DNA from: an uncultured Paracoccaceae bacterium
GTDB taxonomy: Bacteria > Pseudomonadota > Alphaproteobacteria > Rhodobacterales > Rhodobacteraceae
Direction: 5' to 3'
Assembly (NCBI GenBank): GCA_913041145.1
Contig: CAJWHE010000004.1
Coordinates: 1-64,000, forward strand
DNA: 64,000 bases
Shown here one piece after another: positions 1-64,000 of this stretch. Position numbers and translations under genes: made by a program. How positions within the stretch are numbered: the stretch's first letter is position 1; each line of letters begins with the position of its first letter. Below the pieces are notes generated by a model that was not told the origin of the DNA, made no database searches, and worked only from the letters and a program-made list of their open reading frames with translations.

Positions 1-341
1 TTCTTCTTTGTAGTTTCTAGTATATTAAAGAACATCCCAATGTCATTATCAATTGGCACCTGAGCCTTTGAGGCTTCTAAAATAATGCTGTGAATTTTAG
101 GATATGAAAATGGTACTCCAGGAGAGACCAACAAAATATCCACTCCTCTCCATTGACCTTTTTTGTTCTGATTAAGTGGTTCCAACCCTCTTTCGCGAGC
201 CTTTAGTAATACATCAGGATTATCATCCCAAACCAAAACTTTGGCTCCACTTTGGGTTAAAGCTTCTGCAAGTGCAATCCCAGACCTGCCTAGTCCTAAA
301 ATCACAATCGACTGATTAGTATAGATTTCTGAGACAATCAT
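1..341 (-). CDS. murD: UDP-N-acetylmuramoylalanine--D-glutamate ligase, N-terminal part (cut by window edge)
   Basis: Cytoplasmic ligase that adds D-glutamate to UDP-MurNAc-L-Ala in peptidoglycan precursor synthesis. Only the first 113 codons are present; the gene runs off the left edge. The translation starts [20 protein letters not shown], where the GLGRSG turn is the nucleotide-type Rossmann start of MurD, and continues with a VSPGVP motif typical of the N-terminal domain. The ATPase P-loop lies beyond the window. Its ATG overlaps the TGA of mraY as ATGA, so the two are probably translationally coupled. Last visible gene of the dcw operon in transcription order. The family call rests on the N-terminal domain and on gene order. 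Confidence 0.93.
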
Positions 342-1423
342 CTAACTTTAAGTGTTGCAAGACCAATCATCGCAAGGATCAGCGCAATAATCCAGAATCG
401 AATGACAATTTGTGGCTCTGCCCACCCTTTTTTTTCAAAATGGTGATGAATAGGTGCCATAAGGAAGACACGACGCCCGGTTAGTTTAAAATATAAAACC
501 TGGATAATGACACTTAAAGCTTCCACCACGAACAAACCACCAATTATTCCCATCACTAGTTCGTGTTTTGTCAATACCGCTATAGCACCCAACGCACCCC
601 CTAGTGATAGTGAACCAGTATCCCCCATGAAAACGGCAGCTGGTGGAGCATTGTACCACAAGAAACCCAACCCACCACCAATAAGGCCCGCAGAGAAAAC
701 TAATAGCTCTGATGTTCCAGGCACATAATGGACATCAAGGTACTGAGTGAAGTCAACCCTCCCCACAGCATAGGATATTATGCCTAGTGCAGCCGCGGCT
801 ATCATAACGGGCATAATTGCTAAACCGTCCAAACCATCTGTTAAGTTCACAGAGTTTGCAGCTCCAAGAATAACAAATGCACCAAATAGGATAAAAAATG
901 GCCCAAGATTTATAAGCGCATTTTTCAAAAAGGGTAAGGCCAATTGATTAGTTAACGGGTCAGGATGCAGTTTAGAGGCTAAGAGCGCCGCAATAACAGA
1001 GATTATTATCCCAGATAAAATCCTTACTTTACCAGAAACTCCCTTATGAGATTTTAAGGAAACCTTTGCATAATCATCAGCAAAGCCAATCAATCCAAAA
1101 CCAGTCGTCACAAAAAGGACAATCCAAACGAACCCGTTATCCAAACGTGACCATAAAAGTGTAGAGGTTAGTAAAGCCCCTAAAATAAGCAACCCTCCCA
1201 TGGTTGGAGTGCCCGCTTTAGTTAGTATATGACTCTCTGGACCATCAGCTCTAATCGGTTGACCATTGATTTGCTTTCGCTTTAAGAAATTTATTAATGG
1301 CCTACCAAATATAAATCCAAAAAGTAATGCTGTAAAAAATGCACCCCCCGCTCGGAAGGTTATATACCTAAATAAATTGAAGAAATCTCCACCATCAGAA
1401 AAAACTGTTAACCAGTAAAACAT
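338..1423 (-). CDS. mraY: Phospho-N-acetylmuramoyl-pentapeptide-transferase
   Basis: Integral membrane enzyme that transfers phospho-MurNAc-pentapeptide from UDP to undecaprenyl phosphate, making lipid I. The 361-residue product has the usual length and about ten hydrophobic segments. Diagnostic motifs are visible: the DDYAK aspartate pair near residue 117, the [13 protein letters not shown] block, [11 protein letters not shown], and the basic [11 protein letters not shown] loop near the C-terminus. It follows murF with no spacer and overlaps murD by four bases, so it is deep in the dcw operon and has no promoter of its own that I can see. Confidence 0.98.
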
Positions 1424-2845
1424 CTAGACACTCTCCTCATCTATTAGTTCTACGACTTGACCTAATTCCTTAATAGCGTCAACTATCAGGTTCATTTTCA
1501 TTGACAGTGACCCTTTAACCATAACTACATCCCCTGGCTTTAGTACCCCTGTTAGATTGGCAAGGAAATCCTCAGCCGTTAATGTCAATAAACCACGCTT
1601 ACCAGGCGGTAAGTTTTGAAAAAGGGAATTCATTAACTCCCCAACGCAGTGAACTATATTTATATCATTAAGCGATGGATATTTAACTATTTCCTCATGT
1701 AAAGATTTTTCAGTCTGCCCTAACTCTAACATATCACCTAATATAGCTACTCTTCTCCCGTGAATAGCTGGAGGCTTTGAAATAGCTAAGGTATGCAAAC
1801 TAGCCTCTACTGATGCTGGACTTGCATTATAAGATTCATCTATTAGCTCTAAGTCAGATTGATATCTATCAAGTTTCCATTTTATTAAAGATCTTTCTCC
1901 ACGCCCTTTGAAGGGTTTCCAGTTTTTTAACCCTACAATAGCACCTGATAGATCTGCACCAATTGCGTGTACCGCGCATAGAGTAGCAGTTGCGTTGATA
2001 GCGTGATGTTCGCCTAATGCATTAATTCCAAAATCAAAATCATATATATTACTAGTTAAAGAGCATACCATATTTGTATTGAAAAACTTTATGTTAGATA
2101 ACCTCCAGTCAGCTTCTACAGATTTACCAAATGTGATTAATTTAACAGAAGAATACAAAGACAATGCTTCGTCTAAGCTCTCAAAATCACGGTTAACAAT
2201 GCCAAGGCCATTTTCTTCCAAGGCTTCCAGAATACTGGCTTTTTCCTTCGCAATTTCTTTCACAGAACCAAAGGATTCTAAATGGGCTGTAGTTACTGAT
2301 GTAATTATGGCCAAATGCGGCCTTATCATTCGAGCCAAAGGTAAGATTTCACCTGGACTGTTCATACCTATTTCAAAAACCGCGACTTCGGTATTTTCTG
2401 GCATATTCGCCAAACTTAATGGAACGCCCCATTGATTATTATAACTTTTTTTAGAGACATGCACCATACATTGTTTTGAAAGTGATTTCTTAAGCATTTC
2501 CTTAGTAGAGGTTTTTCCAACAGACCCAGTAATAGCCACAATCTTTGCATGACTTCGTGTTCGGCCTGCGACACCTATTAAATCTAAAGCCCGTTTCACC
2601 TCATTCACAAGAAGTAATGGACACTCTGAAGATATTCCTTCAGGAATTTTACTAACTAAAACACCACTAGCACCCTTCTTTAGCGCTTCTAAAACAAAGT
2701 CATGCCCATCTCTTTTTACAGTTAATGCAACAAATAAGTCGTTTGGCTGTAATGTCCTTGTGTCTATAGATACTCCATTGACCGTAAAAGGTTTTATTGA
2801 ATGCCCTCCAGTAATCACTTCTAGTTCTTTAGAATTCCATAACAC
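1424..2845 (-). CDS. murF: UDP-N-acetylmuramoyl-tripeptide--D-alanyl-D-alanine ligase
   Basis: Cytoplasmic Mur ligase that adds D-Ala-D-Ala to the UDP-MurNAc tripeptide, completing the pentapeptide. The 473-residue product has the three-domain Mur layout: an N-terminal UDP-substrate domain, the ATP P-loop GSVGKTS at residues 107-113, and a C-terminal domain containing the VAILGDMLELG segment typical of MurF. The start codon is GTG, one base after the murE stop, and the next in-frame codons give the expected N-terminus. It abuts mraY directly. Part of the dcw operon. Confidence 0.97.
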   Translation of the reverse strand: MLWNSKELEVITGGHSIKPFTVNGVSIDTRTLQPNDLFVALTVKRDGHDFVLEALKKGASGVLVSKIPEGISSECPLLLVNEVKRALDLIGVAGRTRSHAKIVAITGSVGKTSTKEMLKKSLSKQCMVHVSKKSYNNQWGVPLSLANMPENTEVAVFEIGMNSPGEILPLARMIRPHLAIITSVTTAHLESFGSVKEIAKEKASILEALEENGLGIVNRDFESLDEALSLYSSVKLITFGKSVEADWRLSNIKFFNTNMVCSLTSNIYDFDFGINALGEHHAINATATLCAVHAIGADLSGAIVGLKNWKPFKGRGERSLIKWKLDRYQSDLELIDESYNASPASVEASLHTLAISKPPAIHGRRVAILGDMLELGQTEKSLHEEIVKYPSLNDINIVHCVGELMNSLFQNLPPGKRGLLTLTAEDFLANLTGVLKPGDVVMVKGSLSMKMNLIVDAIKELGQVVELIDEESV

Positions 2846-2846
2846 C

Positions 2847-4331
2847 TTAAATAATCCTCTCTAAGGCAGTTGCAGCTATGCTTGCCTGCTCAATATCGTC
2901 GAAAGGAAAGACTGTATCACCGATAACTTGACCAGTCTCATGCCCCTTACCAGAAATTAGGAGGACATCTCCAGCCTGAAGATGTGATATTGCTATTAAT
3001 ATTGCTTCAGCACGATCTGGAATTTCTATGGCATTTGGTGCTCCCAATCTAATCATTGATCTAATCGCCGCTGGATCCTCATCTCGAGGGTTATCATCGG
3101 TTAAATATACAGAATCCGCCCACTTGTGCGCCACTGCACCCATCATTTTCCTTTTTTTCTTATCTCGATTCCCTCCTGCACCAAAAACTATACTCACACG
3201 ACCTAGAATGTGTGGACGTATCGATTTAATAGCCGTTTCAATTGCATCTGGAGTATGCGCAAAATCTACATAAACAGATGCACCATTTGACAAAGTCGCA
3301 ACAAGTTGCATCCTACCCTTAACTGTTTTAATTAGTGGAATAACGGCAAATACGTCAGCTGGAAAACTTCCTGTTGCGATTGCCAGGCCGGCTGCAAGAA
3401 GGATATTGCTTGCCTGAAACCCACCTATAAGGTTAAGCTTCAGTTGAACTACCTCATTTTTATATGAAAACCTTAACTCTTGTCCATCATTATAAAAACT
3501 TTGATTGAGTATCCTTAGATCTGAAGATGAATCAGTTCCGATAGTGAGGTTACGAACCCCTCGGTTTTCTGAAACTGACTTTATTTTTTTACCCCAAACA
3601 CTATCAATATTTACAACAGATGTTCCTCCAGAAGACAAAACACGACAAAATAAACTTTTTTTGGAACAAAAATAATTTTCTAAAGTCTCATGATAATCAA
3701 GATGATCATGTGAAAGGTTTGTAAATGCTGCCGCTAATAAATTTGTACCGTCCAGTCTCTTTTGAGATAATCCATGAGACGACGCCTCCATACTCGAATG
3801 AGTCACTCCAATGGCTACTAACTCAGAAAGTATCCGATGTAAGCACAATGGATCTGGAGTGGTATGATTTAGGGAGAAATTTGCAGCTCCCTCAACACCA
3901 TTAGTTCCCAGATTCGCAGCTTTACAACCAAGAAGTTCCCAAATCTGACGAGTAAAGTTTGCCACACTAGTCTTACCGTTTGTACCAGTTATTGCAACTA
4001 ACACTTCAGGCTGAAACCTAAACCAAAGAGAGGCACAGCAAGCAAAATCATGCCTAGGATCTTGAGTAACGATTAACTCTACCGAGGTTCCTTCTAAATA
4101 TTTTTGAGATAACACTTCTCCAGCCGCATCTGTTAAAATGACACTAGCACCCTTCAAGATTGCTTCTTGCAAATATTCAGCTCCGTGAAAGTTCAAACCA
4201 GGCAAAGCTGCAAAGAGATATCCTTTTTTTACTGTCCGGCTATCCGAAGACAATCCTAAAACCTCTAAATCAGCGCTTTGGGAGGAAATAAATCCCAATT
4301 CACTTAGTTTCTTTTTATTTTCAATCACCAT
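2847..4331 (-). CDS. murE: UDP-N-acetylmuramoyl-L-alanyl-D-glutamate--2,6-diaminopimelate ligase
   Basis: Adds the third amino acid to the peptidoglycan stem peptide in the cytoplasm. The 494-residue product has the Mur ligase layout, with the P-loop GTNGKTS at 116-122. The C-terminal domain carries the DDNPRDEDP segment; the DNPR motif is the known signature for meso-diaminopimelate rather than lysine specificity, as expected of a Gram-negative. It lies 28 bases after ftsI and one base before murF in the operon. Confidence 0.98.
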   Translation of the reverse strand: MVIENKKKLSELGFISSQSADLEVLGLSSDSRTVKKGYLFAALPGLNFHGAEYLQEAILKGASVILTDAAGEVLSQKYLEGTSVELIVTQDPRHDFACCASLWFRFQPEVLVAITGTNGKTSVANFTRQIWELLGCKAANLGTNGVEGAANFSLNHTTPDPLCLHRILSELVAIGVTHSSMEASSHGLSQKRLDGTNLLAAAFTNLSHDHLDYHETLENYFCSKKSLFCRVLSSGGTSVVNIDSVWGKKIKSVSENRGVRNLTIGTDSSSDLRILNQSFYNDGQELRFSYKNEVVQLKLNLIGGFQASNILLAAGLAIATGSFPADVFAVIPLIKTVKGRMQLVATLSNGASVYVDFAHTPDAIETAIKSIRPHILGRVSIVFGAGGNRDKKKRKMMGAVAHKWADSVYLTDDNPRDEDPAAIRSMIRLGAPNAIEIPDRAEAILIAISHLQAGDVLLISGKGHETGQVIGDTVFPFDDIEQASIAATALERII

Positions 4332-4359
4332 CTAAACATTTAATTTTCATAAGTGAGTT

Positions 4360-6138
4360 TTATCTACCTAATTGCACCACTTGATCGGTTTCAGAGCTAG
4401 GTCGTAAGTTCAGTAAAGGAGCAATACGTTTTATTATTTCAGCTGCCACTGGGACAGCGGTCCAACCTGCACTTCTTTCATTTTTTTCTTTTCCTCCCCT
4501 GTATGAAGGTTCATCGAAAGATACAAGTAGAACATATCTTGGACTCTTAACGGGGAAAAAGGATACAAAAGTTGAAACTACCCGGTCGTTGTCATAACCT
4601 CTTGCTCCAACTTTTTGTTTGTTTGCTGTCCCTGTCTTACCACCAACTTCATATCCTTCTACATTACCAAGTGTTGCAGTTCCTCGTTGAACTACGCTCC
4701 TAAGAATTTTTCTTAACTGATTAGAAGTTTCTGCTGATATAACCCTACGACCTAGGTCTTTATTATCTTGCTTTAAAATTGTAGGAATAACCTTATATCC
4801 TCCATTTATCAGCGTGGCGTAAGCAACTGCCAAATGTAATGGACTCATAGACAGACCATAACCATATGAGATTGTAACAGTAGAACTATCAATCCATTTT
4901 TTTGGCTTTAAAGGCGTTATGCCGTTTGCTTCTATTAACTCCACCTCAGTTGGGTGAAAAAGGCCTAGATCCTTCAACATACTTATTTGATTATTTTTTC
5001 CTATTTTAGCTGCTAGAGTAGCCGTCCCTACATTCGACGACTCAGTAAGTATATCAGTTACGCTAAGTTTTGGAACTTTATAATGGTCGTCACGAACCGC
5101 GGTACCTAAAATATTAGTTTTCCTAAAAACGTCTATTTCTGTTTCTGGATCAACCAAACCTAAATCAAGAGCCTTTGCCACTGTAAAGACTTTATAGGTG
5201 GATCCTAACTCATAAACACCTTGTACTGCCCTATTAAATAAGGGATTATTATTAGCGTCATCACCTGCAAACTCTATTTGTCGATTATTTGGATCAAAGT
5301 CAGGTAATGAGACCATCGTGATTATTTCACCTGTTATAACATCTAAAACAATGCTGGTGGCCCCTTTTGCTCGCATTATATTCATTGATCCACCTAAAAT
5401 ATTTTCGACAGCAGCCTGAACACTTAAATCTAAACTTAGCTGGAGTGCTTTCCCCTCATCAGCCCTATCGCTTAAATAGTTATTAAATGTTGCTTCCACA
5501 CCCGCGCTACCAACCATATCCGCATTTGTTGCGCTCTGGTTGTTAAACCTTGTGCCTCCTAATACGTGGCTTGCAAATCTTCCATTAGGATAAAGTCGCA
5601 TCTCTCTTGGCCCGTACATTAAACCTGGTTCACCAATCTCGTGCACAGCCTGCCGTTGCTCTGGGCTTAGTTTATCTTTCACCCAGAGAAAAGTCTTTTG
5701 TCCAGTGAAATCAGTTAACATCTTCTTTGCATTTAAATCTGGAAAAATCTTAATTAATTTTTTTACTGCAAGCTGTGGTCGAATCATAACCTGAGGCCTC
5801 GCATACAAGGCGAATGTAGGTAAATTGGTTGCTAGTATATTCCCATTTCGATCAAGTATGTTTGATCTCTGCGATATAAGATTTGAAGGACTAACCTCAG
5901 TTAATACAGAAGATACCTCAGACGAGGCCAACACAGTCATTCTAGCGCAAACCAATACAAAGCTTATTAAAAACATTATACCTACAAAAAATAGCCGTCT
6001 TTCAGCTCGTTTTTGAGTCAAGTCAGTATAGGTAATATATCGTTGGTTAACATTCTGTTTTTCAATATCATCAGGATTACCTCCAGAACTTCTAACTGCT
6101 AGAATATGTGCCAAAGGACGTAAAGGAACTCGAATCAT
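4360..6138 (-). CDS. ftsI: Penicillin-binding protein 3, septal transpeptidase FtsI
   Basis: Division-specific class B penicillin-binding protein that cross-links septal peptidoglycan in the periplasm. The 592-residue product has a long basic cytoplasmic tail starting MIRVPLRPLAHILA, a style I associate with Rhodobacterales FtsI, one transmembrane segment near residues 50-70, a dimerisation domain, and the transpeptidase domain. All three catalytic motifs are present: SxxK at S313-K316, SSN at 367-369 and KTG at 501-503. A GGAGAAG ribosome site precedes the ATG. It lies 43 bases after ftsL and 28 bases before murE. Confidence 0.98.
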   Translation of the reverse strand: MIRVPLRPLAHILAVRSSGGNPDDIEKQNVNQRYITYTDLTQKRAERRLFFVGIMFLISFVLVCARMTVLASSEVSSVLTEVSPSNLISQRSNILDRNGNILATNLPTFALYARPQVMIRPQLAVKKLIKIFPDLNAKKMLTDFTGQKTFLWVKDKLSPEQRQAVHEIGEPGLMYGPREMRLYPNGRFASHVLGGTRFNNQSATNADMVGSAGVEATFNNYLSDRADEGKALQLSLDLSVQAAVENILGGSMNIMRAKGATSIVLDVITGEIITMVSLPDFDPNNRQIEFAGDDANNNPLFNRAVQGVYELGSTYKVFTVAKALDLGLVDPETEIDVFRKTNILGTAVRDDHYKVPKLSVTDILTESSNVGTATLAAKIGKNNQISMLKDLGLFHPTEVELIEANGITPLKPKKWIDSSTVTISYGYGLSMSPLHLAVAYATLINGGYKVIPTILKQDNKDLGRRVISAETSNQLRKILRSVVQRGTATLGNVEGYEVGGKTGTANKQKVGARGYDNDRVVSTFVSFFPVKSPRYVLLVSFDEPSYRGGKEKNERSAGWTAVPVAAEIIKRIAPLLNLRPSSETDQVVQLGR

Positions 6139-6181
6139 CCATCTTCTCCAGTCAGAACAAATAATTCAAATTTTGACATTA

Positions 6182-6487
6182 TTATTCCTTTCTGTTTGAA
6201 GGTTTGGAAAGCTCTACAGATTTAATCGATTTGAAATTCTTTATAGAAATTGGTATTAACTTAAGCTCCCTATAATGCCACTTAACTAAGTCAGTTAATC
6301 TATCTGGACGATTCAATAAGGCCCATTCTGCATTTAAAAATTTTAATTCCTCTTTTAATTCATCTACTTCTGTTCGTAAAAGCTTCGCACTATACATTGT
6401 AGCCTTTGTTTTTACACTTTCTAGATTTGCCAAATAAGCAAGGGACATAACCAAAATAAGTGAGAAACTATAAAATATTAACCTCAT
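6182..6487 (-). CDS. ftsL: Cell division protein FtsL
   Basis: Small bitopic divisome protein that bridges FtsB-FtsQ to FtsI-FtsW. The 101-residue product has one N-terminal hydrophobic segment (about residues 2-20), then a charged, leucine-rich helical stretch (about 30-60) suited to coiled-coil formation. FtsL sequences diverge fast, so the call relies on size, topology and its fixed place between rsmH and ftsI. The ATG overlaps the rsmH stop by four bases. Confidence 0.85.
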   Translation of the reverse strand: MRLIFYSFSLILVMSLAYLANLESVKTKATMYSAKLLRTEVDELKEELKFLNAEWALLNRPDRLTDLVKWHYRELKLIPISIKNFKSIKSVELSKPSNRKE

Positions 6488-7482
6488 AATATTAAACTTT
6501 TCATAGCTAACTTTGGGAGACCTAATTTTTTTCTTTGGGGAGAGAATGGGTCTGCGTCCGATCGTATAGCTATTCTAAGTTTTGCAGAGCGTGATCGAGG
6601 GTTGGACTGTCGTTCGTTATCTTTTACTAAGTAAGGTTTAGAGCTCTTCAGTATAAAGCTTGGAGAAACATCTTCAGATGTGGGGGAATGTCTATTAGCA
6701 TTTCCTTTACCAATTGACCTAGAACGAAGAAACTTCTTTACAATTCTATCCTCTAATGAGTGAAAGGTAACAACCACTAGCTCTCCACCCGGCTTCAGTA
6801 TCCGTTCAGCAGCCTCTAATCCACGAACAAGCTCGGCTAACTCATCATTTACTGCAATGCGTAAGGCCTGGAATGATTTTGTCGCTGGATGAGTCTTAGT
6901 GTCAGTTCGATTATTAAAGCAACCATGTATTATAGTTGATAGACTTAGAGTGGACGTTATTGGTCGCGCTGAAACTATCTTTTTTGCAATCAACCTTGAA
7001 GATTTTTCTTCTCCATATTGAAAAAGAATATCAGCTATCTCTTCTTCTTCAAAACTATTTACTATGTCCGCCGCAGAAAGACCTCCTTCGCCCATACGCA
7101 TATCTAGTGGCCCATCATGTCTAAACGAAAATCCACGTTTGGCCTGATCTAATTGCATGGATGAGACCCCAAGGTCAAAAATGACGCCATCTACAATGGC
7201 CTTATCTACGAATTCTTCAACATTAGAAAATTTTCCTGAAAAAAAAGAAAATCGTTCCGAAAACTCTTCGGACAAATTCTGCGAAAGCTTAATTACATTG
7301 GGATCTTTATCGATCCCAAAAACCTTTACGGCTCCACTTTCCAGTAAGGCACGGCTATAGCCCCCAGCACCAAAAGTTCCATCTATCCAAGTTCCTTTTG
7401 GTTGGATGTTGTTCATAATAGTATTAATCAAAACCGGAGTATGCTGTGCCTTTTGATTGGAATTGCAGGCCATACTTTCCAT
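6484..7482 (-). CDS. rsmH: 16S rRNA (cytosine-1402-N4)-methyltransferase
   Basis: S-adenosylmethionine-dependent enzyme that N4-methylates C1402 in the decoding centre of 16S rRNA. The 332-residue product begins with the HTPVLINTIM block, followed by the SAM-binding DGTFGAGGYSRALLE motif, an FDLGVSSMQLDQAKRGFSF segment and VVTFHSLEDRIVK near the C-terminus, all hallmarks of MraW/RsmH. It sits three bases after mraZ and overlaps ftsL by four bases. Confidence 0.98.
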   Translation of the reverse strand: MESMACNSNQKAQHTPVLINTIMNNIQPKGTWIDGTFGAGGYSRALLESGAVKVFGIDKDPNVIKLSQNLSEEFSERFSFFSGKFSNVEEFVDKAIVDGVIFDLGVSSMQLDQAKRGFSFRHDGPLDMRMGEGGLSAADIVNSFEEEEIADILFQYGEEKSSRLIAKKIVSARPITSTLSLSTIIHGCFNNRTDTKTHPATKSFQALRIAVNDELAELVRGLEAAERILKPGGELVVVTFHSLEDRIVKKFLRSRSIGKGNANRHSPTSEDVSPSFILKSSKPYLVKDNERQSNPRSRSAKLRIAIRSDADPFSPQRKKLGLPKLAMKSLIL

Positions 7483-7485
7483 TAC

Positions 7486-8007
7486 TTAATCCATTTTTTC
7501 TTTAATATCTTTATTGGAACCCGAGCTTAATAAAACTAGAGGATCAAAATCATTGCCTTGCTCTGTTAACCAGTTCTCAATTGACTTAGCTTGCTCATAA
7601 GATGATTCAGGTGACCAAATTTGGAATGTGTCTCCAGTTGCAGAAAAATGTGCTTCATTAGTAATTCCAACTTTCTCTCTTAAGCGCAGAGGTATCACCA
7701 ATCGTCCAGATTCATCAGGTTGAGTTGGAAGAGATTGACCATTGAAAATATGCTCTAAGGCACGACGTTCCTTTGACCCTCGCGGTAAATGAGAGATTTT
7801 TGAGTCAACTTCATTGATAGCATTTTGAGTGTACACTTCTAAATATTTTTGCGTTGTACCTCCATATACTATCACAGCATTTGGATTTAAACCTTCCGTC
7901 CAATCCGGATCACCAGATTCAAGAACTCGTCGAAAGAGTACTGGAATCGATACGCGACCTTTCCCATCGACCTTATGTATCCCTTCGCCTCTAAATCTAT
8001 CTACCAA
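7486..8007 (-). CDS. mraZ: Transcriptional regulator / division protein MraZ
   Basis: First gene of the dcw cluster. MraZ is a ring-forming DNA-binding protein of the AbrB/SpoVT fold which, in studied bacteria, represses its own operon. The 173-residue product has two MraZ repeats, with the DGKGRVSIP (about 14-22) and ESGRLVIP (about 99-106) signatures. The likely start is a TTG at 8007, chosen because GTAGATAGATTTAGAGG after it matches the family N-terminus and AGGAG lies 10 bases upstream. The stop is three bases before rsmH. It is preceded by an unusually long structured leader. Confidence 0.93.
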   Translation of the reverse strand: MVDRFRGEGIHKVDGKGRVSIPVLFRRVLESGDPDWTEGLNPNAVIVYGGTTQKYLEVYTQNAINEVDSKISHLPRGSKERRALEHIFNGQSLPTQPDESGRLVIPLRLREKVGITNEAHFSATGDTFQIWSPESSYEQAKSIENWLTEQGNDFDPLVLLSSGSNKDIKEKMD

Positions 8008-8033
8008 ATCTAGTAAGCTCCTTTACCCTATAC

Positions 8034-8078
8034 TCTAAAGAAACAGCGGTTGGGTCACTGCCATAACCCAATCCGCTG
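8034..8078 (-). terminator. Intrinsic terminator/attenuator between the leader RNA and mraZ
   Basis: A hairpin with arms 8044-8055 and 8066-8078 pairs over 12 bp with one bulged base; on the minus strand it is followed by TTTCTTTAG. It stands between the dcw promoter and the mraZ ribosome site, so transcription of the whole operon must read through it. It could set the ratio of free leader RNA to operon mRNA. Confidence 0.75.
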
Positions 8079-8238
8079 AATTCCTCTTTTGGAGGTGTTT
8101 GACCCGCACCACCTGGGGGGATGTCTGCTTGCGCAGGTTCAAACTAGTTCACGATAAAATGGGAGCCTGTATGAAACCTTTATGGTCGCCTATTGGGGTT
8201 CTTAGTTGCCCCTATTTTATTTAACCCTCGTTTATCGT
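8037..8238 (-). ncRNA. UpsM-like small RNA in the mraZ (dcw) 5' leader
   Basis: About 200 nt of clearly GC-richer, non-coding sequence between the predicted dcw promoter and mraZ, on the operon strand. In minus orientation it starts just after a TTGATT-16-TATATT promoter, contains several short helices (for example GTTTGA with TCAAAC arms near 8097-8147) and ends in a strong hairpin followed by TTTCTTT, about 25 bases before the mraZ start. This layout (operon TSS, roughly 200 nt, intrinsic terminator, then mraZ) matches UpsM, the abundant sRNA described from the dcw leader of Rhodobacter sphaeroides. The sequence was not aligned to UpsM; the call rests on position, length and architecture. 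Confidence 0.65.
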
Positions 8239-8245
8239 GGGTTAA
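8221..8245. promoter_or_regulatory. Perfect 7-bp dyad over the dcw promoter -10/start region
   Basis: TTAACCC (8221-8227) and GGGTTAA (8239-8245) form a perfect inverted repeat separated by 11 bases. It touches the predicted -10 box and spans the predicted start site, so it is better explained as an operator than as an RNA hairpin. The binding protein is unknown. Confidence 0.4.
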
Positions 8246-8272
8246 ATATACACGGGATGTGACGGAAATCAA
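8245..8272 (-). promoter_or_regulatory. Predicted sigma-70 promoter of the dcw operon and leader RNA
   Basis: On the minus strand, TTGATT (8267-8272) and TATATT (8245-8250) are separated by 16 bases. The start site would lie near 8238, at the edge of the GC-rich leader. No better pair is evident between mrp and mraZ. Confidence 0.6.
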
Positions 8273-8281
8273 TACCACTTT

Positions 8282-8298
8282 ATGGGAATCTATCCCAT
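8282..8298. promoter_or_regulatory. Inverted repeat upstream of the dcw -35 box
   Basis: ATGGGA (8282-8287) and TCCCAT (8293-8298) form a 6-bp dyad with a 5-base spacer, about 10 bases upstream of the predicted -35. It contains TGGGA, the core reported for MraZ boxes, but in inverted rather than the usual direct arrangement, so an MraZ role is speculative. Confidence 0.3.
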
Positions 8299-8504
8299 TT
8301 TAAGTAAAAAAAATTTTTATTAACTAATATATCTACATATTGTGCCTTCATATATAAACATATCTATATTTAGTAATATAAATTTCTTAAATGATTACTA
8401 AGATTAGAAAAAAGTTGGAAATAAGACAAAAACTTAAAATTTATTAAAAAAACCTTCGTGATTCGTTTATATAATTTAAAACTTTAATTAACTTAACTAT
8501 TAAG
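8299..8504. other. AT-rich spacer between mrp and the dcw promoter, no gene seen
   Basis: Very AT-rich with runs of A and T. I see no credible open reading frame, tRNA or strong hairpin. It probably holds the mrp 3' end and upstream promoter DNA for the dcw operon. Confidence 0.6.
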
Positions 8505-9587
8505 TTATTTTGAAATTACACTGTCAATAAGCTTCTGTGCGATCGAAGCATACGGCTCAGAAGTTGATCCATCACCATTAGCAACTGGCTTTCCAGCGTC
8601 TCCAGACAATCTAATTTCCAAATCTAAAGGAATTTCTCCCCAAAACGGTAACCCCATTTTAGATGCTTCTGCACGTACACCCCCATGCCCAAAAATTTCC
8701 GCCTCATGCCCGCACTTTGGACAAATATAATTGGACATGTTTTCTATTAACCCAAGCACTGGCACCTTAAGACCATTAAGCATATCAATAGCCTTTTTGG
8801 CATCTATCAATGACACATCTTGCGGTGTGGAAACTATGATTGCTCCACTAAGTTCTGCTTTTTGGCAAAGGCTAAGCTGAACATCCCCAGTTCCAGGAGG
8901 AAGATCAACTATTAGCACATCCAAATCCCCCCACTGAACCTGACCTAACATCTGCTGAAGAGCTCCCTGTAACATGGGCCCACGCCAAACTACCGCTTTA
9001 GAAGGGTCAACCATAAAACCAATAGACATTACAACAACTCCAAATGCCGATAAAGGAATAATAGTTTTTCCATCTGGGGAGTCTGGTCTTCCAGTCAACC
9101 CAAGCATTTTGGGTTGTGAAGGGCCATAAATATCCGCATCCAGTAAACCAACTCGCACACCTTTTTTTGCAAGAGAAACTGCTAGATTTACTGAAACAGT
9201 GGATTTTCCAACACCTCCTTTTCCAGAACCAACTGCTATAATGTGCCGTATACTATCTGGCTTCATGGATTCCACTCTTTGATCAGGATGTTTGCCAATT
9301 TTTAAATCTGGAGGTCGAGAATTCGAACTTGTCTCACTTACGTCTCGTTGGGATGTCAAAACTATAGAGGCCTTAGAGACACCATCAATTGCTTCTAAAA
9401 CCCTTTGGGTATGTTTAACGATAGGATTAAATAGCTCAGCTTCAGAGTTATCTATCTCAATCACAAAACGTACAACTCCATCTTTGATTTCTAAAGCTCG
9501 TATTAAATCTCTAGAAATTAAATTAGATCCTCCAGGAACCTCAATAGAAGATAAACAGTCCAAGACTTTATTTTGCAATGAATTCAT
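8505..9587 (-). CDS. mrp: Mrp/NBP35-family iron-sulfur cluster carrier ATPase
   Basis: Cytoplasmic P-loop ATPase that carries and delivers Fe-S clusters. The 360-residue product has an N-terminal MIP18/DUF59-type domain (about 1-85), a linker, then the ATPase domain with GSGKGGVGKST at 120-130. The cluster-binding CPKC motif is at 289-292. The domain order and length are those of bacterial Mrp (ApbC). It stands alone on the minus strand with about 120 bases upstream before a candidate sRNA on the other strand. Confidence 0.96.
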   Translation of the reverse strand: MNSLQNKVLDCLSSIEVPGGSNLISRDLIRALEIKDGVVRFVIEIDNSEAELFNPIVKHTQRVLEAIDGVSKASIVLTSQRDVSETSSNSRPPDLKIGKHPDQRVESMKPDSIRHIIAVGSGKGGVGKSTVSVNLAVSLAKKGVRVGLLDADIYGPSQPKMLGLTGRPDSPDGKTIIPLSAFGVVVMSIGFMVDPSKAVVWRGPMLQGALQQMLGQVQWGDLDVLIVDLPPGTGDVQLSLCQKAELSGAIIVSTPQDVSLIDAKKAIDMLNGLKVPVLGLIENMSNYICPKCGHEAEIFGHGGVRAEASKMGLPFWGEIPLDLEIRLSGDAGKPVANGDGSTSEPYASIAQKLIDSVISK

Positions 9588-9673
9588 TAATTTTACTCCA
9601 AATAAAAGTTCTTTAACACAAGTTGTGGTAATTGATATGTGTTTTTTGCATATCAGAAATGCTTTAATAATTA

Positions 9674-9702
9674 TTGTCTACATAACCTCAAAAAACTATA
9701 GT
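9674..9702 (+). promoter_or_regulatory. Predicted promoter of the CU-rich double-hairpin sRNA
   Basis: TTGTCT (9674-9679) and TATAGT (9697-9702) are separated by exactly 17 bases, a good sigma-70 match. A start site near 9709 would place it just upstream of the two hairpins and of no coding gene in that direction. Confidence 0.5.
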
Positions 9703-9708
9703 GATCTC

Positions 9709-9799
9709 ACTTAAGCCATAGACGACATTATTCCTCCCTTATGTCTTCTGGTTTTTAAGGTGGCGGTGCATTCCTCCCTGCACCGCCACAAAAATTTTT
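9709..9799 (+). ncRNA. Candidate cuckoo/CcsR-like sRNA with two anti-Shine-Dalgarno loops
   Basis: A roughly 90-nt plus-strand element between mrp and uvrD. Hairpin 1 (9721-9748) pairs GACAT with ATGTC plus two outer pairs and exposes UUCCUCCC at 9731-9738. Hairpin 2 has a perfect 11-bp GC-rich stem (9760-9770 with 9779-9789) whose 8-base loop is exactly UUCCUCCC; flanking T and A runs can extend the stem and it ends in TTTTT, like a terminator. Two hairpins displaying CU-rich anti-Shine-Dalgarno loops are the known layout of cuckoo RNAs, including the stress-induced CcsR RNAs of Rhodobacter, whose consensus CCUCCUCCC is only partly matched here. It overlaps the last bases of uvrD in antisense. 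Confidence 0.55.
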
Positions 9800-12149
9800 A
9801 TAACTCATCTAGAGATTCTGCCAAAATTAAATATTTCTCAATCGGGGCTCTTAATTTTTTTTCTCCAGCTTTTTCAAAAAACACATCAGCATTACCACCG
9901 TCTAAAGCTAGGATAACCCCATAACCAAATTTTTGGTGGAAAACCTTATCATCCACCAAAAATCTCCCATTAAGTACCTCTGCATCCGTTATAGAACTCT
10001 TAATTCCAACTTTAGGTTCTTTATGGATTTTTTTAGAGTTTTGAAGCCTCCTCCACCCTGGAGATTGATACACATCAGCCATCGCCGCTCGTGATTGAAT
10101 GTCATCAGACACAGTATCAGCGTTATCAATGTCTTGATTAATCCTCTCATCCAACTGATAACCATATAGGCCTGGTAAAGTTAAGTTCTCGATATACTCT
10201 ACTGGGATACTATCAATAAATCGTGAAGGAATAGCTGACTGCCACTGCCCGTAAACCTGCCGGCTACCAACAAATGAAATAGTACAAAGTTCCTCTGCCC
10301 GAGTGATACCAACGTATGCAAGCCTTCTCTCTTCTTCCAAGCCTTTCACACCACTCTCATCCATTGAACGTTGCGAAGGGAATAAACCATCCTCCCAACC
10401 AGGTAGAAAGACAGCGGGAAACTCTAACCCTTTAGCAGCATGTAGGGTCATTATGCTAACTTTTTCAACTTCATTGTCCGTACTATTTTCCATAACCAAA
10501 GCTATATGCTCAAGAAAACCCTCCATATTCTCAAATTCTTCCAACCCCTTTATTAACTCTTTCAAATTCTCTAACCTACCACCAGCATCTGGTGTCTTAT
10601 CCTGTAAACTCATCCACATTCCCGTGTAACCTGACTCCTCTAATATTTGTTCGGCCATTTCGATATGAGAAATTGTCCCTTGAATGTACATCTTACGCAA
10701 TCGATCTAGGATATCTAAAAGTAGTCTTAACTGGGTTGCACCCTTTCCTGATATTTTGTTTGATAACAAGCATCCTCTTGCTCCATCTAGTAGAGATTTG
10801 TCAGCTACCCGTGAGTTTTCTCGAATTTTCTGTTGAGCACTGTCACCCAAACCCCTTTTTGGAGTATTAATAATTCTGTCAAAAGCAAGATCATCCCTGG
10901 AAGATACTAATAACCTGAAATAGGCGATGGCATCTCTGACTTCTAATCTCTCATAAAATCGAGGACCTCCAATTACTCTGTAAGGCAAACCTGTCTTTAA
11001 AAACCTATCTTCAAACGCTCTCATTTGATGAGATGCCCTAACCAAAATTGCCACTTCACTTAGGTTATATTTCCTAAGACCCCTAGTACCTACTTGCATG
11101 GCCTCAATTTCATCACTGATCCAAATCGCCTCTTCACCTCCATCCCAGTGACCGATCAATCGAACCCGCTCCCCTCCCTTAGAGCTTGTCCATAATGTTT
11201 TACCTAAACGATTTTTATTTGCACTTATCACTCCAGTTGCGGCTGCCAAAATGTATTCAGTTGATCTATAGTTTTGCTCTAAACGAATTATTTTTGCATC
11301 TTTAAAATCACTCTCAAACCGTAAAATATTTCCTACTTCTGCTCCACGCCAACCATAGATAGATTGGTCATCATCCCCAACACAACAGATATTTTGGTGT
11401 CCTGCAGCCAGCAGTCTCAAGAGTAAGTACTGAACCACGTTAGTATCCTGATACTCATCAACTAAGATATATTTAAATAGTTTCTGGTACCTTTGAAGTA
11501 AGTCTTTATTCTCTTGTAGTAAGGTTACAACCTTAAGTAATAAATCTCCAAAATCACAAGCATTGAGTCTCGTTAAACGATCTTGATACTGGGCGTATAA
11601 AGATCGTCCTAGCCCATCATACTTTTCGTTTTCAGACATCGGTAAGTTTTCTGGCGTAAACGCTCTATTCTTCCAATTATCTATGGTTGAGGCTAATAAG
11701 CGAGCTGGCCAATTTTTTTCATCAATACTCTCAGCTTGAATCAGTTGTTTGAAAATCCTTAATTGATCATCAGTATCCAAAATAGTAAAATTTGGCTCTA
11801 AACCTACAAGTTCAGCATGTTCACGTAGGAAACGAGCACATACTGAATGGAAGGTTCCCAACCACTTAAAGCCTTCCACATTCCGGCCTAATAAGTCGCC
11901 AACCCTGTTTTTCATTTCAAATGCAGCTTTATTAGTAAAGGTAACTGCAAAAATCTGATTAGGGTGGGCACTACCAGTTTTTAACAAATGCACAAATCTG
12001 GCAGTCAATGCTTTGGTTTTACCCGTGCCTGCTCCAGCAAGCATCAAAACTGGCCCTGATAGGCTTAAGACTGCTTCTTGTTGAGGCTCATTAAGTTCTC
12101 TTATATACGGCGGCAGTAGAGGTTCTAAGAGGTCCTGATCTTTACGCAA
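9798..12149 (-). CDS. uvrD: ATP-dependent DNA helicase UvrD/PcrA
   Basis: Superfamily 1A 3'-5' helicase used in nucleotide excision and mismatch repair. The 783-residue product has the Q-motif LNEPQQEAV near 19-27, the Walker A AGAGTGKT at 38-45, the DEYQDTN Walker B, a GDDDQSIYGWRGA motif III, QNYRS, and the C-terminal VSIMTLHAAKGLEFPAVF and RRLAYVGITRA motifs. A Tudor-like tail ends the protein, where VFHQKFGYGVI is seen. The stop is immediately followed by the GC-rich hairpin of the neighbouring sRNA, which may also end uvrD transcripts. Confidence 0.97.
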   Translation of the reverse strand: MRKDQDLLEPLLPPYIRELNEPQQEAVLSLSGPVLMLAGAGTGKTKALTARFVHLLKTGSAHPNQIFAVTFTNKAAFEMKNRVGDLLGRNVEGFKWLGTFHSVCARFLREHAELVGLEPNFTILDTDDQLRIFKQLIQAESIDEKNWPARLLASTIDNWKNRAFTPENLPMSENEKYDGLGRSLYAQYQDRLTRLNACDFGDLLLKVVTLLQENKDLLQRYQKLFKYILVDEYQDTNVVQYLLLRLLAAGHQNICCVGDDDQSIYGWRGAEVGNILRFESDFKDAKIIRLEQNYRSTEYILAAATGVISANKNRLGKTLWTSSKGGERVRLIGHWDGGEEAIWISDEIEAMQVGTRGLRKYNLSEVAILVRASHQMRAFEDRFLKTGLPYRVIGGPRFYERLEVRDAIAYFRLLVSSRDDLAFDRIINTPKRGLGDSAQQKIRENSRVADKSLLDGARGCLLSNKISGKGATQLRLLLDILDRLRKMYIQGTISHIEMAEQILEESGYTGMWMSLQDKTPDAGGRLENLKELIKGLEEFENMEGFLEHIALVMENSTDNEVEKVSIMTLHAAKGLEFPAVFLPGWEDGLFPSQRSMDESGVKGLEEERRLAYVGITRAEELCTISFVGSRQVYGQWQSAIPSRFIDSIPVEYIENLTLPGLYGYQLDERINQDIDNADTVSDDIQSRAAMADVYQSPGWRRLQNSKKIHKEPKVGIKSSITDAEVLNGRFLVDDKVFHQKFGYGVILALDGGNADVFFEKAGEKKLRAPIEKYLILAESLDEL

Positions 12150-12275
12150 TATCTTAATTCCTCTTTTTTTGTTATATTGATCTAATACAGGGATAAAACC
12201 TTAAGTTAAAGCCCGTTCTTATTTTGTTCCTATTATTTTTCTGGACTTTTTTAATAAATAAGGGAAAAAGATCTT

Positions 12276-13397
12276 ATGGACTATCATTCAAAATTTCCTG
12301 CCGTATCAGATCTTAAAAAACGAGCACAAAAGAGAATCCCACATTTTGTATGGGAATATTTAGATAGTGGAACAGGGTTAGAACACACACGAAAAAGAAA
12401 CAGAATCAAACTTGATGAAATAATGTTTTATCCATCAATACTCCACGGAGATATAAATCCAAACCTTAAAACTACTATATTAAATTACGAATATAATTTA
12501 CCTTTTGGTGTTGCACCTGTTGGAATGTCTGGTTTAATTTGGCCTAATGCTGAAAAAATTTTGGCGGGAACGGCAGCAAGACATAATATACCCTACACAC
12601 TTTCAACGGTTGCGAGCCAAACTCCAGAGGACCTGGCTACCCATATCGATAAAAATGCTTGGTTTCAATTATATCCACCTCGAAAAACTGAAATACTAGA
12701 TGATATATTAAAAAGGGTAAAAGATTCAGGGTTTACGACTCTAGTTTTAACTGTCGATGTTCCCGATGCATCAAGAAGAGAAAAGCAGATACGTGGTGGA
12801 TTAACTCACCCACCTAGGCTTACAGGGCGCCTAGGTTTGCAAGCGATTAGTAAACCAGTTTGGTTGGCTAACACTCTTAAAAATGGAATACCAAAAATGA
12901 AGCTAATGCAAAGTTACTCTAACGAAAGAAAGTCTCTCTCTTCTACAGCGCATATTGGATACTTATTAAGAACATCGCCAGACATAAACTATTTAAGGAA
13001 CCTAAGAAAGAAATGGAAAGGAAATTTAGTAGTTAAAGGGATAATGAGAGCAGAAGATGCAAGAAGTTTAGAACAAGAAGGTGTTAATGCTATATGGGTC
13101 TCAAACCATGCTGGCCGTCAATTCGACGGTACATTCTCTTCAATAGAGGTTTTACCAAAAATAAAGGAAGTTACTAAGTTACCGATAATTTTTGATAGTG
13201 GAATAGAAGGAGGCCTAGATATCTTAAGAGCTCTATCATTAGGGGCAGATTTTGTAATGATGGGGGGAGCTTGGCATTACTCTTTAGGTGCTATGGGAAC
13301 AAAAGGTCCCAATCATCTAATTGATATTTTAACAAAAGACTTAATTGCTAATATGGGACAATTAGGCCTTCAACACATCTCAGACATAAAGACCTAA
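12276..13397 (+). CDS. FMN-dependent alpha-hydroxy-acid dehydrogenase (LldD/glycolate oxidase family)
   Basis: Flavoprotein that oxidises an L-2-hydroxy acid to the 2-keto acid. The 373-residue product has the (beta/alpha)8 family motifs: the N-terminal DYHSKFPAVSDLKKRA block, GVAPVGMSGLIWP near 79-90, the phosphate-binding GGLDILRALSLGADFVMMG, and the catalytic SNHAGRQ with H278 and R281. L-lactate is the commonest substrate of bacterial members, but substrate cannot be read from the sequence. It is divergent from uvrD and 45 bases upstream of pepF. Confidence 0.88.
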   Translation: MDYHSKFPAVSDLKKRAQKRIPHFVWEYLDSGTGLEHTRKRNRIKLDEIMFYPSILHGDINPNLKTTILNYEYNLPFGVAPVGMSGLIWPNAEKILAGTAARHNIPYTLSTVASQTPEDLATHIDKNAWFQLYPPRKTEILDDILKRVKDSGFTTLVLTVDVPDASRREKQIRGGLTHPPRLTGRLGLQAISKPVWLANTLKNGIPKMKLMQSYSNERKSLSSTAHIGYLLRTSPDINYLRNLRKKWKGNLVVKGIMRAEDARSLEQEGVNAIWVSNHAGRQFDGTFSSIEVLPKIKEVTKLPIIFDSGIEGGLDILRALSLGADFVMMGGAWHYSLGAMGTKGPNHLIDILTKDLIANMGQLGLQHISDIKT

Positions 13398-13442
13398 AAC
13401 AATTAAAATTTTATAAGTTTATATATTTACGAGGTAATATAA

Positions 13443-15278
13443 ATGGCTGTTTTTTTAAAATGCTTAACAAATGACTTACTACTTAATAAGGTTGAACAAA
13501 GTGGTGCTCTGGCAGGGTTACCTGACTGGGATCTGAGCGACTTATACTCTAGCCCTGAATGCATAGAAATAACGAATGACGTTAATTGGTTGAAGACTGA
13601 GTGTAAAAGCTTTGCTGCTGATTACGAAACAAATTTATCTACGTTGGACGCTAAAGGTATGCTCAACTGCATAACAAGATATGAAACCATTGAGCAGGTT
13701 TCAGGACGAATAATGTCATATGCAGGTCTAAGACACTATCAAGAAACAACAAATGAAACTAGGAGTAAGTTTCTAATTGATAAACAAGATAGTCTTACAA
13801 ATATAACCTCTCATTTAATTTTTTTCTCATTAGAAATAAATAAGCTTGATGAAGTTAAATTAAATAGGCTCTTTAATACAAATAAACAGTTAAACCGGTA
13901 TAAACCAATATTTGATAGGCTTAGAACAATGCGTCCGCATCAACTATCAGAACAATTAGAACATTATATTCACGACCTCTCAACAGTTGGCTCATCTTCT
14001 TGGAACAGGTTATTTGATGAAACTATCTCAGGTTTAGAGTTTAAAGTTTCAAATGATACTATGGGAATAGAGGCTACGTTAAATTTACTTACTGATACAG
14101 ATAGAGCGAAAAGAAAATCTGCTTCACTAGAGCTGGCAAAAGTTTTTAAAAAAAATATCAAAATTTTTACGCGAATTCATAATACACTCGCAAAAGAGAA
14201 ATCAATTCAAGATAAGTGGCGTAAGATGCCAACACCGCAATATGGTCGTCACCTTTCCAATCATGTTGAACCAGAAGTAGTACAAGCTCTTCGAGATGCT
14301 GTGGTAAATGCCTACCCCAAGATTAGTCATAGGTATTACGAAATTAAACGTAAGTGGCTTAAGTTAGAAAAACTTCAAGTTTGGGATCGTAATGCTCCCC
14401 TTCCGCAAGAGGACAGCCCATTAGTGAGTTGGTCAGTTGCAAAAAGGACAGTACTTGAAGCATACGCAGACTTTTCTCCTGAAATATCTGATATTGCAAA
14501 AGCATTTTTTGAAAAGAACTGGATAGATGCCGCAGTTAAACCTGGTAAAGCACCTGGAGCATTTGCTCATCCAACGGTAACAAATGTCCATCCATATGTA
14601 ATGCTTAACTACCTTGGTAAACCTCGAGATGTGATGACCCTCGCCCACGAACTTGGGCATGGTGTACATCAAGTTCTTGCTGCAAGCCAAGGTGAGCTAC
14701 TTTCGTCGACGCCCCTAACACTGGCCGAAACAGCATCTGTATTTGGCGAAATGTTGACATTTAAGAAAGTACTTAAAAGTGCCACCTCAAAGGAACAAAA
14801 ACGTATCCTTCTTGCTGGAAAAATAGAAGATCAAATTAATACAGTCGTAAGACAAATAGCTTTTTATGACTTTGAATGTAAATTGCATGAGGCGAGGTCA
14901 AAAGGCGAACTCTCTTCTGATGATATAAACAAACTATGGATGTCAATTCAAGGATCCAGCCTTGGACCAGCTTTTGAATTTATGGAGGGTTATGAAACCT
15001 TTTGGGCCTATATCCCACATTTTGTACACTCACCATTTTATGTTTATGCATATGCTTTTGGTGATGGTTTGGTGAATGCTCTATACTCATCTTATGAGGC
15101 TGGGTGTCCAGATTTTAAACAAAAATACATAGATATGTTAAAAGCTGGAGGCTCTCAACATCACACAGAGCTTCTTAAACCTTTTGGACTTGACGCCTCT
15201 GACCCGAAGTTTTGGGAGTTGGGTTTAAACTTAATTTCAAATATGATTGATGAGCTCGAAAGCCTAGATGACATATAG
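13443..15278 (+). CDS. pepF: M3-family oligoendopeptidase F
   Basis: Cytoplasmic zinc metallopeptidase that degrades oligopeptides. The 611-residue product has the M3B layout: an N-terminal helical domain starting LPDWDLSDLY and the catalytic domain with HELGH at 402-406, preceded by the PHPYVMLNY-type substrate strand (NVHPYVMLNYLG, 381-392). A downstream ETASVFGEM segment supplies the third zinc ligand. The start has an ACGAGGTAATATA leader containing a GAGG site. It is convergent with rpoH, with only 25 bases between stops. Confidence 0.95.
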   Translation: MAVFLKCLTNDLLLNKVEQSGALAGLPDWDLSDLYSSPECIEITNDVNWLKTECKSFAADYETNLSTLDAKGMLNCITRYETIEQVSGRIMSYAGLRHYQETTNETRSKFLIDKQDSLTNITSHLIFFSLEINKLDEVKLNRLFNTNKQLNRYKPIFDRLRTMRPHQLSEQLEHYIHDLSTVGSSSWNRLFDETISGLEFKVSNDTMGIEATLNLLTDTDRAKRKSASLELAKVFKKNIKIFTRIHNTLAKEKSIQDKWRKMPTPQYGRHLSNHVEPEVVQALRDAVVNAYPKISHRYYEIKRKWLKLEKLQVWDRNAPLPQEDSPLVSWSVAKRTVLEAYADFSPEISDIAKAFFEKNWIDAAVKPGKAPGAFAHPTVTNVHPYVMLNYLGKPRDVMTLAHELGHGVHQVLAASQGELLSSTPLTLAETASVFGEMLTFKKVLKSATSKEQKRILLAGKIEDQINTVVRQIAFYDFECKLHEARSKGELSSDDINKLWMSIQGSSLGPAFEFMEGYETFWAYIPHFVHSPFYVYAYAFGDGLVNALYSSYEAGCPDFKQKYIDMLKAGGSQHHTELLKPFGLDASDPKFWELGLNLISNMIDELESLDDI

Positions 15279-15303
15279 GTTTTTAATAATCGGGCTATAA
15301 ATG

Positions 15304-16191
15304 TTAAATCATTCCTTTTTCTTCGGCCAACGCTCGCATTCGAGATTGTAGTTTTTCGAATGCACGAACTTCTAACTGACGAATTCTTTCTCGGCTAACT
15401 TTATAATGTAAACTTAACTCTTCCAGTGTTGAAATAGTTTCGGTCAATCGCCGTCTAGTGAGGATATCTTTTTCTCTATCATTCAAAATCTCCATGGCAG
15501 ACACCAGAAGCTCTCTTCTGCTATCAAACTCTTCCTTCTCTTCATATTCAGTAGCTTGATCAGCATTTTCATCTTCAAGCCAGTCTTGCCATTGAGTTGA
15601 ACCGTCACCGTCAACAGAAATAACTGCATTAAGTGACGCATCGACCCCAGACATTCTTCGGTTCATTGAGTCAACCTCAGTTTCTTTTACATTTAGTTCT
15701 GAGGCTATTCGTTTTCTATTCTCAGGTCGTAAATCTCCCTCTTCAAACGCTCCTATTCTATTTTTTGCCTTCCTTAGGTTGAAAAATAGTTTTTTCTGAG
15801 CACTTGTCGTACCTAATTTTACTAAACTCCAAGAACGTAAGACATATTCTTGAATTGAAGCACGAATCCACCACATGGCATATGTTGCAAGTCGAAAACC
15901 TTTATTTGGGTCAAATTTTTTCACCGCTTGCATAAGGCCAACATTAGCCTCAGAAATCACTTCAGACTGAGGCAATCCATAACCCCGGTAACCCATTGCT
16001 ATTTTTGCGGCCAGTCTTAAATGAGACGTCACCAACCGATGTGCAGCATCGGTATCTTCGTGATCAACCCAGCGCTTAGCCAGCATATACTCCTCCTCTG
16101 GCTCCAACATTGGGAACTTCCTTACCTGTTGAAGGTATCTACTTAAACCGCCATCAGGGGTTGGAGCGGGTAAATTCGAGTAGTTAGACAT
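15304..16191 (-). CDS. rpoH: Heat-shock sigma factor RpoH (sigma-32)
   Basis: Alternative sigma factor directing RNA polymerase to heat-shock and, in Rhodobacter relatives, photo-oxidative stress promoters. The 295-residue product contains region 2 (LRLAAKIAMGYRGYGLPQSEVISEANVG and MWWIRASIQEYVLRSWSLVK, with the RpoH-box QKKLFFNLRKAK just after) and region 4 with an SRERIRQLE helix-turn-helix. Length and motifs fit RpoH rather than RpoD. It lies downstream of rluD on the same strand with a 144-base gap that could hold its promoter. Confidence 0.98.
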   Translation of the reverse strand: MSNYSNLPAPTPDGGLSRYLQQVRKFPMLEPEEEYMLAKRWVDHEDTDAAHRLVTSHLRLAAKIAMGYRGYGLPQSEVISEANVGLMQAVKKFDPNKGFRLATYAMWWIRASIQEYVLRSWSLVKLGTTSAQKKLFFNLRKAKNRIGAFEEGDLRPENRKRIASELNVKETEVDSMNRRMSGVDASLNAVISVDGDGSTQWQDWLEDENADQATEYEEKEEFDSRRELLVSAMEILNDREKDILTRRRLTETISTLEELSLHYKVSRERIRQLEVRAFEKLQSRMRALAEEKGMI

Positions 16192-16335
16192 TTACATTGT
16201 ATCCTTTACTATAATTAACAGGTATTTACTGAATAGGTTTCTTTCAAGTACTAAGGATAACAAAAGATTTCTATTATTTTAGTTAAGAATGTAAATAGGA
16301 AAATTTTCTGCATCAGAAAATTAGAAGCTGGATGG

Positions 16336-17373
16336 CTATGCTTTAACGTTCAGTTTATCAATTAATTTAGAAAAATCTTCTGGCACTGGGGTAGTGAAGT
16401 GCATATTTTCATTACTAACTGGATGTGTAAAACCTAGTTCAGATGCATGCAAAGCCTGCCTAGGGAACGATTTTATTGAGGTTTGTGTCGTTTCAGAAAA
16501 TGCTTTCCCTGGCATTTTACGCTTCGATCCGTAAACAGGGTCTCCAACCAAAGAATGTCCAACATAGGTCATATGAACTCTGATTTGATGAGTGCGACCT
16601 GTCTCCAACCAGCACTCAATTAACGATAAAGCCGCTGGAGTGCCAAACTTTTGTAAGACTCGTGCTCGTGTTACAGCGTGTCTTCCTCCATTTTTAATTA
16701 CCGCTTGCCTCTGCCTTTCATGTCTATGTCGTGCAAGGTTACCCACAATTTTAAGAATATTTCCAGATTCAAATCCCACTCCTGAAATACCCAGTAACCT
16801 GGGATCAGCAGCATCGGGAACTCCGTGGCATAAAGCAAGATATTTTCTTGTCACACTATGTTTCTCAAACTGTTTTGCCAATCCATGGTGAGCAATATCT
16901 GATTTTGCTACTACAAGTAGGCCAGATGTATCCTTATCAATCCTGTGAACAATTCCAGGTCGACGTTCACCTCCAATGCCAGAAAGAGTATCTGAGCAAT
17001 GGTATAAGAGAGCATTTACCAAAGTTTTATCAAGGGATCCGGGTGCAGGATGGACAACCATACCGGCTGGTTTGTTTACAATTATTAAGTATTCATCTTC
17101 AAAAACTACATCTAATGGTATATTTTGTGCTACTGTTTCTAAAGTAGTAGCTTCTGGGATTATTATTTTCCATATTTGTTTATCCAACACCGTGAAGTCA
17201 GCTTCTGTAACAATAACACCCTTCAAGCTAACAGCTCCATTATGTATTAAGCGCGTTGCATAAGATCTACTCAAATTTAAAGAGGCTGGTGCATAAGCTG
17301 CCAGTGCTTTATCAAGGCGAGTAATACGATTGCCAAATATTTCAATTTCTATAGAACGCGAGCCTTTATTCAT
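16336..17373 (-). CDS. rluD: RluA-family 23S rRNA pseudouridine synthase (RluD-like)
   Basis: Makes pseudouridines in helix 69 of 23S rRNA if it is the RluD orthologue. The reading frame is open further upstream (to 17526), but I place the start at the ATG at 17373, giving 345 residues beginning MNKGSRSIEIEIFG, because the upstream extension lies on top of the divergent gene and does not look like protein of this family. An S4 RNA-binding domain (RLDKALAAYAP) precedes the catalytic HRIDKDTSGLLVV motif and a RTHQIRVHMTYVGH segment. No strong Shine-Dalgarno precedes the ATG. Confidence 0.9.
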   Translation of the reverse strand: MNKGSRSIEIEIFGNRITRLDKALAAYAPASLNLSRSYATRLIHNGAVSLKGVIVTEADFTVLDKQIWKIIIPEATTLETVAQNIPLDVVFEDEYLIIVNKPAGMVVHPAPGSLDKTLVNALLYHCSDTLSGIGGERRPGIVHRIDKDTSGLLVVAKSDIAHHGLAKQFEKHSVTRKYLALCHGVPDAADPRLLGISGVGFESGNILKIVGNLARHRHERQRQAVIKNGGRHAVTRARVLQKFGTPAALSLIECWLETGRTHQIRVHMTYVGHSLVGDPVYGSKRKMPGKAFSETTQTSIKSFPRQALHASELGFTHPVSNENMHFTTPVPEDFSKLIDKLNVKA

Positions 17374-17674
17374 GAGTAAAACATCGGGATTAGATCCCTC
17401 CAATATAAGATTTCTTCGCATTTTAGTAACTACCCTGACATTTACAATGATCGCAGGGATAATAATTGTGATAACCCTTCTTGTTATCAAATTACAACCT
17501 TCAAAACTTAAATTACCACAGGACATATCCCTACCAAAGGGTACAAAAGCGATTTCTTACTCTCAGGGGTCTGATTGGATAGCCATAACTACATCAAACG
17601 ACAAAATACTAATCTTTGATAACAAAACAGGGGAAATCAAAAACGAAATAAATATAAATAGGGAGAGAAACTAA
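17372..17674 (+). CDS. Small single-pass membrane protein, DUF6476-type
   Basis: The 100-residue product begins MSKTSGLDPSNIRFLR, has one transmembrane helix at about 15-39, and a soluble tail with a TISYSQGSDWIAITT-like beta segment followed by ILIFDNKTGEI, resembling one blade of a beta-propeller. I recognise this as a Rhodobacterales family (DUF6476) that sits divergently beside rluD; its function is unknown. An upstream in-frame ATG at 17330 is rejected as lying inside rluD. The start codons of this gene and of rluD share the four bases CATG. Confidence 0.72.
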   Translation: MSKTSGLDPSNIRFLRILVTTLTFTMIAGIIIVITLLVIKLQPSKLKLPQDISLPKGTKAISYSQGSDWIAITTSNDKILIFDNKTGEIKNEININRERN

Positions 17675-17684
17675 TAATCTAAGT

Positions 17685-17761
17685 TGGTACCACCTCCCCG
17701 GTTTGAACGGGGGACCTCCTGATCCACAATCAGGCGCTCTAACCAACTGAGCTAAGGCGGC
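17685..17761 (-). tRNA. tRNA-His (anticodon GTG)
   Basis: Complete cloverleaf on the minus strand: acceptor GCCGCCT with AGGTGGT (7 bp, two G-U pairs), D-arm GCTC/GAGC, anticodon stem CCTGA/TCAGG with loop TTGTGGA, T-arm CCCCG/CGGGG with loop TTCAAAC. The discriminator is A and CCA is encoded. The base before position 1 is T, so the usual G-1 identity element of tRNA-His is not encoded; absence of G-1 together with A73 is a known trait of many alphaproteobacteria. Confidence 0.97.
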
Positions 17762-17917
17762 ACTGGTAACTGACTAATCCATATTTTATACAAATTGCAA
17801 GACCTACAATTGTAAAGTCGTCCAGATTAACATACTTATATCGTTCCTGCACCTATTTTAGATACTAAAGATTGTTAAAAGTAAAAGATTAATCGTCTTA
17901 TAAATCAAGGAACGAAT

Positions 17918-18118
17918 ATGAGCATTAATAGTCAGAGTAATGTAGAAGCAAATTTATCTATTGGTCCAACCACTCTAGGTATGGTTAGAATATATATAGA
18001 GGGAAAAAATATAAGTATACCTTTAGACTTCGATCCTGAGGAAGCGTTGGAAATCGCAGAGGAGCTTAAAGCTGCATCGCTTATAGCGAAAGGTATGGAC
18101 AAGAAAAAAAATAAATAA
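17918..18118 (+). CDS. Small conserved protein, DUF6324-type
   Basis: The 66-residue product has no signal or membrane segment. It contains IGPTTLGMVRIYIEGKN and a DFDPEEALEIAEELKAA helix, then a lysine-rich tail. This resembles a small Rhodobacterales family I know as DUF6324; function unknown. AAGGAACGA precedes the ATG at a normal distance, and the codon pattern looks genuine. Its stop is only about 12 bases before a GC-rich structured element, so the two may share a transcript. Confidence 0.72.
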   Translation: MSINSQSNVEANLSIGPTTLGMVRIYIEGKNISIPLDFDPEEALEIAEELKAASLIAKGMDKKKNK

Positions 18119-18129
18119 TTGAAATACAA

Positions 18130-18340
18130 AAACGGCCGCTTGTGGCTTTACGGTAAACATCTTAAGAGGATCTTGGCGGTTCTACCCTTCTCGTAATTGG
18201 AAACAACATTCCAGTGGCCTTAAGCAAATTCGAGGGAACTGGCTCTGATCGGATCTTGGTTCGATTATCTGGTGCCCACCTGTAAAACCAGGTCCTCGGG
18301 AATTAGCTATTCCAACGGTTGTTGGTGGTTCCGCTACTTT
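18130..18340 (+). ncRNA. GC-rich structured RNA candidate, family not assigned
   Basis: About 200 nt clearly richer in G and C than its surroundings and without an open frame. It contains several self-complementary units: TGGAA/TTCCA around 18198-18212, CTCG/CGAG arms (18191-18194 with 18231-18234), ACCTG/CAGGT (18278-18293), GGAAT/ATTCC (18299-18313) and CCAAC/GTTGG (18312-18325). GTGGC (18142-18146) can pair with GCTAC (18333-18337), which is followed by TTTTT, favouring the plus strand and a length near 195 nt. Size and end-pairing would suit 6S RNA, but I could not build the 6S fold, so no family is claimed. A minus-strand transcript downstream of nusB is possible. Confidence 0.5.
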
Positions 18341-18371
18341 TTATTTCATTGGATATTAACGATAGCCCATA

Positions 18372-18845
18372 TTAACAACTTGCTGTTTTGAGGTTGCTAA
18401 GTTCTCTCGACATCTTATCTAAAACTGCGTTTACCAGTGGTAAACCTTTGTTATCTGACAAAAATGCATTAGCTACATCAATAAACTCGACAATTGTAAC
18501 TTTTGGAGGAGTCTTTCCTAATAGCATTTCAGCCCCTGCCGCTCTAAAGATCGCTCTTAAGGTTGGGTCTATTCTATCTATAGGCCAGTTAGCAGCCAAC
18601 GCTCGATCAGTTGCTTTATCAATCATAGTTTGTTCTAAAACTGCTAAATTAAGAATATCCTTAAACAGTGATATGTTACACATTCCAAATTCAGTATTGT
18701 TGTATACTGCACCAATCCTATGCTCTTCAAATTCACTAATCACGACCTCTATAGAAAGCCCCGAATGTTCCATTTGGAATAACGCTTGTACTGAGTAGAA
18801 ACGAGCTGCTGATTTTTGATTTACCTTTTTTATTTGCGTATTCAC
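18372..18845 (-). CDS. nusB: Transcription antitermination factor NusB
   Basis: RNA-binding partner of NusE/S10 in rRNA antitermination. The 157-residue product is all-helical in character, with ARFYSVQALFQMEHSG at the N-terminus and IDRIDPTLRAIFRAAGAEML, ending in VVEFIDVANAF-like and LPLVNAVLDKMSREL segments, the conserved NusB core. The start is a GTG whose first base is the last base of the ribH stop (TAGTG), indicating coupling. Last gene of the riboflavin operon, a common alphaproteobacterial order. Confidence 0.93.
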   Translation of the reverse strand: MNTQIKKVNQKSAARFYSVQALFQMEHSGLSIEVVISEFEEHRIGAVYNNTEFGMCNISLFKDILNLAVLEQTMIDKATDRALAANWPIDRIDPTLRAIFRAAGAEMLLGKTPPKVTIVEFIDVANAFLSDNKGLPLVNAVLDKMSRELSNLKTASC

Positions 18846-19381
18846 TATATTCCTTTACCCAGTTCTGTATCACCAACCGGAAATTTACTAGATTTGAACC
18901 CCACATCATTGGTCTTTTCAATAATAGTACGCTCAAAGTGAATTAAGCTTAACGCAGCAGTAGCTGCTCCACCACCTTTATTCGATTTCTTTGGGTCAGC
19001 CCTCTCTTCAGCCTGAGCCATATTCTCTACTGTTAAAATTCCATTACCAATATTTGCCCCGTGAATTCCTAATAACATCAAGCCACGAGAACTATCTGAA
19101 CATACAGTGTCATAGTGTGAGGTTTCACCTCTAACAACACACCCTAAGGCAATAAATCCGTCATAATTTGATTTTCTAAAAGCTATTCGAATAGCTAAGG
19201 GAATTTCAAGTGCCCCAGGCACCTCTATTGTATGGACATCAGTATTATATTTCTTACACTCTTTCATAGCTCCAGATATCAAATTGTCACTTATACTTTT
19301 ATAATATGGAGAAAACACTATTAATATCTTTACTGGGTTTAAGAAATTAAAGTTCTGTTTGTTGCTCTCAGCTGTTATCAT
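18845..19381 (-). CDS. ribH: 6,7-dimethyl-8-ribityllumazine synthase
   Basis: Condenses 3,4-dihydroxy-2-butanone 4-phosphate with the pyrimidinedione to give lumazine. The 178-residue product has the family core: VFSPYYKSISDNLISGA, the substrate-binding VPGALEIPLAIR, the catalytic CVVRGETSHYD with its histidine near residue 88, and GILTVENMAQAEERA. A small C-terminal extension follows. It overlaps ribBX by 14 bases and nusB by one base. Confidence 0.96.
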   Translation of the reverse strand: MITAESNKQNFNFLNPVKILIVFSPYYKSISDNLISGAMKECKKYNTDVHTIEVPGALEIPLAIRIAFRKSNYDGFIALGCVVRGETSHYDTVCSDSSRGLMLLGIHGANIGNGILTVENMAQAEERADPKKSNKGGGAATAALSLIHFERTIIEKTNDVGFKSSKFPVGDTELGKGI

Positions 19382-20483
19382 CTAATTCCTCATGGGTTAA
19401 CGGTCTAGTTCCAGAAATTTTTAGACCATAAGCATCCAAACCAACGACCTTTGGTGAAGGGGAGTTGGTCAATAATTCAATAGCTCCAAGACCTAATTCG
19501 GCTAAGATCTGTGCTCCCAAGCCATACTCCCTTAAGGTTGAAGAGGAAGGTTCTGAATCTGAACTAAGGGTTGCGCTCATATCTCGAAGTAATACGACAA
19601 CGCCCCTTCCTTCCTGAGAGATTATTCTCATTGCAGTTGATAGTGCAGGTGAATTCCCATCATTTATCCCCAGTGCATCCTCAAAAGGGTTGAACACGTG
19701 CATACGAGTGAGAACTGTAGTCTCTTTGCCTAATGTGCCTTTTGAAAGGACTACGTGCAATCCTCCTTGAATTTCATCTTTGAAAGTACGCATTTGCCAA
19801 TCCCCCCCATAAACAGAGGAAACCATCTTGTTCGATGTTTCAGTAACCAAATTATCATGCCTTCTTCTATAGGAGATTAGGTCACTAATTGTTCCTATAC
19901 GTAAGTCGTGCTGTTTCGCGAAACCAATTAAGTCAGTCAATCGCGACATAGTTCCATCGTCATTCATAATCTCACAAATAACCCCTGATTCATTTAAACC
20001 AGCTAATCTAGAGATATCTACTGCTGCTTCTGTATGTCCAGCTCTTACTAACACACCCCCCTCTTTTGCTCTAAGAGGAAAAACATGACCAGGGGTCGCA
20101 ATGTCTGAGGATGAGTGGTTTTTATCGATTGCTACTGAGATGGTATGTGCTCTATCCTGAGCAGAAATTCCAGTAGTAACACCCTCCCGCGCTTCTATTG
20201 AAATGGTAAAAGCAGTCTCATGCCGAGACGAGTTATGTGATGACATCAGCGGTAAATTTAAATGATCAACCCGGTCCCCAGTCAAAGCAAGACAAATAAG
20301 ACCACGCCCATATTTTGCCATAAAATTTACAGTTTCAGCTGTTGCCATTTCTGCAGGTATTATTAAGTCACCTTCATTTTCACGGTCTTCGTGATCAACA
20401 AGTATGAACATTTTACCATTTCTTGCGTCATCTATAATTTCTTCAATTGATGAAATTACTAACTGCTGAACAGACTTAGACAT
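19368..20483 (-). CDS. ribB: 3,4-dihydroxy-2-butanone-4-phosphate synthase with degenerate GTP cyclohydrolase II-like domain (RibBX type)
   Basis: The N-terminal domain (about 1-205) is a complete RibB: EDRENEGD at 32-39, [19 protein letters not shown] and GHVFPLRA. The C-terminal domain (about 206-371) has the fold signature of RibA, including [12 protein letters not shown] near 290-301, but residues 171-371 contain no cysteine at all. The three zinc cysteines needed by GTP cyclohydrolase II are therefore absent, as in the RibBX variant described from Proteobacteria. A separate ribA must exist elsewhere. It overlaps ribH by 14 bases. Confidence 0.93.
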
Positions 20484-20531
20484 TTAGACTCCATTTATTA
20501 GTATGTGTTTGCACAGGAAAGGTTCAAACAA

Positions 20532-21128
20532 TTAATCATACTCTTTTAACCTAGAGACATAACGGGCTAGAGTGTCTATTTCAATATTTACTTCGTCACT
20601 TATTTGACAAAGTTTCCAGTTAGTTTCTGACTTCGTATGTGGAATCAAATTTATGCTAAATCTATCCCGGAAAACCTCATTAATTGTAAGAGAAGTACCA
20701 TTTAGACAAACCGACCCCTTTGAGGCACAAAACTTCGCTAAAGTTTCAGAAATTTCAAATACAATTTTTGTACTATCACCACAATCCTCTTTGCTAAGAA
20801 TCTTAGCTAAACCATCAACATGACCCGATACAATATGCCCCCCCAACTCATCACCTAATCGTAAAGCGCGCTCTAAATTTAGCTTTGTACCTTGGTTCCA
20901 TTTTTTAATGTTAGTTTTGGAAACACTCTCAGAAGAAGCTTCAACATCAAAATACGTACTTCCAGATGTACCACATTCAATTACAGTTAAGCAGATCCCA
21001 TTACAACATATGGAACAACCGATATCTATGCTATCTTCAGGATAAGAACAGCTTATTCTTACTCTTAGATCTCCCCTTTGTTCTAATTCTAAAACAGTTC
21101 CAATATCACTAACTATTCCGGTAAACAT
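20532..21128 (-). CDS. ribE: Riboflavin synthase alpha chain
   Basis: Dismutates two lumazines into riboflavin. The 198-residue product has the two tandem lumazine-binding repeats: MFTGIVSDIGTV with CSICCNGICLTV, and GHIVSGHVDGLAKI with KGSVCLNGTSLTIN. Length and the N-terminal MFTGIV are diagnostic. It lies between ribD (35 bases) and ribBX (48 bases) on the same strand. Confidence 0.97.
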   Translation of the reverse strand: MFTGIVSDIGTVLELEQRGDLRVRISCSYPEDSIDIGCSICCNGICLTVIECGTSGSTYFDVEASSESVSKTNIKKWNQGTKLNLERALRLGDELGGHIVSGHVDGLAKILSKEDCGDSTKIVFEISETLAKFCASKGSVCLNGTSLTINEVFRDRFSINLIPHTKSETNWKLCQISDEVNIEIDTLARYVSRLKEYD

Positions 21129-21163
21129 TTTTTTTCCTTAAATCAAAGTTAATCTGAGTAAAC

Positions 21164-22291
21164 TTACAGACTATCCATTATAGTGTTTTCTTGCACAACA
21201 GTCCAAGTATGTAAAATATCATTACCGACTTTTTCAATCTCAACAGGGGTTAAAGTCGGCATATCTTTTAAATGTCTTGAACTTAGAGCTCCTATACCTG
21301 TAACTCCTAAAGCTCCAAATATCTTTCCCCCTGTAAAGCCTATAACTCGGTCGACCAGATTATTTTGTATTAATGAAGCCGCGATTTGACCCCCACCCTC
21401 ACAAAATACTCTAGTAATACCCATTTGCGCAAGCACTCTTAGAGCAACTGTTAAGTCCAAGTTATTTTTATTTAATAATGGGACTTCTATAAGTTTTGCT
21501 TTTCGATGCAACCAAAACTCTCTACTCGCACTATCAGGATCGGGTCCGTGTATAAGCCAGATTGGAGAATTGTTACAGGAATCAGCTATAGGGCTTTTTT
21601 GAGGTAAATTTAAGTTATTACTTACTAAAATTCGAATAGGGGAATGCTTAATTCCTAAACCTCTTACTGTTAAAAGTGGAAGGTCTTGACGCGCAGTTCC
21701 ACCCCCAACCAAAATTGCATCATGTTTAGCTCTCATTGTATGAACTTTACGTCGAGATTCAGGACCTGTTATCCATTGGCTTTCACCCGAATGGGTAGCA
21801 ATTTTACCATCAAAAGTGGAGGCTATTTTTAAAGTTACCAACGGCCTTTTGAGTAACACTTTATTAATAAATCCACGATTTGCTTCAAATGCTTCCTTCC
21901 TCAACACTCCTAAACTAACTAAAATGCCCGCCTGTTTCAAAGCTTTGATACCTCTCCCACATACCCTGGTGTCTGGGTCTTTTATGGAAATTACCACTCT
22001 TTTTACTTTTGCGTTTATTAGGGCTTCAACACATGGCCCACTTTCTCCATGATGAGCACAAGGCTCCAATGTTACATAGACTGTTGAGTCCTCTGCTAAT
22101 TTACCTGCTTGTGTTAAAGCAAGTATCTCGGCGTGAGGTCGTCCTCCAACTCCCGTAAAACCACGGCCTACTACTTTATCATTTAAAATAATAACACAAC
22201 CAACTGATGGGTTAGGCCAAGTATTCCCTAGTCCTCTGGCCCCTAAAGACAGTGCTAAATACATCCAACGCTGGTCGGATTCATCATCCAT
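21164..22291 (-). CDS. ribD: Bifunctional diaminohydroxyphosphoribosylaminopyrimidine deaminase / uracil reductase
   Basis: Catalyses the second and third steps of riboflavin synthesis. The 375-residue product has the cytidine-deaminase-type zinc site (HAEILAL near 53 and TLEPCAHHGESGPC) in the N-terminal domain and the reductase domain with LKIASTFDGKIATHSGESQWITG and VFCEGGGQIAASLI. It starts four bases after the nrdR stop, so nrdR and ribD are surely co-transcribed. Confidence 0.97.
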   Translation of the reverse strand: MDDESDQRWMYLALSLGARGLGNTWPNPSVGCVIILNDKVVGRGFTGVGGRPHAEILALTQAGKLAEDSTVYVTLEPCAHHGESGPCVEALINAKVKRVVISIKDPDTRVCGRGIKALKQAGILVSLGVLRKEAFEANRGFINKVLLKRPLVTLKIASTFDGKIATHSGESQWITGPESRRKVHTMRAKHDAILVGGGTARQDLPLLTVRGLGIKHSPIRILVSNNLNLPQKSPIADSCNNSPIWLIHGPDPDSASREFWLHRKAKLIEVPLLNKNNLDLTVALRVLAQMGITRVFCEGGGQIAASLIQNNLVDRVIGFTGGKIFGALGVTGIGALSSRHLKDMPTLTPVEIEKVGNDILHTWTVVQENTIMDSL

Positions 22292-22294
22292 TAT

Positions 22295-22762
22295 TTAATC
22301 TTCTGTCAGAACAGGTGGCCTTAATTCCGAAACGAAATCTTCAAAGTCATCTGCTGCTTGGAAGTTTTTATAGACAGATGCAAATCGAACATATGCTACG
22401 GTATCAATTCGAGCTAATGCTTCCATTACTATTTCTCCTATAGTCTTAGATGGAATATCACTATCTCCGAGACTTTCTAAACGCCGAACAATTCCAGAGA
22501 TCATCTGATCCATGCGTTCATTCTCTATTGCACGCTTTTGCAACGAAATTTTAATTGACCTTTCTAACTTATCTCGGTCGAAATCCTCTCTCTTTCCATT
22601 AGATTTGATTACCACTAAGTCTCTTAACTGAACACGCTCATAAGTTGTATAGCGGCCCCCACAGGCTGGACAAAATCTACGTCTTCTGATCGCCACATGA
22701 TCCTCTGCCGGACGTGAGTCCTTAACTTGTGTATCTATATTTCCACAAAATGGGCAACGCAT
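22295..22762 (-). CDS. nrdR: Transcriptional repressor NrdR
   Basis: Represses ribonucleotide reductase genes in response to ATP/dATP. The 155-residue product has a zinc ribbon, [18 protein letters not shown] with the second pair in [16 protein letters not shown], followed by an ATP-cone domain ([20 protein letters not shown]). It is the first gene of the riboflavin-nusB operon, a common alphaproteobacterial arrangement. I did not find a convincing FMN riboswitch upstream. Confidence 0.97.
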
Positions 22763-22877
22763 ATCTGGTATCCCTTTTAACTATTAAGCATCACACTCTA
22801 AATAATTTAGTCCGACAAGATATAGTTAATCAACCATAATATGTACAGACTTTGCTTACATTTAATAACTAAATAAT

Positions 22878-22923
22878 TAAAAAATCAAAATCTTCAGATA
22901 TCAGAAGTATATTAAACTTCTGA
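22878..22923 (-). terminator. Possible terminator after rpoD
   Basis: TCAGAAGT (22901-22908) pairs with ACTTCTGA (22916-22923). A second, mutually exclusive pairing uses CTTC (22892-22895) with GAAG (22904-22907). On the minus strand an ATTTTGATTTTTT tract follows. Placed right after the rpoD stop. Weak, AT-rich stems. Confidence 0.4.
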
Positions 22924-22935
22924 AATAAATTTAAA

Positions 22936-24921
22936 CTATTGCTCTAAAAAACTACGAATCTTTCTCGATCGACTAGGATGTTTTAATTTTCTAAGAGCTT
23001 TGGCCTCTATCTGCCGAATTCTTTCCCTAGTCACGCTAAACTGTTGCCCTACCTCTTCTAACGTATGGTCTGTATTCATCCCAATACCAAAACGCATCCT
23101 AAGAACACGCTCTTCGCGAGGCGTAAGAGATGCTAAAACACGGGTCGTAGTTTCTTTTAAATTTTCTTGAATCGCTGAGTCCAATGGCAAAACTGCATTT
23201 TTGTCCTCAATAAAATCTCCAAGCTGACTATCCTCTTCGTCACCAATCGGAGTTTCTAATGAGATTGGCTCTTTAGCAATTTTCATAACTTTACGAACTT
23301 TGTCTAGAGGCATTTGTAACTTTGCAGCTAACTCTTCCGGCGTCGGCTCTCTCCCAATTTCGTGAAGCATTTGTCTGCCTGTTCGAACAAGTTTGTTAAT
23401 CGTTTCAATCATGTGTACTGGAATTCTTATGGTACGAGCTTGATCTGCTATAGATCTGGTTATTGCCTGACGAATCCACCAAGTTGCATATGTTGAGAAC
23501 TTGTAACCTCTTCGGTATTCAAATTTATCCACAGCCTTCATCAGTCCTATATTTCCCTCTTGGATCAGATCTAAGAACTGCAAACCTCTGTTAGTATATT
23601 TTTTTGCTATCGAAATTACCAAGCGCAGATTAGCCTCTACCATCTCTTTTTTAGCCTGCCTTGCTTCTTTTTCACCTTTTTGAACTTGTTGAACAAGTCT
23701 CCTAAACTCTGTGATATCGACACCAACATATTGACCAACCTGAGCCATTTCTGATCTCAGAGTTTCAACTTTTTCTAAACTTTTTTCGATTAGTGCTGTC
23801 CAACCTCGACCAGTTTTCAGAGTTATGCGTTCTACCCAGCCAGGATCCAATTCATAACCTCGATACTCATCTATAAACTCACGACGATTTATGCGAGCTA
23901 AGTCAGCTAACTTGACCATAGTACTATCTATAGACATTATTTTTCGATTAATTCCATACATTTGGTCTATAAGCGCTTCAATCCTATTATTATGTAGGTG
24001 TAAAGAATTCACAGATTCCATTATTTCCACTCTTAAATTTTGATATGTTGTTTCTTGTTTTTTTGAAAACTTTTTTTCTTCGTTTAGTGTTGCTGAAATC
24101 CGAAAATCTTGTAGTTTTGAAAGCTTATTATAATTTTTTGCTATTAATTCCAATGTCTCCAATACTCTAGGCTTCAATACATCTTCCATTGCTGCAAGAC
24201 TCATGTTTTCTTTTTCATCTTCATCTTCGTCTTCATCTTCAGATTGAATAATGTCCCCATCAGCATCCAGCTCTTGTTTATCTTCAGCTTTAGTACCTTT
24301 CACAACCGAAGGCTCAGGTACGCTTGGCGTTACCATTAGCCCACCCTCTTCACCCTCACTTGTTACAAATGTTGCTTCCAAATCTATTACATCACGTAAT
24401 AAAATATCTTCACTTAATAACTCATCTCTCCAAATAGTAATCGCTTGAAATGTTAATGGACTTTCACATAACCCTGAAATCATGGTGTTTCGCCCAGCTT
24501 CAATCCTTTTCGCAATAGCTATTTCACCTTCACGACTTAAAAGCTCGACCGACCCCATTTCTCTTAAGTACATTCTAACCGGATCATCTGTTCGATCTAA
24601 GACTTCAGTAGTTGAAGTAGAAACAGCCACTTCTTTAGTCTGGTTCGACTCAACAAGATCTGTTGTTCCTAAAGGTTCTTCCTCTCCTTCTTCATTTTCA
24701 ACAATATTAATACCCATCTCTGAAAGCATGGACATAACATCCTCTATTTGTTCAGAGGCTATCTGTTCGGGAGGTAGTACCTGATTTAACTGATCGTAAG
24801 TAATATAACCCCTGACACGCGCTTCCGTAATCATTTTTTTTACGGCTGCCTGACTCATATCTAGGCCATTTGCTTCATCTTCTCGCTCTTGTTTACGGTC
24901 GTCTGTGTCTTTTGCAGCCAT
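22936..24921 (-). CDS. rpoD: Primary sigma factor RpoD (sigma-70)
   Basis: Housekeeping sigma factor. The 661-residue product has region 1.1 at the N-terminus, region 1.2 ([22 protein letters not shown]), a long acidic non-conserved insert (a DEDEDEDE run near 233-241), region 2 with [39 protein letters not shown] and [13 protein letters not shown], region 3 and region 4 ([14 protein letters not shown]-like, then [19 protein letters not shown]). It follows dnaG by 63 bases, the usual macromolecular-synthesis pair in alphaproteobacteria. Confidence 0.98.
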
Positions 24922-24984
24922 TTAATGATTCCCTAAAACGATTCGTTTGCTACTCTGTAATCCGAATTAATATGATTCGCACGT

Positions 24985-26925
24985 TTATTTAGTTTTTTTC
25001 TTTTTCCAGACCTGATTATCGATAAGAGCCTGCAGTCCGTCCGAAAGAGATTTGTGATTATCTAACTCACTCTCACTCACACCCTTTTGTAACTTATTGG
25101 CGGAATCATTAGCCTCTGCTGCTCTCGAGACTCTCCATGTAAGACTTTCATCTGTAGCTCCTTTTAAATCTTCAACTGCCTCTTTAATCTCTCTTTCGAT
25201 ACCCTGACGAGCATGGATTTTGGTAATCTCTCCTATTATTGTTTGACGAATTGTATCGTCAGACGCCTTTGGTAACATTGCAGGCGCAATCCTAAGATGT
25301 TTTAAATCAAAAACCTTGGAGACATTGTGCGCTCCAATTTTTTCTTTAAGTATTTCTTCTATATCTCGATTATTTTCCTGATAGTAAACTCCCAGAACAG
25401 TAGACAAAATCTTTTTATGCTCTTCTAACCTAAAATCGATTAACTCAAGTTCTTTAACAAATTCACTAATAAAGCGAGGGTTACTAATAATCACTACAAG
25501 AAGTAGAGCTTCTCGTAATCTTACCTCCATATCCTCTGATGTAACGATCATCGATTTTTTTGTATTTAAAGACACTGTTCCCTTACTATCGTCTTTATAA
25601 GGATATTTTTTATTTGAATTCCTTAATTGATATCCCTTGGGTTGAAAAAATAAGTTTGACCTCAGAGAAGCAAATTCACTTCCGTAGTGCTTACGTAACT
25701 CTCTATCCTTTATTTGGTTAATAATAGCTCGCAAAGATTTATCCAGTAAAGCTCTCCTTTCTGGACTGTCAAAAATTTTTCCTTCGGTCTCTCTCTTCCA
25801 TATAAGATTAATTAGTGGTGTTGATCCTTCAATTAACTCTGTCATCTTAGATGTCCCAGACAGTCTTAGTACATCATCTGGATCCTGATTCTCTGGCATC
25901 AAGCAGAAGCGAATTGATTTTTGTGCCTCTAAGAAAGGTAAAGCAATATCAATTAAGCGGTAAGCTGCTCTAGTACCAGCGGCGTCACCGTCTAGCGCTA
26001 CAATAGGTTCAGCAGATATCTGCCAAAATAGAGCAAGTTGTTTTTCAGTTATTGCCGTTCCTAATGTAGAAACAGTAGCCTTAAATCCATGTGAATCCAT
26101 TGATATTACATCCATATAACCCTCAACAACAAGCAAAACAGCATTATTACCAAAAGACTGTCTTGCGAGCTTATGATTATAAAGGGTATTACCTTTATCA
26201 AATAATAAAGTTTCTGGGGAGTTTAAATATTTTGCCTTTGCCTTTTGGTTCATTGCTCTGCCACCAAAGGCAATACAATGACCACGCCTGTCTCTTATTG
26301 GATACATAATACGATCTCTAAACCTATCATTTAGTCCTCGACCATCCGCCGACTTTAAGCATAGACCAGCCTCTACCATTAGCTCTTCACTTATATTATT
26401 CTTTTTCAAAAGACTAAAAAGACTTTTATAACCATCTAGCGAGTAACCAATTTCAAATCGATCAATTGACTCTTGAGTTGTTCCACGTGACTTGAGATAA
26501 GCTCTCGCATTTGTTGCATTTATACTGGTTAGTTGATCTTTAAAAATATTAACTGCAAGTTCCATGACCTTGACAAGTTCGGCTCTCTTATCATTTTTCT
26601 GCTGAGACCCCCTATCGGCTTTCGGCAGTTGTAAACCTGCTTCAGAAGCCAAAATTTCCACTGCCTCAATGAAACTTAAATTCTCTGTTTCCTTAATAAA
26701 GCTAATGGAATCGCCTTTTGCATGACAACCAAAACAGTAATAAAATCCTTTTTGATCATCGACATGAAAACTAGCAGTTTTCTCTTGATGAAAAGGGCAT
26801 GGAGCCCACATGTCTCCTTTACCTTGATTGGATTTTTTTCTGTCCCAGATTACTTTACGCCCAACAACCTGCACTATAGAGGTTCTAGATCGTAGTTCAT
26901 CAAGAAATGCTGTTGAAAGGTTCAT
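24985..26925 (-). CDS. dnaG: DNA primase DnaG
   Basis: Synthesises RNA primers at the replication fork. The 646-residue product has the CHC2-type zinc finger (C43, H46, C64, C67), the RNA polymerase core with DRFRDRIMYPIRDRRGHCIAFGGR, a Toprim domain with EGYMDVIS and ALDGDAAG, and a divergent C-terminal helicase-binding region. Upstream of rpoD on the same strand. Confidence 0.97.
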   Translation of the reverse strand: MNLSTAFLDELRSRTSIVQVVGRKVIWDRKKSNQGKGDMWAPCPFHQEKTASFHVDDQKGFYYCFGCHAKGDSISFIKETENLSFIEAVEILASEAGLQLPKADRGSQQKNDKRAELVKVMELAVNIFKDQLTSINATNARAYLKSRGTTQESIDRFEIGYSLDGYKSLFSLLKKNNISEELMVEAGLCLKSADGRGLNDRFRDRIMYPIRDRRGHCIAFGGRAMNQKAKAKYLNSPETLLFDKGNTLYNHKLARQSFGNNAVLLVVEGYMDVISMDSHGFKATVSTLGTAITEKQLALFWQISAEPIVALDGDAAGTRAAYRLIDIALPFLEAQKSIRFCLMPENQDPDDVLRLSGTSKMTELIEGSTPLINLIWKRETEGKIFDSPERRALLDKSLRAIINQIKDRELRKHYGSEFASLRSNLFFQPKGYQLRNSNKKYPYKDDSKGTVSLNTKKSMIVTSEDMEVRLREALLLVVIISNPRFISEFVKELELIDFRLEEHKKILSTVLGVYYQENNRDIEEILKEKIGAHNVSKVFDLKHLRIAPAMLPKASDDTIRQTIIGEITKIHARQGIEREIKEAVEDLKGATDESLTWRVSRAAEANDSANKLQKGVSESELDNHKSLSDGLQALIDNQVWKKKKTK

Positions 26926-27006
26926 TGTTACAATATTATGCTCTAATCAGATAAAGTCTAGGCATTACATTTAACTTTAAGAAATAACAATAATTCTATG
27001 AACCCA

Positions 27007-27549
27007 TTATAAGCCCTTTAATTTATTCTGGGCAGCTATAGACTTCATAGACCCTTCTATTTCATGCACTAAAGTCTTAGAAAACGACCTAAATACCATC
27101 AACTCAAATCCTAAATCAGTTTTTCTAACTATCGTGGCCATATGCCCTAACAGCGAGCGGATAACGTCACCAGGTTCCATCAATCTCACGTCTACCGGAC
27201 ACAATCGATCCATGACATCAGATGAACCAACTCCAACTAACTCTACGACCGTCCAAGCATCAGATTGATCTGTTATGGCAGCGGAAATATTATCAACTTT
27301 ATTTCCTACAAACAAATACTGCCCCATCCCAATCCACATAATTGTATTACCTTTGACAACTGAACTCTTTCCATCGCTGGGTAACTCTAGATTAAATTTC
27401 TTTTTTAACTCCTTTGAAACTGTCTTAGTTTTATTTTTGAAAGGCTGTATGGTGGACATGTTTGCAGACGTAATTTCACTTAAAACTATGGAACCTACCT
27501 TTATAGGTTCCATACTGTTCAAAGGAGATTTTGGGATCAAGTTAACCAC
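27007..27549 (-). CDS. soxG: Sarcosine oxidase gamma subunit
   Basis: Small subunit of heterotetrameric sarcosine oxidase. The 180-residue product has low overall conservation, but the folate-domain-like pattern (DQSDAWTVVELVG and CPVDVRLMEPGDVIRSLLGHMATIVRK) is typical of SoxG. It starts with GTG, eight bases inside the end of soxA, with AAGGAG nine bases upstream. Call supported by gene order soxB-soxD-soxA-soxG. Confidence 0.93.
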   Translation of the reverse strand: MVNLIPKSPLNSMEPIKVGSIVLSEITSANMSTIQPFKNKTKTVSKELKKKFNLELPSDGKSSVVKGNTIMWIGMGQYLFVGNKVDNISAAITDQSDAWTVVELVGVGSSDVMDRLCPVDVRLMEPGDVIRSLLGHMATIVRKTDLGFELMVFRSFSKTLVHEIEGSMKSIAAQNKLKGL

Positions 27550-30478
27550 GAGCTCTTACTCCTTCTTTATCTAAAAACACTGGATCACAGACTTTGCAAA
27601 TTGTTTCTGTGCTTCTCAGATGGTCAACTACCTTAATTTTTTCACCCATCCTAGTTTTACCATTTCTCAAAAACCCAAGAGCTATCATAGTATTTAACTC
27701 TGGGGAGTAAGCAACTGAAGTTGAGTAACCTTGTTGCGCAACCCTTACAGGTGAGGCCTCAACATCAAAGAAGTATGAACCTGCAAAAAGTTTATCTGTA
27801 CCAGTTATAGGAATTAACCCTACTAGTTGATCCCTATCCTGATCAATCAAACCAGGACGCATAGCACCAGTCTTGCCTATAAAGTCTTTTTTAGAAGACA
27901 TCATTCTTTGCATCCCCAAATCAAAAGCAGTTATACGGCCATGAATTTCAGAGTGAGTAATAAATCCTTTTTCAATCCGAAGAACATTTAGTGCCTCCAT
28001 ACCATACAGCCCGCCGCCTAAATCCTCAGCAGATGTTTTCAAATGCTTAAACATACTTTCCCCAAAACGAGAAGGTACTGCTATTTCGTATGCATGTTCT
28101 CCAGAAAATGAAATTCTAAATAATCTAGCTTTCACTTCTCCAATACTAACTTCCTTATAAGCCATATAAGCAAAATTATCACTGTTAATTTCTTCATCTA
28201 TTATTTGATTGATCAACTCTCTAGATTTTGGTCCAGCGACTGCAAATTGAGCCCACTGCTCAGTAACACTCATCAAAGTGACATCAAAGTGTGGTACCAA
28301 ACATTGTTGTACAAACTCTAGGTGTGTCATAACTTCTCCAGCGGATGCAGTAGTGGTAGTTATTACATAGTGGTTTTCTTTTATACACGCCGCTGTTCCA
28401 TCATCCATAACATGTCCGTCTTCACGTAACATTAATCCATAACGAACTTTACCTGGAGCTAGTTTGGCGAAATTATTTATGTAGACAAAATCAAGGAAAG
28501 CTGCAGAGTCCTGTCCTTGAATATCAATTTTTCCTAATGTAGAGACATCAACTATCCCGACACTCTCTCGGACATATCTAACTTCTCTATCACAGCTTTC
28601 ACGCCAACTATTCTCGTCTTTTCTTGGAAAATACGACGGTCTATACCACAAACCAGCTTCAATCATCGGTGCTCCTAAATCAACTGACAGTTGATGGGAT
28701 GTAGTGAAACGCTGCGGCGCAAATCCTTCTCCCTGCGCAAAAGCCCCCACAGCGGCTATAGAAACTGGAGTATAGGGCGGGCGAAATGTAGTTGTCCCTG
28801 TCTCTGGTATTGCTCTCCCAGTTACATCAGCAAGAACAGCTAATGCTATGACATTTGAGTTTTTACCTTGATCAGGCGCCATCCCTTGAGTTGTATATCG
28901 CTTCATATGCTCAACAGACTTAAAATTTTCCTCTGCAGATTGTTTGATATCTTTAACTGTCACATCGTTTTGAAAATCTATCCACGAACGGCCTTTGCAT
29001 GGAACTGTCCAAAGAGGCACTATCACTGTCGGATCACTTTCAGCTTCAGGAACTGACGTAGTCTTGTAACTTAATCCAAGATTTTTTAAAACTTCTTTCG
29101 CTCTAAATACTCCAGACTTCATACATCCTTTTGTTGAGAAAACACCAGTCGCTGCTCCAGCAACCTCTAGCCCTGGAATCATTCCCGGCACTGGTATAAA
29201 TGCTGCTAGTTGATCATTCCATTCTGGTTTTCCGTTCATATGACATGTAAGATGAACTGTCGGATTCCATCCACCTGAAACTCCAAGCATGCTGGTTTCT
29301 ATTTTCGAAACAGAACCATTAGTCTGTGTAACCTCGACTTCTTTAACTCCCATTCTTCCACGAACATTGGTTACCATCGCACCTTTAAATACAGGAAAAT
29401 CACCTTGAATGGTTGCATCACTCCTACTATCTACATAGGCGGCAATTTCTATTCCGTTCGAATGCAGATCTTTGGCAGTTCTAAATGCGTCGTTATTGTT
29501 TCCAAATATAACTGCTTTCTTACCCAGACTTACCCCATATCGGTTTAAGTAACCCCGCATCGCTGAAGCTGTAAAAACTCCTGGCCTATCATTGTTTTGA
29601 AAAGCAATAGATCTCTCTATAGAGCCTGCTGCATATACAGCACCTTTTGCTACAATTCGCCAAAAAATTTCTACAGGGAGGGTATGATTTTTTTCTTTAA
29701 TATGATGGGATATCCGTTCAACTGCCCCATAAGTCCCTCCATCATAGGCACCCGTAACGGTCGTTCTTGACATACAGCGAACATTGTCCATTTGGTTCAG
29801 TTGATCTATTTTTTCTCTAGCCCAAATATCACCAGGTTTTCCATCAATGTCATAATTTTCTGAATTAAGTCGACCACCAAAAACGGAATCTTCTTCGCAA
29901 AAGATGACTTTAGCTCCAGCGTTAGCTGCAGTTAAGGCAGCCATAATACCAGCTGGTCCCGATCCAATTACAAGGACATCACAGAATGCATACGCTTTTT
30001 CATAGTAATCACTATTATTTGCCATTGAAAGCCGGCCCAAGCCAGCCGCACGTCTAATCGATGGCTCATAAAGAGCTTCCCAAAATTTCTTTGGCCACAT
30101 AAACGTTTTATAATAGAACCCAGCAGCAAGAAATGGAGATATTAAGTCATTTAGCTCTAACAAATCCCACTTTAAAGTTCCCCAGTAGTTTTGAGAGTAA
30201 ACCCTTAAATCTGGTACTAATTCCTGTGTGGTCAGTCTGACATTGGGGGTGGTTTGATTCCCATCCCTTATCTCCACTAACCCATTTGGTTCCTGAGACC
30301 CATCAGTCATCACGCCTCTGGGACGATGGTACTTAAACGAACGCCCAATGACCTTAACGTCATTTGCTATTAAAGCTGAAGCGAGTGTATCTCCTTCGCA
30401 ACCCAAGAATTCCTTATCATCAAAAGTAAATTTAAGTGGCGCAGATGAATTAATTAGGCGGCCCTCTTTAACTCTCAT
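27542..30478 (-). CDS. soxA: Sarcosine oxidase alpha subunit
   Basis: Large subunit of the four-subunit enzyme that oxidises sarcosine to glycine, passing the methyl group to tetrahydrofolate. The 978-residue product has an N-terminal ferredoxin-like domain (FTFDDKEFLGCEGDTLASAL), an NAD-binding Rossmann domain with IGSGPAG near 171-177, a central linker, and a C-terminal aminomethyltransferase (GcvT-type) domain with YGMEALNVLRIEKGFITHSEI. Its ATG overlaps the soxD stop as TAATG. Confidence 0.97.
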   Translation of the reverse strand: MRVKEGRLINSSAPLKFTFDDKEFLGCEGDTLASALIANDVKVIGRSFKYHRPRGVMTDGSQEPNGLVEIRDGNQTTPNVRLTTQELVPDLRVYSQNYWGTLKWDLLELNDLISPFLAAGFYYKTFMWPKKFWEALYEPSIRRAAGLGRLSMANNSDYYEKAYAFCDVLVIGSGPAGIMAALTAANAGAKVIFCEEDSVFGGRLNSENYDIDGKPGDIWAREKIDQLNQMDNVRCMSRTTVTGAYDGGTYGAVERISHHIKEKNHTLPVEIFWRIVAKGAVYAAGSIERSIAFQNNDRPGVFTASAMRGYLNRYGVSLGKKAVIFGNNNDAFRTAKDLHSNGIEIAAYVDSRSDATIQGDFPVFKGAMVTNVRGRMGVKEVEVTQTNGSVSKIETSMLGVSGGWNPTVHLTCHMNGKPEWNDQLAAFIPVPGMIPGLEVAGAATGVFSTKGCMKSGVFRAKEVLKNLGLSYKTTSVPEAESDPTVIVPLWTVPCKGRSWIDFQNDVTVKDIKQSAEENFKSVEHMKRYTTQGMAPDQGKNSNVIALAVLADVTGRAIPETGTTTFRPPYTPVSIAAVGAFAQGEGFAPQRFTTSHQLSVDLGAPMIEAGLWYRPSYFPRKDENSWRESCDREVRYVRESVGIVDVSTLGKIDIQGQDSAAFLDFVYINNFAKLAPGKVRYGLMLREDGHVMDDGTAACIKENHYVITTTTASAGEVMTHLEFVQQCLVPHFDVTLMSVTEQWAQFAVAGPKSRELINQIIDEEINSDNFAYMAYKEVSIGEVKARLFRISFSGEHAYEIAVPSRFGESMFKHLKTSAEDLGGGLYGMEALNVLRIEKGFITHSEIHGRITAFDLGMQRMMSSKKDFIGKTGAMRPGLIDQDRDQLVGLIPITGTDKLFAGSYFFDVEASPVRVAQQGYSTSVAYSPELNTMIALGFLRNGKTRMGEKIKVVDHLRSTETICKVCDPVFLDKEGVRARG

Positions 30479-30744
30479 TACTTTGAATCCTTTACGTTAT
30501 TAACAAGCTCAACCTTAAAAATTTCATGGGTTGCTGTATCTCGCTGAACTAGCAACCACGCCCTACAACCTGCCTCATGCTGCCATAAATCCTCAGTTAA
30601 ACCACAAGGATTTTCTCTGATGTGAAGATACTTATGCATAGCATCCAAATCTGACTCTCCTGGCCTAGTTAAATAATCTTTGGCTCCTCGGTAATAGAAT
30701 TCGCGTCTATCTCTTTCACCACATAAAGGGCATTTGATACGCAT
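30478..30744 (-). CDS. soxD: Sarcosine oxidase delta subunit
   Basis: Zinc-binding small subunit of heterotetrameric sarcosine oxidase. The 88-residue product begins MRIKCPLCGERDRREFYY, with the CPLCG knuckle, and contains the conserved RENPCGLTEDLWQHEAGCRAWL block that supplies the remaining Cys/His ligands. Located between soxB (14 bases) and soxA (overlapping). Confidence 0.95.
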   Translation of the reverse strand: MRIKCPLCGERDRREFYYRGAKDYLTRPGESDLDAMHKYLHIRENPCGLTEDLWQHEAGCRAWLLVQRDTATHEIFKVELVNNVKDSK

Positions 30745-30758
30745 AATTTAGGTTCCTC

Positions 30759-32012
30759 TTAATGTAAGTTGTGCTGAGAGCCTGTGGATTCTTCATCCAT
30801 TAGGCCAACTCCAGTTCTAAATCGATCAAAGGTATGTTTTTTTGCAACCTCATGTGGCTTATCTTCTGCCATTAGGTGAGCCATACACCAACCTGACGCT
30901 GGAATAGCCTTAAAACCACCGTAGCACCAGCCACAGTCCATATATAAGTTTTCAACTTCTGTTTTATCAATAATAAAGGACCCATCTGGAGTCATATCCA
31001 TTATCCCCCCCCAACTTCGAAGAACCTTAGCTTTTCCAATAGCTGGCATTAAACTCATACCTGCCTCCATAACGTGTTCCATCATTGGTAAGTTGCCTCT
31101 TTGAGAATAGGAGGCGTGAAAGTCTAAGTCACCACCAAAAACAAGACCACCTTTATCAGATTGAGAAATATAAAAATGCCCCATGCCAAATGTTACCACA
31201 TGGTTAATAGCTGGTTTTAGTCCCTCTGAGACAAAAGCTTGTAAGATATGACTTTCAATAGGTACCTCCAACCCAGCCATTGCAGCCACTTCAGAAGAAC
31301 GACCGGCCACAACAATTGCTACTTTTTTTCCACGAATAGGTCCTAAAGAAGTTTGAACACCAGTAACTTTCCCGTTAACCACATCTATTCCAGTAACTGC
31401 GCATCTTTGAATTAAATCAACACCTAGCTGATCCGCGGCCCGTGCATAACCCCAAGCTACTGCATCGTGCCTCGCATTCCCACCTCTCTTGTGAAAAAGG
31501 CCTCCGTATACAGGAAAACGGTGATTATCAAAATCTAAATATGGAAGCTCTTTTCTTACTCCTTCTCTATCTAAGAGTATTGCATCGTCTCCTTGACTTA
31601 TCATCATATTTCCCCGCCGAGCGGCAGCGTCTCTTTGACCATCTGAGTGGAAAAGGTTAATAACTCCACGCTGTGAATGCATTGCATTATAGTTAAGTTC
31701 AGATTCCATAGTCTCCCAAAGCTTTAAGGAGTGGCTATAAAATTCTGAATTCCCCGGGATCATATAGTTAGCCCTAACTATTGTAGTATTTCGACCAACA
31801 TTTCCTGACCCAATGTAACCCTTTTCAAGAACAGCCACATTGGTTATCCCATGATTTTTTGCCAAGTAGTAAGCCGTGGCTAACCCGTGACCTCCTCCTC
31901 CAATTATGATAACATCATATTCTGATTTTGGCTCAGGCTCTCTCCAAACAGGCTTCCAGTTCTTATTTCCTGTCAAACCTTCTTTAAGAATCTTTAAGAC
32001 ATTATATTTCAT
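30759..32012 (-). CDS. soxB: Sarcosine oxidase beta subunit
   Basis: Catalytic flavin subunit. The 417-residue product has the FAD-binding Rossmann start YDVIIIGGGGHGLATAYYLA with the glycine cluster at 38-43, and the DAO-fold C-terminus containing YMDCGWCYGGFKAIPASG. Family members carry non-covalent FAD and covalent FMN. First gene of the soxBDAG operon, 119 bases downstream of a hydroxy-acid dehydrogenase gene on the same strand. Confidence 0.97.
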   Translation of the reverse strand: MKYNVLKILKEGLTGNKNWKPVWREPEPKSEYDVIIIGGGGHGLATAYYLAKNHGITNVAVLEKGYIGSGNVGRNTTIVRANYMIPGNSEFYSHSLKLWETMESELNYNAMHSQRGVINLFHSDGQRDAAARRGNMMISQGDDAILLDREGVRKELPYLDFDNHRFPVYGGLFHKRGGNARHDAVAWGYARAADQLGVDLIQRCAVTGIDVVNGKVTGVQTSLGPIRGKKVAIVVAGRSSEVAAMAGLEVPIESHILQAFVSEGLKPAINHVVTFGMGHFYISQSDKGGLVFGGDLDFHASYSQRGNLPMMEHVMEAGMSLMPAIGKAKVLRSWGGIMDMTPDGSFIIDKTEVENLYMDCGWCYGGFKAIPASGWCMAHLMAEDKPHEVAKKHTFDRFRTGVGLMDEESTGSQHNLH

Positions 32013-32083
32013 GTTAGTACTCCTGCGTTAAGTTGCAGATAATCAATAAAATGTGGGCTTTACAAGTACAATTTATGTATCTT

Positions 32084-32110
32084 TAAAAAAAATATATATA
32101 ATATATATTT
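32084..32110 (-). terminator. AT-only hairpin with T-tract between the dehydrogenase gene and soxB
   Basis: AAATATATA (32090-32098) and TATATATTT (32102-32110) form a perfect 9-bp stem; on the minus strand it runs into a T tract (32084-32092). The same stretch could instead be the -10 region of a soxB promoter, since TTGTCA lies at 32113-32118 at a 17-base spacing. The two readings cannot be separated by eye. Confidence 0.35.
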
Positions 32111-32131
32111 ATTGACAATTAAGATAATAAT

Positions 32132-33088
32132 TCATTTCCTAATAGGTACAACCTCATAGCCAGGTTCTTCAGCTTCATCATCCACCATTTCTATAGGAAA
32201 TCCAGAAGCTGTAATATCTAGTCCCGTTTTTTCTTCAAGTCGCTTTATAATATTTGGAGAGAATTCATTTTCACCATAACGACTTATACCATCTTCAAAA
32301 ATAGAAATCATAAGAGGGCTTATTTCTAAGGGTATACCCGCGTTATCAGCTATTTTTTGGAATAAAGATATATCCTTATGAACTAACCCCATCGTAAAGG
32401 ATATATCCCTAGATCCATTCAATATTACTTGGCTTTCTGTTTCGTGAACAAATGAATTTCCTGACGATATTTTAATGGCTTCAAACGCTGTACTCAAATC
32501 CATTCCAGCACCCTTTGCGACAGTTAAAGCTTCTGCACATGTCAAAAGGTTTGCTGTCGCTAAATAATTTGTTAAAACTTTTAAAATACTTGCTGAACCA
32601 AGATCTCCCGTATGTAATACCCGTCTACCCAATGTGGTAAGAAGTGGTAGTATTTTTTCAAAAGTTTGTCGTTCACAACCTGCAAATATTGATATATTTC
32701 CTGTATCCGCCCTATGACACCCACCAGATACTGGGCAATCAACTGCTTCTGCATCCTTCAATATTACTTTCTTTCCTAACCTCTTCACTTCATATTGATC
32801 CGTAGTTGACATCTCCAACCAAACTTTACCTTTTGACAGTCCACCCAAAATGCCATTCTCACCCTCCATAACCTCAGCTGATATCTTGGGATGTGGTAGG
32901 CAAGTTATTATAACGTCGGATTGCTCTGCAACCTCTATGGGGCTATCAGCTTTTTGGGCACCCTTTTTTACAAATTCATTAACTAACTCTTGATCTAAAT
33001 CTCTAACAGTTAAGCTGAAGTTATTCCTCAGCAGGCTGCCGGCAAGTTTTCCTCCAACATTTCCTAAGCCTATAAAACCAATACGCAT
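32132..33088 (-). CDS. NAD(P)-dependent beta-hydroxyacid dehydrogenase (3-hydroxyisobutyrate dehydrogenase family)
   Basis: The 318-residue product has the family layout: MRIGFIGLGNVGG dinucleotide motif at the N-terminus, the substrate-binding DCPVSGG near 118-123, and the catalytic lysine in SASILKVLTNYL near 170, then the all-helical C-terminal domain. I use the ATG at 33088 rather than the TTG one codon upstream; GAGAGG precedes it. The substrate (hydroxyisobutyrate, tartronate semialdehyde or other) is not readable. It lies upstream of soxB on the same strand, but a link to sarcosine metabolism is unproven. Confidence 0.87.
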   Translation of the reverse strand: MRIGFIGLGNVGGKLAGSLLRNNFSLTVRDLDQELVNEFVKKGAQKADSPIEVAEQSDVIITCLPHPKISAEVMEGENGILGGLSKGKVWLEMSTTDQYEVKRLGKKVILKDAEAVDCPVSGGCHRADTGNISIFAGCERQTFEKILPLLTTLGRRVLHTGDLGSASILKVLTNYLATANLLTCAEALTVAKGAGMDLSTAFEAIKISSGNSFVHETESQVILNGSRDISFTMGLVHKDISLFQKIADNAGIPLEISPLMISIFEDGISRYGENEFSPNIIKRLEEKTGLDITASGFPIEMVDDEAEEPGYEVVPIRK

Positions 33089-33236
33089 CAAACTAACCTC
33101 TCAATAAATATTTCACTAGCATTTCAAAAAGTTTTTATGCTCTAATATAATGGATTACAGAATTTATATTTATTAACAATAGACCTAGGAATTTAATCTC
33201 TATTATATGGGTATTATTAAAAACGAACATTCAGCT

Positions 33237-33265
33237 TTGATAAAAATTGTATCTTTATGTAATAA
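33237..33265 (+). promoter_or_regulatory. Predicted promoter of the alpha/beta hydrolase gene
   Basis: TTGATA (33237-33242) and TAATAA (33260-33265) are exactly 17 bases apart. A start near 33272 gives a short leader ending in AGGAG (33277-33281), which supports the TTG at 33289 as the translation start. Confidence 0.5.
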
Positions 33266-33288
33266 GTGGACTTGTCAGGAGAAATAAA

Positions 33289-34035
33289 TTGTTAAACTCT
33301 ATAAGTCATGGAAAAAAGTCTAAAGGTCCCCCATTAATTATTCTCCATGGGCTTTTTGGATCTGCTAATAATTGGAGTTCAATCGCCAGAGCAATGTCCG
33401 ACCAAAGACACGTAATTTGCATAGACTTGAGAAATCACGGCAACAGTCCTTGGCATTCAACTCATAGCTATGACGATTTAGCTACGGATGTTGCTATGAC
33501 ACTAGATGAACCAGCAGATATTATTGGACACTCAATGGGCGGTAAGGCTGCCATGGTTCTAGCTCTTAGGTACCCTCAGTTAGTTAACAAATTAATCATA
33601 GCAGATATATCACCCATCCGCTATAATCAGTCCCAAATATCCATCATCAATGCGTTATTAGCTATTAACTTACATATAGCCGAAAGCCGCACAGAAGTGA
33701 TGTCTCAAATGCTCACTATAGAGCCTGACCTTAGAGCATTCTTAGCTCAGTCTATAAATATAAAAGAAAAGGTATGGCGAATAAACTTAAAAACCCTAAA
33801 AAAAGATATGAACAAAATTGTCGGGTTCCCAAATTTTAAGGCAGAATTCACCGGAAAGACTCTGTTTATAACTGGAGAAAAATCTAATTATACGCATGAA
33901 AGCCATAAACCAAACATCAGAAGACTTTTTCCAAATAGTAGTTTTATAAGCATCCAAAATGCTGGTCACTGGTTACACGTAGAAAAACCGCTGGAGTTTA
34001 AGGATATTACTAAAACATTTCTAAATGAAAAGTAG
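33289..34035 (+). CDS. Alpha/beta hydrolase, YbfF-like esterase
   Basis: Cytoplasmic serine esterase of the YbfF type. From a TTG start at 33289, seven bases after AGGAG, it encodes 248 residues: PPLIILHGLFGSANNWSSIA with the oxyanion HG, DLRNHGNSPW, the nucleophile elbow GHSMGGKAAM and a late AGHWLHVEKP histidine. An upstream in-frame TTG at 33247 is rejected because it overlaps the predicted promoter. Natural substrate unknown. Convergent with lepA, 22 bases apart. Confidence 0.88.
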   Translation: MLNSISHGKKSKGPPLIILHGLFGSANNWSSIARAMSDQRHVICIDLRNHGNSPWHSTHSYDDLATDVAMTLDEPADIIGHSMGGKAAMVLALRYPQLVNKLIIADISPIRYNQSQISIINALLAINLHIAESRTEVMSQMLTIEPDLRAFLAQSINIKEKVWRINLKTLKKDMNKIVGFPNFKAEFTGKTLFITGEKSNYTHESHKPNIRRLFPNSSFISIQNAGHWLHVEKPLEFKDITKTFLNEK

Positions 34036-34057
34036 ATTCTGTAGTTTTAAAAGTTTG

Positions 34058-35857
34058 TTAATTATCCATTTTAAGCGCCGAAATAAACGCTTCCTGAGGT
34101 ATATTAACTTTACCAAACTGTCGCATCTTTTTCTTACCAGCCTTCTGTTTCTCAAGTAACTTCTTTTTGCGTGTTACATCACCACCATAACACTTTGCTG
34201 TAACGTCCTTACGCATTGCAGCCAATGTTTCTCTTGCCACAATCCTTCCACCAATTGCTGCCTGTATAGGGATCTTAAACATATGACGAGGAATCAAATC
34301 TTTTAATTTCTCACACATCATCCGACCTCTTTGTTCGGCTCTATCTCTATGAACCATAATACTTAAAGCATCTACGGGCTCTTCATTAACTAAAACTTGC
34401 AATTTCACGAGATTATCAGTTCTATACTCAAGCATCTGGTAGTCAAAAGATGCATAACCTTTCGATATACTTTTAAGCCTGTCGTAAAAGTCGAAAACAA
34501 CCTCATTTAGAGGGAGGTCGTAAACAACCATTGCTCTAGATCCGGCATAGGTTAGTTCCAATTGAATCCCTCTACGGTCCTGACAGAGCTTTAAGACATC
34601 TCCCAGATACTCATCTGGCACTAAAATAGTTGCTTTTATTCTTGGTTCTTCCATATGGTCAACATGTGTTAAATCTGGCATGTCAGCCGGATTATGTAGT
34701 TCAATAAACTCTCCATCTCTCATATAAATATGATAAATTACTGATGGTGCTGTTGTTATTAATTCGATATCAAACTCCCGCTCTACACGATCTCGTACAA
34801 CCTCGAGATGTAACAAACCTAAAAATCCACACCGAAAGCCGAAACCTAATGCTGCTGAGGTCTCCATTTCATATGAAAACGACGCATCATTAAGAGATAA
34901 TTTCTCTATAGAACTCCTTAAGTCCTCAAACAGCGATGAGTCTATAGGAAATAGTCCACAAAAAACGACAGGTTGAGACGGCTTAAACCCATCCAAAGCC
35001 ACAAGAGTACCATTTTTTTCATGCGTAATTGTATCACCAACCCTAGTATCTCTTACCTGTTTGATTGATGCAGTAATAAAACCAATCTCTCCAGGTCCCA
35101 GCAAATCAACAGCTTCCATTTCTGGTCTGAATACTCCAATTTTTTCAACATGATGAACAGAATTATTTGACATCATCCTAACTCGGTCTCCTTTTTTTAA
35201 GAAGCCGTCGATTACTCGGACTAAAACAATTACTCCAAGATAGGCATCGTACCAAGAATCTACCAACATAGCCTTGAGAGGCGCTTTTGAGTCTCCAAGA
35301 GGTGGCGGAAGCATAGAAATTATGGCTTCCAACGTCTGATGGATTCCTTGTCCAGTTTTAGCTGATACGAAGATAGCACCTGAAGCATCAATACCAATTA
35401 CATCTTCTATCTGCTCTGCAACTTTGTCGCAATCGCTTGCTGGTAGATCAATCTTATTTAAGATTGGAACTATTTCGTGATCAGCATCAATAGCTTGATA
35501 AACATTCGCTAATGTCTGCGCTTCTACGCCTTGGGTGCTATCCACTACCAATAATGATCCCTCAACAGCACGCATTGATCTGCTTACTTCATACGCAAAA
35601 TCAACATGACCAGGTGTGTCAATTAAATTTAGAACATAGTCTTGGCCGTCATCAGAAAGATAATCTAATCTAACAGTATTTGCCTTTATTGTAATTCCCC
35701 GCTCCCTCTCAATATCCATAGTATCAAGAAGTTGCTCTTTCATATCTCTTTGACTAACCGTTCCAGTTTCTTGAATAAGCCTATCAGCCAGGGTTGATTT
35801 CCCATGATCAATGTGCGCCACAATAGAAAAATTTCTAATTTTTGATAAATCTGTCAT
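34058..35857 (-). CDS. lepA: Elongation factor 4 (LepA)
   Basis: Ribosome-associated GTPase thought to act in translation initiation and back-translocation. The 599-residue product has the G1 motif [36 protein letters not shown], the NKID motif, domain II, EF-G-like domains III and V ([13 protein letters not shown]) and the LepA-specific C-terminal domain ([19 protein letters not shown]). Length and the C-terminal domain distinguish it from EF-G and TypA. Confidence 0.98.
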
Positions 35858-35985
35858 GATCGACGCATATGAGATATGGAGAAGTCTGGGTCAAGTCCCA
35901 ACACTATTTTTTTAAAAAAAATATTATTAGAGATATAACAAATTTTTATCAAAGAAAACCACAATTAGTAGATTTTTAAGTTATC

Positions 35986-36411
35986 CTATTGAACAATTAG
36001 GGTAGTTTCTATTTCACCAAAGCTCTCAAAATTTAACCAAATTTTTAAACTATCACCAGTCAAAATTGGTTTATTTGGACCCATCAGCATTAAGTGCTTA
36101 CCACCCGATGCAAGGGTGACCTCTTCTCCCTTGGAAAACTTTATTCCCATCATTAAATGCTTCATTTTAACAACACCATCAGTAGACGTTATTGTGTCAT
36201 GCAACATTGCTTTTTTAAAGTCTAACGTTCTAACAGAAATTAATCTATCCGCACCGTCAGTATCATTTACTATAGTCATGAACACAGCAGCAGCCTTACC
36301 CATTCCACCCGAAACTTTTATTGATGAATTGCTTATTATGACTTCAGCAACTACACTCTTAGAGAAGCACATAACTGTGAAGAAAAAAGATAAGAAAATG
36401 GTTTTAAACAT
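35986..36411 (-). CDS. Periplasmic PCu(A)C copper chaperone
   Basis: Binds Cu(I) in the periplasm, usually for cytochrome oxidase CuA assembly. The 141-residue product has a signal peptide (MFKTIFLSFFFTVMCFSKSVVA) and the copper motif H71, M83, H106 and M108, i.e. the family pattern H-x(10-12)-M-x(21-22)-H-x-M, within a cupredoxin-like fold. Extra methionines (M87, M88, M110) are nearby. It is 128 bases after lepA on the minus strand. Confidence 0.9.
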   Translation of the reverse strand: MFKTIFLSFFFTVMCFSKSVVAEVIISNSSIKVSGGMGKAAAVFMTIVNDTDGADRLISVRTLDFKKAMLHDTITSTDGVVKMKHLMMGIKFSKGEEVTLASGGKHLMLMGPNKPILTGDSLKIWLNFESFGEIETTLIVQ

Positions 36412-36454
36412 ATTATAAATCTTACTTTGGTCTCTATAACAATCTATTCTCTAC

Positions 36455-36745
36455 TTATACTGAAGCTAATCTTGCTTTCTCAATGTCTCTTTTAACTTTT
36501 TGAGCTTTTAAGGATAAAATCTCTGGTTTAGCTTTAGACATAAAACTATCTAAACCACCTCTATGGTCAACAGTTCTCAAAGCAGCTGCTGATATTCGAA
36601 ATTTAAATGATCGCCCAAGAGCTTCTGAAATCAAAGTAACATCATTTAGATTAGGTAAGAATTTTCTCTTTGTTCTATTCTTAGCATGGCTAACATTATT
36701 ACCAGACATTGGTCCTTTAGCTGTAAATTCACAAACTCTCGCCAT
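36455..36745 (-). CDS. rpmB: 50S ribosomal protein L28
   Basis: Large-subunit ribosomal protein. The 96-residue product has the alphaproteobacterial L28 N-terminus [29 protein letters not shown] and the [13 protein letters not shown]-type middle ([18 protein letters not shown]). The length matches the longer alphaproteobacterial form. It precedes the copper chaperone by 43 bases on the same strand. Confidence 0.97.
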
Positions 36746-36798
36746 AGTCTTTCCCTTTAATTCTAAGTTTACTCAGATGTGTTTGATAGTGATCGTAG

Positions 36799-36827
36799 CC
36801 ATTACTAGCACTGAGCTAATTCGTCAA
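36799..36827 (-). promoter_or_regulatory. Possible rpmB promoter
   Basis: On the minus strand TTGACG (36822-36827) is followed after 17 bases by TAATGG (36799-36804). The -35 is near consensus, the -10 is poor. It is about 50-80 bases upstream of the rpmB ATG and no other candidate is visible. Confidence 0.35.
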
Positions 36828-36854
36828 GTAATGAGTATCAGAAATTCATAGATA

Positions 36855-37835
36855 TTACTTATTAAACGATTCAATTATTTTTTTTGCAGCAGAGTCTGGT
36901 GATAACTCGTTAAGTGCTACTTTTTTTGATAAGATTTTCATCTGTTTTTTTACATCAGGTTTATTATTCATCTCATTAATTATCCTATTTTGGACTTCAT
37001 TTTTAAACCAATGCACTGCCTGTGCCTCACGACGTTTTAACCAGCTCCCACTTTCTTTTCTCCAATCCATTAACAACTGAATATCAAGCCAAACTGTGTC
37101 AATTCCGTCACCCGAAATTGACGAGACTAGAGACACTTTAGGAAACCCTGCTGGATCTTCTTCTCTATCTCTAAATAGCTCTAGAGCACCCGCATAATCA
37201 GCCTGAGTACGTGCTGCGGCCAACTTTAGTTCGCCATCAGCTTTGTTAACCACTATAATATCTGCAATTTCCATTATACCTCTTTTCACACCCTGCAAGT
37301 CATCTCCACCAGCGGGGGATAGTAAAAGTAAGAATAAGTCTGACATCTCAGATACCATTGTCTCTGATTGCCCCACTCCAACAGTCTCAATTATAACAAC
37401 ATCAAAACCTGCTGCTTCACAGATAGTTATCGATTCTCTAGTTCTCCGCGACACTCCTCCTAAATATGTTAGAGATGGAGAGGGTCGAATAAATGCCTGC
37501 GATCGCCGACTTAATTTTTCCATACGTGTTTTGTCACCCAGAATTGAACCTCCAGACTTTATCGAACTTGGATCAATTGCTAGCACAGCTACACTCAATC
37601 CCTTTTCAATCAACATTAAACCAAACTTTTCAATAAAAGTTGACTTCCCAACACCAGGAGTTCCAGACAATCCTATCCTTAAAGATTTGTTGTCAGATTT
37701 AGATAATAAGTCAATTAAACAGAGGGCCTCTTCTCTATGGTCTAACCGAGAGCTTTCAACAAGAGTTATCCCCTGCGCGATTGCACGCCTATCTTTCTTT
37801 AAAATCTTGTGGGCAAGTGTTCTGATTTCATTCAA
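36855..37835 (-). CDS. meaB: Methylmalonyl-CoA mutase-associated GTPase MeaB (ArgK)
   Basis: G3E-family GTPase that gates B12 loading and protects adenosylcobalamin-dependent methylmalonyl-CoA mutase. The 326-residue product has GTPGVGKST at 58-66, DPSS near 93-96, the ETVGVGQSE motif, and NKADGE for guanine recognition. The mutase itself is not in the window. Its presence, with cobQ at the right edge, implies B12-dependent propionyl-CoA metabolism. Confidence 0.95.
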   Translation of the reverse strand: MNEIRTLAHKILKKDRRAIAQGITLVESSRLDHREEALCLIDLLSKSDNKSLRIGLSGTPGVGKSTFIEKFGLMLIEKGLSVAVLAIDPSSIKSGGSILGDKTRMEKLSRRSQAFIRPSPSLTYLGGVSRRTRESITICEAAGFDVVIIETVGVGQSETMVSEMSDLFLLLLSPAGGDDLQGVKRGIMEIADIIVVNKADGELKLAAARTQADYAGALELFRDREEDPAGFPKVSLVSSISGDGIDTVWLDIQLLMDWRKESGSWLKRREAQAVHWFKNEVQNRIINEMNNKPDVKKQMKILSKKVALNELSPDSAAKKIIESFNK

Positions 37836-37891
37836 AGCTTTAAATCTTTCATATACAAATTAATACTCTAATAGTTATAGTCATATAAACA

Positions 37892-37921
37892 TATATTATG
37901 CTACAATAGTCTATATTATGC
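37892..37921. repeat. Direct repeat of TATATTATGC with 20-base period
   Basis: Two exact 10-mers at 37892-37901 and 37912-37921, separated by 10 bases, between the divergent meaB and DUF3108 genes. A 20-base period is about two helical turns, so a dimeric regulator site is possible. AT-rich context makes chance occurrence plausible. Confidence 0.4.
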
Positions 37922-37956
37922 CATAATTGTATAACAGTCTGCACAGGAACGGTTCA

Positions 37957-38682
37957 ATGCGCTTTATTTTAAGTTTTTTTTTAATTTTTACCTTTGCTTG
38001 TACTGCGGCACACTCTTCCAAAAGTAATAAGGCTTTTTTTTCATTGAAAATAAAGGGTTTGAGCGTAGGAACATTATCTTTTTTAGGGACAAATGAAAAT
38101 AACAACTACGAAATATCAGGAGAACTCAAAAGTGGGGGGGTCTTCAAGTTTATTAATAAACAAAGGTACAAAGCTACAGTAACAGGCACCTCAGTTAATA
38201 ATAATTTTAAACCAGTTATTTATAATGAATTTAGAAATAAAAAAGGAAAGAAATCTTCTGCTAAACTTGCATATAAAAATGGTATACCTCAAATAAGGGA
38301 ATACGACCCACCAAGACAAATAAAAGAAGGTTCGATAAACCCCGATACTCAAGGAGGAACCGTAGATCCTTTAACTGCCTTGTACCTCACTTTACGAGAT
38401 AATTATAGCTTAAAGCCATGTCAGCTTGAGTTAGAGGTTTTTGATGGTAAACGAAAGTCGCAGGTTCGTTTGTTTCCTGAGCTCAAAAAACGAGGAGATC
38501 TCATTATGTGTATTGGAGAGTACAAAAGAGTGGCTGGTTTTTCCAAAAAAGATATGGAAGAAAAAATACGTTTTCCATTTAATATCTTTTACCAAAAAAC
38601 CAATGAGCATACGTATTATGTAAAAAAACTCATCATTGAAACAGTTTATGGCACTGCTATCTTAACAAGAAAAGCTCGGTAA
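37957..38682 (+). CDS. Secreted DUF3108-type protein
   Basis: The 241-residue product begins with a signal peptide (MRFILSFFLIFTFACTAAHS) and continues as a beta-rich periplasmic domain: FSLKIKGLSVGTLSF, GGVFKFINKQRYKATVTG and a C-terminal FNIFYQKTNEHTYYVKKLIIETVYGTAIL. This pattern is that of DUF3108, of unknown function. The start at 37957 is chosen because it opens the signal peptide and is preceded by CAGGAA; an in-frame codon at 37927 adds ten residues unlike a signal. Divergent from meaB. Confidence 0.75.
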   Translation: MRFILSFFLIFTFACTAAHSSKSNKAFFSLKIKGLSVGTLSFLGTNENNNYEISGELKSGGVFKFINKQRYKATVTGTSVNNNFKPVIYNEFRNKKGKKSSAKLAYKNGIPQIREYDPPRQIKEGSINPDTQGGTVDPLTALYLTLRDNYSLKPCQLELEVFDGKRKSQVRLFPELKKRGDLIMCIGEYKRVAGFSKKDMEEKIRFPFNIFYQKTNEHTYYVKKLIIETVYGTAILTRKAR

Positions 38683-38990
38683 ATATAAATATGATTTTGG
38701 TAAGTAAAAACAGCGTTAATATGTTTTAAGAGCGTGTAAGATTGTAGAAAAAATGAATTAAAGTAGCCCTGTAAGAAAATGTTACTCATATGCAATGAGC
38801 TCTATTTGACTATTAACATTCCTAATCTTTTCCTATTAAGGAGAAAAGAGACATTACTGCAGGTGATTAATGATGAAGTCTAAATGAATTCACAACTAAT
38901 GTGTTTAAATATAACCATATTAATGTTAGTGCCTGACTGCAAAAATCTAGACTGCGTAAAAAACCAGAAATAACTATTAGGATCCCCATT
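38683..38990. other. 308-base spacer before valS, no gene seen
   Basis: AT-rich. Contains TTGACT near 38807 with no convincing -10 at the right distance, a 5-bp CTCAT/ATGAG hairpin near 38787-38801, and AAGGAG near 38838 followed by a frame of only a few codons. No T-box-like or tRNA-like structure was recognised. It probably holds the valS promoter and leader. Confidence 0.5.
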
Positions 38991-41711
38991 ATGGCGATGG
39001 AAAAAACTTTTAATTCAAATACAGCTGAAGCGAGAATTTACTCTAAATGGGAAAATGACGGTTGTTTCAAGGCTGGTGCTAATGCCAGTAAAAATGACAC
39101 GTTCTGTATTATGATACCTCCACCAAATGTCACAGGCATACTTCATATGGGGCATGCTTTTAACAATACGCTACAAGATATCTTAGTAAGGTGGCATCGT
39201 ATGCGAGGATACGATACTCTTTGGCAACCAGGACAAGATCACGCTGGCATTGCAACACAAATGGTAGTGGAGCGGCAACTTGCAAAAGATAAATTACCAT
39301 CACGCAAAGAACTGGGTCGCGATCTTTTTTTAGAAAAAGTTTGGGAATGGAAAGAACAGTCTGGAGGAACTATAATTGACCAGTTAAAAAGACTGGGGGC
39401 GTCCTGTGATTGGTCCAGAAATGCTTTTACAATGGATGAAAACTTCCAGAAAGCAGTCATAAAAGTCTTTGTAGAAATGTATAATAAAGGTCTGATTTAT
39501 CGAGGTACAAGATTAGTAAATTGGGACCCAAAATTTGAAACAGCTATATCAGACTTAGAAGTAGAAAATATTGAAGTTGATGGGAAATTTTTTCACTTCA
39601 AATACTTACTAGCAAATAATGAAACCTATAAATTTATTGAAAAAGACGAAAATGGGAAAATCATTCTTGAGGAAGAGCGTAACTACATAGCAATAGCGAC
39701 AACTCGCCCGGAAACAATGTTAGGAGATGGAGCCGTAGCTGTTCATCCTTCAGATGAGCGCTACAAGAGTCTAATAGGTAAAATGTTACATTTACCGTTA
39801 TGCGATAGGTTAATTCCAATAATAGAAGATGAATACCCTGACCCTAATTTTGGCTCTGGAGCAGTAAAAATAACAGGTGCTCATGATTTTAATGATTACG
39901 ATGTCGCCAAACGAAATAATATACCACTTTACCCACTTTTAGATACAAAAGGAAACTTAAGAGATGATAATTCTGTCGAAAATACTGTTCCTAAAAAGTA
40001 TCAAGGGCTAGATAGGTTCGTTGCACGAGAACGCATAGTAAATGATATGGATGTACTAAACTTAACAATAAAAATCGAAGATAAAAAAATTATGCAACCG
40101 GTAGGAGACCGGTCAAAAGTGGTTATCGAGCCAATGCTGACTAATCAATGGTTTGTAGATACTAAGGAAATTGTTAAACCCGCAATAGACGCCGTTAAGG
40201 TTGGTGAAACACGGATCATACCAGAAAGAGATGAAAAGGTGTACTTTCACTGGTTAGAAAATATTGAACCTTGGTGTATAAGTAGACAACTATGGTGGGG
40301 GCATCAAATTCCTGTGTGGTTTGACACAGATGGAAACGAATACTGTGCCGCTTCTGAGGAAGAGGCTCAAGCAATGGCCCCTGAAAAAGTCCTTACTCGC
40401 GATCCAGATGTATTAGACACCTGGTTTTCTTCAGGAATATGGCCTATTGGTACTCTAGGTTGGCCAGAAGATACCAAAGAATTAAAAAAGTATTATCCAA
40501 CAAATGTATTAGTAACTGGCTTTGATATTATCTTCTTTTGGGTGGCCAGAATGATGATGATGCAGTATGTCATCATGGACCAGAAACCCTTTAGTACGGT
40601 TTATGTTCATGCTCTGGTGAGGGATGAAGCAGGACAGAAAATGTCTAAATCTTCAGGAAATGTCTTAGATCCGATAGAATTAATTGAAGAATACGGAGCC
40701 GATTCAGTGCGCTTCACATTAACAGCAATGGCGGCAATGGGAAGAGATCTTAAACTGAGCACCCAAAGAATTGCCGGTTATCGCAACTTTGGGACAAAAC
40801 TTTGGAATGCTGCACGTTTTGCAGAAATGAATGGATGTGAGCTTCAAGATAGTTTTTCTCCTACCAAAGTTACACACAACGTTAATAAATGGATTGTTGG
40901 TGAAACAGGGAAAGTTCGTGAACTCACAGATAGCTCACTGGTTAACTACAGGTTTAATGATGTGGCTAATGGTTTATACGCCTTCGTTTGGGGTAAAGTT
41001 TGTGATTGGTACGTAGAGTTTTCAAAGCCACTTTTAAATAACGAGGATCAATCTGTAGTTGATGAGACCAAAAACACCTTAGCTTGGGTTTTAAATCAAT
41101 GCCTTATTCTACTGCATCCTGTAATGCCTTTTATAACTGAGGAATTATGGTCTTTGGTTGGGAAACATCAAAAACTATTAATTCATACTGACTGGCCAAC
41201 TTATGGTACGGAGTTGATTGATAGCGTTGCAGATCAAGAAATGAATTGGGCTATAAACCTTATAGAGAATATCAGGTCTATTAGAGGAGAAATGAATGTT
41301 CCTGCAGGTTTAAAAATTCCTTTAATAATGATCAGCCTTGATGTCTCTAAAAGACCTGGTTGGGATTTTAACACTAACTTGATTATGAAGTTAGCTAGAA
41401 TTGAAAAAATAACCGAAAATGCTAAGCTTCCAAAGGGTTGTGTAAACATAACTGTAGTTGGTGGTGAATTTGCTCTTCCATTAGCTGAAATTATTGATAT
41501 CTCTGAAGAAAAGAAAAGATTAGAAAAAAATCTGACCAAAATTGAAAATGAGTTAAAATCCATCAATGGGCGTTTAGAAAATAATAAGTTTTTAGAAAGT
41601 GCTCCAGAGAGCGTCGTAGCTCAAACAAAAATTGATAATAACTTGAAACAGGAAGAATTTGAAAAGATAACAAATGCTATTGCTAGGCTAAGAAATATAG
41701 AGGAGGCGTAA
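38991..41711 (+). CDS. valS: Valyl-tRNA synthetase
   Basis: Class Ia aminoacyl-tRNA synthetase. The 906-residue product has [14 protein letters not shown] with the HIGH-type signature HMGH at 52-55, a CP1 editing domain with [18 protein letters not shown], the KMSKS loop in [14 protein letters not shown], and a C-terminal coiled-coil tail ([18 protein letters not shown]) typical of ValS. AGGA precedes the ATG. Only three bases separate it from the next gene. Confidence 0.98.
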
Positions 41712-41714
41712 ATT

Positions 41715-42830
41715 ATGACTGGAAATACGATTAAATTCACACCCCTCATGGACAGCCTTCCAAGTTCTGTCCCATTTGTAGGTCCTGAGACGCAAGAACG
41801 ATTCCGTTCGTCTAAGTTTTTAGCAAGACTCGGGGCAAACGAAAATGTCTTTGGACCCTCCCCCTTTGCCATAAAAGCCATGCAACAAGAATCAAAAAAC
41901 CTTTGGATGTATGGAGACCCTGAAAATCATGATTTAAAAGAGGCACTTGCTGCTCATCATCAAATAAATAAAAATGAGATCATAATCGGGGAAGGTATAG
42001 ATGGATTATTAGGTTACCTTGCTCGAATGCTCATTAAACCTGGAGATACTGTAGTAACTTCTAACGGAGCATATCCGACCTTTAACTTTCATGTATCAGG
42101 GTACGGCGGAGTTTTGCACAAAGTTCCTTACAAAAACGATATGGAAGATCCTGACGCTTTAATAAACAAAGCAGTAGATGTAGGGGCAAAACTTATCTAC
42201 CTTGCTAATCCAGACAATCCAATGGGAACATGCCACTCGAAGACAGTGATAACAAAACTAATTAACTCAGTGCCAGATGGGTGCCTTCTTATTTTAGACG
42301 AAGCTTATATAGAGTTTGCGGACAAAGACGTGGCTCCTAAGCTAGATCCAAGTTCTTCAAAAGTAATACGAATGCGCACTTTTTCTAAAGGTTATGGACT
42401 TGCAGGTGCGCGAATAGGCTACGGCATTGGACATCAAGAGTTAATCAAGGGTTTCGATAAAATTCGTAATCACTTCGGTGTAAGTAGAATTTCTCAAATT
42501 GGTGCCCTCCATGCCCTTTTAGACCAAGATCACCTAGATAAGACAATTTTATTAGTAAAAGAATCTAGGGATAAAATAGCTAAGATAGCAATAAAGAATG
42601 GGCTAAAGCCTATTCCATCCTCTGCTAATTTTGTTTGTATCGACTGTAATTCAGATGGAGATTTTGCACGCAAACTTCTTGGACAATTAATAGATAATGG
42701 AATATTTGTCAGAATGCCGTTTGTAATGCCACAAGATAGGGCAATCCGAATTAGCTGTGGGACAAACAAGGATCTCGAACTTTTAGGGCAAATATTACCT
42801 CGTGCCCTGTCAGTTATCCGCACAAATTAA
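41715..42830 (+). CDS. Class I/II PLP-dependent aminotransferase, HisC-like
   Basis: The 371-residue product has the fold-type I motifs: GANENVFGPSP near 40-50 (substrate arm), NPDNPMG at 165-171, DEAYIEF at 195-201 and the PLP lysine K225 in RTFSKGYGLAGARIGYG. It resembles histidinol-phosphate aminotransferase, but the ANENVFGPSP and WMYGDPENHDL segments differ from the HisC I expect, so I leave the substrate open. Translation probably reinitiates from valS, whose last codons GAGGAGGCG form the ribosome site. Its 3' end overlaps the convergent neighbour by 21 bases. Confidence 0.8.
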   Translation: MTGNTIKFTPLMDSLPSSVPFVGPETQERFRSSKFLARLGANENVFGPSPFAIKAMQQESKNLWMYGDPENHDLKEALAAHHQINKNEIIIGEGIDGLLGYLARMLIKPGDTVVTSNGAYPTFNFHVSGYGGVLHKVPYKNDMEDPDALINKAVDVGAKLIYLANPDNPMGTCHSKTVITKLINSVPDGCLLILDEAYIEFADKDVAPKLDPSSSKVIRMRTFSKGYGLAGARIGYGIGHQELIKGFDKIRNHFGVSRISQIGALHALLDQDHLDKTILLVKESRDKIAKIAIKNGLKPIPSSANFVCIDCNSDGDFARKLLGQLIDNGIFVRMPFVMPQDRAIRISCGTNKDLELLGQILPRALSVIRTN

Positions 42831-44009
42831 AGACGCTGCTTCTAGAGCACCATTGCCATGTGGAATTTTTAAAGATTTCAAGCCTGCATCAATAGCCCCT
42901 AAAGTTCCTAAGACCATATGAGCATTTAAATGTCCCATATGCCCAATTCGAAAAAATCCGTGCCATGCTGGATCATTAGGATCAGCCATTCCAATACCAA
43001 TACCAAGTGTAACTCCAGTGTTTTCAGTTAACCAATTACGCAACTTAGTTCCAAATAACGGATCAATTCTAACAGCAGTTACAGCATGGCTTCTATCCTT
43101 TGGTTCTTTAATGTTTAGTTCTAGAGAACCTTCAGAGCTCCATCTGTCTAAAGCTGACCATATTGAATTTGCAAGGATTTTATGTCTTTTCCAAACCAAA
43201 TCTAACCCCTCTTCATGTACAATCATAGTCAGAGCTTCTCGCAGCCCAAGTAAATGATGCGTGGGGGCAGTGCCACAAAAGTATTCATAGAAGTTATTGG
43301 GTTGAGCCCGAGGGATCCAATCCCAATAACTTGAGACTAACTTTAAACTCTTCCTGCGATCCATAGCTTTTTCATTAAAAAACACAAAGCTCATACCCGG
43401 AGGGACCATTAACCCCTTCTGACAACCAGCCACCATCACATCAACACCCCATGAATCCATATACATTTCATCACATCCTAGACATGCTATACTATCTACC
43501 ATTAATAATGCTGGGTGATTACATTTATTAATCAACTCTCTGATGCCTAAAATATTTGTTTTAGCGCTTGTGGCAGTATCTACCTGAACAACGAGTACTG
43601 CCTTGATTTCTTTCTTCTTGTCTTCATTTAGTATCTGTTCAACAGTTTCAACTTCAACTACACTTCTGTGTCCAAAGTCGACTAATTTAACCTCTAGACC
43701 TCTCTGTTTTGCCATCTCTGCCCAGCTATGTCCAAAGCGTCCTGTCGCCAACACGAGGATATTGTCTCCTAAAGCCAATACGTTAGCTAGAGAAGCTTCC
43801 CAAGCAGCGTGACCATTACCAATATACATAGCAACGTAACCATCAGTCTTAGCAATTTTTTTTAAATCGGGCACAAGACTGTCAGTAGTATCTAATAGAG
43901 ATCCAACATATATATTAGGTGCTGCAGTGTGCATCGCGTTTAATACTCGGTCAGGTATTACAGACGGCCCAGGGATCGCTAAAATATTTCTTCCATTAGC
44001 TAATGACAT
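42810..44009 (-). CDS. Class V aminotransferase, serine/alanine--glyoxylate type
   Basis: The 399-residue PLP enzyme begins MSLANGRNILAIPGPSVIPD, has VVQVDTATSAKTNI, VDSIACLGCDEMYMDSWGVDV and the PLP lysine K198 in GCQKGLMVPPG, the pattern of the serine-glyoxylate/alanine-glyoxylate family. It would convert glyoxylate to glycine. A role in C1 or photorespiratory-type metabolism would complement sarcosine oxidation, but substrate is inferred from the family only. Overlaps the convergent aminotransferase by 21 bases. Confidence 0.85.
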   Translation of the reverse strand: MSLANGRNILAIPGPSVIPDRVLNAMHTAAPNIYVGSLLDTTDSLVPDLKKIAKTDGYVAMYIGNGHAAWEASLANVLALGDNILVLATGRFGHSWAEMAKQRGLEVKLVDFGHRSVVEVETVEQILNEDKKKEIKAVLVVQVDTATSAKTNILGIRELINKCNHPALLMVDSIACLGCDEMYMDSWGVDVMVAGCQKGLMVPPGMSFVFFNEKAMDRRKSLKLVSSYWDWIPRAQPNNFYEYFCGTAPTHHLLGLREALTMIVHEEGLDLVWKRHKILANSIWSALDRWSSEGSLELNIKEPKDRSHAVTAVRIDPLFGTKLRNWLTENTGVTLGIGIGMADPNDPAWHGFFRIGHMGHLNAHMVLGTLGAIDAGLKSLKIPHGNGALEAASLICADN

Positions 44010-44278
44010 TTTCCATTGTTTCCTTAAATCTGAATGAGTTGACAGTGTTTTATAAGTTCACCAGTTAAAGATACGATCTACAACAAAATAACAATACGAT
44101 ATATGACATATATACAGGTTTTCTAGAAAATAGTTTTTACCTCTGACAAAATAATAACTTGAGGGTATATTATAATATTTAGAAATATTAAATTATTTCG
44201 ACTGAAAGCTATCATTATTTTTTTGCATAGCATAGTTAAACCAAAAAATGTTATAATTCATAAGGAGGTACTTTGCTT

Positions 44279-45025
44279 ATGGGCTCTAAAAGAAACCGCA
44301 CTATCATTGAAATATCCGGTGAAGAAACGCTAAAGTTTCTCCAAGGTCTTATAACGAATGACATAGATAAGTTAGATAAGGGCATTATCTATGCGGCTAT
44401 GTTAACACCGCAAGGAAAGTATTTTGTGGATTTCTTTATTGTTACTTATAAAGGTTGTATATTAATTGATGTGTCCAAAGAAGTTAGTGATGATCTCCAG
44501 ACAAAATTATCGCTATACCGTTTAAGGACAAAAGTAGATATAATTAAGACAGACATGAGTGTGTATACAGGAATTGATAACCCACCTTTAGGCGCTTTTA
44601 ACGATCCCAGACATCCGGCTTTGGGTTGGAGATCATATGAAAACAGCTCAATCAATCAAGATATAGACTGGAAAAAGCTACGGGTAAAACACGGTATTCC
44701 AGAAACAAATATAGAATTAATTCGAGATAAGACCTATATCCTAGAAGCAGGCTTTGAAAAGTTAAATGGTGTTGATTTCAAAAAAGGTTGTTATGTTGGC
44801 CAAGAAATAACTGCTAGAATGAAACACAAAACTAACTTAAAAAAAGGTTTGGTAAAAGTTTCAGTAATTGGTGAAACCCCTGTTGGCACTGAAATACTAG
44901 CTGACGGCCGGCCAGCTGGAGTATTATACTCTCAATCAGGTGGACATGGACTGGCTTTTCTTAGGCTTGACCGTGCTTCTCCAAAAATGCAAGCAGGTGA
45001 AGCAACAGTTATAATTGAGAACTAG
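44279..45025 (+). CDS. ygfZ: Folate-binding protein YgfZ (Fe-S maintenance)
   Basis: Tetrahydrofolate-dependent protein that supports repair or assembly of certain Fe-S clusters. The 248-residue product has a GcvT-like fold with FLQGLITNDIDKL near the N-terminus and the signature KGCYVGQEITAR. AAGGAGGT (44262-44269) lies 10 bases before the ATG at 44279; an in-frame TTG at 44273 is a less likely start. Convergent with suhB, 10 bases apart. Confidence 0.93.
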   Translation: MGSKRNRTIIEISGEETLKFLQGLITNDIDKLDKGIIYAAMLTPQGKYFVDFFIVTYKGCILIDVSKEVSDDLQTKLSLYRLRTKVDIIKTDMSVYTGIDNPPLGAFNDPRHPALGWRSYENSSINQDIDWKKLRVKHGIPETNIELIRDKTYILEAGFEKLNGVDFKKGCYVGQEITARMKHKTNLKKGLVKVSVIGETPVGTEILADGRPAGVLYSQSGGHGLAFLRLDRASPKMQAGEATVIIEN

Positions 45026-45035
45026 GCTCGTTATA

Positions 45036-45827
45036 TTAAGAAGAAGATCTTATAATTGTCGAAAATTGTTCAAAAATCTCACCGTTTCCAGCAATAATTT
45101 CACCACCCTCAAGTTCATTTTTCTCAGGGCTTATACTCTCAACCAACCCCCCACTTTCCCTTACAATTAAAATTCCTGCTGCCGTATCCCAAGGAGACAA
45201 ACCCCTCTGCCAAAATCCGTCAAAACGCCCAGCAGCAACATAAGCAAGATCAAGTGCAGCAGCTCCAAAACTTCTAACGCCTGCGCACTTTGGTAATAAA
45301 AGCCCTAATTCCTTGAGTGAAATAGAGAGGTTTTCATCTCCCGAGTGAGGAACCCCTGTGGCATATGTAGTTTCTTGCATTCTCTTGCGGCCAGAAACTC
45401 GTAATCTAGTATCATTAAGCCAAGCGCCTTGGCCTTTTTCTGAAATAAACATTTCATCTGTGCAAGGGTCATATATTACAGCAGAAACTATTTCATTTTT
45501 ATGCTCTAAGGCTATTGAAATAGCCCAATGAGGTAAGCCATGTAAAAAGTTTGTGGTTCCATCAAGAGGATCAACAATCCATCTTCGGGTTGGATCCTCA
45601 CCCTTAATCGGCTCACTTTCCTCACCCAACCAACCGTAAGTAGCCCTTGCTTCCAATAACTCCTCTTTAATGATCTGTTCGGCGGCTCGATCAGCTCTAG
45701 AAACAAAATCTCCTGCACCTTTGATCGAAACCTGTAAATTTTCCACTTCCCGGAAATCTTTTGTCAAGCTCCTACCTGCAACCCTAGCCGCTTTGATCAT
45801 TAAATTAAGATTGGCACTGCCCTGCAA
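45036..45827 (-). CDS. suhB: Inositol-1-monophosphatase family protein (SuhB)
   Basis: Mg-dependent phosphatase; SuhB also joins rRNA antitermination complexes in enterobacteria. The 263-residue product has the metal-site motifs LGEESE, WIVDPLDGTTNFLHG and SPWDTAAGILIVRESGG. The start is a TTG at 45827 with GGGAG eight bases upstream; an ATG nine codons inside is the alternative. Substrate in this organism is not shown. Confidence 0.93.
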   Translation of the reverse strand: MQGSANLNLMIKAARVAGRSLTKDFREVENLQVSIKGAGDFVSRADRAAEQIIKEELLEARATYGWLGEESEPIKGEDPTRRWIVDPLDGTTNFLHGLPHWAISIALEHKNEIVSAVIYDPCTDEMFISEKGQGAWLNDTRLRVSGRKRMQETTYATGVPHSGDENLSISLKELGLLLPKCAGVRSFGAAALDLAYVAAGRFDGFWQRGLSPWDTAAGILIVRESGGLVESISPEKNELEGGEIIAGNGEIFEQFSTIIRSSS

Positions 45828-46044
45828 CTTTATTACTCCCTCATATGGTTAAGCGGCGTATAGCGGCTAGACTAAGATATTAAAAGAACAATCGGTATTA
45901 ATATAAAAACGGGTTAAGAAAAATTTTACTGTAATTTTTAAAAGGAGATAACCTTTAAAGTATAGAGTTACTCATAGAATTATTTTCATCAGAAAAGCTA
46001 TTGTTTTCGCAGTATTCTCTCAAGAGTACGAGCAACATTGTCAA

Positions 46045-46974
46045 TTAAATTTTGTTTAAACACCATCTCATAATTGCTTTTTGGACATGTAGCCTATTCT
46101 CAGCCTCGTCAAAAACCACAGAGTTCTTTCCATCTAACACCTGCGATGTCACTTCTTCGCCTCTGTGGGCAGGCAAACAGTGCATAAATAATGCATCTTT
46201 TTTTGTTTTGTTCATCAAATTTTCATTCACTTGATATTCAGCAAGAACATTATGAAGCGAACTTCGATCAGACTCTGAATGATGCATTGAAACCCAGCTA
46301 TCCGTAATGATTAGATCAGCACTTTTTACAGCCGCATCGACATCTCTTTGAATCTCAAAAGCTGCACCGTCAGCGATAGCGGCTTTCACTACTTTTTTGT
46401 CCGGATCTAAAGCACTTGGCCCAGAAAACTTTAATAAAAAATTGAATTTTGCTGATGCCTGAATAAGGGAATTGCAAACGTTATTTCCATCTCCAATCCA
46501 GAGTATTTCCTTGCCCGAAATTGATCCTCTTTTCTCTTCAAAAGTTAATATATCCGCCATAATTTGACAGGGGTGAGAATGGTCTGTCAAACCATTTATA
46601 ACCGGTACTGTAGAATGTTCAGATAACTCTCTTAAAGTTTCTGCAGAAAAGGTTCGTATCATAATAAGATCAACATATCTTGATAGAACTTGGGCTGTAT
46701 CACTTACAGATTCACCATGCCCTAATTGCATGTCTGCTCCACTTAAAATTAAACTTTGACCGCCCAACTGTCGAACTCCAACGTCAAAAGAAACTCTAGT
46801 TCGAGTCGAAGGCTTTTCAAATATTAATGCTACAACGCACCCAGTAAGAGATGCGTCTCTATCGAGTTGTCCATTAGTAAAACCCTTGCGGGATTCTTTG
46901 ACTTGAATAGCATCGTCAATAATAGAACTCAGATCCTCAGCACTAACTTGGTCAATATCTAGAAAATGTTTCAA
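46045..46974 (-). CDS. argF: Ornithine carbamoyltransferase
   Basis: Converts ornithine and carbamoyl phosphate to citrulline in arginine synthesis. The 309-residue product has the carbamoyl-phosphate motif [26 protein letters not shown], and the ornithine-loop [11 protein letters not shown]. It starts with TTG overlapping the argD stop (TTGA), which indicates coupling. The 217-base region downstream to suhB holds no gene that I can support. Confidence 0.97.
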
Positions 46975-48158
46975 AGGGCTGCCTCTAGTGATAGAGCTGT
47001 TTGTTCTAACCTATGAAAAGCCTCTGTAAGTTCTACTTCACAAATGTTTAAAGCTGGAAGTAGTCGAATAACGTTATCTCCTCCAGGAACTAATAATAGG
47101 TTATGTTCGTAAGCGTTTGCAACCACATCCATGTTTGGAACCTTGCACTTAATCCCAAGCATAAACCCCTGCCCTCTGACTAGCTCAAATATTTCAGAAT
47201 GCTCTGCTATTAAACTCTCTAATTTTTGACGGAAAAAGCCAGCCTTCCTATTAACATCAGCCAAAAAATCAGGTTGGGATATTATGTCTAACACCTTCAA
47301 GCCAACGGCACAGGCAAGTGGGTTCCCTCCATAAGTAGAGCCATGCGTTCCCGCAGTCATTCCTGAGGCCGCCTCTTCGGTTGCAAGGCATGCACCTAAT
47401 GGAAACCCATTTCCAATACCTTTAGCAATTGTCATAATATCGGGATAAACACCCGCCCATTCGTGCGCAAATAATTTCCCAGTTCTTCCAACACCACACT
47501 GTATTTCGTCAAATATTAGTAATACACCAGTTTGGTCACAAAAATTTCGAATTACATTCAAGAATTCATCTGAGAGCGGAATGATTCCACCTTCACCTTG
47601 TATTGGCTCCACAATAATTGCCGCAATATCTGAGCCTTGAATTTCACTTTCAAGTTGAGAGTAATCGTCTTTTTCAATCGGAATTTGAACAAAACCAGGT
47701 AACAACGGACCAAATCCTTTAGTAAGTTTTTCGGAACCAACTGCAGATATTGTTGCTATAGTTCGACCATGAAAAGCATTATCAAATGTAATAATAGTTG
47801 ACCGGTTCGATTCACCTTTTTCAAACCAATATTTCCGAGCCATTTTAATAGCACATTCCATCGATTCCGCTCCAGAGTTGGTAAAGAAGACGGTGTCGGC
47901 AAATGTTTCATCAACCAATCGGTTAGCTAGCTCTTCCTGATTCGGAATTTCATACAAATTTGAGACATGCCACAATTTTTTTGCTTGTTCCTGGATAGTA
48001 TCCACCAACTCTGGATGAGCATGACCTAGAGCGGTGACAGCAATACCAGCACCAAGATCAAGATAACGTTTATTTTCTTCATCAAAAAGCCAAGAGCCTT
48101 CTCCCTTAACAAAACTTAAAGGGGCTCTAGAGTAACTTGGCAAAACTGGCGTAATCAT
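46971..48158 (-). CDS. argD: Acetylornithine aminotransferase
   Basis: Class III PLP aminotransferase of arginine (and possibly lysine) biosynthesis. The 395-residue product has [50 protein letters not shown] and the PLP lysine in [14 protein letters not shown]. Pairing with argF is the usual Rhodobacterales order. Divergent from gcrA. Confidence 0.96.
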
Positions 48159-48185
48159 TAGTTTAGATCCTTAAAACTGATAAGA

Positions 48186-48244
48186 GATTCATATATTTTA
48201 TATATTACTCTTAATAGTCAATGCTTGTAAAAAGATTCTGACTC
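48186..48244. promoter_or_regulatory. Three GANTC (CcrM-type) sites in the argD-gcrA intergenic region
   Basis: GATTC at 48186-48190, GATTC at 48234-48238 and GACTC at 48240-48244. GANTC is the target of the cell-cycle methylase CcrM in alphaproteobacteria, and GcrA acts at methylated GANTC promoters in Caulobacter. The clustering just upstream of gcrA is suggestive of autoregulation, not proof. Confidence 0.45.
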
Positions 48245-48388
48245 TGACAAAGAATTTCTAAACAGAATTTCAATCATTATATAAAAATTTATAATTTTCT
48301 TATATTGTTTTACATATAAGGAAATTGAGAGTAGGAAGCTACTTATATCCTGGCCAGAAAAAGGCCGAATTTAATTAAGGTTTTGATT

Positions 48389-48949
48389 ATGGCTTGGACA
48401 GACGAACGCGTAGAAATACTAAAAAACTTATGGGTTGAAGGTCAATCTGCGTCCTTTATAGCTAAACAGCTGGGAAGCGTGACTAGGAATGCCGTTATAG
48501 GAAAAGTGCATAGACTGGGGCTGTCAAATAGGACAAGTGGCTCACCTGCTAAGACAGCAGTAAAAGAAAAGACATCACCAGATCAGAAAAAAGCTCCCAT
48601 AAAAGCAAAAATAGCAGTGGAGGAAAAACCTGATTTGGTACCTGCTCTTGCAAAGCCAATCCCTAGGCCAAAATTAATTATCAAAGCAGGCCAACCTCTA
48701 CCACCACAGCCTTCTGCTAATGAAATTAGTCCAGAGGCACTCGCGACTGTACGAGAAGTTGAAAAAAAGGCAAAAAAACTTAGTGTCATGGAACTCACTG
48801 AAAGAACCTGCAAATGGCCAGTGGGCGACCCAGCTACCGAAGATTTCTGGTTCTGTGGCTTAACAGCTCAAGCAGGAAAACCTTACTGCGAAGCACATGT
48901 AGGGGTTGCATTCCAACCGATGAGCACTAGAAGAGATAGGCGCCGATAA
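48389..48949 (+). CDS. gcrA: Cell-cycle regulator GcrA
   Basis: Alphaproteobacterial sigma-70 cofactor that controls genes with methylated GANTC promoters. From the ATG at 48389 (AAGG eight bases upstream) the 186-residue product begins MAWTDERVEILKNLWVEG, a helix-turn-helix DNA-binding domain (about 1-45), followed by a proline/lysine-rich linker and the conserved C-terminal ERTCKWPVGDPATEDFWFCG region that contacts sigma-70, with AGKPYCEAHVGVAF at the end. Two codons upstream a TTG is in frame but adds nothing conserved. Confidence 0.96.
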   Translation: MAWTDERVEILKNLWVEGQSASFIAKQLGSVTRNAVIGKVHRLGLSNRTSGSPAKTAVKEKTSPDQKKAPIKAKIAVEEKPDLVPALAKPIPRPKLIIKAGQPLPPQPSANEISPEALATVREVEKKAKKLSVMELTERTCKWPVGDPATEDFWFCGLTAQAGKPYCEAHVGVAFQPMSTRRDRRR

Positions 48950-48979
48950 TAATTAGTAGGTGAATTATGAAAAAGCCAA

Positions 48980-50377
48980 ATGTCCTTAAATCAAAAATCT
49001 AGACGGCCAGACATTGCCCCAAAAATAGACATCGATAGCAACTCTGAGAGAAGTCAACCAAACATTGGCATGGTCTCTCTTGGTTGTCCTAAAGCTTTAG
49101 TAGATAGTGAACGTATTTTAACAAGATTACGAGCAGAAGGGTATTCTATTAGTCCCGATTATGCTGGTGCGGACGCAGTGATAGTAAATACTTGTGGTTT
49201 CTTAGATTCAGCAAAAATTGAAAGTTTAGAGGCTATTGGGGAAGCTTTAGAAGAAAATGGGAAAGTCATTGTTACTGGTTGTCTAGGGGTAGAAGAAGGC
49301 TTGATTAAAAAGTCTCATCCAAATGTTTTATCTGTAACAGGCCCTCAGCAATACGAGAAGGTGTTGGACGCCGTGCATAGTGCTGTCCCAGCAAGGCCTA
49401 ATCCATTTTTTGATTTACTACCCACACCGCAAGTCTCATTAACGCCCAGGCACTACAGTTATCTGAAAATTTCTGAAGGTTGTAACCACAAATGTAAATT
49501 CTGTATCATCCCTTCTATGCGAGGAAAACTAAACTCTAGACCTTCACATGCGATTCTTAGAGAAGCAGAAAGACTAGTCGATTCCGGCGTGAAAGAGCTC
49601 TTAATTATTTCTCAAGACACTTCAGCCTACGGACTTGACCTAAAATATAAAAAGAATCTCTGGAACAATAAAGAAGTCAAAAGCCACATTACTGATTTAA
49701 CTAGGGAACTTGGGACATTAGGGGCTTGGATTCGGCTTCACTACGTTTATCCTTATCCACATGTACGTGAATTAATTCCAATAATGGCTGACAAGGAAAA
49801 TAATGTATTACCATATTTGGACATTCCCTTTCAGCACGCACATCCAGACGTTTTAAAGCGAATGAGTAGACCTGCAGCTTCGACCAAAACTCTTGACGAG
49901 ATATCGGCTTGGAGAGCAGAATGTAAAGACTTGTCAATTAGATCTACTTTTATAGTTGGTTTTCCAGGTGAAACAGAAGAAGAGTTTCTCACACTATTAG
50001 ACTGGTTAGACGAAGCTCAGTTGGATAGGATTGGTTGCTTTAAATATGAGAATGTTAAGGGAGCAAGATCTAATGATTTACCTAATCACGTCTCAGATGA
50101 AATTAAAGAAGATCGTTGGCAACGCTTTATGACCAAGGCTCAATCAATTTCCTGCACAAAACTACAGCAAAAAGTAGGTAATAAATACGATGTAATTGTG
50201 GATAGCGTAAAAGATAAATTAGCAATATGTCGGACGATGTCAGATGCTCCAGAAATTGACGGTAACTTATTTATTGATAAAGAAACTAAATACTTAAAAC
50301 AAGGTGATATAGTTAAAGTGAGAGTAACGGATGCAACAGATTATGACTTATTTGGTGAATTATTAAATGAAAACTAG
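48980..50377 (+). CDS. rimO: Ribosomal protein S12 methylthiotransferase RimO
   Basis: Radical-SAM enzyme that methylthiolates Asp89 of S12. The 465-residue product has the UPF0004 domain with cysteines C36, C72 and C101 for the auxiliary cluster, the radical-SAM motif C168-x3-C172-x2-C175, and a C-terminal TRAM domain. [19 protein letters not shown] is a RimO/MiaB hallmark. It overlaps the next gene by 11 bases. Confidence 0.97.
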
Positions 50378-50750
50378 CATACGAGTTTTATATAATGCGG
50401 AATGTCCAATTTGTAATTTTGAAATTAAACATTACCAAAAATATACTAACAATAAGAAAATTCCTATCCAGTTCGATGATTTAAATAGTTCAGGCTTGGC
50501 ACACTGGAACATCACGGCTGACCTTGCGGCAAGAAGACTGCATGTCGACATTGAAGGAGAAGTAAAAGTAGGCATGGAAGGTTTTTTAGCATTATGGAAT
50601 ACAATGCCAAAATATCGTTGGTTATTTCATATTTTTAGACAGCCAGTTATAAAACAAATCTCGTCATTTCTTTATGATTACATATTAGCTCCATATATAT
50701 ATTTTTTACATTTACGTAGGAAAAAGAACATAACAAGGCGTAATCAATAA
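50367..50750 (+). CDS. DCC-family (DUF393) thiol-disulfide protein
   Basis: The 127-residue product starts [15 protein letters not shown], with the CPIC redox-type motif at 13-16 that defines the DCC/DUF393 family, and contains a [10 protein letters not shown] segment. A hydrophobic C-terminal stretch ([16 protein letters not shown]) could sit at the membrane. Function is unknown; the overlap with rimO by 11 bases implies co-expression. Confidence 0.8.
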
Positions 50751-50789
50751 ACTAGTAAAAATATTTAATCCAAATATTAGGAGGGAGAA

Positions 50790-51893
50790 ATGAGTACAGG
50801 TTTTATTTGGGATGAGAGATGTTTTTGGCATGCAGGTGGCGATTTTGCCTTTACTCTTCCGCTTGGAGGTTTGGTGCAACCGATGCCTACCAGCGGTCTA
50901 CCAGAAAACCCAGAGACAAAGCGGCGCTTAAAGAATTTAATGGACGTCACAGGCCTATTAAACGAATTGGATGCGAGATCACACAGTGGAGCCTCTTTTG
51001 AGGATCTATTAAGAGTACACCCTCGAAAATTTTTAGAAAACTTCAAAGCATTATCAGATAAAAATGGTGGAACAATTGGCCTAAACATACCTTTTACAAA
51101 AGGTGGCTTTGAGATAGCCTCTTTATCTGCCGGACTAGCAAAAGAAGCTATTTTTTCTGTACTAAAGGGAACAAATCGGAATTCATATGCGTTATCTCGG
51201 CCACCCGGGCACCATTGCCTACCAGATCTTCCAAACGGATTTTGTTTGTTATCGAATATATCCATTGCTGTCGAAGCAGCGTTAACTGAAAAATTAACTG
51301 AGCGAGTCGCAATTGTTGACTGGGATGTTCATCACGGAAATGGAACAGAAGCAATTTTTTATGATAGGGCCGATGTACTTACAATATCCGTGCACCAAGA
51401 TAGATGCTACCCTATAGATACAGGTGCTGCGACGGATATTGGAATTGACAGGGGTGAGGGATATAACATGAACATACCTCTTCCCCCAGGTGGAGGTCAT
51501 ACACTTTATTTAGAAGCTATGAAAAGACTAATTTTACCTCGTTTAAGAGAGTTTCAACCAGATATTATAATAATCGCCTGCGGTTTTGATGCCTCCGCCA
51601 TTGATCCTTTAGCAAGAATGTTAGCTACATCTGAGACCTTTGGCCAACTTACAAAATTTGTAATGGGTGCTGCACATGAGCTTTGTAATGATAGGCTCTC
51701 TATGATTCACGAAGGTGGTTACTCTGAAGTATATGTTCCTTTTTGTGGTCACAGAGTGATCCAGGAGCTTTCTAACAGCTCAATTAAAGCTGAGGATCCC
51801 TATAAATTTCTTTTCGAAAGTAGACAACCGAGTCAACGTGTTCAGAATTTTTATTCAGAGTTAATTACTGAACTTGAACAATTTTTCTTTTAA
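50790..51893 (+). CDS. Histone-deacetylase-family zinc amidohydrolase
   Basis: The 367-residue product has the arginase/deacetylase fold with all catalytic elements: SRPPGHHC (H141, H142), zinc ligands D179 and H181 in DWDVHHGNG, and D267 in CGFDASAIDPL. It resembles class II deacetylases; bacterial members act on acetylated polyamines, acetoin-related or unknown small amides. A strong AGGAGGGAG site precedes the ATG. It stands between rimO/DCC and the ketoacid CoA-transferase genes, which does not identify its substrate. Confidence 0.87.
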   Translation: MSTGFIWDERCFWHAGGDFAFTLPLGGLVQPMPTSGLPENPETKRRLKNLMDVTGLLNELDARSHSGASFEDLLRVHPRKFLENFKALSDKNGGTIGLNIPFTKGGFEIASLSAGLAKEAIFSVLKGTNRNSYALSRPPGHHCLPDLPNGFCLLSNISIAVEAALTEKLTERVAIVDWDVHHGNGTEAIFYDRADVLTISVHQDRCYPIDTGAATDIGIDRGEGYNMNIPLPPGGGHTLYLEAMKRLILPRLREFQPDIIIIACGFDASAIDPLARMLATSETFGQLTKFVMGAAHELCNDRLSMIHEGGYSEVYVPFCGHRVIQELSNSSIKAEDPYKFLFESRQPSQRVQNFYSELITELEQFFF

Positions 51894-51964
51894 ATAAATA
51901 TTATTAATTGACTTCAAGGCTATCAGCGGCAAGAACAAATTTAGGAAATGATAGGAATTAAAAA

Positions 51965-52663
51965 ATGAAAAAAGTTTTTAATAATGCAAAGGAGGCTCTT
52001 TCTGGGCTTTTAAAAGATGATATATTTATTGCAGCCGGTGGATTTGGTCTGTGTGGAATTCCTGAGTTACTATTGAATGCCATAAAAGAGTCCAAAGTTA
52101 AAAACCTAACTTTTGCGTCAAATAATGCTGGCGTAGATGACTTTGGGATAGGTATTCTTTTACAAACAAAACAGGTGCGAAAAATGATTAGCTCATATGT
52201 TGGAGAGAATGCAGAGTTCATGCGCCAATATCTATCGGGAGAGTTAGAGCTTGAATTTAATCCACAGGGAACACTAGCTGAAAGAATGCGGGCGGGAGGT
52301 AGCGGTATTCCAGCTTTTTATACAAAGACAGGGGTCGGAACAATAATAGCCGATGGTAAAGAACATAAAGATTTTGATGGTGAGACATACATCATGGAAA
52401 AAGGATTAGTCGCTGATCTTTCGATAGTAAAGGCCTGGAAAGCTGACGAGACAGGGAACCTAGTTTTTAGAAAAACTGCACGTAACTTTAATCCACCAGC
52501 TGCTATGTGTGGGAAGGTTTGCGTCGCCGAAGTTGAAGAGATAGTACCAACGGGTTCACTTGATCCAGACCTAATACACCTTCCTGGAATTTATGTTCAT
52601 AGATTAATCCAAGGTGATCACGAAAAGCGTATCGAACAACGCACTTTACGAGAGGTTAAGTAA
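51965..52663 (+). CDS. scoA: Succinyl-CoA:3-ketoacid CoA-transferase subunit A
   Basis: Activates acetoacetate to acetoacetyl-CoA using succinyl-CoA. The 232-residue product has the subunit A signature AAGGFGLCGIPELLLNAI, the SNNAGVDDFGIG block, GSGIPAFYTKTGVGT and a C-terminal KVCVAEVEEIVPTGSLDPD. The stop is one base before scoB. Together with the downstream carnitine genes, which release acetoacetate, the pathway fit is good. Confidence 0.96.
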   Translation: MKKVFNNAKEALSGLLKDDIFIAAGGFGLCGIPELLLNAIKESKVKNLTFASNNAGVDDFGIGILLQTKQVRKMISSYVGENAEFMRQYLSGELELEFNPQGTLAERMRAGGSGIPAFYTKTGVGTIIADGKEHKDFDGETYIMEKGLVADLSIVKAWKADETGNLVFRKTARNFNPPAAMCGKVCVAEVEEIVPTGSLDPDLIHLPGIYVHRLIQGDHEKRIEQRTLREVK

Positions 52664-52664
52664 T

Positions 52665-53294
52665 ATGGCTTGGGATAGAAACCAAATGGCTGCAAGAGCA
52701 GCTCACGAACTTCAAGATGGGTGGTATGTAAATTTAGGTATTGGAATTCCCACGCTCGTATCTAACTACATACCAAAAGGAATAGAGGTAACACTGCAAT
52801 CTGAAAATGGCATGTTAGGAATGGGACCTTTTCCAACAGAGCAAGAGCTTGATTCTGACCTCATAAATGCTGGCAAACAAACTATCACCGAATTACCACA
52901 AACTTCATATTTTGATTCTGCGCAAAGCTTTGGGATGATAAGAGGTGGAAAGATTGCAATGGCAATTCTAGGTGCAATGGAAGTTAGCGAAGCTGGTGAT
53001 TTAGCAAACTGGATGATCCCTGGAAAGCTCGTAAAAGGCATGGGAGGCGCTATGGATTTAGTTGCAGGTGTAGGTAGAGTCGTCGTCGTAATGGATCACA
53101 CGAACAAACATGGTGATAGCAAAATATTAAAGGAGTGTACTTTGCCTTTAACTGGAAAAGCTGTGGTAAATAGGATTATAACAAATCTTGGTGTTCTTGA
53201 TGTTGTAGATGGTGGACTAAAAATTGTTGAGACAGCGGATGGCGTAACAAAAGAAGAGTTGATTGAATCCACCAAAGCAAAAATTGTAAGTTAA
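52665..53294 (+). CDS. scoB: Succinyl-CoA:3-ketoacid CoA-transferase subunit B
   Basis: Catalytic partner of ScoA. From the ATG at 52665, just after the scoA stop, the 209-residue product begins MAWDRNQMAARAAHEL and has VNLGIGIPTLV and the active-site glutamate E47 in LQSENGMLGMGP, which forms the enzyme-CoA thioester. An earlier in-frame start inside scoA is rejected. It is convergent with the SDR gene across an 83-base AT-rich gap. Confidence 0.96.
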   Translation: MAWDRNQMAARAAHELQDGWYVNLGIGIPTLVSNYIPKGIEVTLQSENGMLGMGPFPTEQELDSDLINAGKQTITELPQTSYFDSAQSFGMIRGGKIAMAILGAMEVSEAGDLANWMIPGKLVKGMGGAMDLVAGVGRVVVVMDHTNKHGDSKILKECTLPLTGKAVVNRIITNLGVLDVVDGGLKIVETADGVTKEELIESTKAKIVS

Positions 53295-53377
53295 TAACCC
53301 CTAATAGCTCTAGATAATTTAACTTCCTTATTATTTATAAGTAGTGAACAAATTATTACGTTAAAAAAAGCTATAAG

Positions 53378-54136
53378 TTAAATTTTTGGATCAGGGTTCT
53401 CTGTGTGCCCATCAACAGAGATAACTTGACCAGAAACAAACCTTGCTTCATCACTTGCCAAGAAAACCATCATGTTGGCGATATCATCAGCTTCAATAAA
53501 GGAGCGCATTGAAGTGCCTGAAGCGTAGCCATGGTATACTTGGTCTCTTGTCAGACCTTTTAACTTAGCCTCTCTTGCTAGCACAAGTTCCATCCTAGGT
53601 CCTTCAACCGCACCAGGGCAAACTGCGTTTGCACGTATACCAAATGGGCCTAATTCCATTGCTAAAGTTTTCATAAACCCAATTATTGCCCATTTAGCCG
53701 CTGAATAAGGCGCGCGATTAGGATAACCATAAATACCGGCAGTTGATGATGTAAATAGGATCGACCCTGCCAACCTTTTTTTCATCAACGGAATTGCATA
53801 TTTACTAGTGAGGAATGCCCCTTCTAAATTTACTGCCAGACAATTCTTCCAATCGGATAGTTCAATTTTCTCTGTTAAGCTGGTTGGCCCTGCGCTACCT
53901 GCATTACAGCAAACGGTATCTAAAGTACCCCACTCAGAAGTAATTTTTTCGAATAAACTCTTAACCTTTATTTCGTCACTTACGTCCAGTAAGGATGTTT
54001 TCCAATTTTTGGGAACTTCATCAAGAGTGGATTCATTAATGTCACAAACCCATATATTGTAACCTTTATCAGCGAACCTTTCAGCTATTTTTTTACCAAT
54101 ACCTGCGGCTCCAGCCGTTACTAATACATTTTTCAT
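53378..54136 (-). CDS. Short-chain dehydrogenase/reductase, in carnitine operon
   Basis: The 252-residue product is a classical SDR: TAGAAGIGKKIAERF cofactor motif, CCNAGSAG, catalytic serine in LFTSSTAGIYGYP and YSAAK, ending SGQVISVDGHTEN. It overlaps the carnitine dehydrogenase stop as ATGA and is thus translationally coupled. Substrate is unknown; candidates consistent with the context are 3-hydroxybutyrate or another hydroxy acid linked to carnitine breakdown. Confidence 0.85.
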   Translation of the reverse strand: MKNVLVTAGAAGIGKKIAERFADKGYNIWVCDINESTLDEVPKNWKTSLLDVSDEIKVKSLFEKITSEWGTLDTVCCNAGSAGPTSLTEKIELSDWKNCLAVNLEGAFLTSKYAIPLMKKRLAGSILFTSSTAGIYGYPNRAPYSAAKWAIIGFMKTLAMELGPFGIRANAVCPGAVEGPRMELVLAREAKLKGLTRDQVYHGYASGTSMRSFIEADDIANMMVFLASDEARFVSGQVISVDGHTENPDPKI

Positions 54137-55581
54137 TTCTTATTACCTATAGATGCCCCCACACCATCAGGTCGAGGTAGATTAGAATGACATTTAGCTA
54201 TTTTTCTCAAAATATTTAAAATTGCATCACTAGGCATAGACGATCTCCTAGTATCTAAATTGACGTGGATAAGTATATGTTCACCACTTGCTATATAACG
54301 ATCTCCATTTTTCATAATGTGAAAGAGGTGGAGTTTTTTCCCTTCCCCAACCAGGCAATATGTAAAGATTGTTATCAATGACCCTGCCAAAACTTCATCT
54401 ATGTGTCTTATGTGGGTCTCGGCAGTGAAATAACTATTTCCAGATGAAATATAATTAGAATCGCACCCAATAATTTCCATAAATCGATCCGTAGCATCCC
54501 CAAAAGCTTGTAAATAACGCGCCTCATTCATATGATTATTATAATCAACCCAATCTAATGGTACTACTCGGGAAATAGTTTCAATTGGTTTATCAAATTC
54601 ATATTCTTTTTTTTCTAAAAATTTATCGATTGAATTAAGGTGTGCTCCCGCGCCCCAATTTTGTAGCTTAAGGGATCTCATAATACCGACTAAGTTGTTA
54701 TCACGAATGACCTCTAACTCTCTGATTGTATAGCGACCAGACTGAGCATCAGATTGGTTTGAAATTTTTTCTATTAACGATGGAGTTAGTTCTGGAACAT
54801 CCATTAGTTTAGTCCACGGCCAGGATAAGGTGGGCCCGAATTGCTCAATAAAATGCTTCATACCGGCTTCGCCACCAGCCAATCGGTAGGTTTCAAACAA
54901 ACCCATTTGTGCCCAGCGCAATCCAAAACCAAATCTAATAGCGTTATCTATCTCTTCGGTAGTAGCGATATCATCCTTTATGAGCCAAAGTGCCTCTCGC
55001 CAAACAGCTTCTAAAAGTCTATCCGCAATATGTGCGTCAATCTCTTTATTTACAATTAAGGGGAGCATACCAATATCAAATAAAATCTTTTTGGCTTTTT
55101 CTTTGATATCTTCAGAAGCACCGATAGCAAGAACCAATTCGACTAAAGGTAATAGGTATACCGGATTAAACGGATGAGCCACCATTATACGATTTTGAGC
55201 GCCTGCACCATTATTCAATTCAGAAGGCTTAAATCCAGACGTCGAAGAACAGATAATAGTATTCTTATCTGCATATTTTAATATATCATTATATACGTCA
55301 TGCTTTAGATTTAGTCGTTCAGGTATACTTTCTTGTATCCAAGTCGCATCTTTTACAGCACACTGGATAGAACTGCAAAAAGTTAAAACTCCCTCTTCTG
55401 GTAATTTTTCTTCATACAAACCAGGTAAAGAACGTCTAGCATTCCCTAAAATTTCGTTTACTTTTCTATTAACATCAGGGTCTCTATCGAAAACATTTAC
55501 GTTCCAACCCATTAATAAGAACCTAGAAGCCCACCCAGCACCAATTACACCACCACCAATGATTGAAGCTATTTTTTTCAT
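54133..55581 (-). CDS. lcdH: L-carnitine dehydrogenase fused to a hot-dog thioesterase
   Basis: Oxidises L-carnitine to 3-dehydrocarnitine with NAD; the fused domain would hydrolyse betainyl-CoA to glycine betaine. Residues 1-320 resemble 3-hydroxyacyl-CoA dehydrogenases (GGGVIGAGWASRF at 9-21, SSTSGFKPSEL, HPFNP at 136-140). Residues about 335-470 form a 4HBT-type thioesterase with DWVDYNNHMNEARYL at 343-357. This fusion is known for alphaproteobacterial carnitine dehydrogenases next to BKACE genes. Translationally coupled to the SDR, 26 bases after BKACE. Confidence 0.92.
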   Translation of the reverse strand: MKKIASIIGGGVIGAGWASRFLLMGWNVNVFDRDPDVNRKVNEILGNARRSLPGLYEEKLPEEGVLTFCSSIQCAVKDATWIQESIPERLNLKHDVYNDILKYADKNTIICSSTSGFKPSELNNGAGAQNRIMVAHPFNPVYLLPLVELVLAIGASEDIKEKAKKILFDIGMLPLIVNKEIDAHIADRLLEAVWREALWLIKDDIATTEEIDNAIRFGFGLRWAQMGLFETYRLAGGEAGMKHFIEQFGPTLSWPWTKLMDVPELTPSLIEKISNQSDAQSGRYTIRELEVIRDNNLVGIMRSLKLQNWGAGAHLNSIDKFLEKKEYEFDKPIETISRVVPLDWVDYNNHMNEARYLQAFGDATDRFMEIIGCDSNYISSGNSYFTAETHIRHIDEVLAGSLITIFTYCLVGEGKKLHLFHIMKNGDRYIASGEHILIHVNLDTRRSSMPSDAILNILRKIAKCHSNLPRPDGVGASIGNKK

Positions 55582-55607
55582 AGAATTTCTATCCCTTAAT
55601 TAAATTT

Positions 55608-56516
55608 TTAAAGAGGTGCTCTTTTAGACAATTTCAGCTTCTCTCTGACTTTTTCAGGTCCAATAACTCTAGCACCCATTTTTTCGATTATATTAACCGC
55701 TCTATCAACCAGAGCTTCGTTGGTAGCGAAGACCCCTTTTTCAAGTAATAAATTGTCTTCGAGGCCAACTCGAACGTTACCCCCTGCTAATACACTAGCC
55801 GCGACATAAGGCATTTGATTTCTTCCCAAAGAAAAAGCCGAGAACGTCCAATCTTTGGGTACATTATTAACCATGGCCATTAACGTGTTCATATCGTCTG
55901 GTGCCCCCCAAGGAACCCCCATACATAATTGCACTAAACCTGGGGATTTTAAAATCCCATCTTCAACAAGTTGCTTCGCATACCAAAGGTGTCCTGTGTC
56001 AAAGGCTTCGATCTCGGGGCATACACCTAGATCAGTCATCATTTTTCCCATTGCTGTCAACATTCCAGGTGTATTTGTCATAACATAATTGGATTCAGCA
56101 AAATTCATCGTTCCACAATCCAAAGTACATATCTCTGGTAAACATTCAGCCACATGCGCTACCCGTTCTTCCGCCCCAGCCATATCAGTACTATTTGAAA
56201 GTGCTAAGGGGTCATCAAGTGATCCAAAAACCATATCCCCTCCCATACCAGCAGTAAGGTTTAAAACAACATCCGTCTTAGAATCTCGAATTCTGTCTGT
56301 CACTTCTCTATAGTATCTGAGATTTCGTGAGGGTGCGCCTGTATCCGGATCTCTGACATGACAATGAACTATAGCCGCACCTGCCTTACCAGCAGCGATA
56401 GCACTGTCAGCAATTTCCTTAGGTGATCTTGGGACATTAGGGCTACGATCCTGAGTGCCCCCTGATCCAGTCACGGCACAAGTAATAAAAACTTCCCGAT
56501 TCATTTGTAACGGCAT
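55608..56516 (-). CDS. Beta-keto acid cleavage enzyme (BKACE), probably 3-dehydrocarnitine cleavage
   Basis: Zinc enzyme of the former DUF849 family that exchanges a beta-keto acid with acetyl-CoA. Here the product set would be betainyl-CoA plus acetoacetate. The 302-residue product starts REVFITCAVTGSGGTQDRSP, has the zinc histidines in VHCHVRDPDTG (H51, H53), LNLTAGMGGDM and VRVGLEDNLLLEKGV. AAAGGAG is seven bases before the ATG. First gene of the BKACE-lcdH-SDR operon; substrate is inferred from the fused dehydrogenase beside it. Confidence 0.92.
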   Translation of the reverse strand: MPLQMNREVFITCAVTGSGGTQDRSPNVPRSPKEIADSAIAAGKAGAAIVHCHVRDPDTGAPSRNLRYYREVTDRIRDSKTDVVLNLTAGMGGDMVFGSLDDPLALSNSTDMAGAEERVAHVAECLPEICTLDCGTMNFAESNYVMTNTPGMLTAMGKMMTDLGVCPEIEAFDTGHLWYAKQLVEDGILKSPGLVQLCMGVPWGAPDDMNTLMAMVNNVPKDWTFSAFSLGRNQMPYVAASVLAGGNVRVGLEDNLLLEKGVFATNEALVDRAVNIIEKMGARVIGPEKVREKLKLSKRAPL

Positions 56517-56608
56517 TTTATAACTCCTTTAAAAAGATACTATCTGTATATCACTAGTCACCTTAAGATAATCTTACATCATAGACTATGCCCAATCTAA
56601 ACATTGGT

Positions 56609-57649
56609 TTAGTAAGGCATAGGATGGGCTTTATGAACTTCACTAATATCATCTAATATTTCTTTATTTAACTCAATATCAACTCCGCTAACTATAGTTC
56701 TTAACTGATCTAAATTCGTAGCCCCAAAAATTGGAATAGCCTTAAAGGGTCTATATTTAAACCAAGCTAAGGCCATATGAATTGGGTTCAAGTTGTATTT
56801 TTTTGCTATATTAATATACCCTTGAGTCGCGGGCAGAACACGTGGAGATGACCTTCCACCCATCGTATTATTAATGGACATTCTAGAACCTTTTGGTATT
56901 TTTTCATTTTGATATTTTCCTGTAAGATAACCAGCCGCCAATGGCGAAAACCCTAGTAGGGTAACATTTTCATTTACAGATAATTCAGCTAGATCTGTAT
57001 CAAACAACCGACATAATAAAGAATACTCATTCTGAATACTTAAAACTTTTGGGTAACCTAATTTTTCTGCAATTTGGATCCACATTGACGTCCCCCAAGC
57101 AGATTCATTAGATAAGCCAAAATGGCGAATATTTCCAATCTCTATCTGCCTTTGTAGTTCTTCTAGAGTATCTTCAATATGGATCACAGTATTTTTTTTA
57201 ACTTGTTGAGACGGATCAAAAGCCCAGTTTTTTCTAAACATATAACTGCCCCGATTAGGCCAGTGAAGTTGATATAAATCAATATAATCTGTCTTTAATC
57301 TACGTAGTGAGGACTCAATAGATCTTCTCAAACTATCAGATGAAATAGCTTCTCCACCTCTAATATCTAAATTTCCTTCACCAGAAATTTTGGTTGCCAA
57401 AATAATAGATTCTCGTTTCTTTGTCTTATTCAGCCAACTACCAATTACCTCTTCAGTTACACCAATAGTATCTTTAGATATTGGATTGACTGGGTACATT
57501 TCAGCAGTATCAAGAAAATTGATATCGTTATCGACAGCAAAATCAATTTGGTTATGAGAATCTACCTCATTTTTTTTATTAAATGTCATTGTTCCAAGAC
57601 AATATTGGGAAACTTTTAACTTACTATCTCCCAGTAATAATTTTTCCAA
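56609..57649 (-). CDS. Aldo/keto reductase, Tas-like
   Basis: NADPH-dependent oxidoreductase with a TIM barrel. The 346-residue product has the catalytic tetrad region: DTAEMYP (D47, Y52), a lysine in ILATKISG, a histidine in LYQLHWPNR, and a C-terminal cofactor loop (IPIFGATNLDQL). The N-terminus and length fit the Tas/AKR-type proteins. The probable start is TTG at 57649 after an AGGAAAAGG stretch. Substrate unknown. Divergent from the next gene. Confidence 0.85.
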   Translation of the reverse strand: MEKLLLGDSKLKVSQYCLGTMTFNKKNEVDSHNQIDFAVDNDINFLDTAEMYPVNPISKDTIGVTEEVIGSWLNKTKKRESIILATKISGEGNLDIRGGEAISSDSLRRSIESSLRRLKTDYIDLYQLHWPNRGSYMFRKNWAFDPSQQVKKNTVIHIEDTLEELQRQIEIGNIRHFGLSNESAWGTSMWIQIAEKLGYPKVLSIQNEYSLLCRLFDTDLAELSVNENVTLLGFSPLAAGYLTGKYQNEKIPKGSRMSINNTMGGRSSPRVLPATQGYINIAKKYNLNPIHMALAWFKYRPFKAIPIFGATNLDQLRTIVSGVDIELNKEILDDISEVHKAHPMPY

Positions 57650-57764
57650 TTCCTTTTCCTTTTTAAATAAATCTATTGGTTATGAGCTTATAAACTTATA
57701 AAAAATAAACAACAATTATTAATAATATATTGAGAACAAAAGAAGAACATGTTAATTAAATAAA

Positions 57765-58358
57765 ATGCAGTATAACAATTTCAATAATAATCTAAATTTA
57801 AATAAAAAATTCTTAAAAATGGGTGAGGAAATTGTATTTTCCTTCGAAAGGGTGCATGAGATTTTTGGAAACTCTCGACGCACCTGTGCACTCTGGGTAG
57901 CAACAAAAATTAATGGCCCAATAGTCTGGATACGTCCAAACTGGTTTAGCGACCAACTTTTTCCAGATGGAATTATAGACTGGGTTAATCCTGGACGCCT
58001 AATAACTATAAGCATAGGGGGTTCTAATGATATTTTATGGGCTGCGGAAGAAGCACTAAGGTCTGGGATCTCAAAATTAGTAGTTCTCGAAGTCACCACA
58101 CATCCAACACTAAAATCTGTAAGGCGTTTAAATTTAGCCGCTGAAACAGGTAGAAAAGAAAGGGACAACCATGCCCTCTGTTTAATGTTAACATCACAAA
58201 ATGGAGGAGTTCAGGGCGCAGAAAGTCGCTGGTCTATGTCAATGCAACATACTGCAAGGGAAACTATGTGGAAATTAGAGTGCATTAAGTCACGACATAC
58301 TCCACCATCAACTTGGAAATTAGAAAGTAATCTAAAAAAAATTACTGTCAGGAAGTAA
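57765..58358 (+). CDS. RecA/ImuA-like protein of unknown function
   Basis: The 197-residue product matches in character a Rhodobacterales family annotated as ImuA-like: VHEIFGNSRRTCALWVATK at about 30-48, then GPIVWIRPNWFSDQLFPDGI, VNPGRLITISI, AEEALRSGISKLVVLEV and VRRLNLAAETG. In RecA the first block would hold the Walker A GxxxxGKT; here it reads GNSRRTCA, with no P-loop lysine, so ATP binding is doubtful. No Shine-Dalgarno is clear; a second ATG at 57819 is possible. It precedes an MFS gene by 54 bases on the same strand. Confidence 0.68.
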   Translation: MQYNNFNNNLNLNKKFLKMGEEIVFSFERVHEIFGNSRRTCALWVATKINGPIVWIRPNWFSDQLFPDGIIDWVNPGRLITISIGGSNDILWAAEEALRSGISKLVVLEVTTHPTLKSVRRLNLAAETGRKERDNHALCLMLTSQNGGVQGAESRWSMSMQHTARETMWKLECIKSRHTPPSTWKLESNLKKITVRK

Positions 58359-58412
58359 TTTAAAATATAAATTACTTTTTATATTATGTATTAATGTATA
58401 TGGGTTGGATTA

Positions 58413-59630
58413 ATGCGTATTATTATCTCTTTTATCCCACTCTTTTTGTCAGTGATCCTATTACAGCTTAGTACTTCAGGCATAGGTCCTCTGGATGTGT
58501 TGTCTGGTTTGAAATTAAATTTTTCAAATTTTCAAATTGGACTCTTAGGATCATCACATTTTTTTGGTTTTTTTATTGGTTGTTGGTGGGCCCCAAGGCT
58601 TATGGGATCGGTAGGTCACAGTAGGGCATTTGCAGCTTTTACCGCCTTAGGGGCAATCGGAATTATAGCTCATACACTGACATCAAATCCATATGCTTGG
58701 GCTGTCATGCGCATTGCGTCTGGCTTATGCGTAGCCGGATGTTACACAGTTATTGAAGCGTGGTTAAATGGTAAAGTCACCAATCAAACGCGAGGTCGTG
58801 CGATGGGAACTTACCGAATGGCTGACATGGGTGCTGCTATGCTTGCTCAACTATTAATTGGCTTGCTGGAACCTGCTTATTATATCTCCTACAACTTTTT
58901 GGCTATAGTATGTTGCCTTGCTATCTTGCCATTAACTGTAACAAAAACTTCCCAACCACAGACACCTACCACTCCAAGGCTTCGACCTAAATTAGCGCTT
59001 CTAAGATCTCCTCTAGCAACATTTGGTGTTGTTATTGCTGGGTTAACTGCCTCTTCATTTCGTATGGTCGGACCAATTTATGGAGAGAGTATAGGCCTAA
59101 GAGCAGATCAAATTGGTTATTTCCTTGCACTTTCTGTACTTGGCGGAGTTATTGCTCAATACCCTATAGGTTGGCTAGCTGATAAATATGATCGTCGAAA
59201 GGTCTTAATAAGTCTTTCATTAGCAACCATGGTAGCCTGCGCAATAACAATAGTATTTGCTAAACACGGTACTATATATATCTTAACTAGTTCTTTTCTT
59301 TTTGGCTTCTTTACATGGCCAATTTTTTCAATATCTGCAGCTCATGCAAACGACTTTTCTAACTCTGAAGAGCGCGTAGAACTCGCAGCGGCACTCATAT
59401 TCTTTTATGCGGTTGGCGCTATTGCCTCTCCTTTATTTACTGCTCAGCTATTAGAATATTTTGGTCCATCATCTCTATTTATATTCTTTTCCATTGGACA
59501 TTTGGTATTAATTGTTTTTGGTATATCTCGATCAAAAATACGGCCAACCAATCAAGTTCGTACCCCCTATGTTTCAATCCCGCGAACAAGTTTTGCAATT
59601 GGTCGCTTACTACGTCGTTCTCGAAAATAA
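58413..59630 (+). CDS. MFS transporter, YcaD-like
   Basis: The 405-residue inner-membrane protein has about twelve hydrophobic helices, starting ISFIPLFLSVILLQLS, with the MFS loop motif GWLADKYDRRKVLISLS between helices 8 and 9 region and RGRAMGTYRMADMGAA in the first half. It resembles the YcaD/YfcJ branch. Substrate is unknown. The pair with the ImuA-like gene is likely an operon, which is curious because the predicted roles are unrelated. Confidence 0.85.
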   Translation: MRIIISFIPLFLSVILLQLSTSGIGPLDVLSGLKLNFSNFQIGLLGSSHFFGFFIGCWWAPRLMGSVGHSRAFAAFTALGAIGIIAHTLTSNPYAWAVMRIASGLCVAGCYTVIEAWLNGKVTNQTRGRAMGTYRMADMGAAMLAQLLIGLLEPAYYISYNFLAIVCCLAILPLTVTKTSQPQTPTTPRLRPKLALLRSPLATFGVVIAGLTASSFRMVGPIYGESIGLRADQIGYFLALSVLGGVIAQYPIGWLADKYDRRKVLISLSLATMVACAITIVFAKHGTIYILTSSFLFGFFTWPIFSISAAHANDFSNSEERVELAAALIFFYAVGAIASPLFTAQLLEYFGPSSLFIFFSIGHLVLIVFGISRSKIRPTNQVRTPYVSIPRTSFAIGRLLRRSRK

Positions 59631-59731
59631 AAAATTAGTTTCAATCAAATCAGTTTTATATATAAAACAACCTAGCTCTTTTAACTTTGTTTGATTATAT
59701 ACCTTGGGAAACAAACTAAAGGTTTCTACAA

Positions 59732-61450
59732 ATGGCTCGTTACCTGATTACTTCAGCAATCCCTTACATAAATGGTATAAAACATCTAGGAAATCTAGTT
59801 GGAAGCCAATTACCAGCTGATTTATACGCTCGCTATCTCCGGCAACGTGATCATGAAGTTATGTTTATTTGTGCAACAGATGAACATGGGACACCTGCTG
59901 AATTAGCCGCTACTGAATCTGGAAAACCAGTAGCCGAATTCTGCGAAGAAATGCATAAAATTCAAACTAAGGTAGGAAGTGGATTTCGACTTTCTTTTGA
60001 TTACTTTGGGCGCTCCTCGAGCCCACAAAACCATAAGTTAACTCAGTATTTTGCCGGCAAACTAGCGGATGCTGGTTTGATTGAAGAAATTATAGAAAGC
60101 CAAATATTTTCTATAGAAGACGAACGGTTTTTACCAGATCGTTACATCGAAGGAACTTGCCCCAATTGCAATTATGAGAATGCAAGGGGAGACCAATGTG
60201 AGAACTGTACAAAGCAATTAAATCCAATAGATTTGATTAACCCAAGATCTGCCATTTCTGGTTCCAAAAATTTAGAGGCTAGAGAAACAAAACATCTATA
60301 TTTAAAACAAAGTGCTTTAAAAGATAAACTCGATACTTGGATAAACAGTAAGAATAATTGGCCAATTTTAACAACATCGATTGCAAAGAAATGGCTACAT
60401 GACGGGGATGGCCTTCAAGATCGCGGGATTACTAGAGATTTAAAATGGGGGGTGCCAGTAAAAAAAGGAGATCAGCCTTGGCCTGGTATGGAAGGAAAAG
60501 TCTTTTATGTCTGGTTTGATGCACCCATCGAATATATAGCTGCCACAAGTGAATGGGCAAAGAGTCACAAATTGCCAGATGGTGCGTGGGAACGTTGGTG
60601 GCGAACCGATAAAGGCGCCGAAGATGTTAAATATGTTCAATTTATGGGTAAAGATAATGTACCATTTCATACCTTAAGCTTTCCAGCAACAATTATGGGA
60701 TCCGGGGAACCGTGGAAGCTAGTAGACTACATTAAGTCCTTTAATTACTTGAACTATGATGGCGGGCAGTTCTCTACATCTCAAAAACGTGGTATATTTA
60801 TGGATCAAGCGCTAAACCTTTTACCTTCTGATTATTGGCGTTGGTGGTTACTCAGTCACGCGCCAGAAACATCAGATAGTGAATTCACATGGGAAAACTT
60901 CCAACTAAGCATAAATAAAGATTTAGCTGATGTTTTAGGAAATTTTGTAAGTAGAGTCACAAAGTTCTGTCGTTCAAAATTTGGTGAAACAGTACCTGAG
61001 GGAGGTAGTTTTGGGGTAGAAGAATACAAATTAATTTCTAATCTAAACAAAAGATTAAAAACTTATGAATCTTACCTAGACGGCATCGAGATTAGAAAAT
61101 CAGCATCTGAGCTGCGTGCAATATGGGCCTTAGGTAACGAATACCTCCAAATAGTTGGCCCTTGGAGCTGTTTCAAAGAGGACCCAATAAAAGCAGCAAT
61201 GCAAATCCGGTTAGCACTAAATTTAATACGTATTTACGCAGTTATTTCGGCCCCTTTCATTCCTGACACCGCTGACGCTATTTTAAAAAGCTTAAAGATA
61301 TCGGATAAATCGTGGCCAACCGATTTAACTACAGCGGTTACTAAATTGGCACCTGGCAATCCCTTTGTCACACCTGAAAACCTATTCAATAAGATTAGTG
61401 ATGAAGATCGAGATCTGTGGGCTCTCAAATTCTCTGGGAATGACACGTAA
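59732..61450 (+). CDS. metG: Methionyl-tRNA synthetase
   Basis: Class Ia synthetase. The 572-residue product has [11 protein letters not shown] (HIGH-type HLGN at 18-21), a four-cysteine zinc knuckle (C143, C146, C156, C159), and the KMSKS-equivalent loop reading [16 protein letters not shown], a non-canonical form in which the usual first lysine is glutamine. It lacks the C-terminal tRNA-binding domain of longer MetG forms. An AAACTAAAGG leader precedes the ATG. Confidence 0.97.
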
Positions 61451-61647
61451 TTACCTTAAGAATTATACGAGATGTTCTTATAAAGTTTTCTAATTAAAGG
61501 AATTGTAAAATAAAAGATAAAATCTAGCACTGTATCAAATTAGGGCCTTGGCCCTCAATAATAAATCGGTTATCGACATCTATATCATTAAGCTAACACT
61601 ATTCACAAAGTTAAAATTGTGAAGTGTAAAAAAAATTAGCTTGATAA

Positions 61648-61733
61648 GCCCGCGTGGTGGAATGGTAGACACATGGGACTTAAAATCCCTGGGCCGAAAG
61701 GCCGTGCCGGTTCAAGTCCGGCCGCGGGTACCA
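61648..61733 (+). tRNA. tRNA-Leu (anticodon TAA)
   Basis: Class II tRNA of 86 bases: acceptor GCCCGCG with CGCGGGT, anticodon arm GGGAC-TTAAAAT-CCC type with anticodon TAA, long variable arm GGGCCGAAAGGCC-like, T-arm GCCGG/CCGGC with loop TTCAAGT, discriminator A and encoded CCA. Followed at once by a strong terminator. Confidence 0.97.
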
Positions 61734-61734
61734 T

Positions 61735-61768
61735 AAAGAAAGCGTCTCAAAGGAGACGCTTTCTTTCT
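61735..61768 (+). terminator. Terminator shared by tRNA-Leu and the convergent gene
   Basis: AAAGAAAGCGTCTC (61735-61748) pairs with GAGACGCTTTCTTT (61753-61766) across an AAAG loop, a perfect 14-bp stem. Because the stem base is A/T-rich on both sides, it can serve as a bidirectional terminator for tRNA-Leu and for the minus-strand gene ending at 61783. Confidence 0.88.
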
Positions 61769-61782
61769 TACTCTCAGTTCAC

Positions 61783-62097
61783 TTAAGCCGCTTCTGCTTG
61801 AGATCTCCTCTCACTTTCCTCACGGGAAAGCGCTACAGAAGTTCTAACTCCATTTTCTACAAAAGCCATTAATCCTGAAACTGCTCTCTCACTTGGATCA
61901 ACGCCCGAACAGCTGAGAACTTCTCTTCCATCACGGGACCGCGCCCATCTAGCTATTTGCTCTGGCCCATTCCCATATTTTTTATCATCTGCAATTGCAT
62001 CGTCCAAGGCGGCTAATACAACGGCTGCAAACAATTTTCTTGCTCTCTGCCCTTGCTCATAATTAAAAGCACTACTATCTACAAAATCGGCTGACAT
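61783..62097 (-). CDS. Small conserved protein, DUF6280-type
   Basis: The 104-residue cytoplasmic product contains [52 protein letters not shown] in sequence blocks that I recognise from a very conserved Rhodobacterales family (DUF6280). Function unknown; the strict conservation suggests a regulatory or structural role. A helical C-terminus with [14 protein letters not shown] follows. Its 5' region carries two CATACCT repeats 22 bases apart (62184 and 62206). Confidence 0.78.
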
Positions 62098-62310
62098 TAA
62101 GATTCCTCTTGATTAGTTACAAGTAATTTACGGTGTTAATGTCCTTGTGACATAAAAAAACTCATTTGTCATTGCGTTTAAAGCATACCTATTATGCGTT
62201 AAGAACATACCTTTTACTTAACTGATATTAATATATAACACTCTTGAGTAATAATATAACTTAGATCACATGAATTAGCTCTGGAAATTTCAATATAAAG
62301 GACGACAGAA

Positions 62311-62877
62311 ATGCCAAAAATAAATGGAAATGAAATAAAAATTGGAAATATTTTAGAGCATAATAATAGTATATGGACCGCTGTGAAGGTTGATCATGTT
62401 AAACCAGGTAAAGGCGGTGCATTTGCCCAAGTTGAAATGAAAAACTTACGAAATGGTTCAAAGCTAAATGAGCGTTTTAGATCTGCTGATAAAGTTGAAA
62501 AAATTCGTTTAGAACAAAAAGATCAACAATTTTTATTTGAATCAAACGGAATGCTGACATTCATGGACACTGAAAATTATGAACAGTTTGATCTATCATC
62601 TGACTTATTGGGAGAGCTAAGACCTTTCCTGCAGGATGGAATGATCGCTATAATAGAATATTATGATAATGACGCTTTAAAGGTTACTCTTCCTCAAAAA
62701 ATAACTTGTAAGGTTGCAGAAACTGAACCAGTCGTTAAAGGTCAGACGGCAAAAAGTAGCTTTAAGCCAGCTATACTAGAGAATGGTGTCAAAGTGATGG
62801 TCCCACCATTTATCAATCAAGATGAACACATTATTATAAACACTGAAACACTGGAGTACGCGGAAAGAGCTACTTAA
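62311..62877 (+). CDS. efp: Elongation factor P
   Basis: Relieves ribosome stalling at polyproline. The 188-residue product has the KOW-like domain I with the modification-site loop KPGKGGAF, K34 being the lysine usually beta-lysylated, followed by the two OB domains and the C-terminal [27 protein letters not shown] signature. AAAGGACGAC lies upstream of the ATG. The lysine form suggests an EpmA/EpmB-type modification, whose genes are not in the window. Confidence 0.97.
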
Positions 62878-62974
62878 ACGTTTTTTCTAAACTTTTAATT
62901 TAACACAAAATTAAAAAACTAGATCTTACAGCTATGAAAAAAATATAAATAAACCCTTTTAAAAAAGTGAAAAA

Positions 62975-64000
62975 ATGACAAAGGTAATAATGATCCAAGG
63001 ATCAGGGTCAAATGTTGGGAAATCGTTGATTGTTGCAGGTTTATGCCGCTTTTTTACAAATGAAGGGCTTAAAGTTCGTCCCTTTAAACCTCAAAATATG
63101 TCAAATAATGCTGCTGTTACTGCAGATGGTGGTGAGATAGGTCGTGCTCAAGCACTACAAGCAATGGCCTGCAATTGTGAGCCACACACAGATATGAACC
63201 CAATACTCTTGAAGCCTGAATCTGAATATGGATCACAAGTAATAGTTCAAGGCAAACGCTTTGCAACTCTTCATGCAAAAGATTACTTCGTTCAAAAACC
63301 TTTACTCCTAGGGAAGGCCTTAGAAAGTTTTTCACGCTTAAAAAAAAATACGGATCTAATTATAATAGAGGGTGCAGGTAGTCCTGCCGAAACTAACTTG
63401 CGGAAAGGGGATATTGCCAATATGGGGTTTGCTGAGGCCATCGGGGCACCAGTAATAATAATAGGCGATATAGACCGTGGTGGCGTAATTGCTCAGCTAG
63501 TAGGTACCCATGTAGTTATTTCTCCAAAAGATCGAAAACGGATAGTTGGGTTTATAATCAATAAATTTCGTGGAGATCCAAATTTATTTTTGAATGGTAT
63601 CAAAGATATAGAATTAAAAACAAAGTGGGTTTCGCTAGGGATCCTACCCTGGTTTCAATCTGCCTGGAAACTTCCAGCAGAAGATATTATGGATATTAAA
63701 GAAAAAAAGGGGGGTCACATAAAAGTTGTAGTTCCCAAGTTAAACAGGATTTCAAATTTTGATGACCTTGATCCACTTCTCTTAGAGCAAAACATCTCAG
63801 TAGAAATTATTTCTCCTGGTAAACCACTTCCCGGGGATGCAAACTTAATAATACTTCCTGGATCAAAGTCTACAATCTCTGATCTACAACTTATCCGCTC
63901 TGAAGGCTGGGATATCGATATCTTTGCTCATGTTCGGAGGGGTGGACATATTTTGGGAATCTGTGGCGGATACCAAATGCTTGGGAACACTATTCGTGAT
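62975..64000 (+). CDS. cobQ: Adenosylcobyric acid synthase, N-terminal part (cut by window edge)
   Basis: Glutamine-dependent amidase that amidates side chains b, d, e and g of adenosylcobyrinic acid diamide in B12 synthesis. The visible 342 codons begin [20 protein letters not shown] with the P-loop-like GSGSNVGKS, then [27 protein letters not shown], and the amidotransferase domain with [11 protein letters not shown] and the nucleophile in [14 protein letters not shown]. The gene continues beyond the edge. Implies corrinoid synthesis or late-stage salvage. Confidence 0.96.

Follow-up and report, generated by a model that had tools for sequence, protein, structure and literature searches.

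We identified a UpsM-type 5' leader RNA of the dcw operon on the minus strand of the window (the whole 64,000-nucleotide stretch of DNA that was analyzed, from an uncultured Paracoccaceae bacterium) and, in the same genome, a candidate for its partner small RNA (sRNA), StsR. With high confidence, we read the locus as the UpsM leader of the dcw operon in a small, AT-rich Rhodobacteraceae genome, with StsR as a partner acting on the R1 domain of the leader. The leader itself belongs to the known UpsM kind, and the useful new part is the predicted family-wide pairing between StsR and UpsM; part of this pairing, and perhaps also its conservation, may already have been published. Within the literature surveyed, experiments on the UpsM-StsR circuit come from 1 species.

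All of the elements listed in an earlier note on this DNA (a promoter, approximately 200 nt of GC-rich structured sequence, a hairpin, a T tract, and the mraZ ribosome site) were present and lie on the minus strand (Table 1); the key element absent from that note was the R1 motif with its complementary sRNA. An AT-rich spacer and the GC-rich structured stretch separate mraZ from the Mrp/ApbC-like gene upstream of the leader (8505-9587), and the genes identified downstream by Pfam were mraZ, rsmH, and ftsI, with a short ftsL-like open reading frame between rsmH and ftsI. GC content was 40-53% in the structured stretch (approximately 8060-8240) vs 14-18% in the adjacent spacer, and the leader fold was more stable than all 200 of 200 dinucleotide shuffles (z -3.5).

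Table 1. Coordinates of the features identified at the mraZ leader locus of the window
Feature	Position	Strand	Evidence
MraZ-box-like repeats TTCCC, TTTCC, ATCCC in 10-bp register, overlapping the promoter	8254..8288	-	Sequence; 121-leader comparison
Promoter TTGATT-16-TATATT; expected transcription start near 8237	8245..8272	-	Consensus scan, conservation; matches the Cereibacter 268-nt start
UpsM-type leader RNA, R1 to R4 and U tract	8036..8239	-	Covariance model (E 6.3e-24); fold
R1 closing stem, 5' strand CACGAUAAACGAGGG	8225..8239	-	Fold; strand-matching test
R1 inner hairpin AGGGGC...ACCCC	8195..8213	-	Leader alignment, fold
Near-invariant R1 motif AGGUUUCAUACAGGC, predicted StsR site	8165..8179	-	Alignment, motif counts, duplex scoring
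R1 closing stem, 3' strand CCCAUUUUAUCGUG, predicted RNase E region	8150..8163	-	Strand matching; homology to the inferred start of the Cereibacter 130-nt fragment
R2 hairpin, conserved loop AAGCAGACAUCCCCCCAGGUGG	8097..8144	-	Alignment, covariation
R3 short hairpin CCUC/GAGG	8083..8095	-	Fold, covariation
R4 terminator hairpin, 12-13 bp	8044..8078	-	Two-sided changes at 13/14 pairs
Short U tract 3' of R4 (TTTCTTT)	8036..8043	-	Sequence
mraZ ribosome site AAAGGAG, ten bases ahead of the TTG start	8018..8024	-	Sequence
mraZ, TTG start at 8007, first gene of the dcw cluster	7486..8007	-	Pfam PF02381

UpsM (RSs0682) is known as an abundant sRNA that arises by partial termination, binds Hfq, and is cut by RNase E under stress, in a system where mraZ has no promoter of its own beyond the leader. 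It derives from the 5' leader of dcw in Rhodobacter/Cereibacter sphaeroides, with published lengths of 268, 206, and 130 nt (PMC5089854). A contig scan gave named loci in Cereibacter johrii, Luteovulum azotoformans, and Cereibacter ovatus. In C. johrii, the expected start lies 268 nt upstream of the mraZ GTG, after TTGCGT-17-CATCCC; 206 nt from that start ends within the terminator T run, and an open reading frame spans the terminator, as published for UpsM. The published 130-nt fragment would start at ACCCGC^UUUCAUC, and the inferred RNase E cut in the Cereibacter leader lies directly 3' of the R1 motif. Since the published landmarks fit the C. johrii leader and our covariance model (19 leaders aligned, spanning the R1 motif to the terminator) fits that leader too, the window RNA is a UpsM orthologue. 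The UpsM-like character proposed in the earlier note thus stands on a family-wide model and a named Cereibacter leader, and the structural similarity to UpsM leaders comprises an R1-R4 structure ending in a terminator. The window leader shares with UpsM its site before mraZ on the same strand, a promoter at the homologous position, the R1-R4 order, the terminator, a length of approximately 200 nt, and membership of one continuous homologous series. In contrast, its R1 and R2 stems are AT-rich and of other sequence, its spacer to mraZ is shorter (a 5' UTR of approximately 230 nt, not 268), and the terminator-spanning short open reading frame of R. sphaeroides is not conserved. Read-through control of the dcw operon, at approximately 1 in 100, was shown experimentally only in R. 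sphaeroides (PMC5089854); by analogy, we infer that it would also apply to the division operon of the window organism.

The leader model matched 229 of 249 Rhodobacteraceae genomes (228 of 248 genera), almost always with a single match in each genome and with mraZ downstream in the loci checked for it. From a class-wide sample of 240 genomes, only the 3 members of the family matched; in the genomes sampled (the family set and these 240), the leader is confined to Rhodobacteraceae. A DNA search likewise reached relatives belonging to other genera, and the identical positions clustered in the R2 loop. Neither the leader nor the partner sRNA had an Rfam family at the gathering cut-off; weak matches to DapZ (8448-8512), BjrC1505, SorY, and HCV_SL588 fell below it and were judged to be chance.

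R1 has been called hardly conserved (PMC5089854). In our wider set of leaders, it consists of a closing stem, whose 2 strands change together, around the near-invariant AGGUUUCAUACAGGC. The strands read CGAUAAA/UUUAUCG in the window, GAUGAG/UUUCAUC in most leaders, and GCAGACGCGAU/AUCGCGUCUGC in G199. Own strand pairs had a mean of -19.4 kcal/mol vs -15.7 for permuted pairs, and none of 2,000 permutations had a mean below -16.6 kcal/mol, a test that is inflated by relatedness. Further, GGTTTCATACAGGC occurs in 2 copies in most genomes of the family and almost never outside it, and a reversed-pattern control was nearly empty. One copy lies in the dcw leader; the other is antisense to an sRNA of approximately 75 nt.

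This second copy is antisense to ACUGCUCGAUAGGUUUCUUGCCUGUAUGAAACCUGCCUCAAUAAC; a terminator and T run come directly after this sequence, and conserved CTTGG and TATAAAG-like boxes lie upstream of it. In the window's genome, the sRNA (approximately 75 nt, with terminator) lies at G000:C7:12323-12397 (L148:2323-2397), flanked by a solute-binding-protein-like gene and a TRAP-transporter-like gene, both named by eye. A model of the sRNA matched 243 of 249 family genomes (213 of the 215 good ones) and, weakly, 1 genome outside the family. The RNA is 74-77 nt long with the whole T run included, and approximately 40 nt of it are near-invariant across some 240 genera. Second StsR-like matches in G111 and G130, and the match in G322 outside the family, were weak and without the motif on inspection, and were rejected. 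StsR (RSs0827) of R. sphaeroides, whose transcription depends on RpoHI/RpoHII, is reported in PMC8307010, PMC8625941, and PMC11354728 as a 72-nt RNA under stress-sigma control that binds UpsM, opens a previously double-stranded region to RNase E and so triggers its cleavage, and lowers dcw mRNA. Matched to this published description, the partner sRNA is almost certainly StsR: the 2 share length (approximately 75 vs 72 nt), a terminator, complementarity to UpsM, and a CTTG-type promoter, and the Cereibacter-like genome G078 has a candidate StsR as well. The genomes differ in RpoH, of which the window's genome shows 1 (the RpoH-family sigma factor gene at 15304-16191 of the window, minus strand, its sole match above the family cut-off), whereas a Cereibacter-like genome shows 2 strong matches. 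A search with PF12973, towards the reported rpoE target of StsR, found no locus.

The predicted contact places the StsR loop GCCUGUAU opposite the complementary AUACAGGC in R1, where UCAUACA is mostly unpaired in the fold of the window leader. The StsR-leader duplex has 15 bp in the window's genome and 17-18 bp in most relatives, with a median exact complement of 17 nt among 121 leaders. A second contact pairs CUGCUCG at the StsR 5' end with CGAGCAG of the R2 loop (GAGCAG is present in 104 of 121 leaders); in the window's genome, it is formed by CUGCU with AGCAG, lengthened by GAACCU, and the order of both contacts is compatible with one antiparallel pairing. With folding inside each RNA left out of account, the duplex in the window's genome scored -43.4 kcal/mol, compared with an average of -26.2 and a best value of -41.8 for 1,000 shuffled leaders. 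In G130 (L061, L203), the leader (CUCCUA) and StsR (UUAGGA) have both changed, and the leader scored -44.7 with its own StsR vs -40.8 with the standard one; judged from these sequences, the double change is possibly compensatory, with pairing kept. G032, where both partners have changed and pairing is no better, was excluded from the support as intermolecular covariation. A pattern designed to match the variant StsR of G020 to the leader of that genome, TCAAACAGGC, was rejected for an excess of chance matches; the G020 leader ends at a contig edge.

The candidate StsR hardly varies, including in genomes whose leader motif has changed or is lacking (G011, G221, and G111), so other targets are needed to explain its conservation. 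Since StsR persists in G011 and G221, which have no such motif, it would be older or broader than its UpsM target. The mraZ leaders of these 2 genomes (L220 and L222) carry MraZ-box-like repeats and no R1 motif. Such retention, together with the R2 loop ACAUCCCCCC, which is likewise almost invariant and for which StsR is only a partial explanation, would suit a UpsM orthologue whose R1 motif is kept for a ligand pocket, an RNase E site, or Hfq or another protein, with the sRNA match being secondary. We consider this unlikely, given that most genomes of the family have a single further copy of the motif and that this copy is antisense to a small RNA, that the exact complement is of the length given above, and that 1 lineage appears compensated. 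Within the R2 loop, ACAUCCCCCCAGGUGG (window 8109-8124) is nearly invariant and unexplained by StsR pairing; being C-rich, the loop could bind trans targets at their G-rich ribosome sites. The terminator loop UGGCAG (104 of 121 leaders) is also complementary to CUGCC of StsR, an observation we note as a lead only.

Among 101 distinct leader sequences, 98.4% of pair cells were standard and 25 of 29 pairs had two-sided changes vs 6.9 in shuffles, in an alignment that was fitted to the covariance model and is thus biased towards structure; an unfitted alignment gave the same trend by most measures, with smaller numbers. The two-sided changes in the R4 stem (Table 1) were counted across the same 101 sequences. 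Leaders that have lost most of R2 (e.g., G036, G118, G084, and G150) retain UUUCAUACAGGC or a near variant, along with MraZ-box-like repeats and a terminator-like hairpin. An exchange of pairing between R2 and the terminator R4, put forward for R. sphaeroides on the basis of a constrained fold (PMC5089854), would make the leader a riboswitch or attenuator; this is very improbable, as the family consensus in the same paper has no R2-R4 exchange, and R2 of the window was unchanged when the 5' strand of R4 was forbidden from pairing.

The promoter consensus scan alone was not above chance (1 site vs 3.4 expected). The promoter is supported by conservation rather than by consensus score, since its position is the same in approximately 120 relatives and the -35 TTG is conserved. 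The consensus scan showed no promoter-like site between 8036 and the mraZ start, where a transcription start would have spoken against the reading in the earlier note, although such scans cannot exclude one. The terminator consensus scan was likewise not above chance, and the sole terminator it reported was a plus-strand hairpin; the T tract after R4 is short, as in relatives. The least likely reading of all, to which we give hardly any credence, is that the leader is a degenerate remnant in a reduced genome with mraZ transcribed from another promoter, as the short T tract and the chance-level promoter score might suggest, but a congener with 89% identity retains the motif, stems, and loops, the consensus scan showed no alternative promoter, and both RNA partners are retained in the window's genome.

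CCC boxes spaced 10, 20, or 30 bp apart (CCC-N7-CCC type) lie over the promoter in 80 of 121 leaders, compared with 3.0 on average and at most 10 in a shuffled control. Because the promoter is embedded in these MraZ-box-like repeats, autorepression of the operon by MraZ is probable. Immediately upstream of the direct repeats, window 8281-8299 reads ATGGGATAGATTCCCAT, in which MraZ-box-like words form an inverted pair. In E. coli, MraZ boxes have the form TGGGN. Those of its dcw promoter were described by Eraso et al. 2014, as cited in PMC8475190; the window resembles them in having direct repeats of 10-bp period upstream of mraZ and differs in that E. coli has a 38-nt 5' UTR without a leader RNA (PMC5089854).

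In the mechanism that best accounts for the covarying leader and its homology, for the partner sRNA gene, and for the complementarity of the two RNAs, transcription would start near 8237 with initiation sensitive to MraZ binding, and would by default terminate at R4, yielding an sRNA of approximately 200 nt, with rare read-through into mraZ and the division genes. The StsR loop would kiss its R1 complement and then extend to the 15-bp duplex, and the StsR 5' end would join R2 through the second contact. By analogy with R. sphaeroides, this pairing would open R1 and expose the AU-rich 3' strand of its stem to RNase E, whose cleavage would reduce the amounts of UpsM and of dcw mRNA when cells are stressed or in stationary phase.

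These results point to R1, not R2-R4, as the regulatory core. As far as conservation and complementarity indicate, StsR and UpsM together probably govern division throughout the family. On balance, we favor StsR-UpsM as an ancestral, Rhodobacteraceae-wide switch with R1 at its core, in which a near-frozen stress sRNA would clamp the R1 motif and R2 loop and cut the division operon, atop MraZ autorepression, and which would have been kept in reduced genomes with shrunken leaders. If the pairing holds family-wide, both RNAs would be annotatable by model, and a stress-to-division sRNA circuit would become testable by point mutation in marine roseobacters and reduced lineages.
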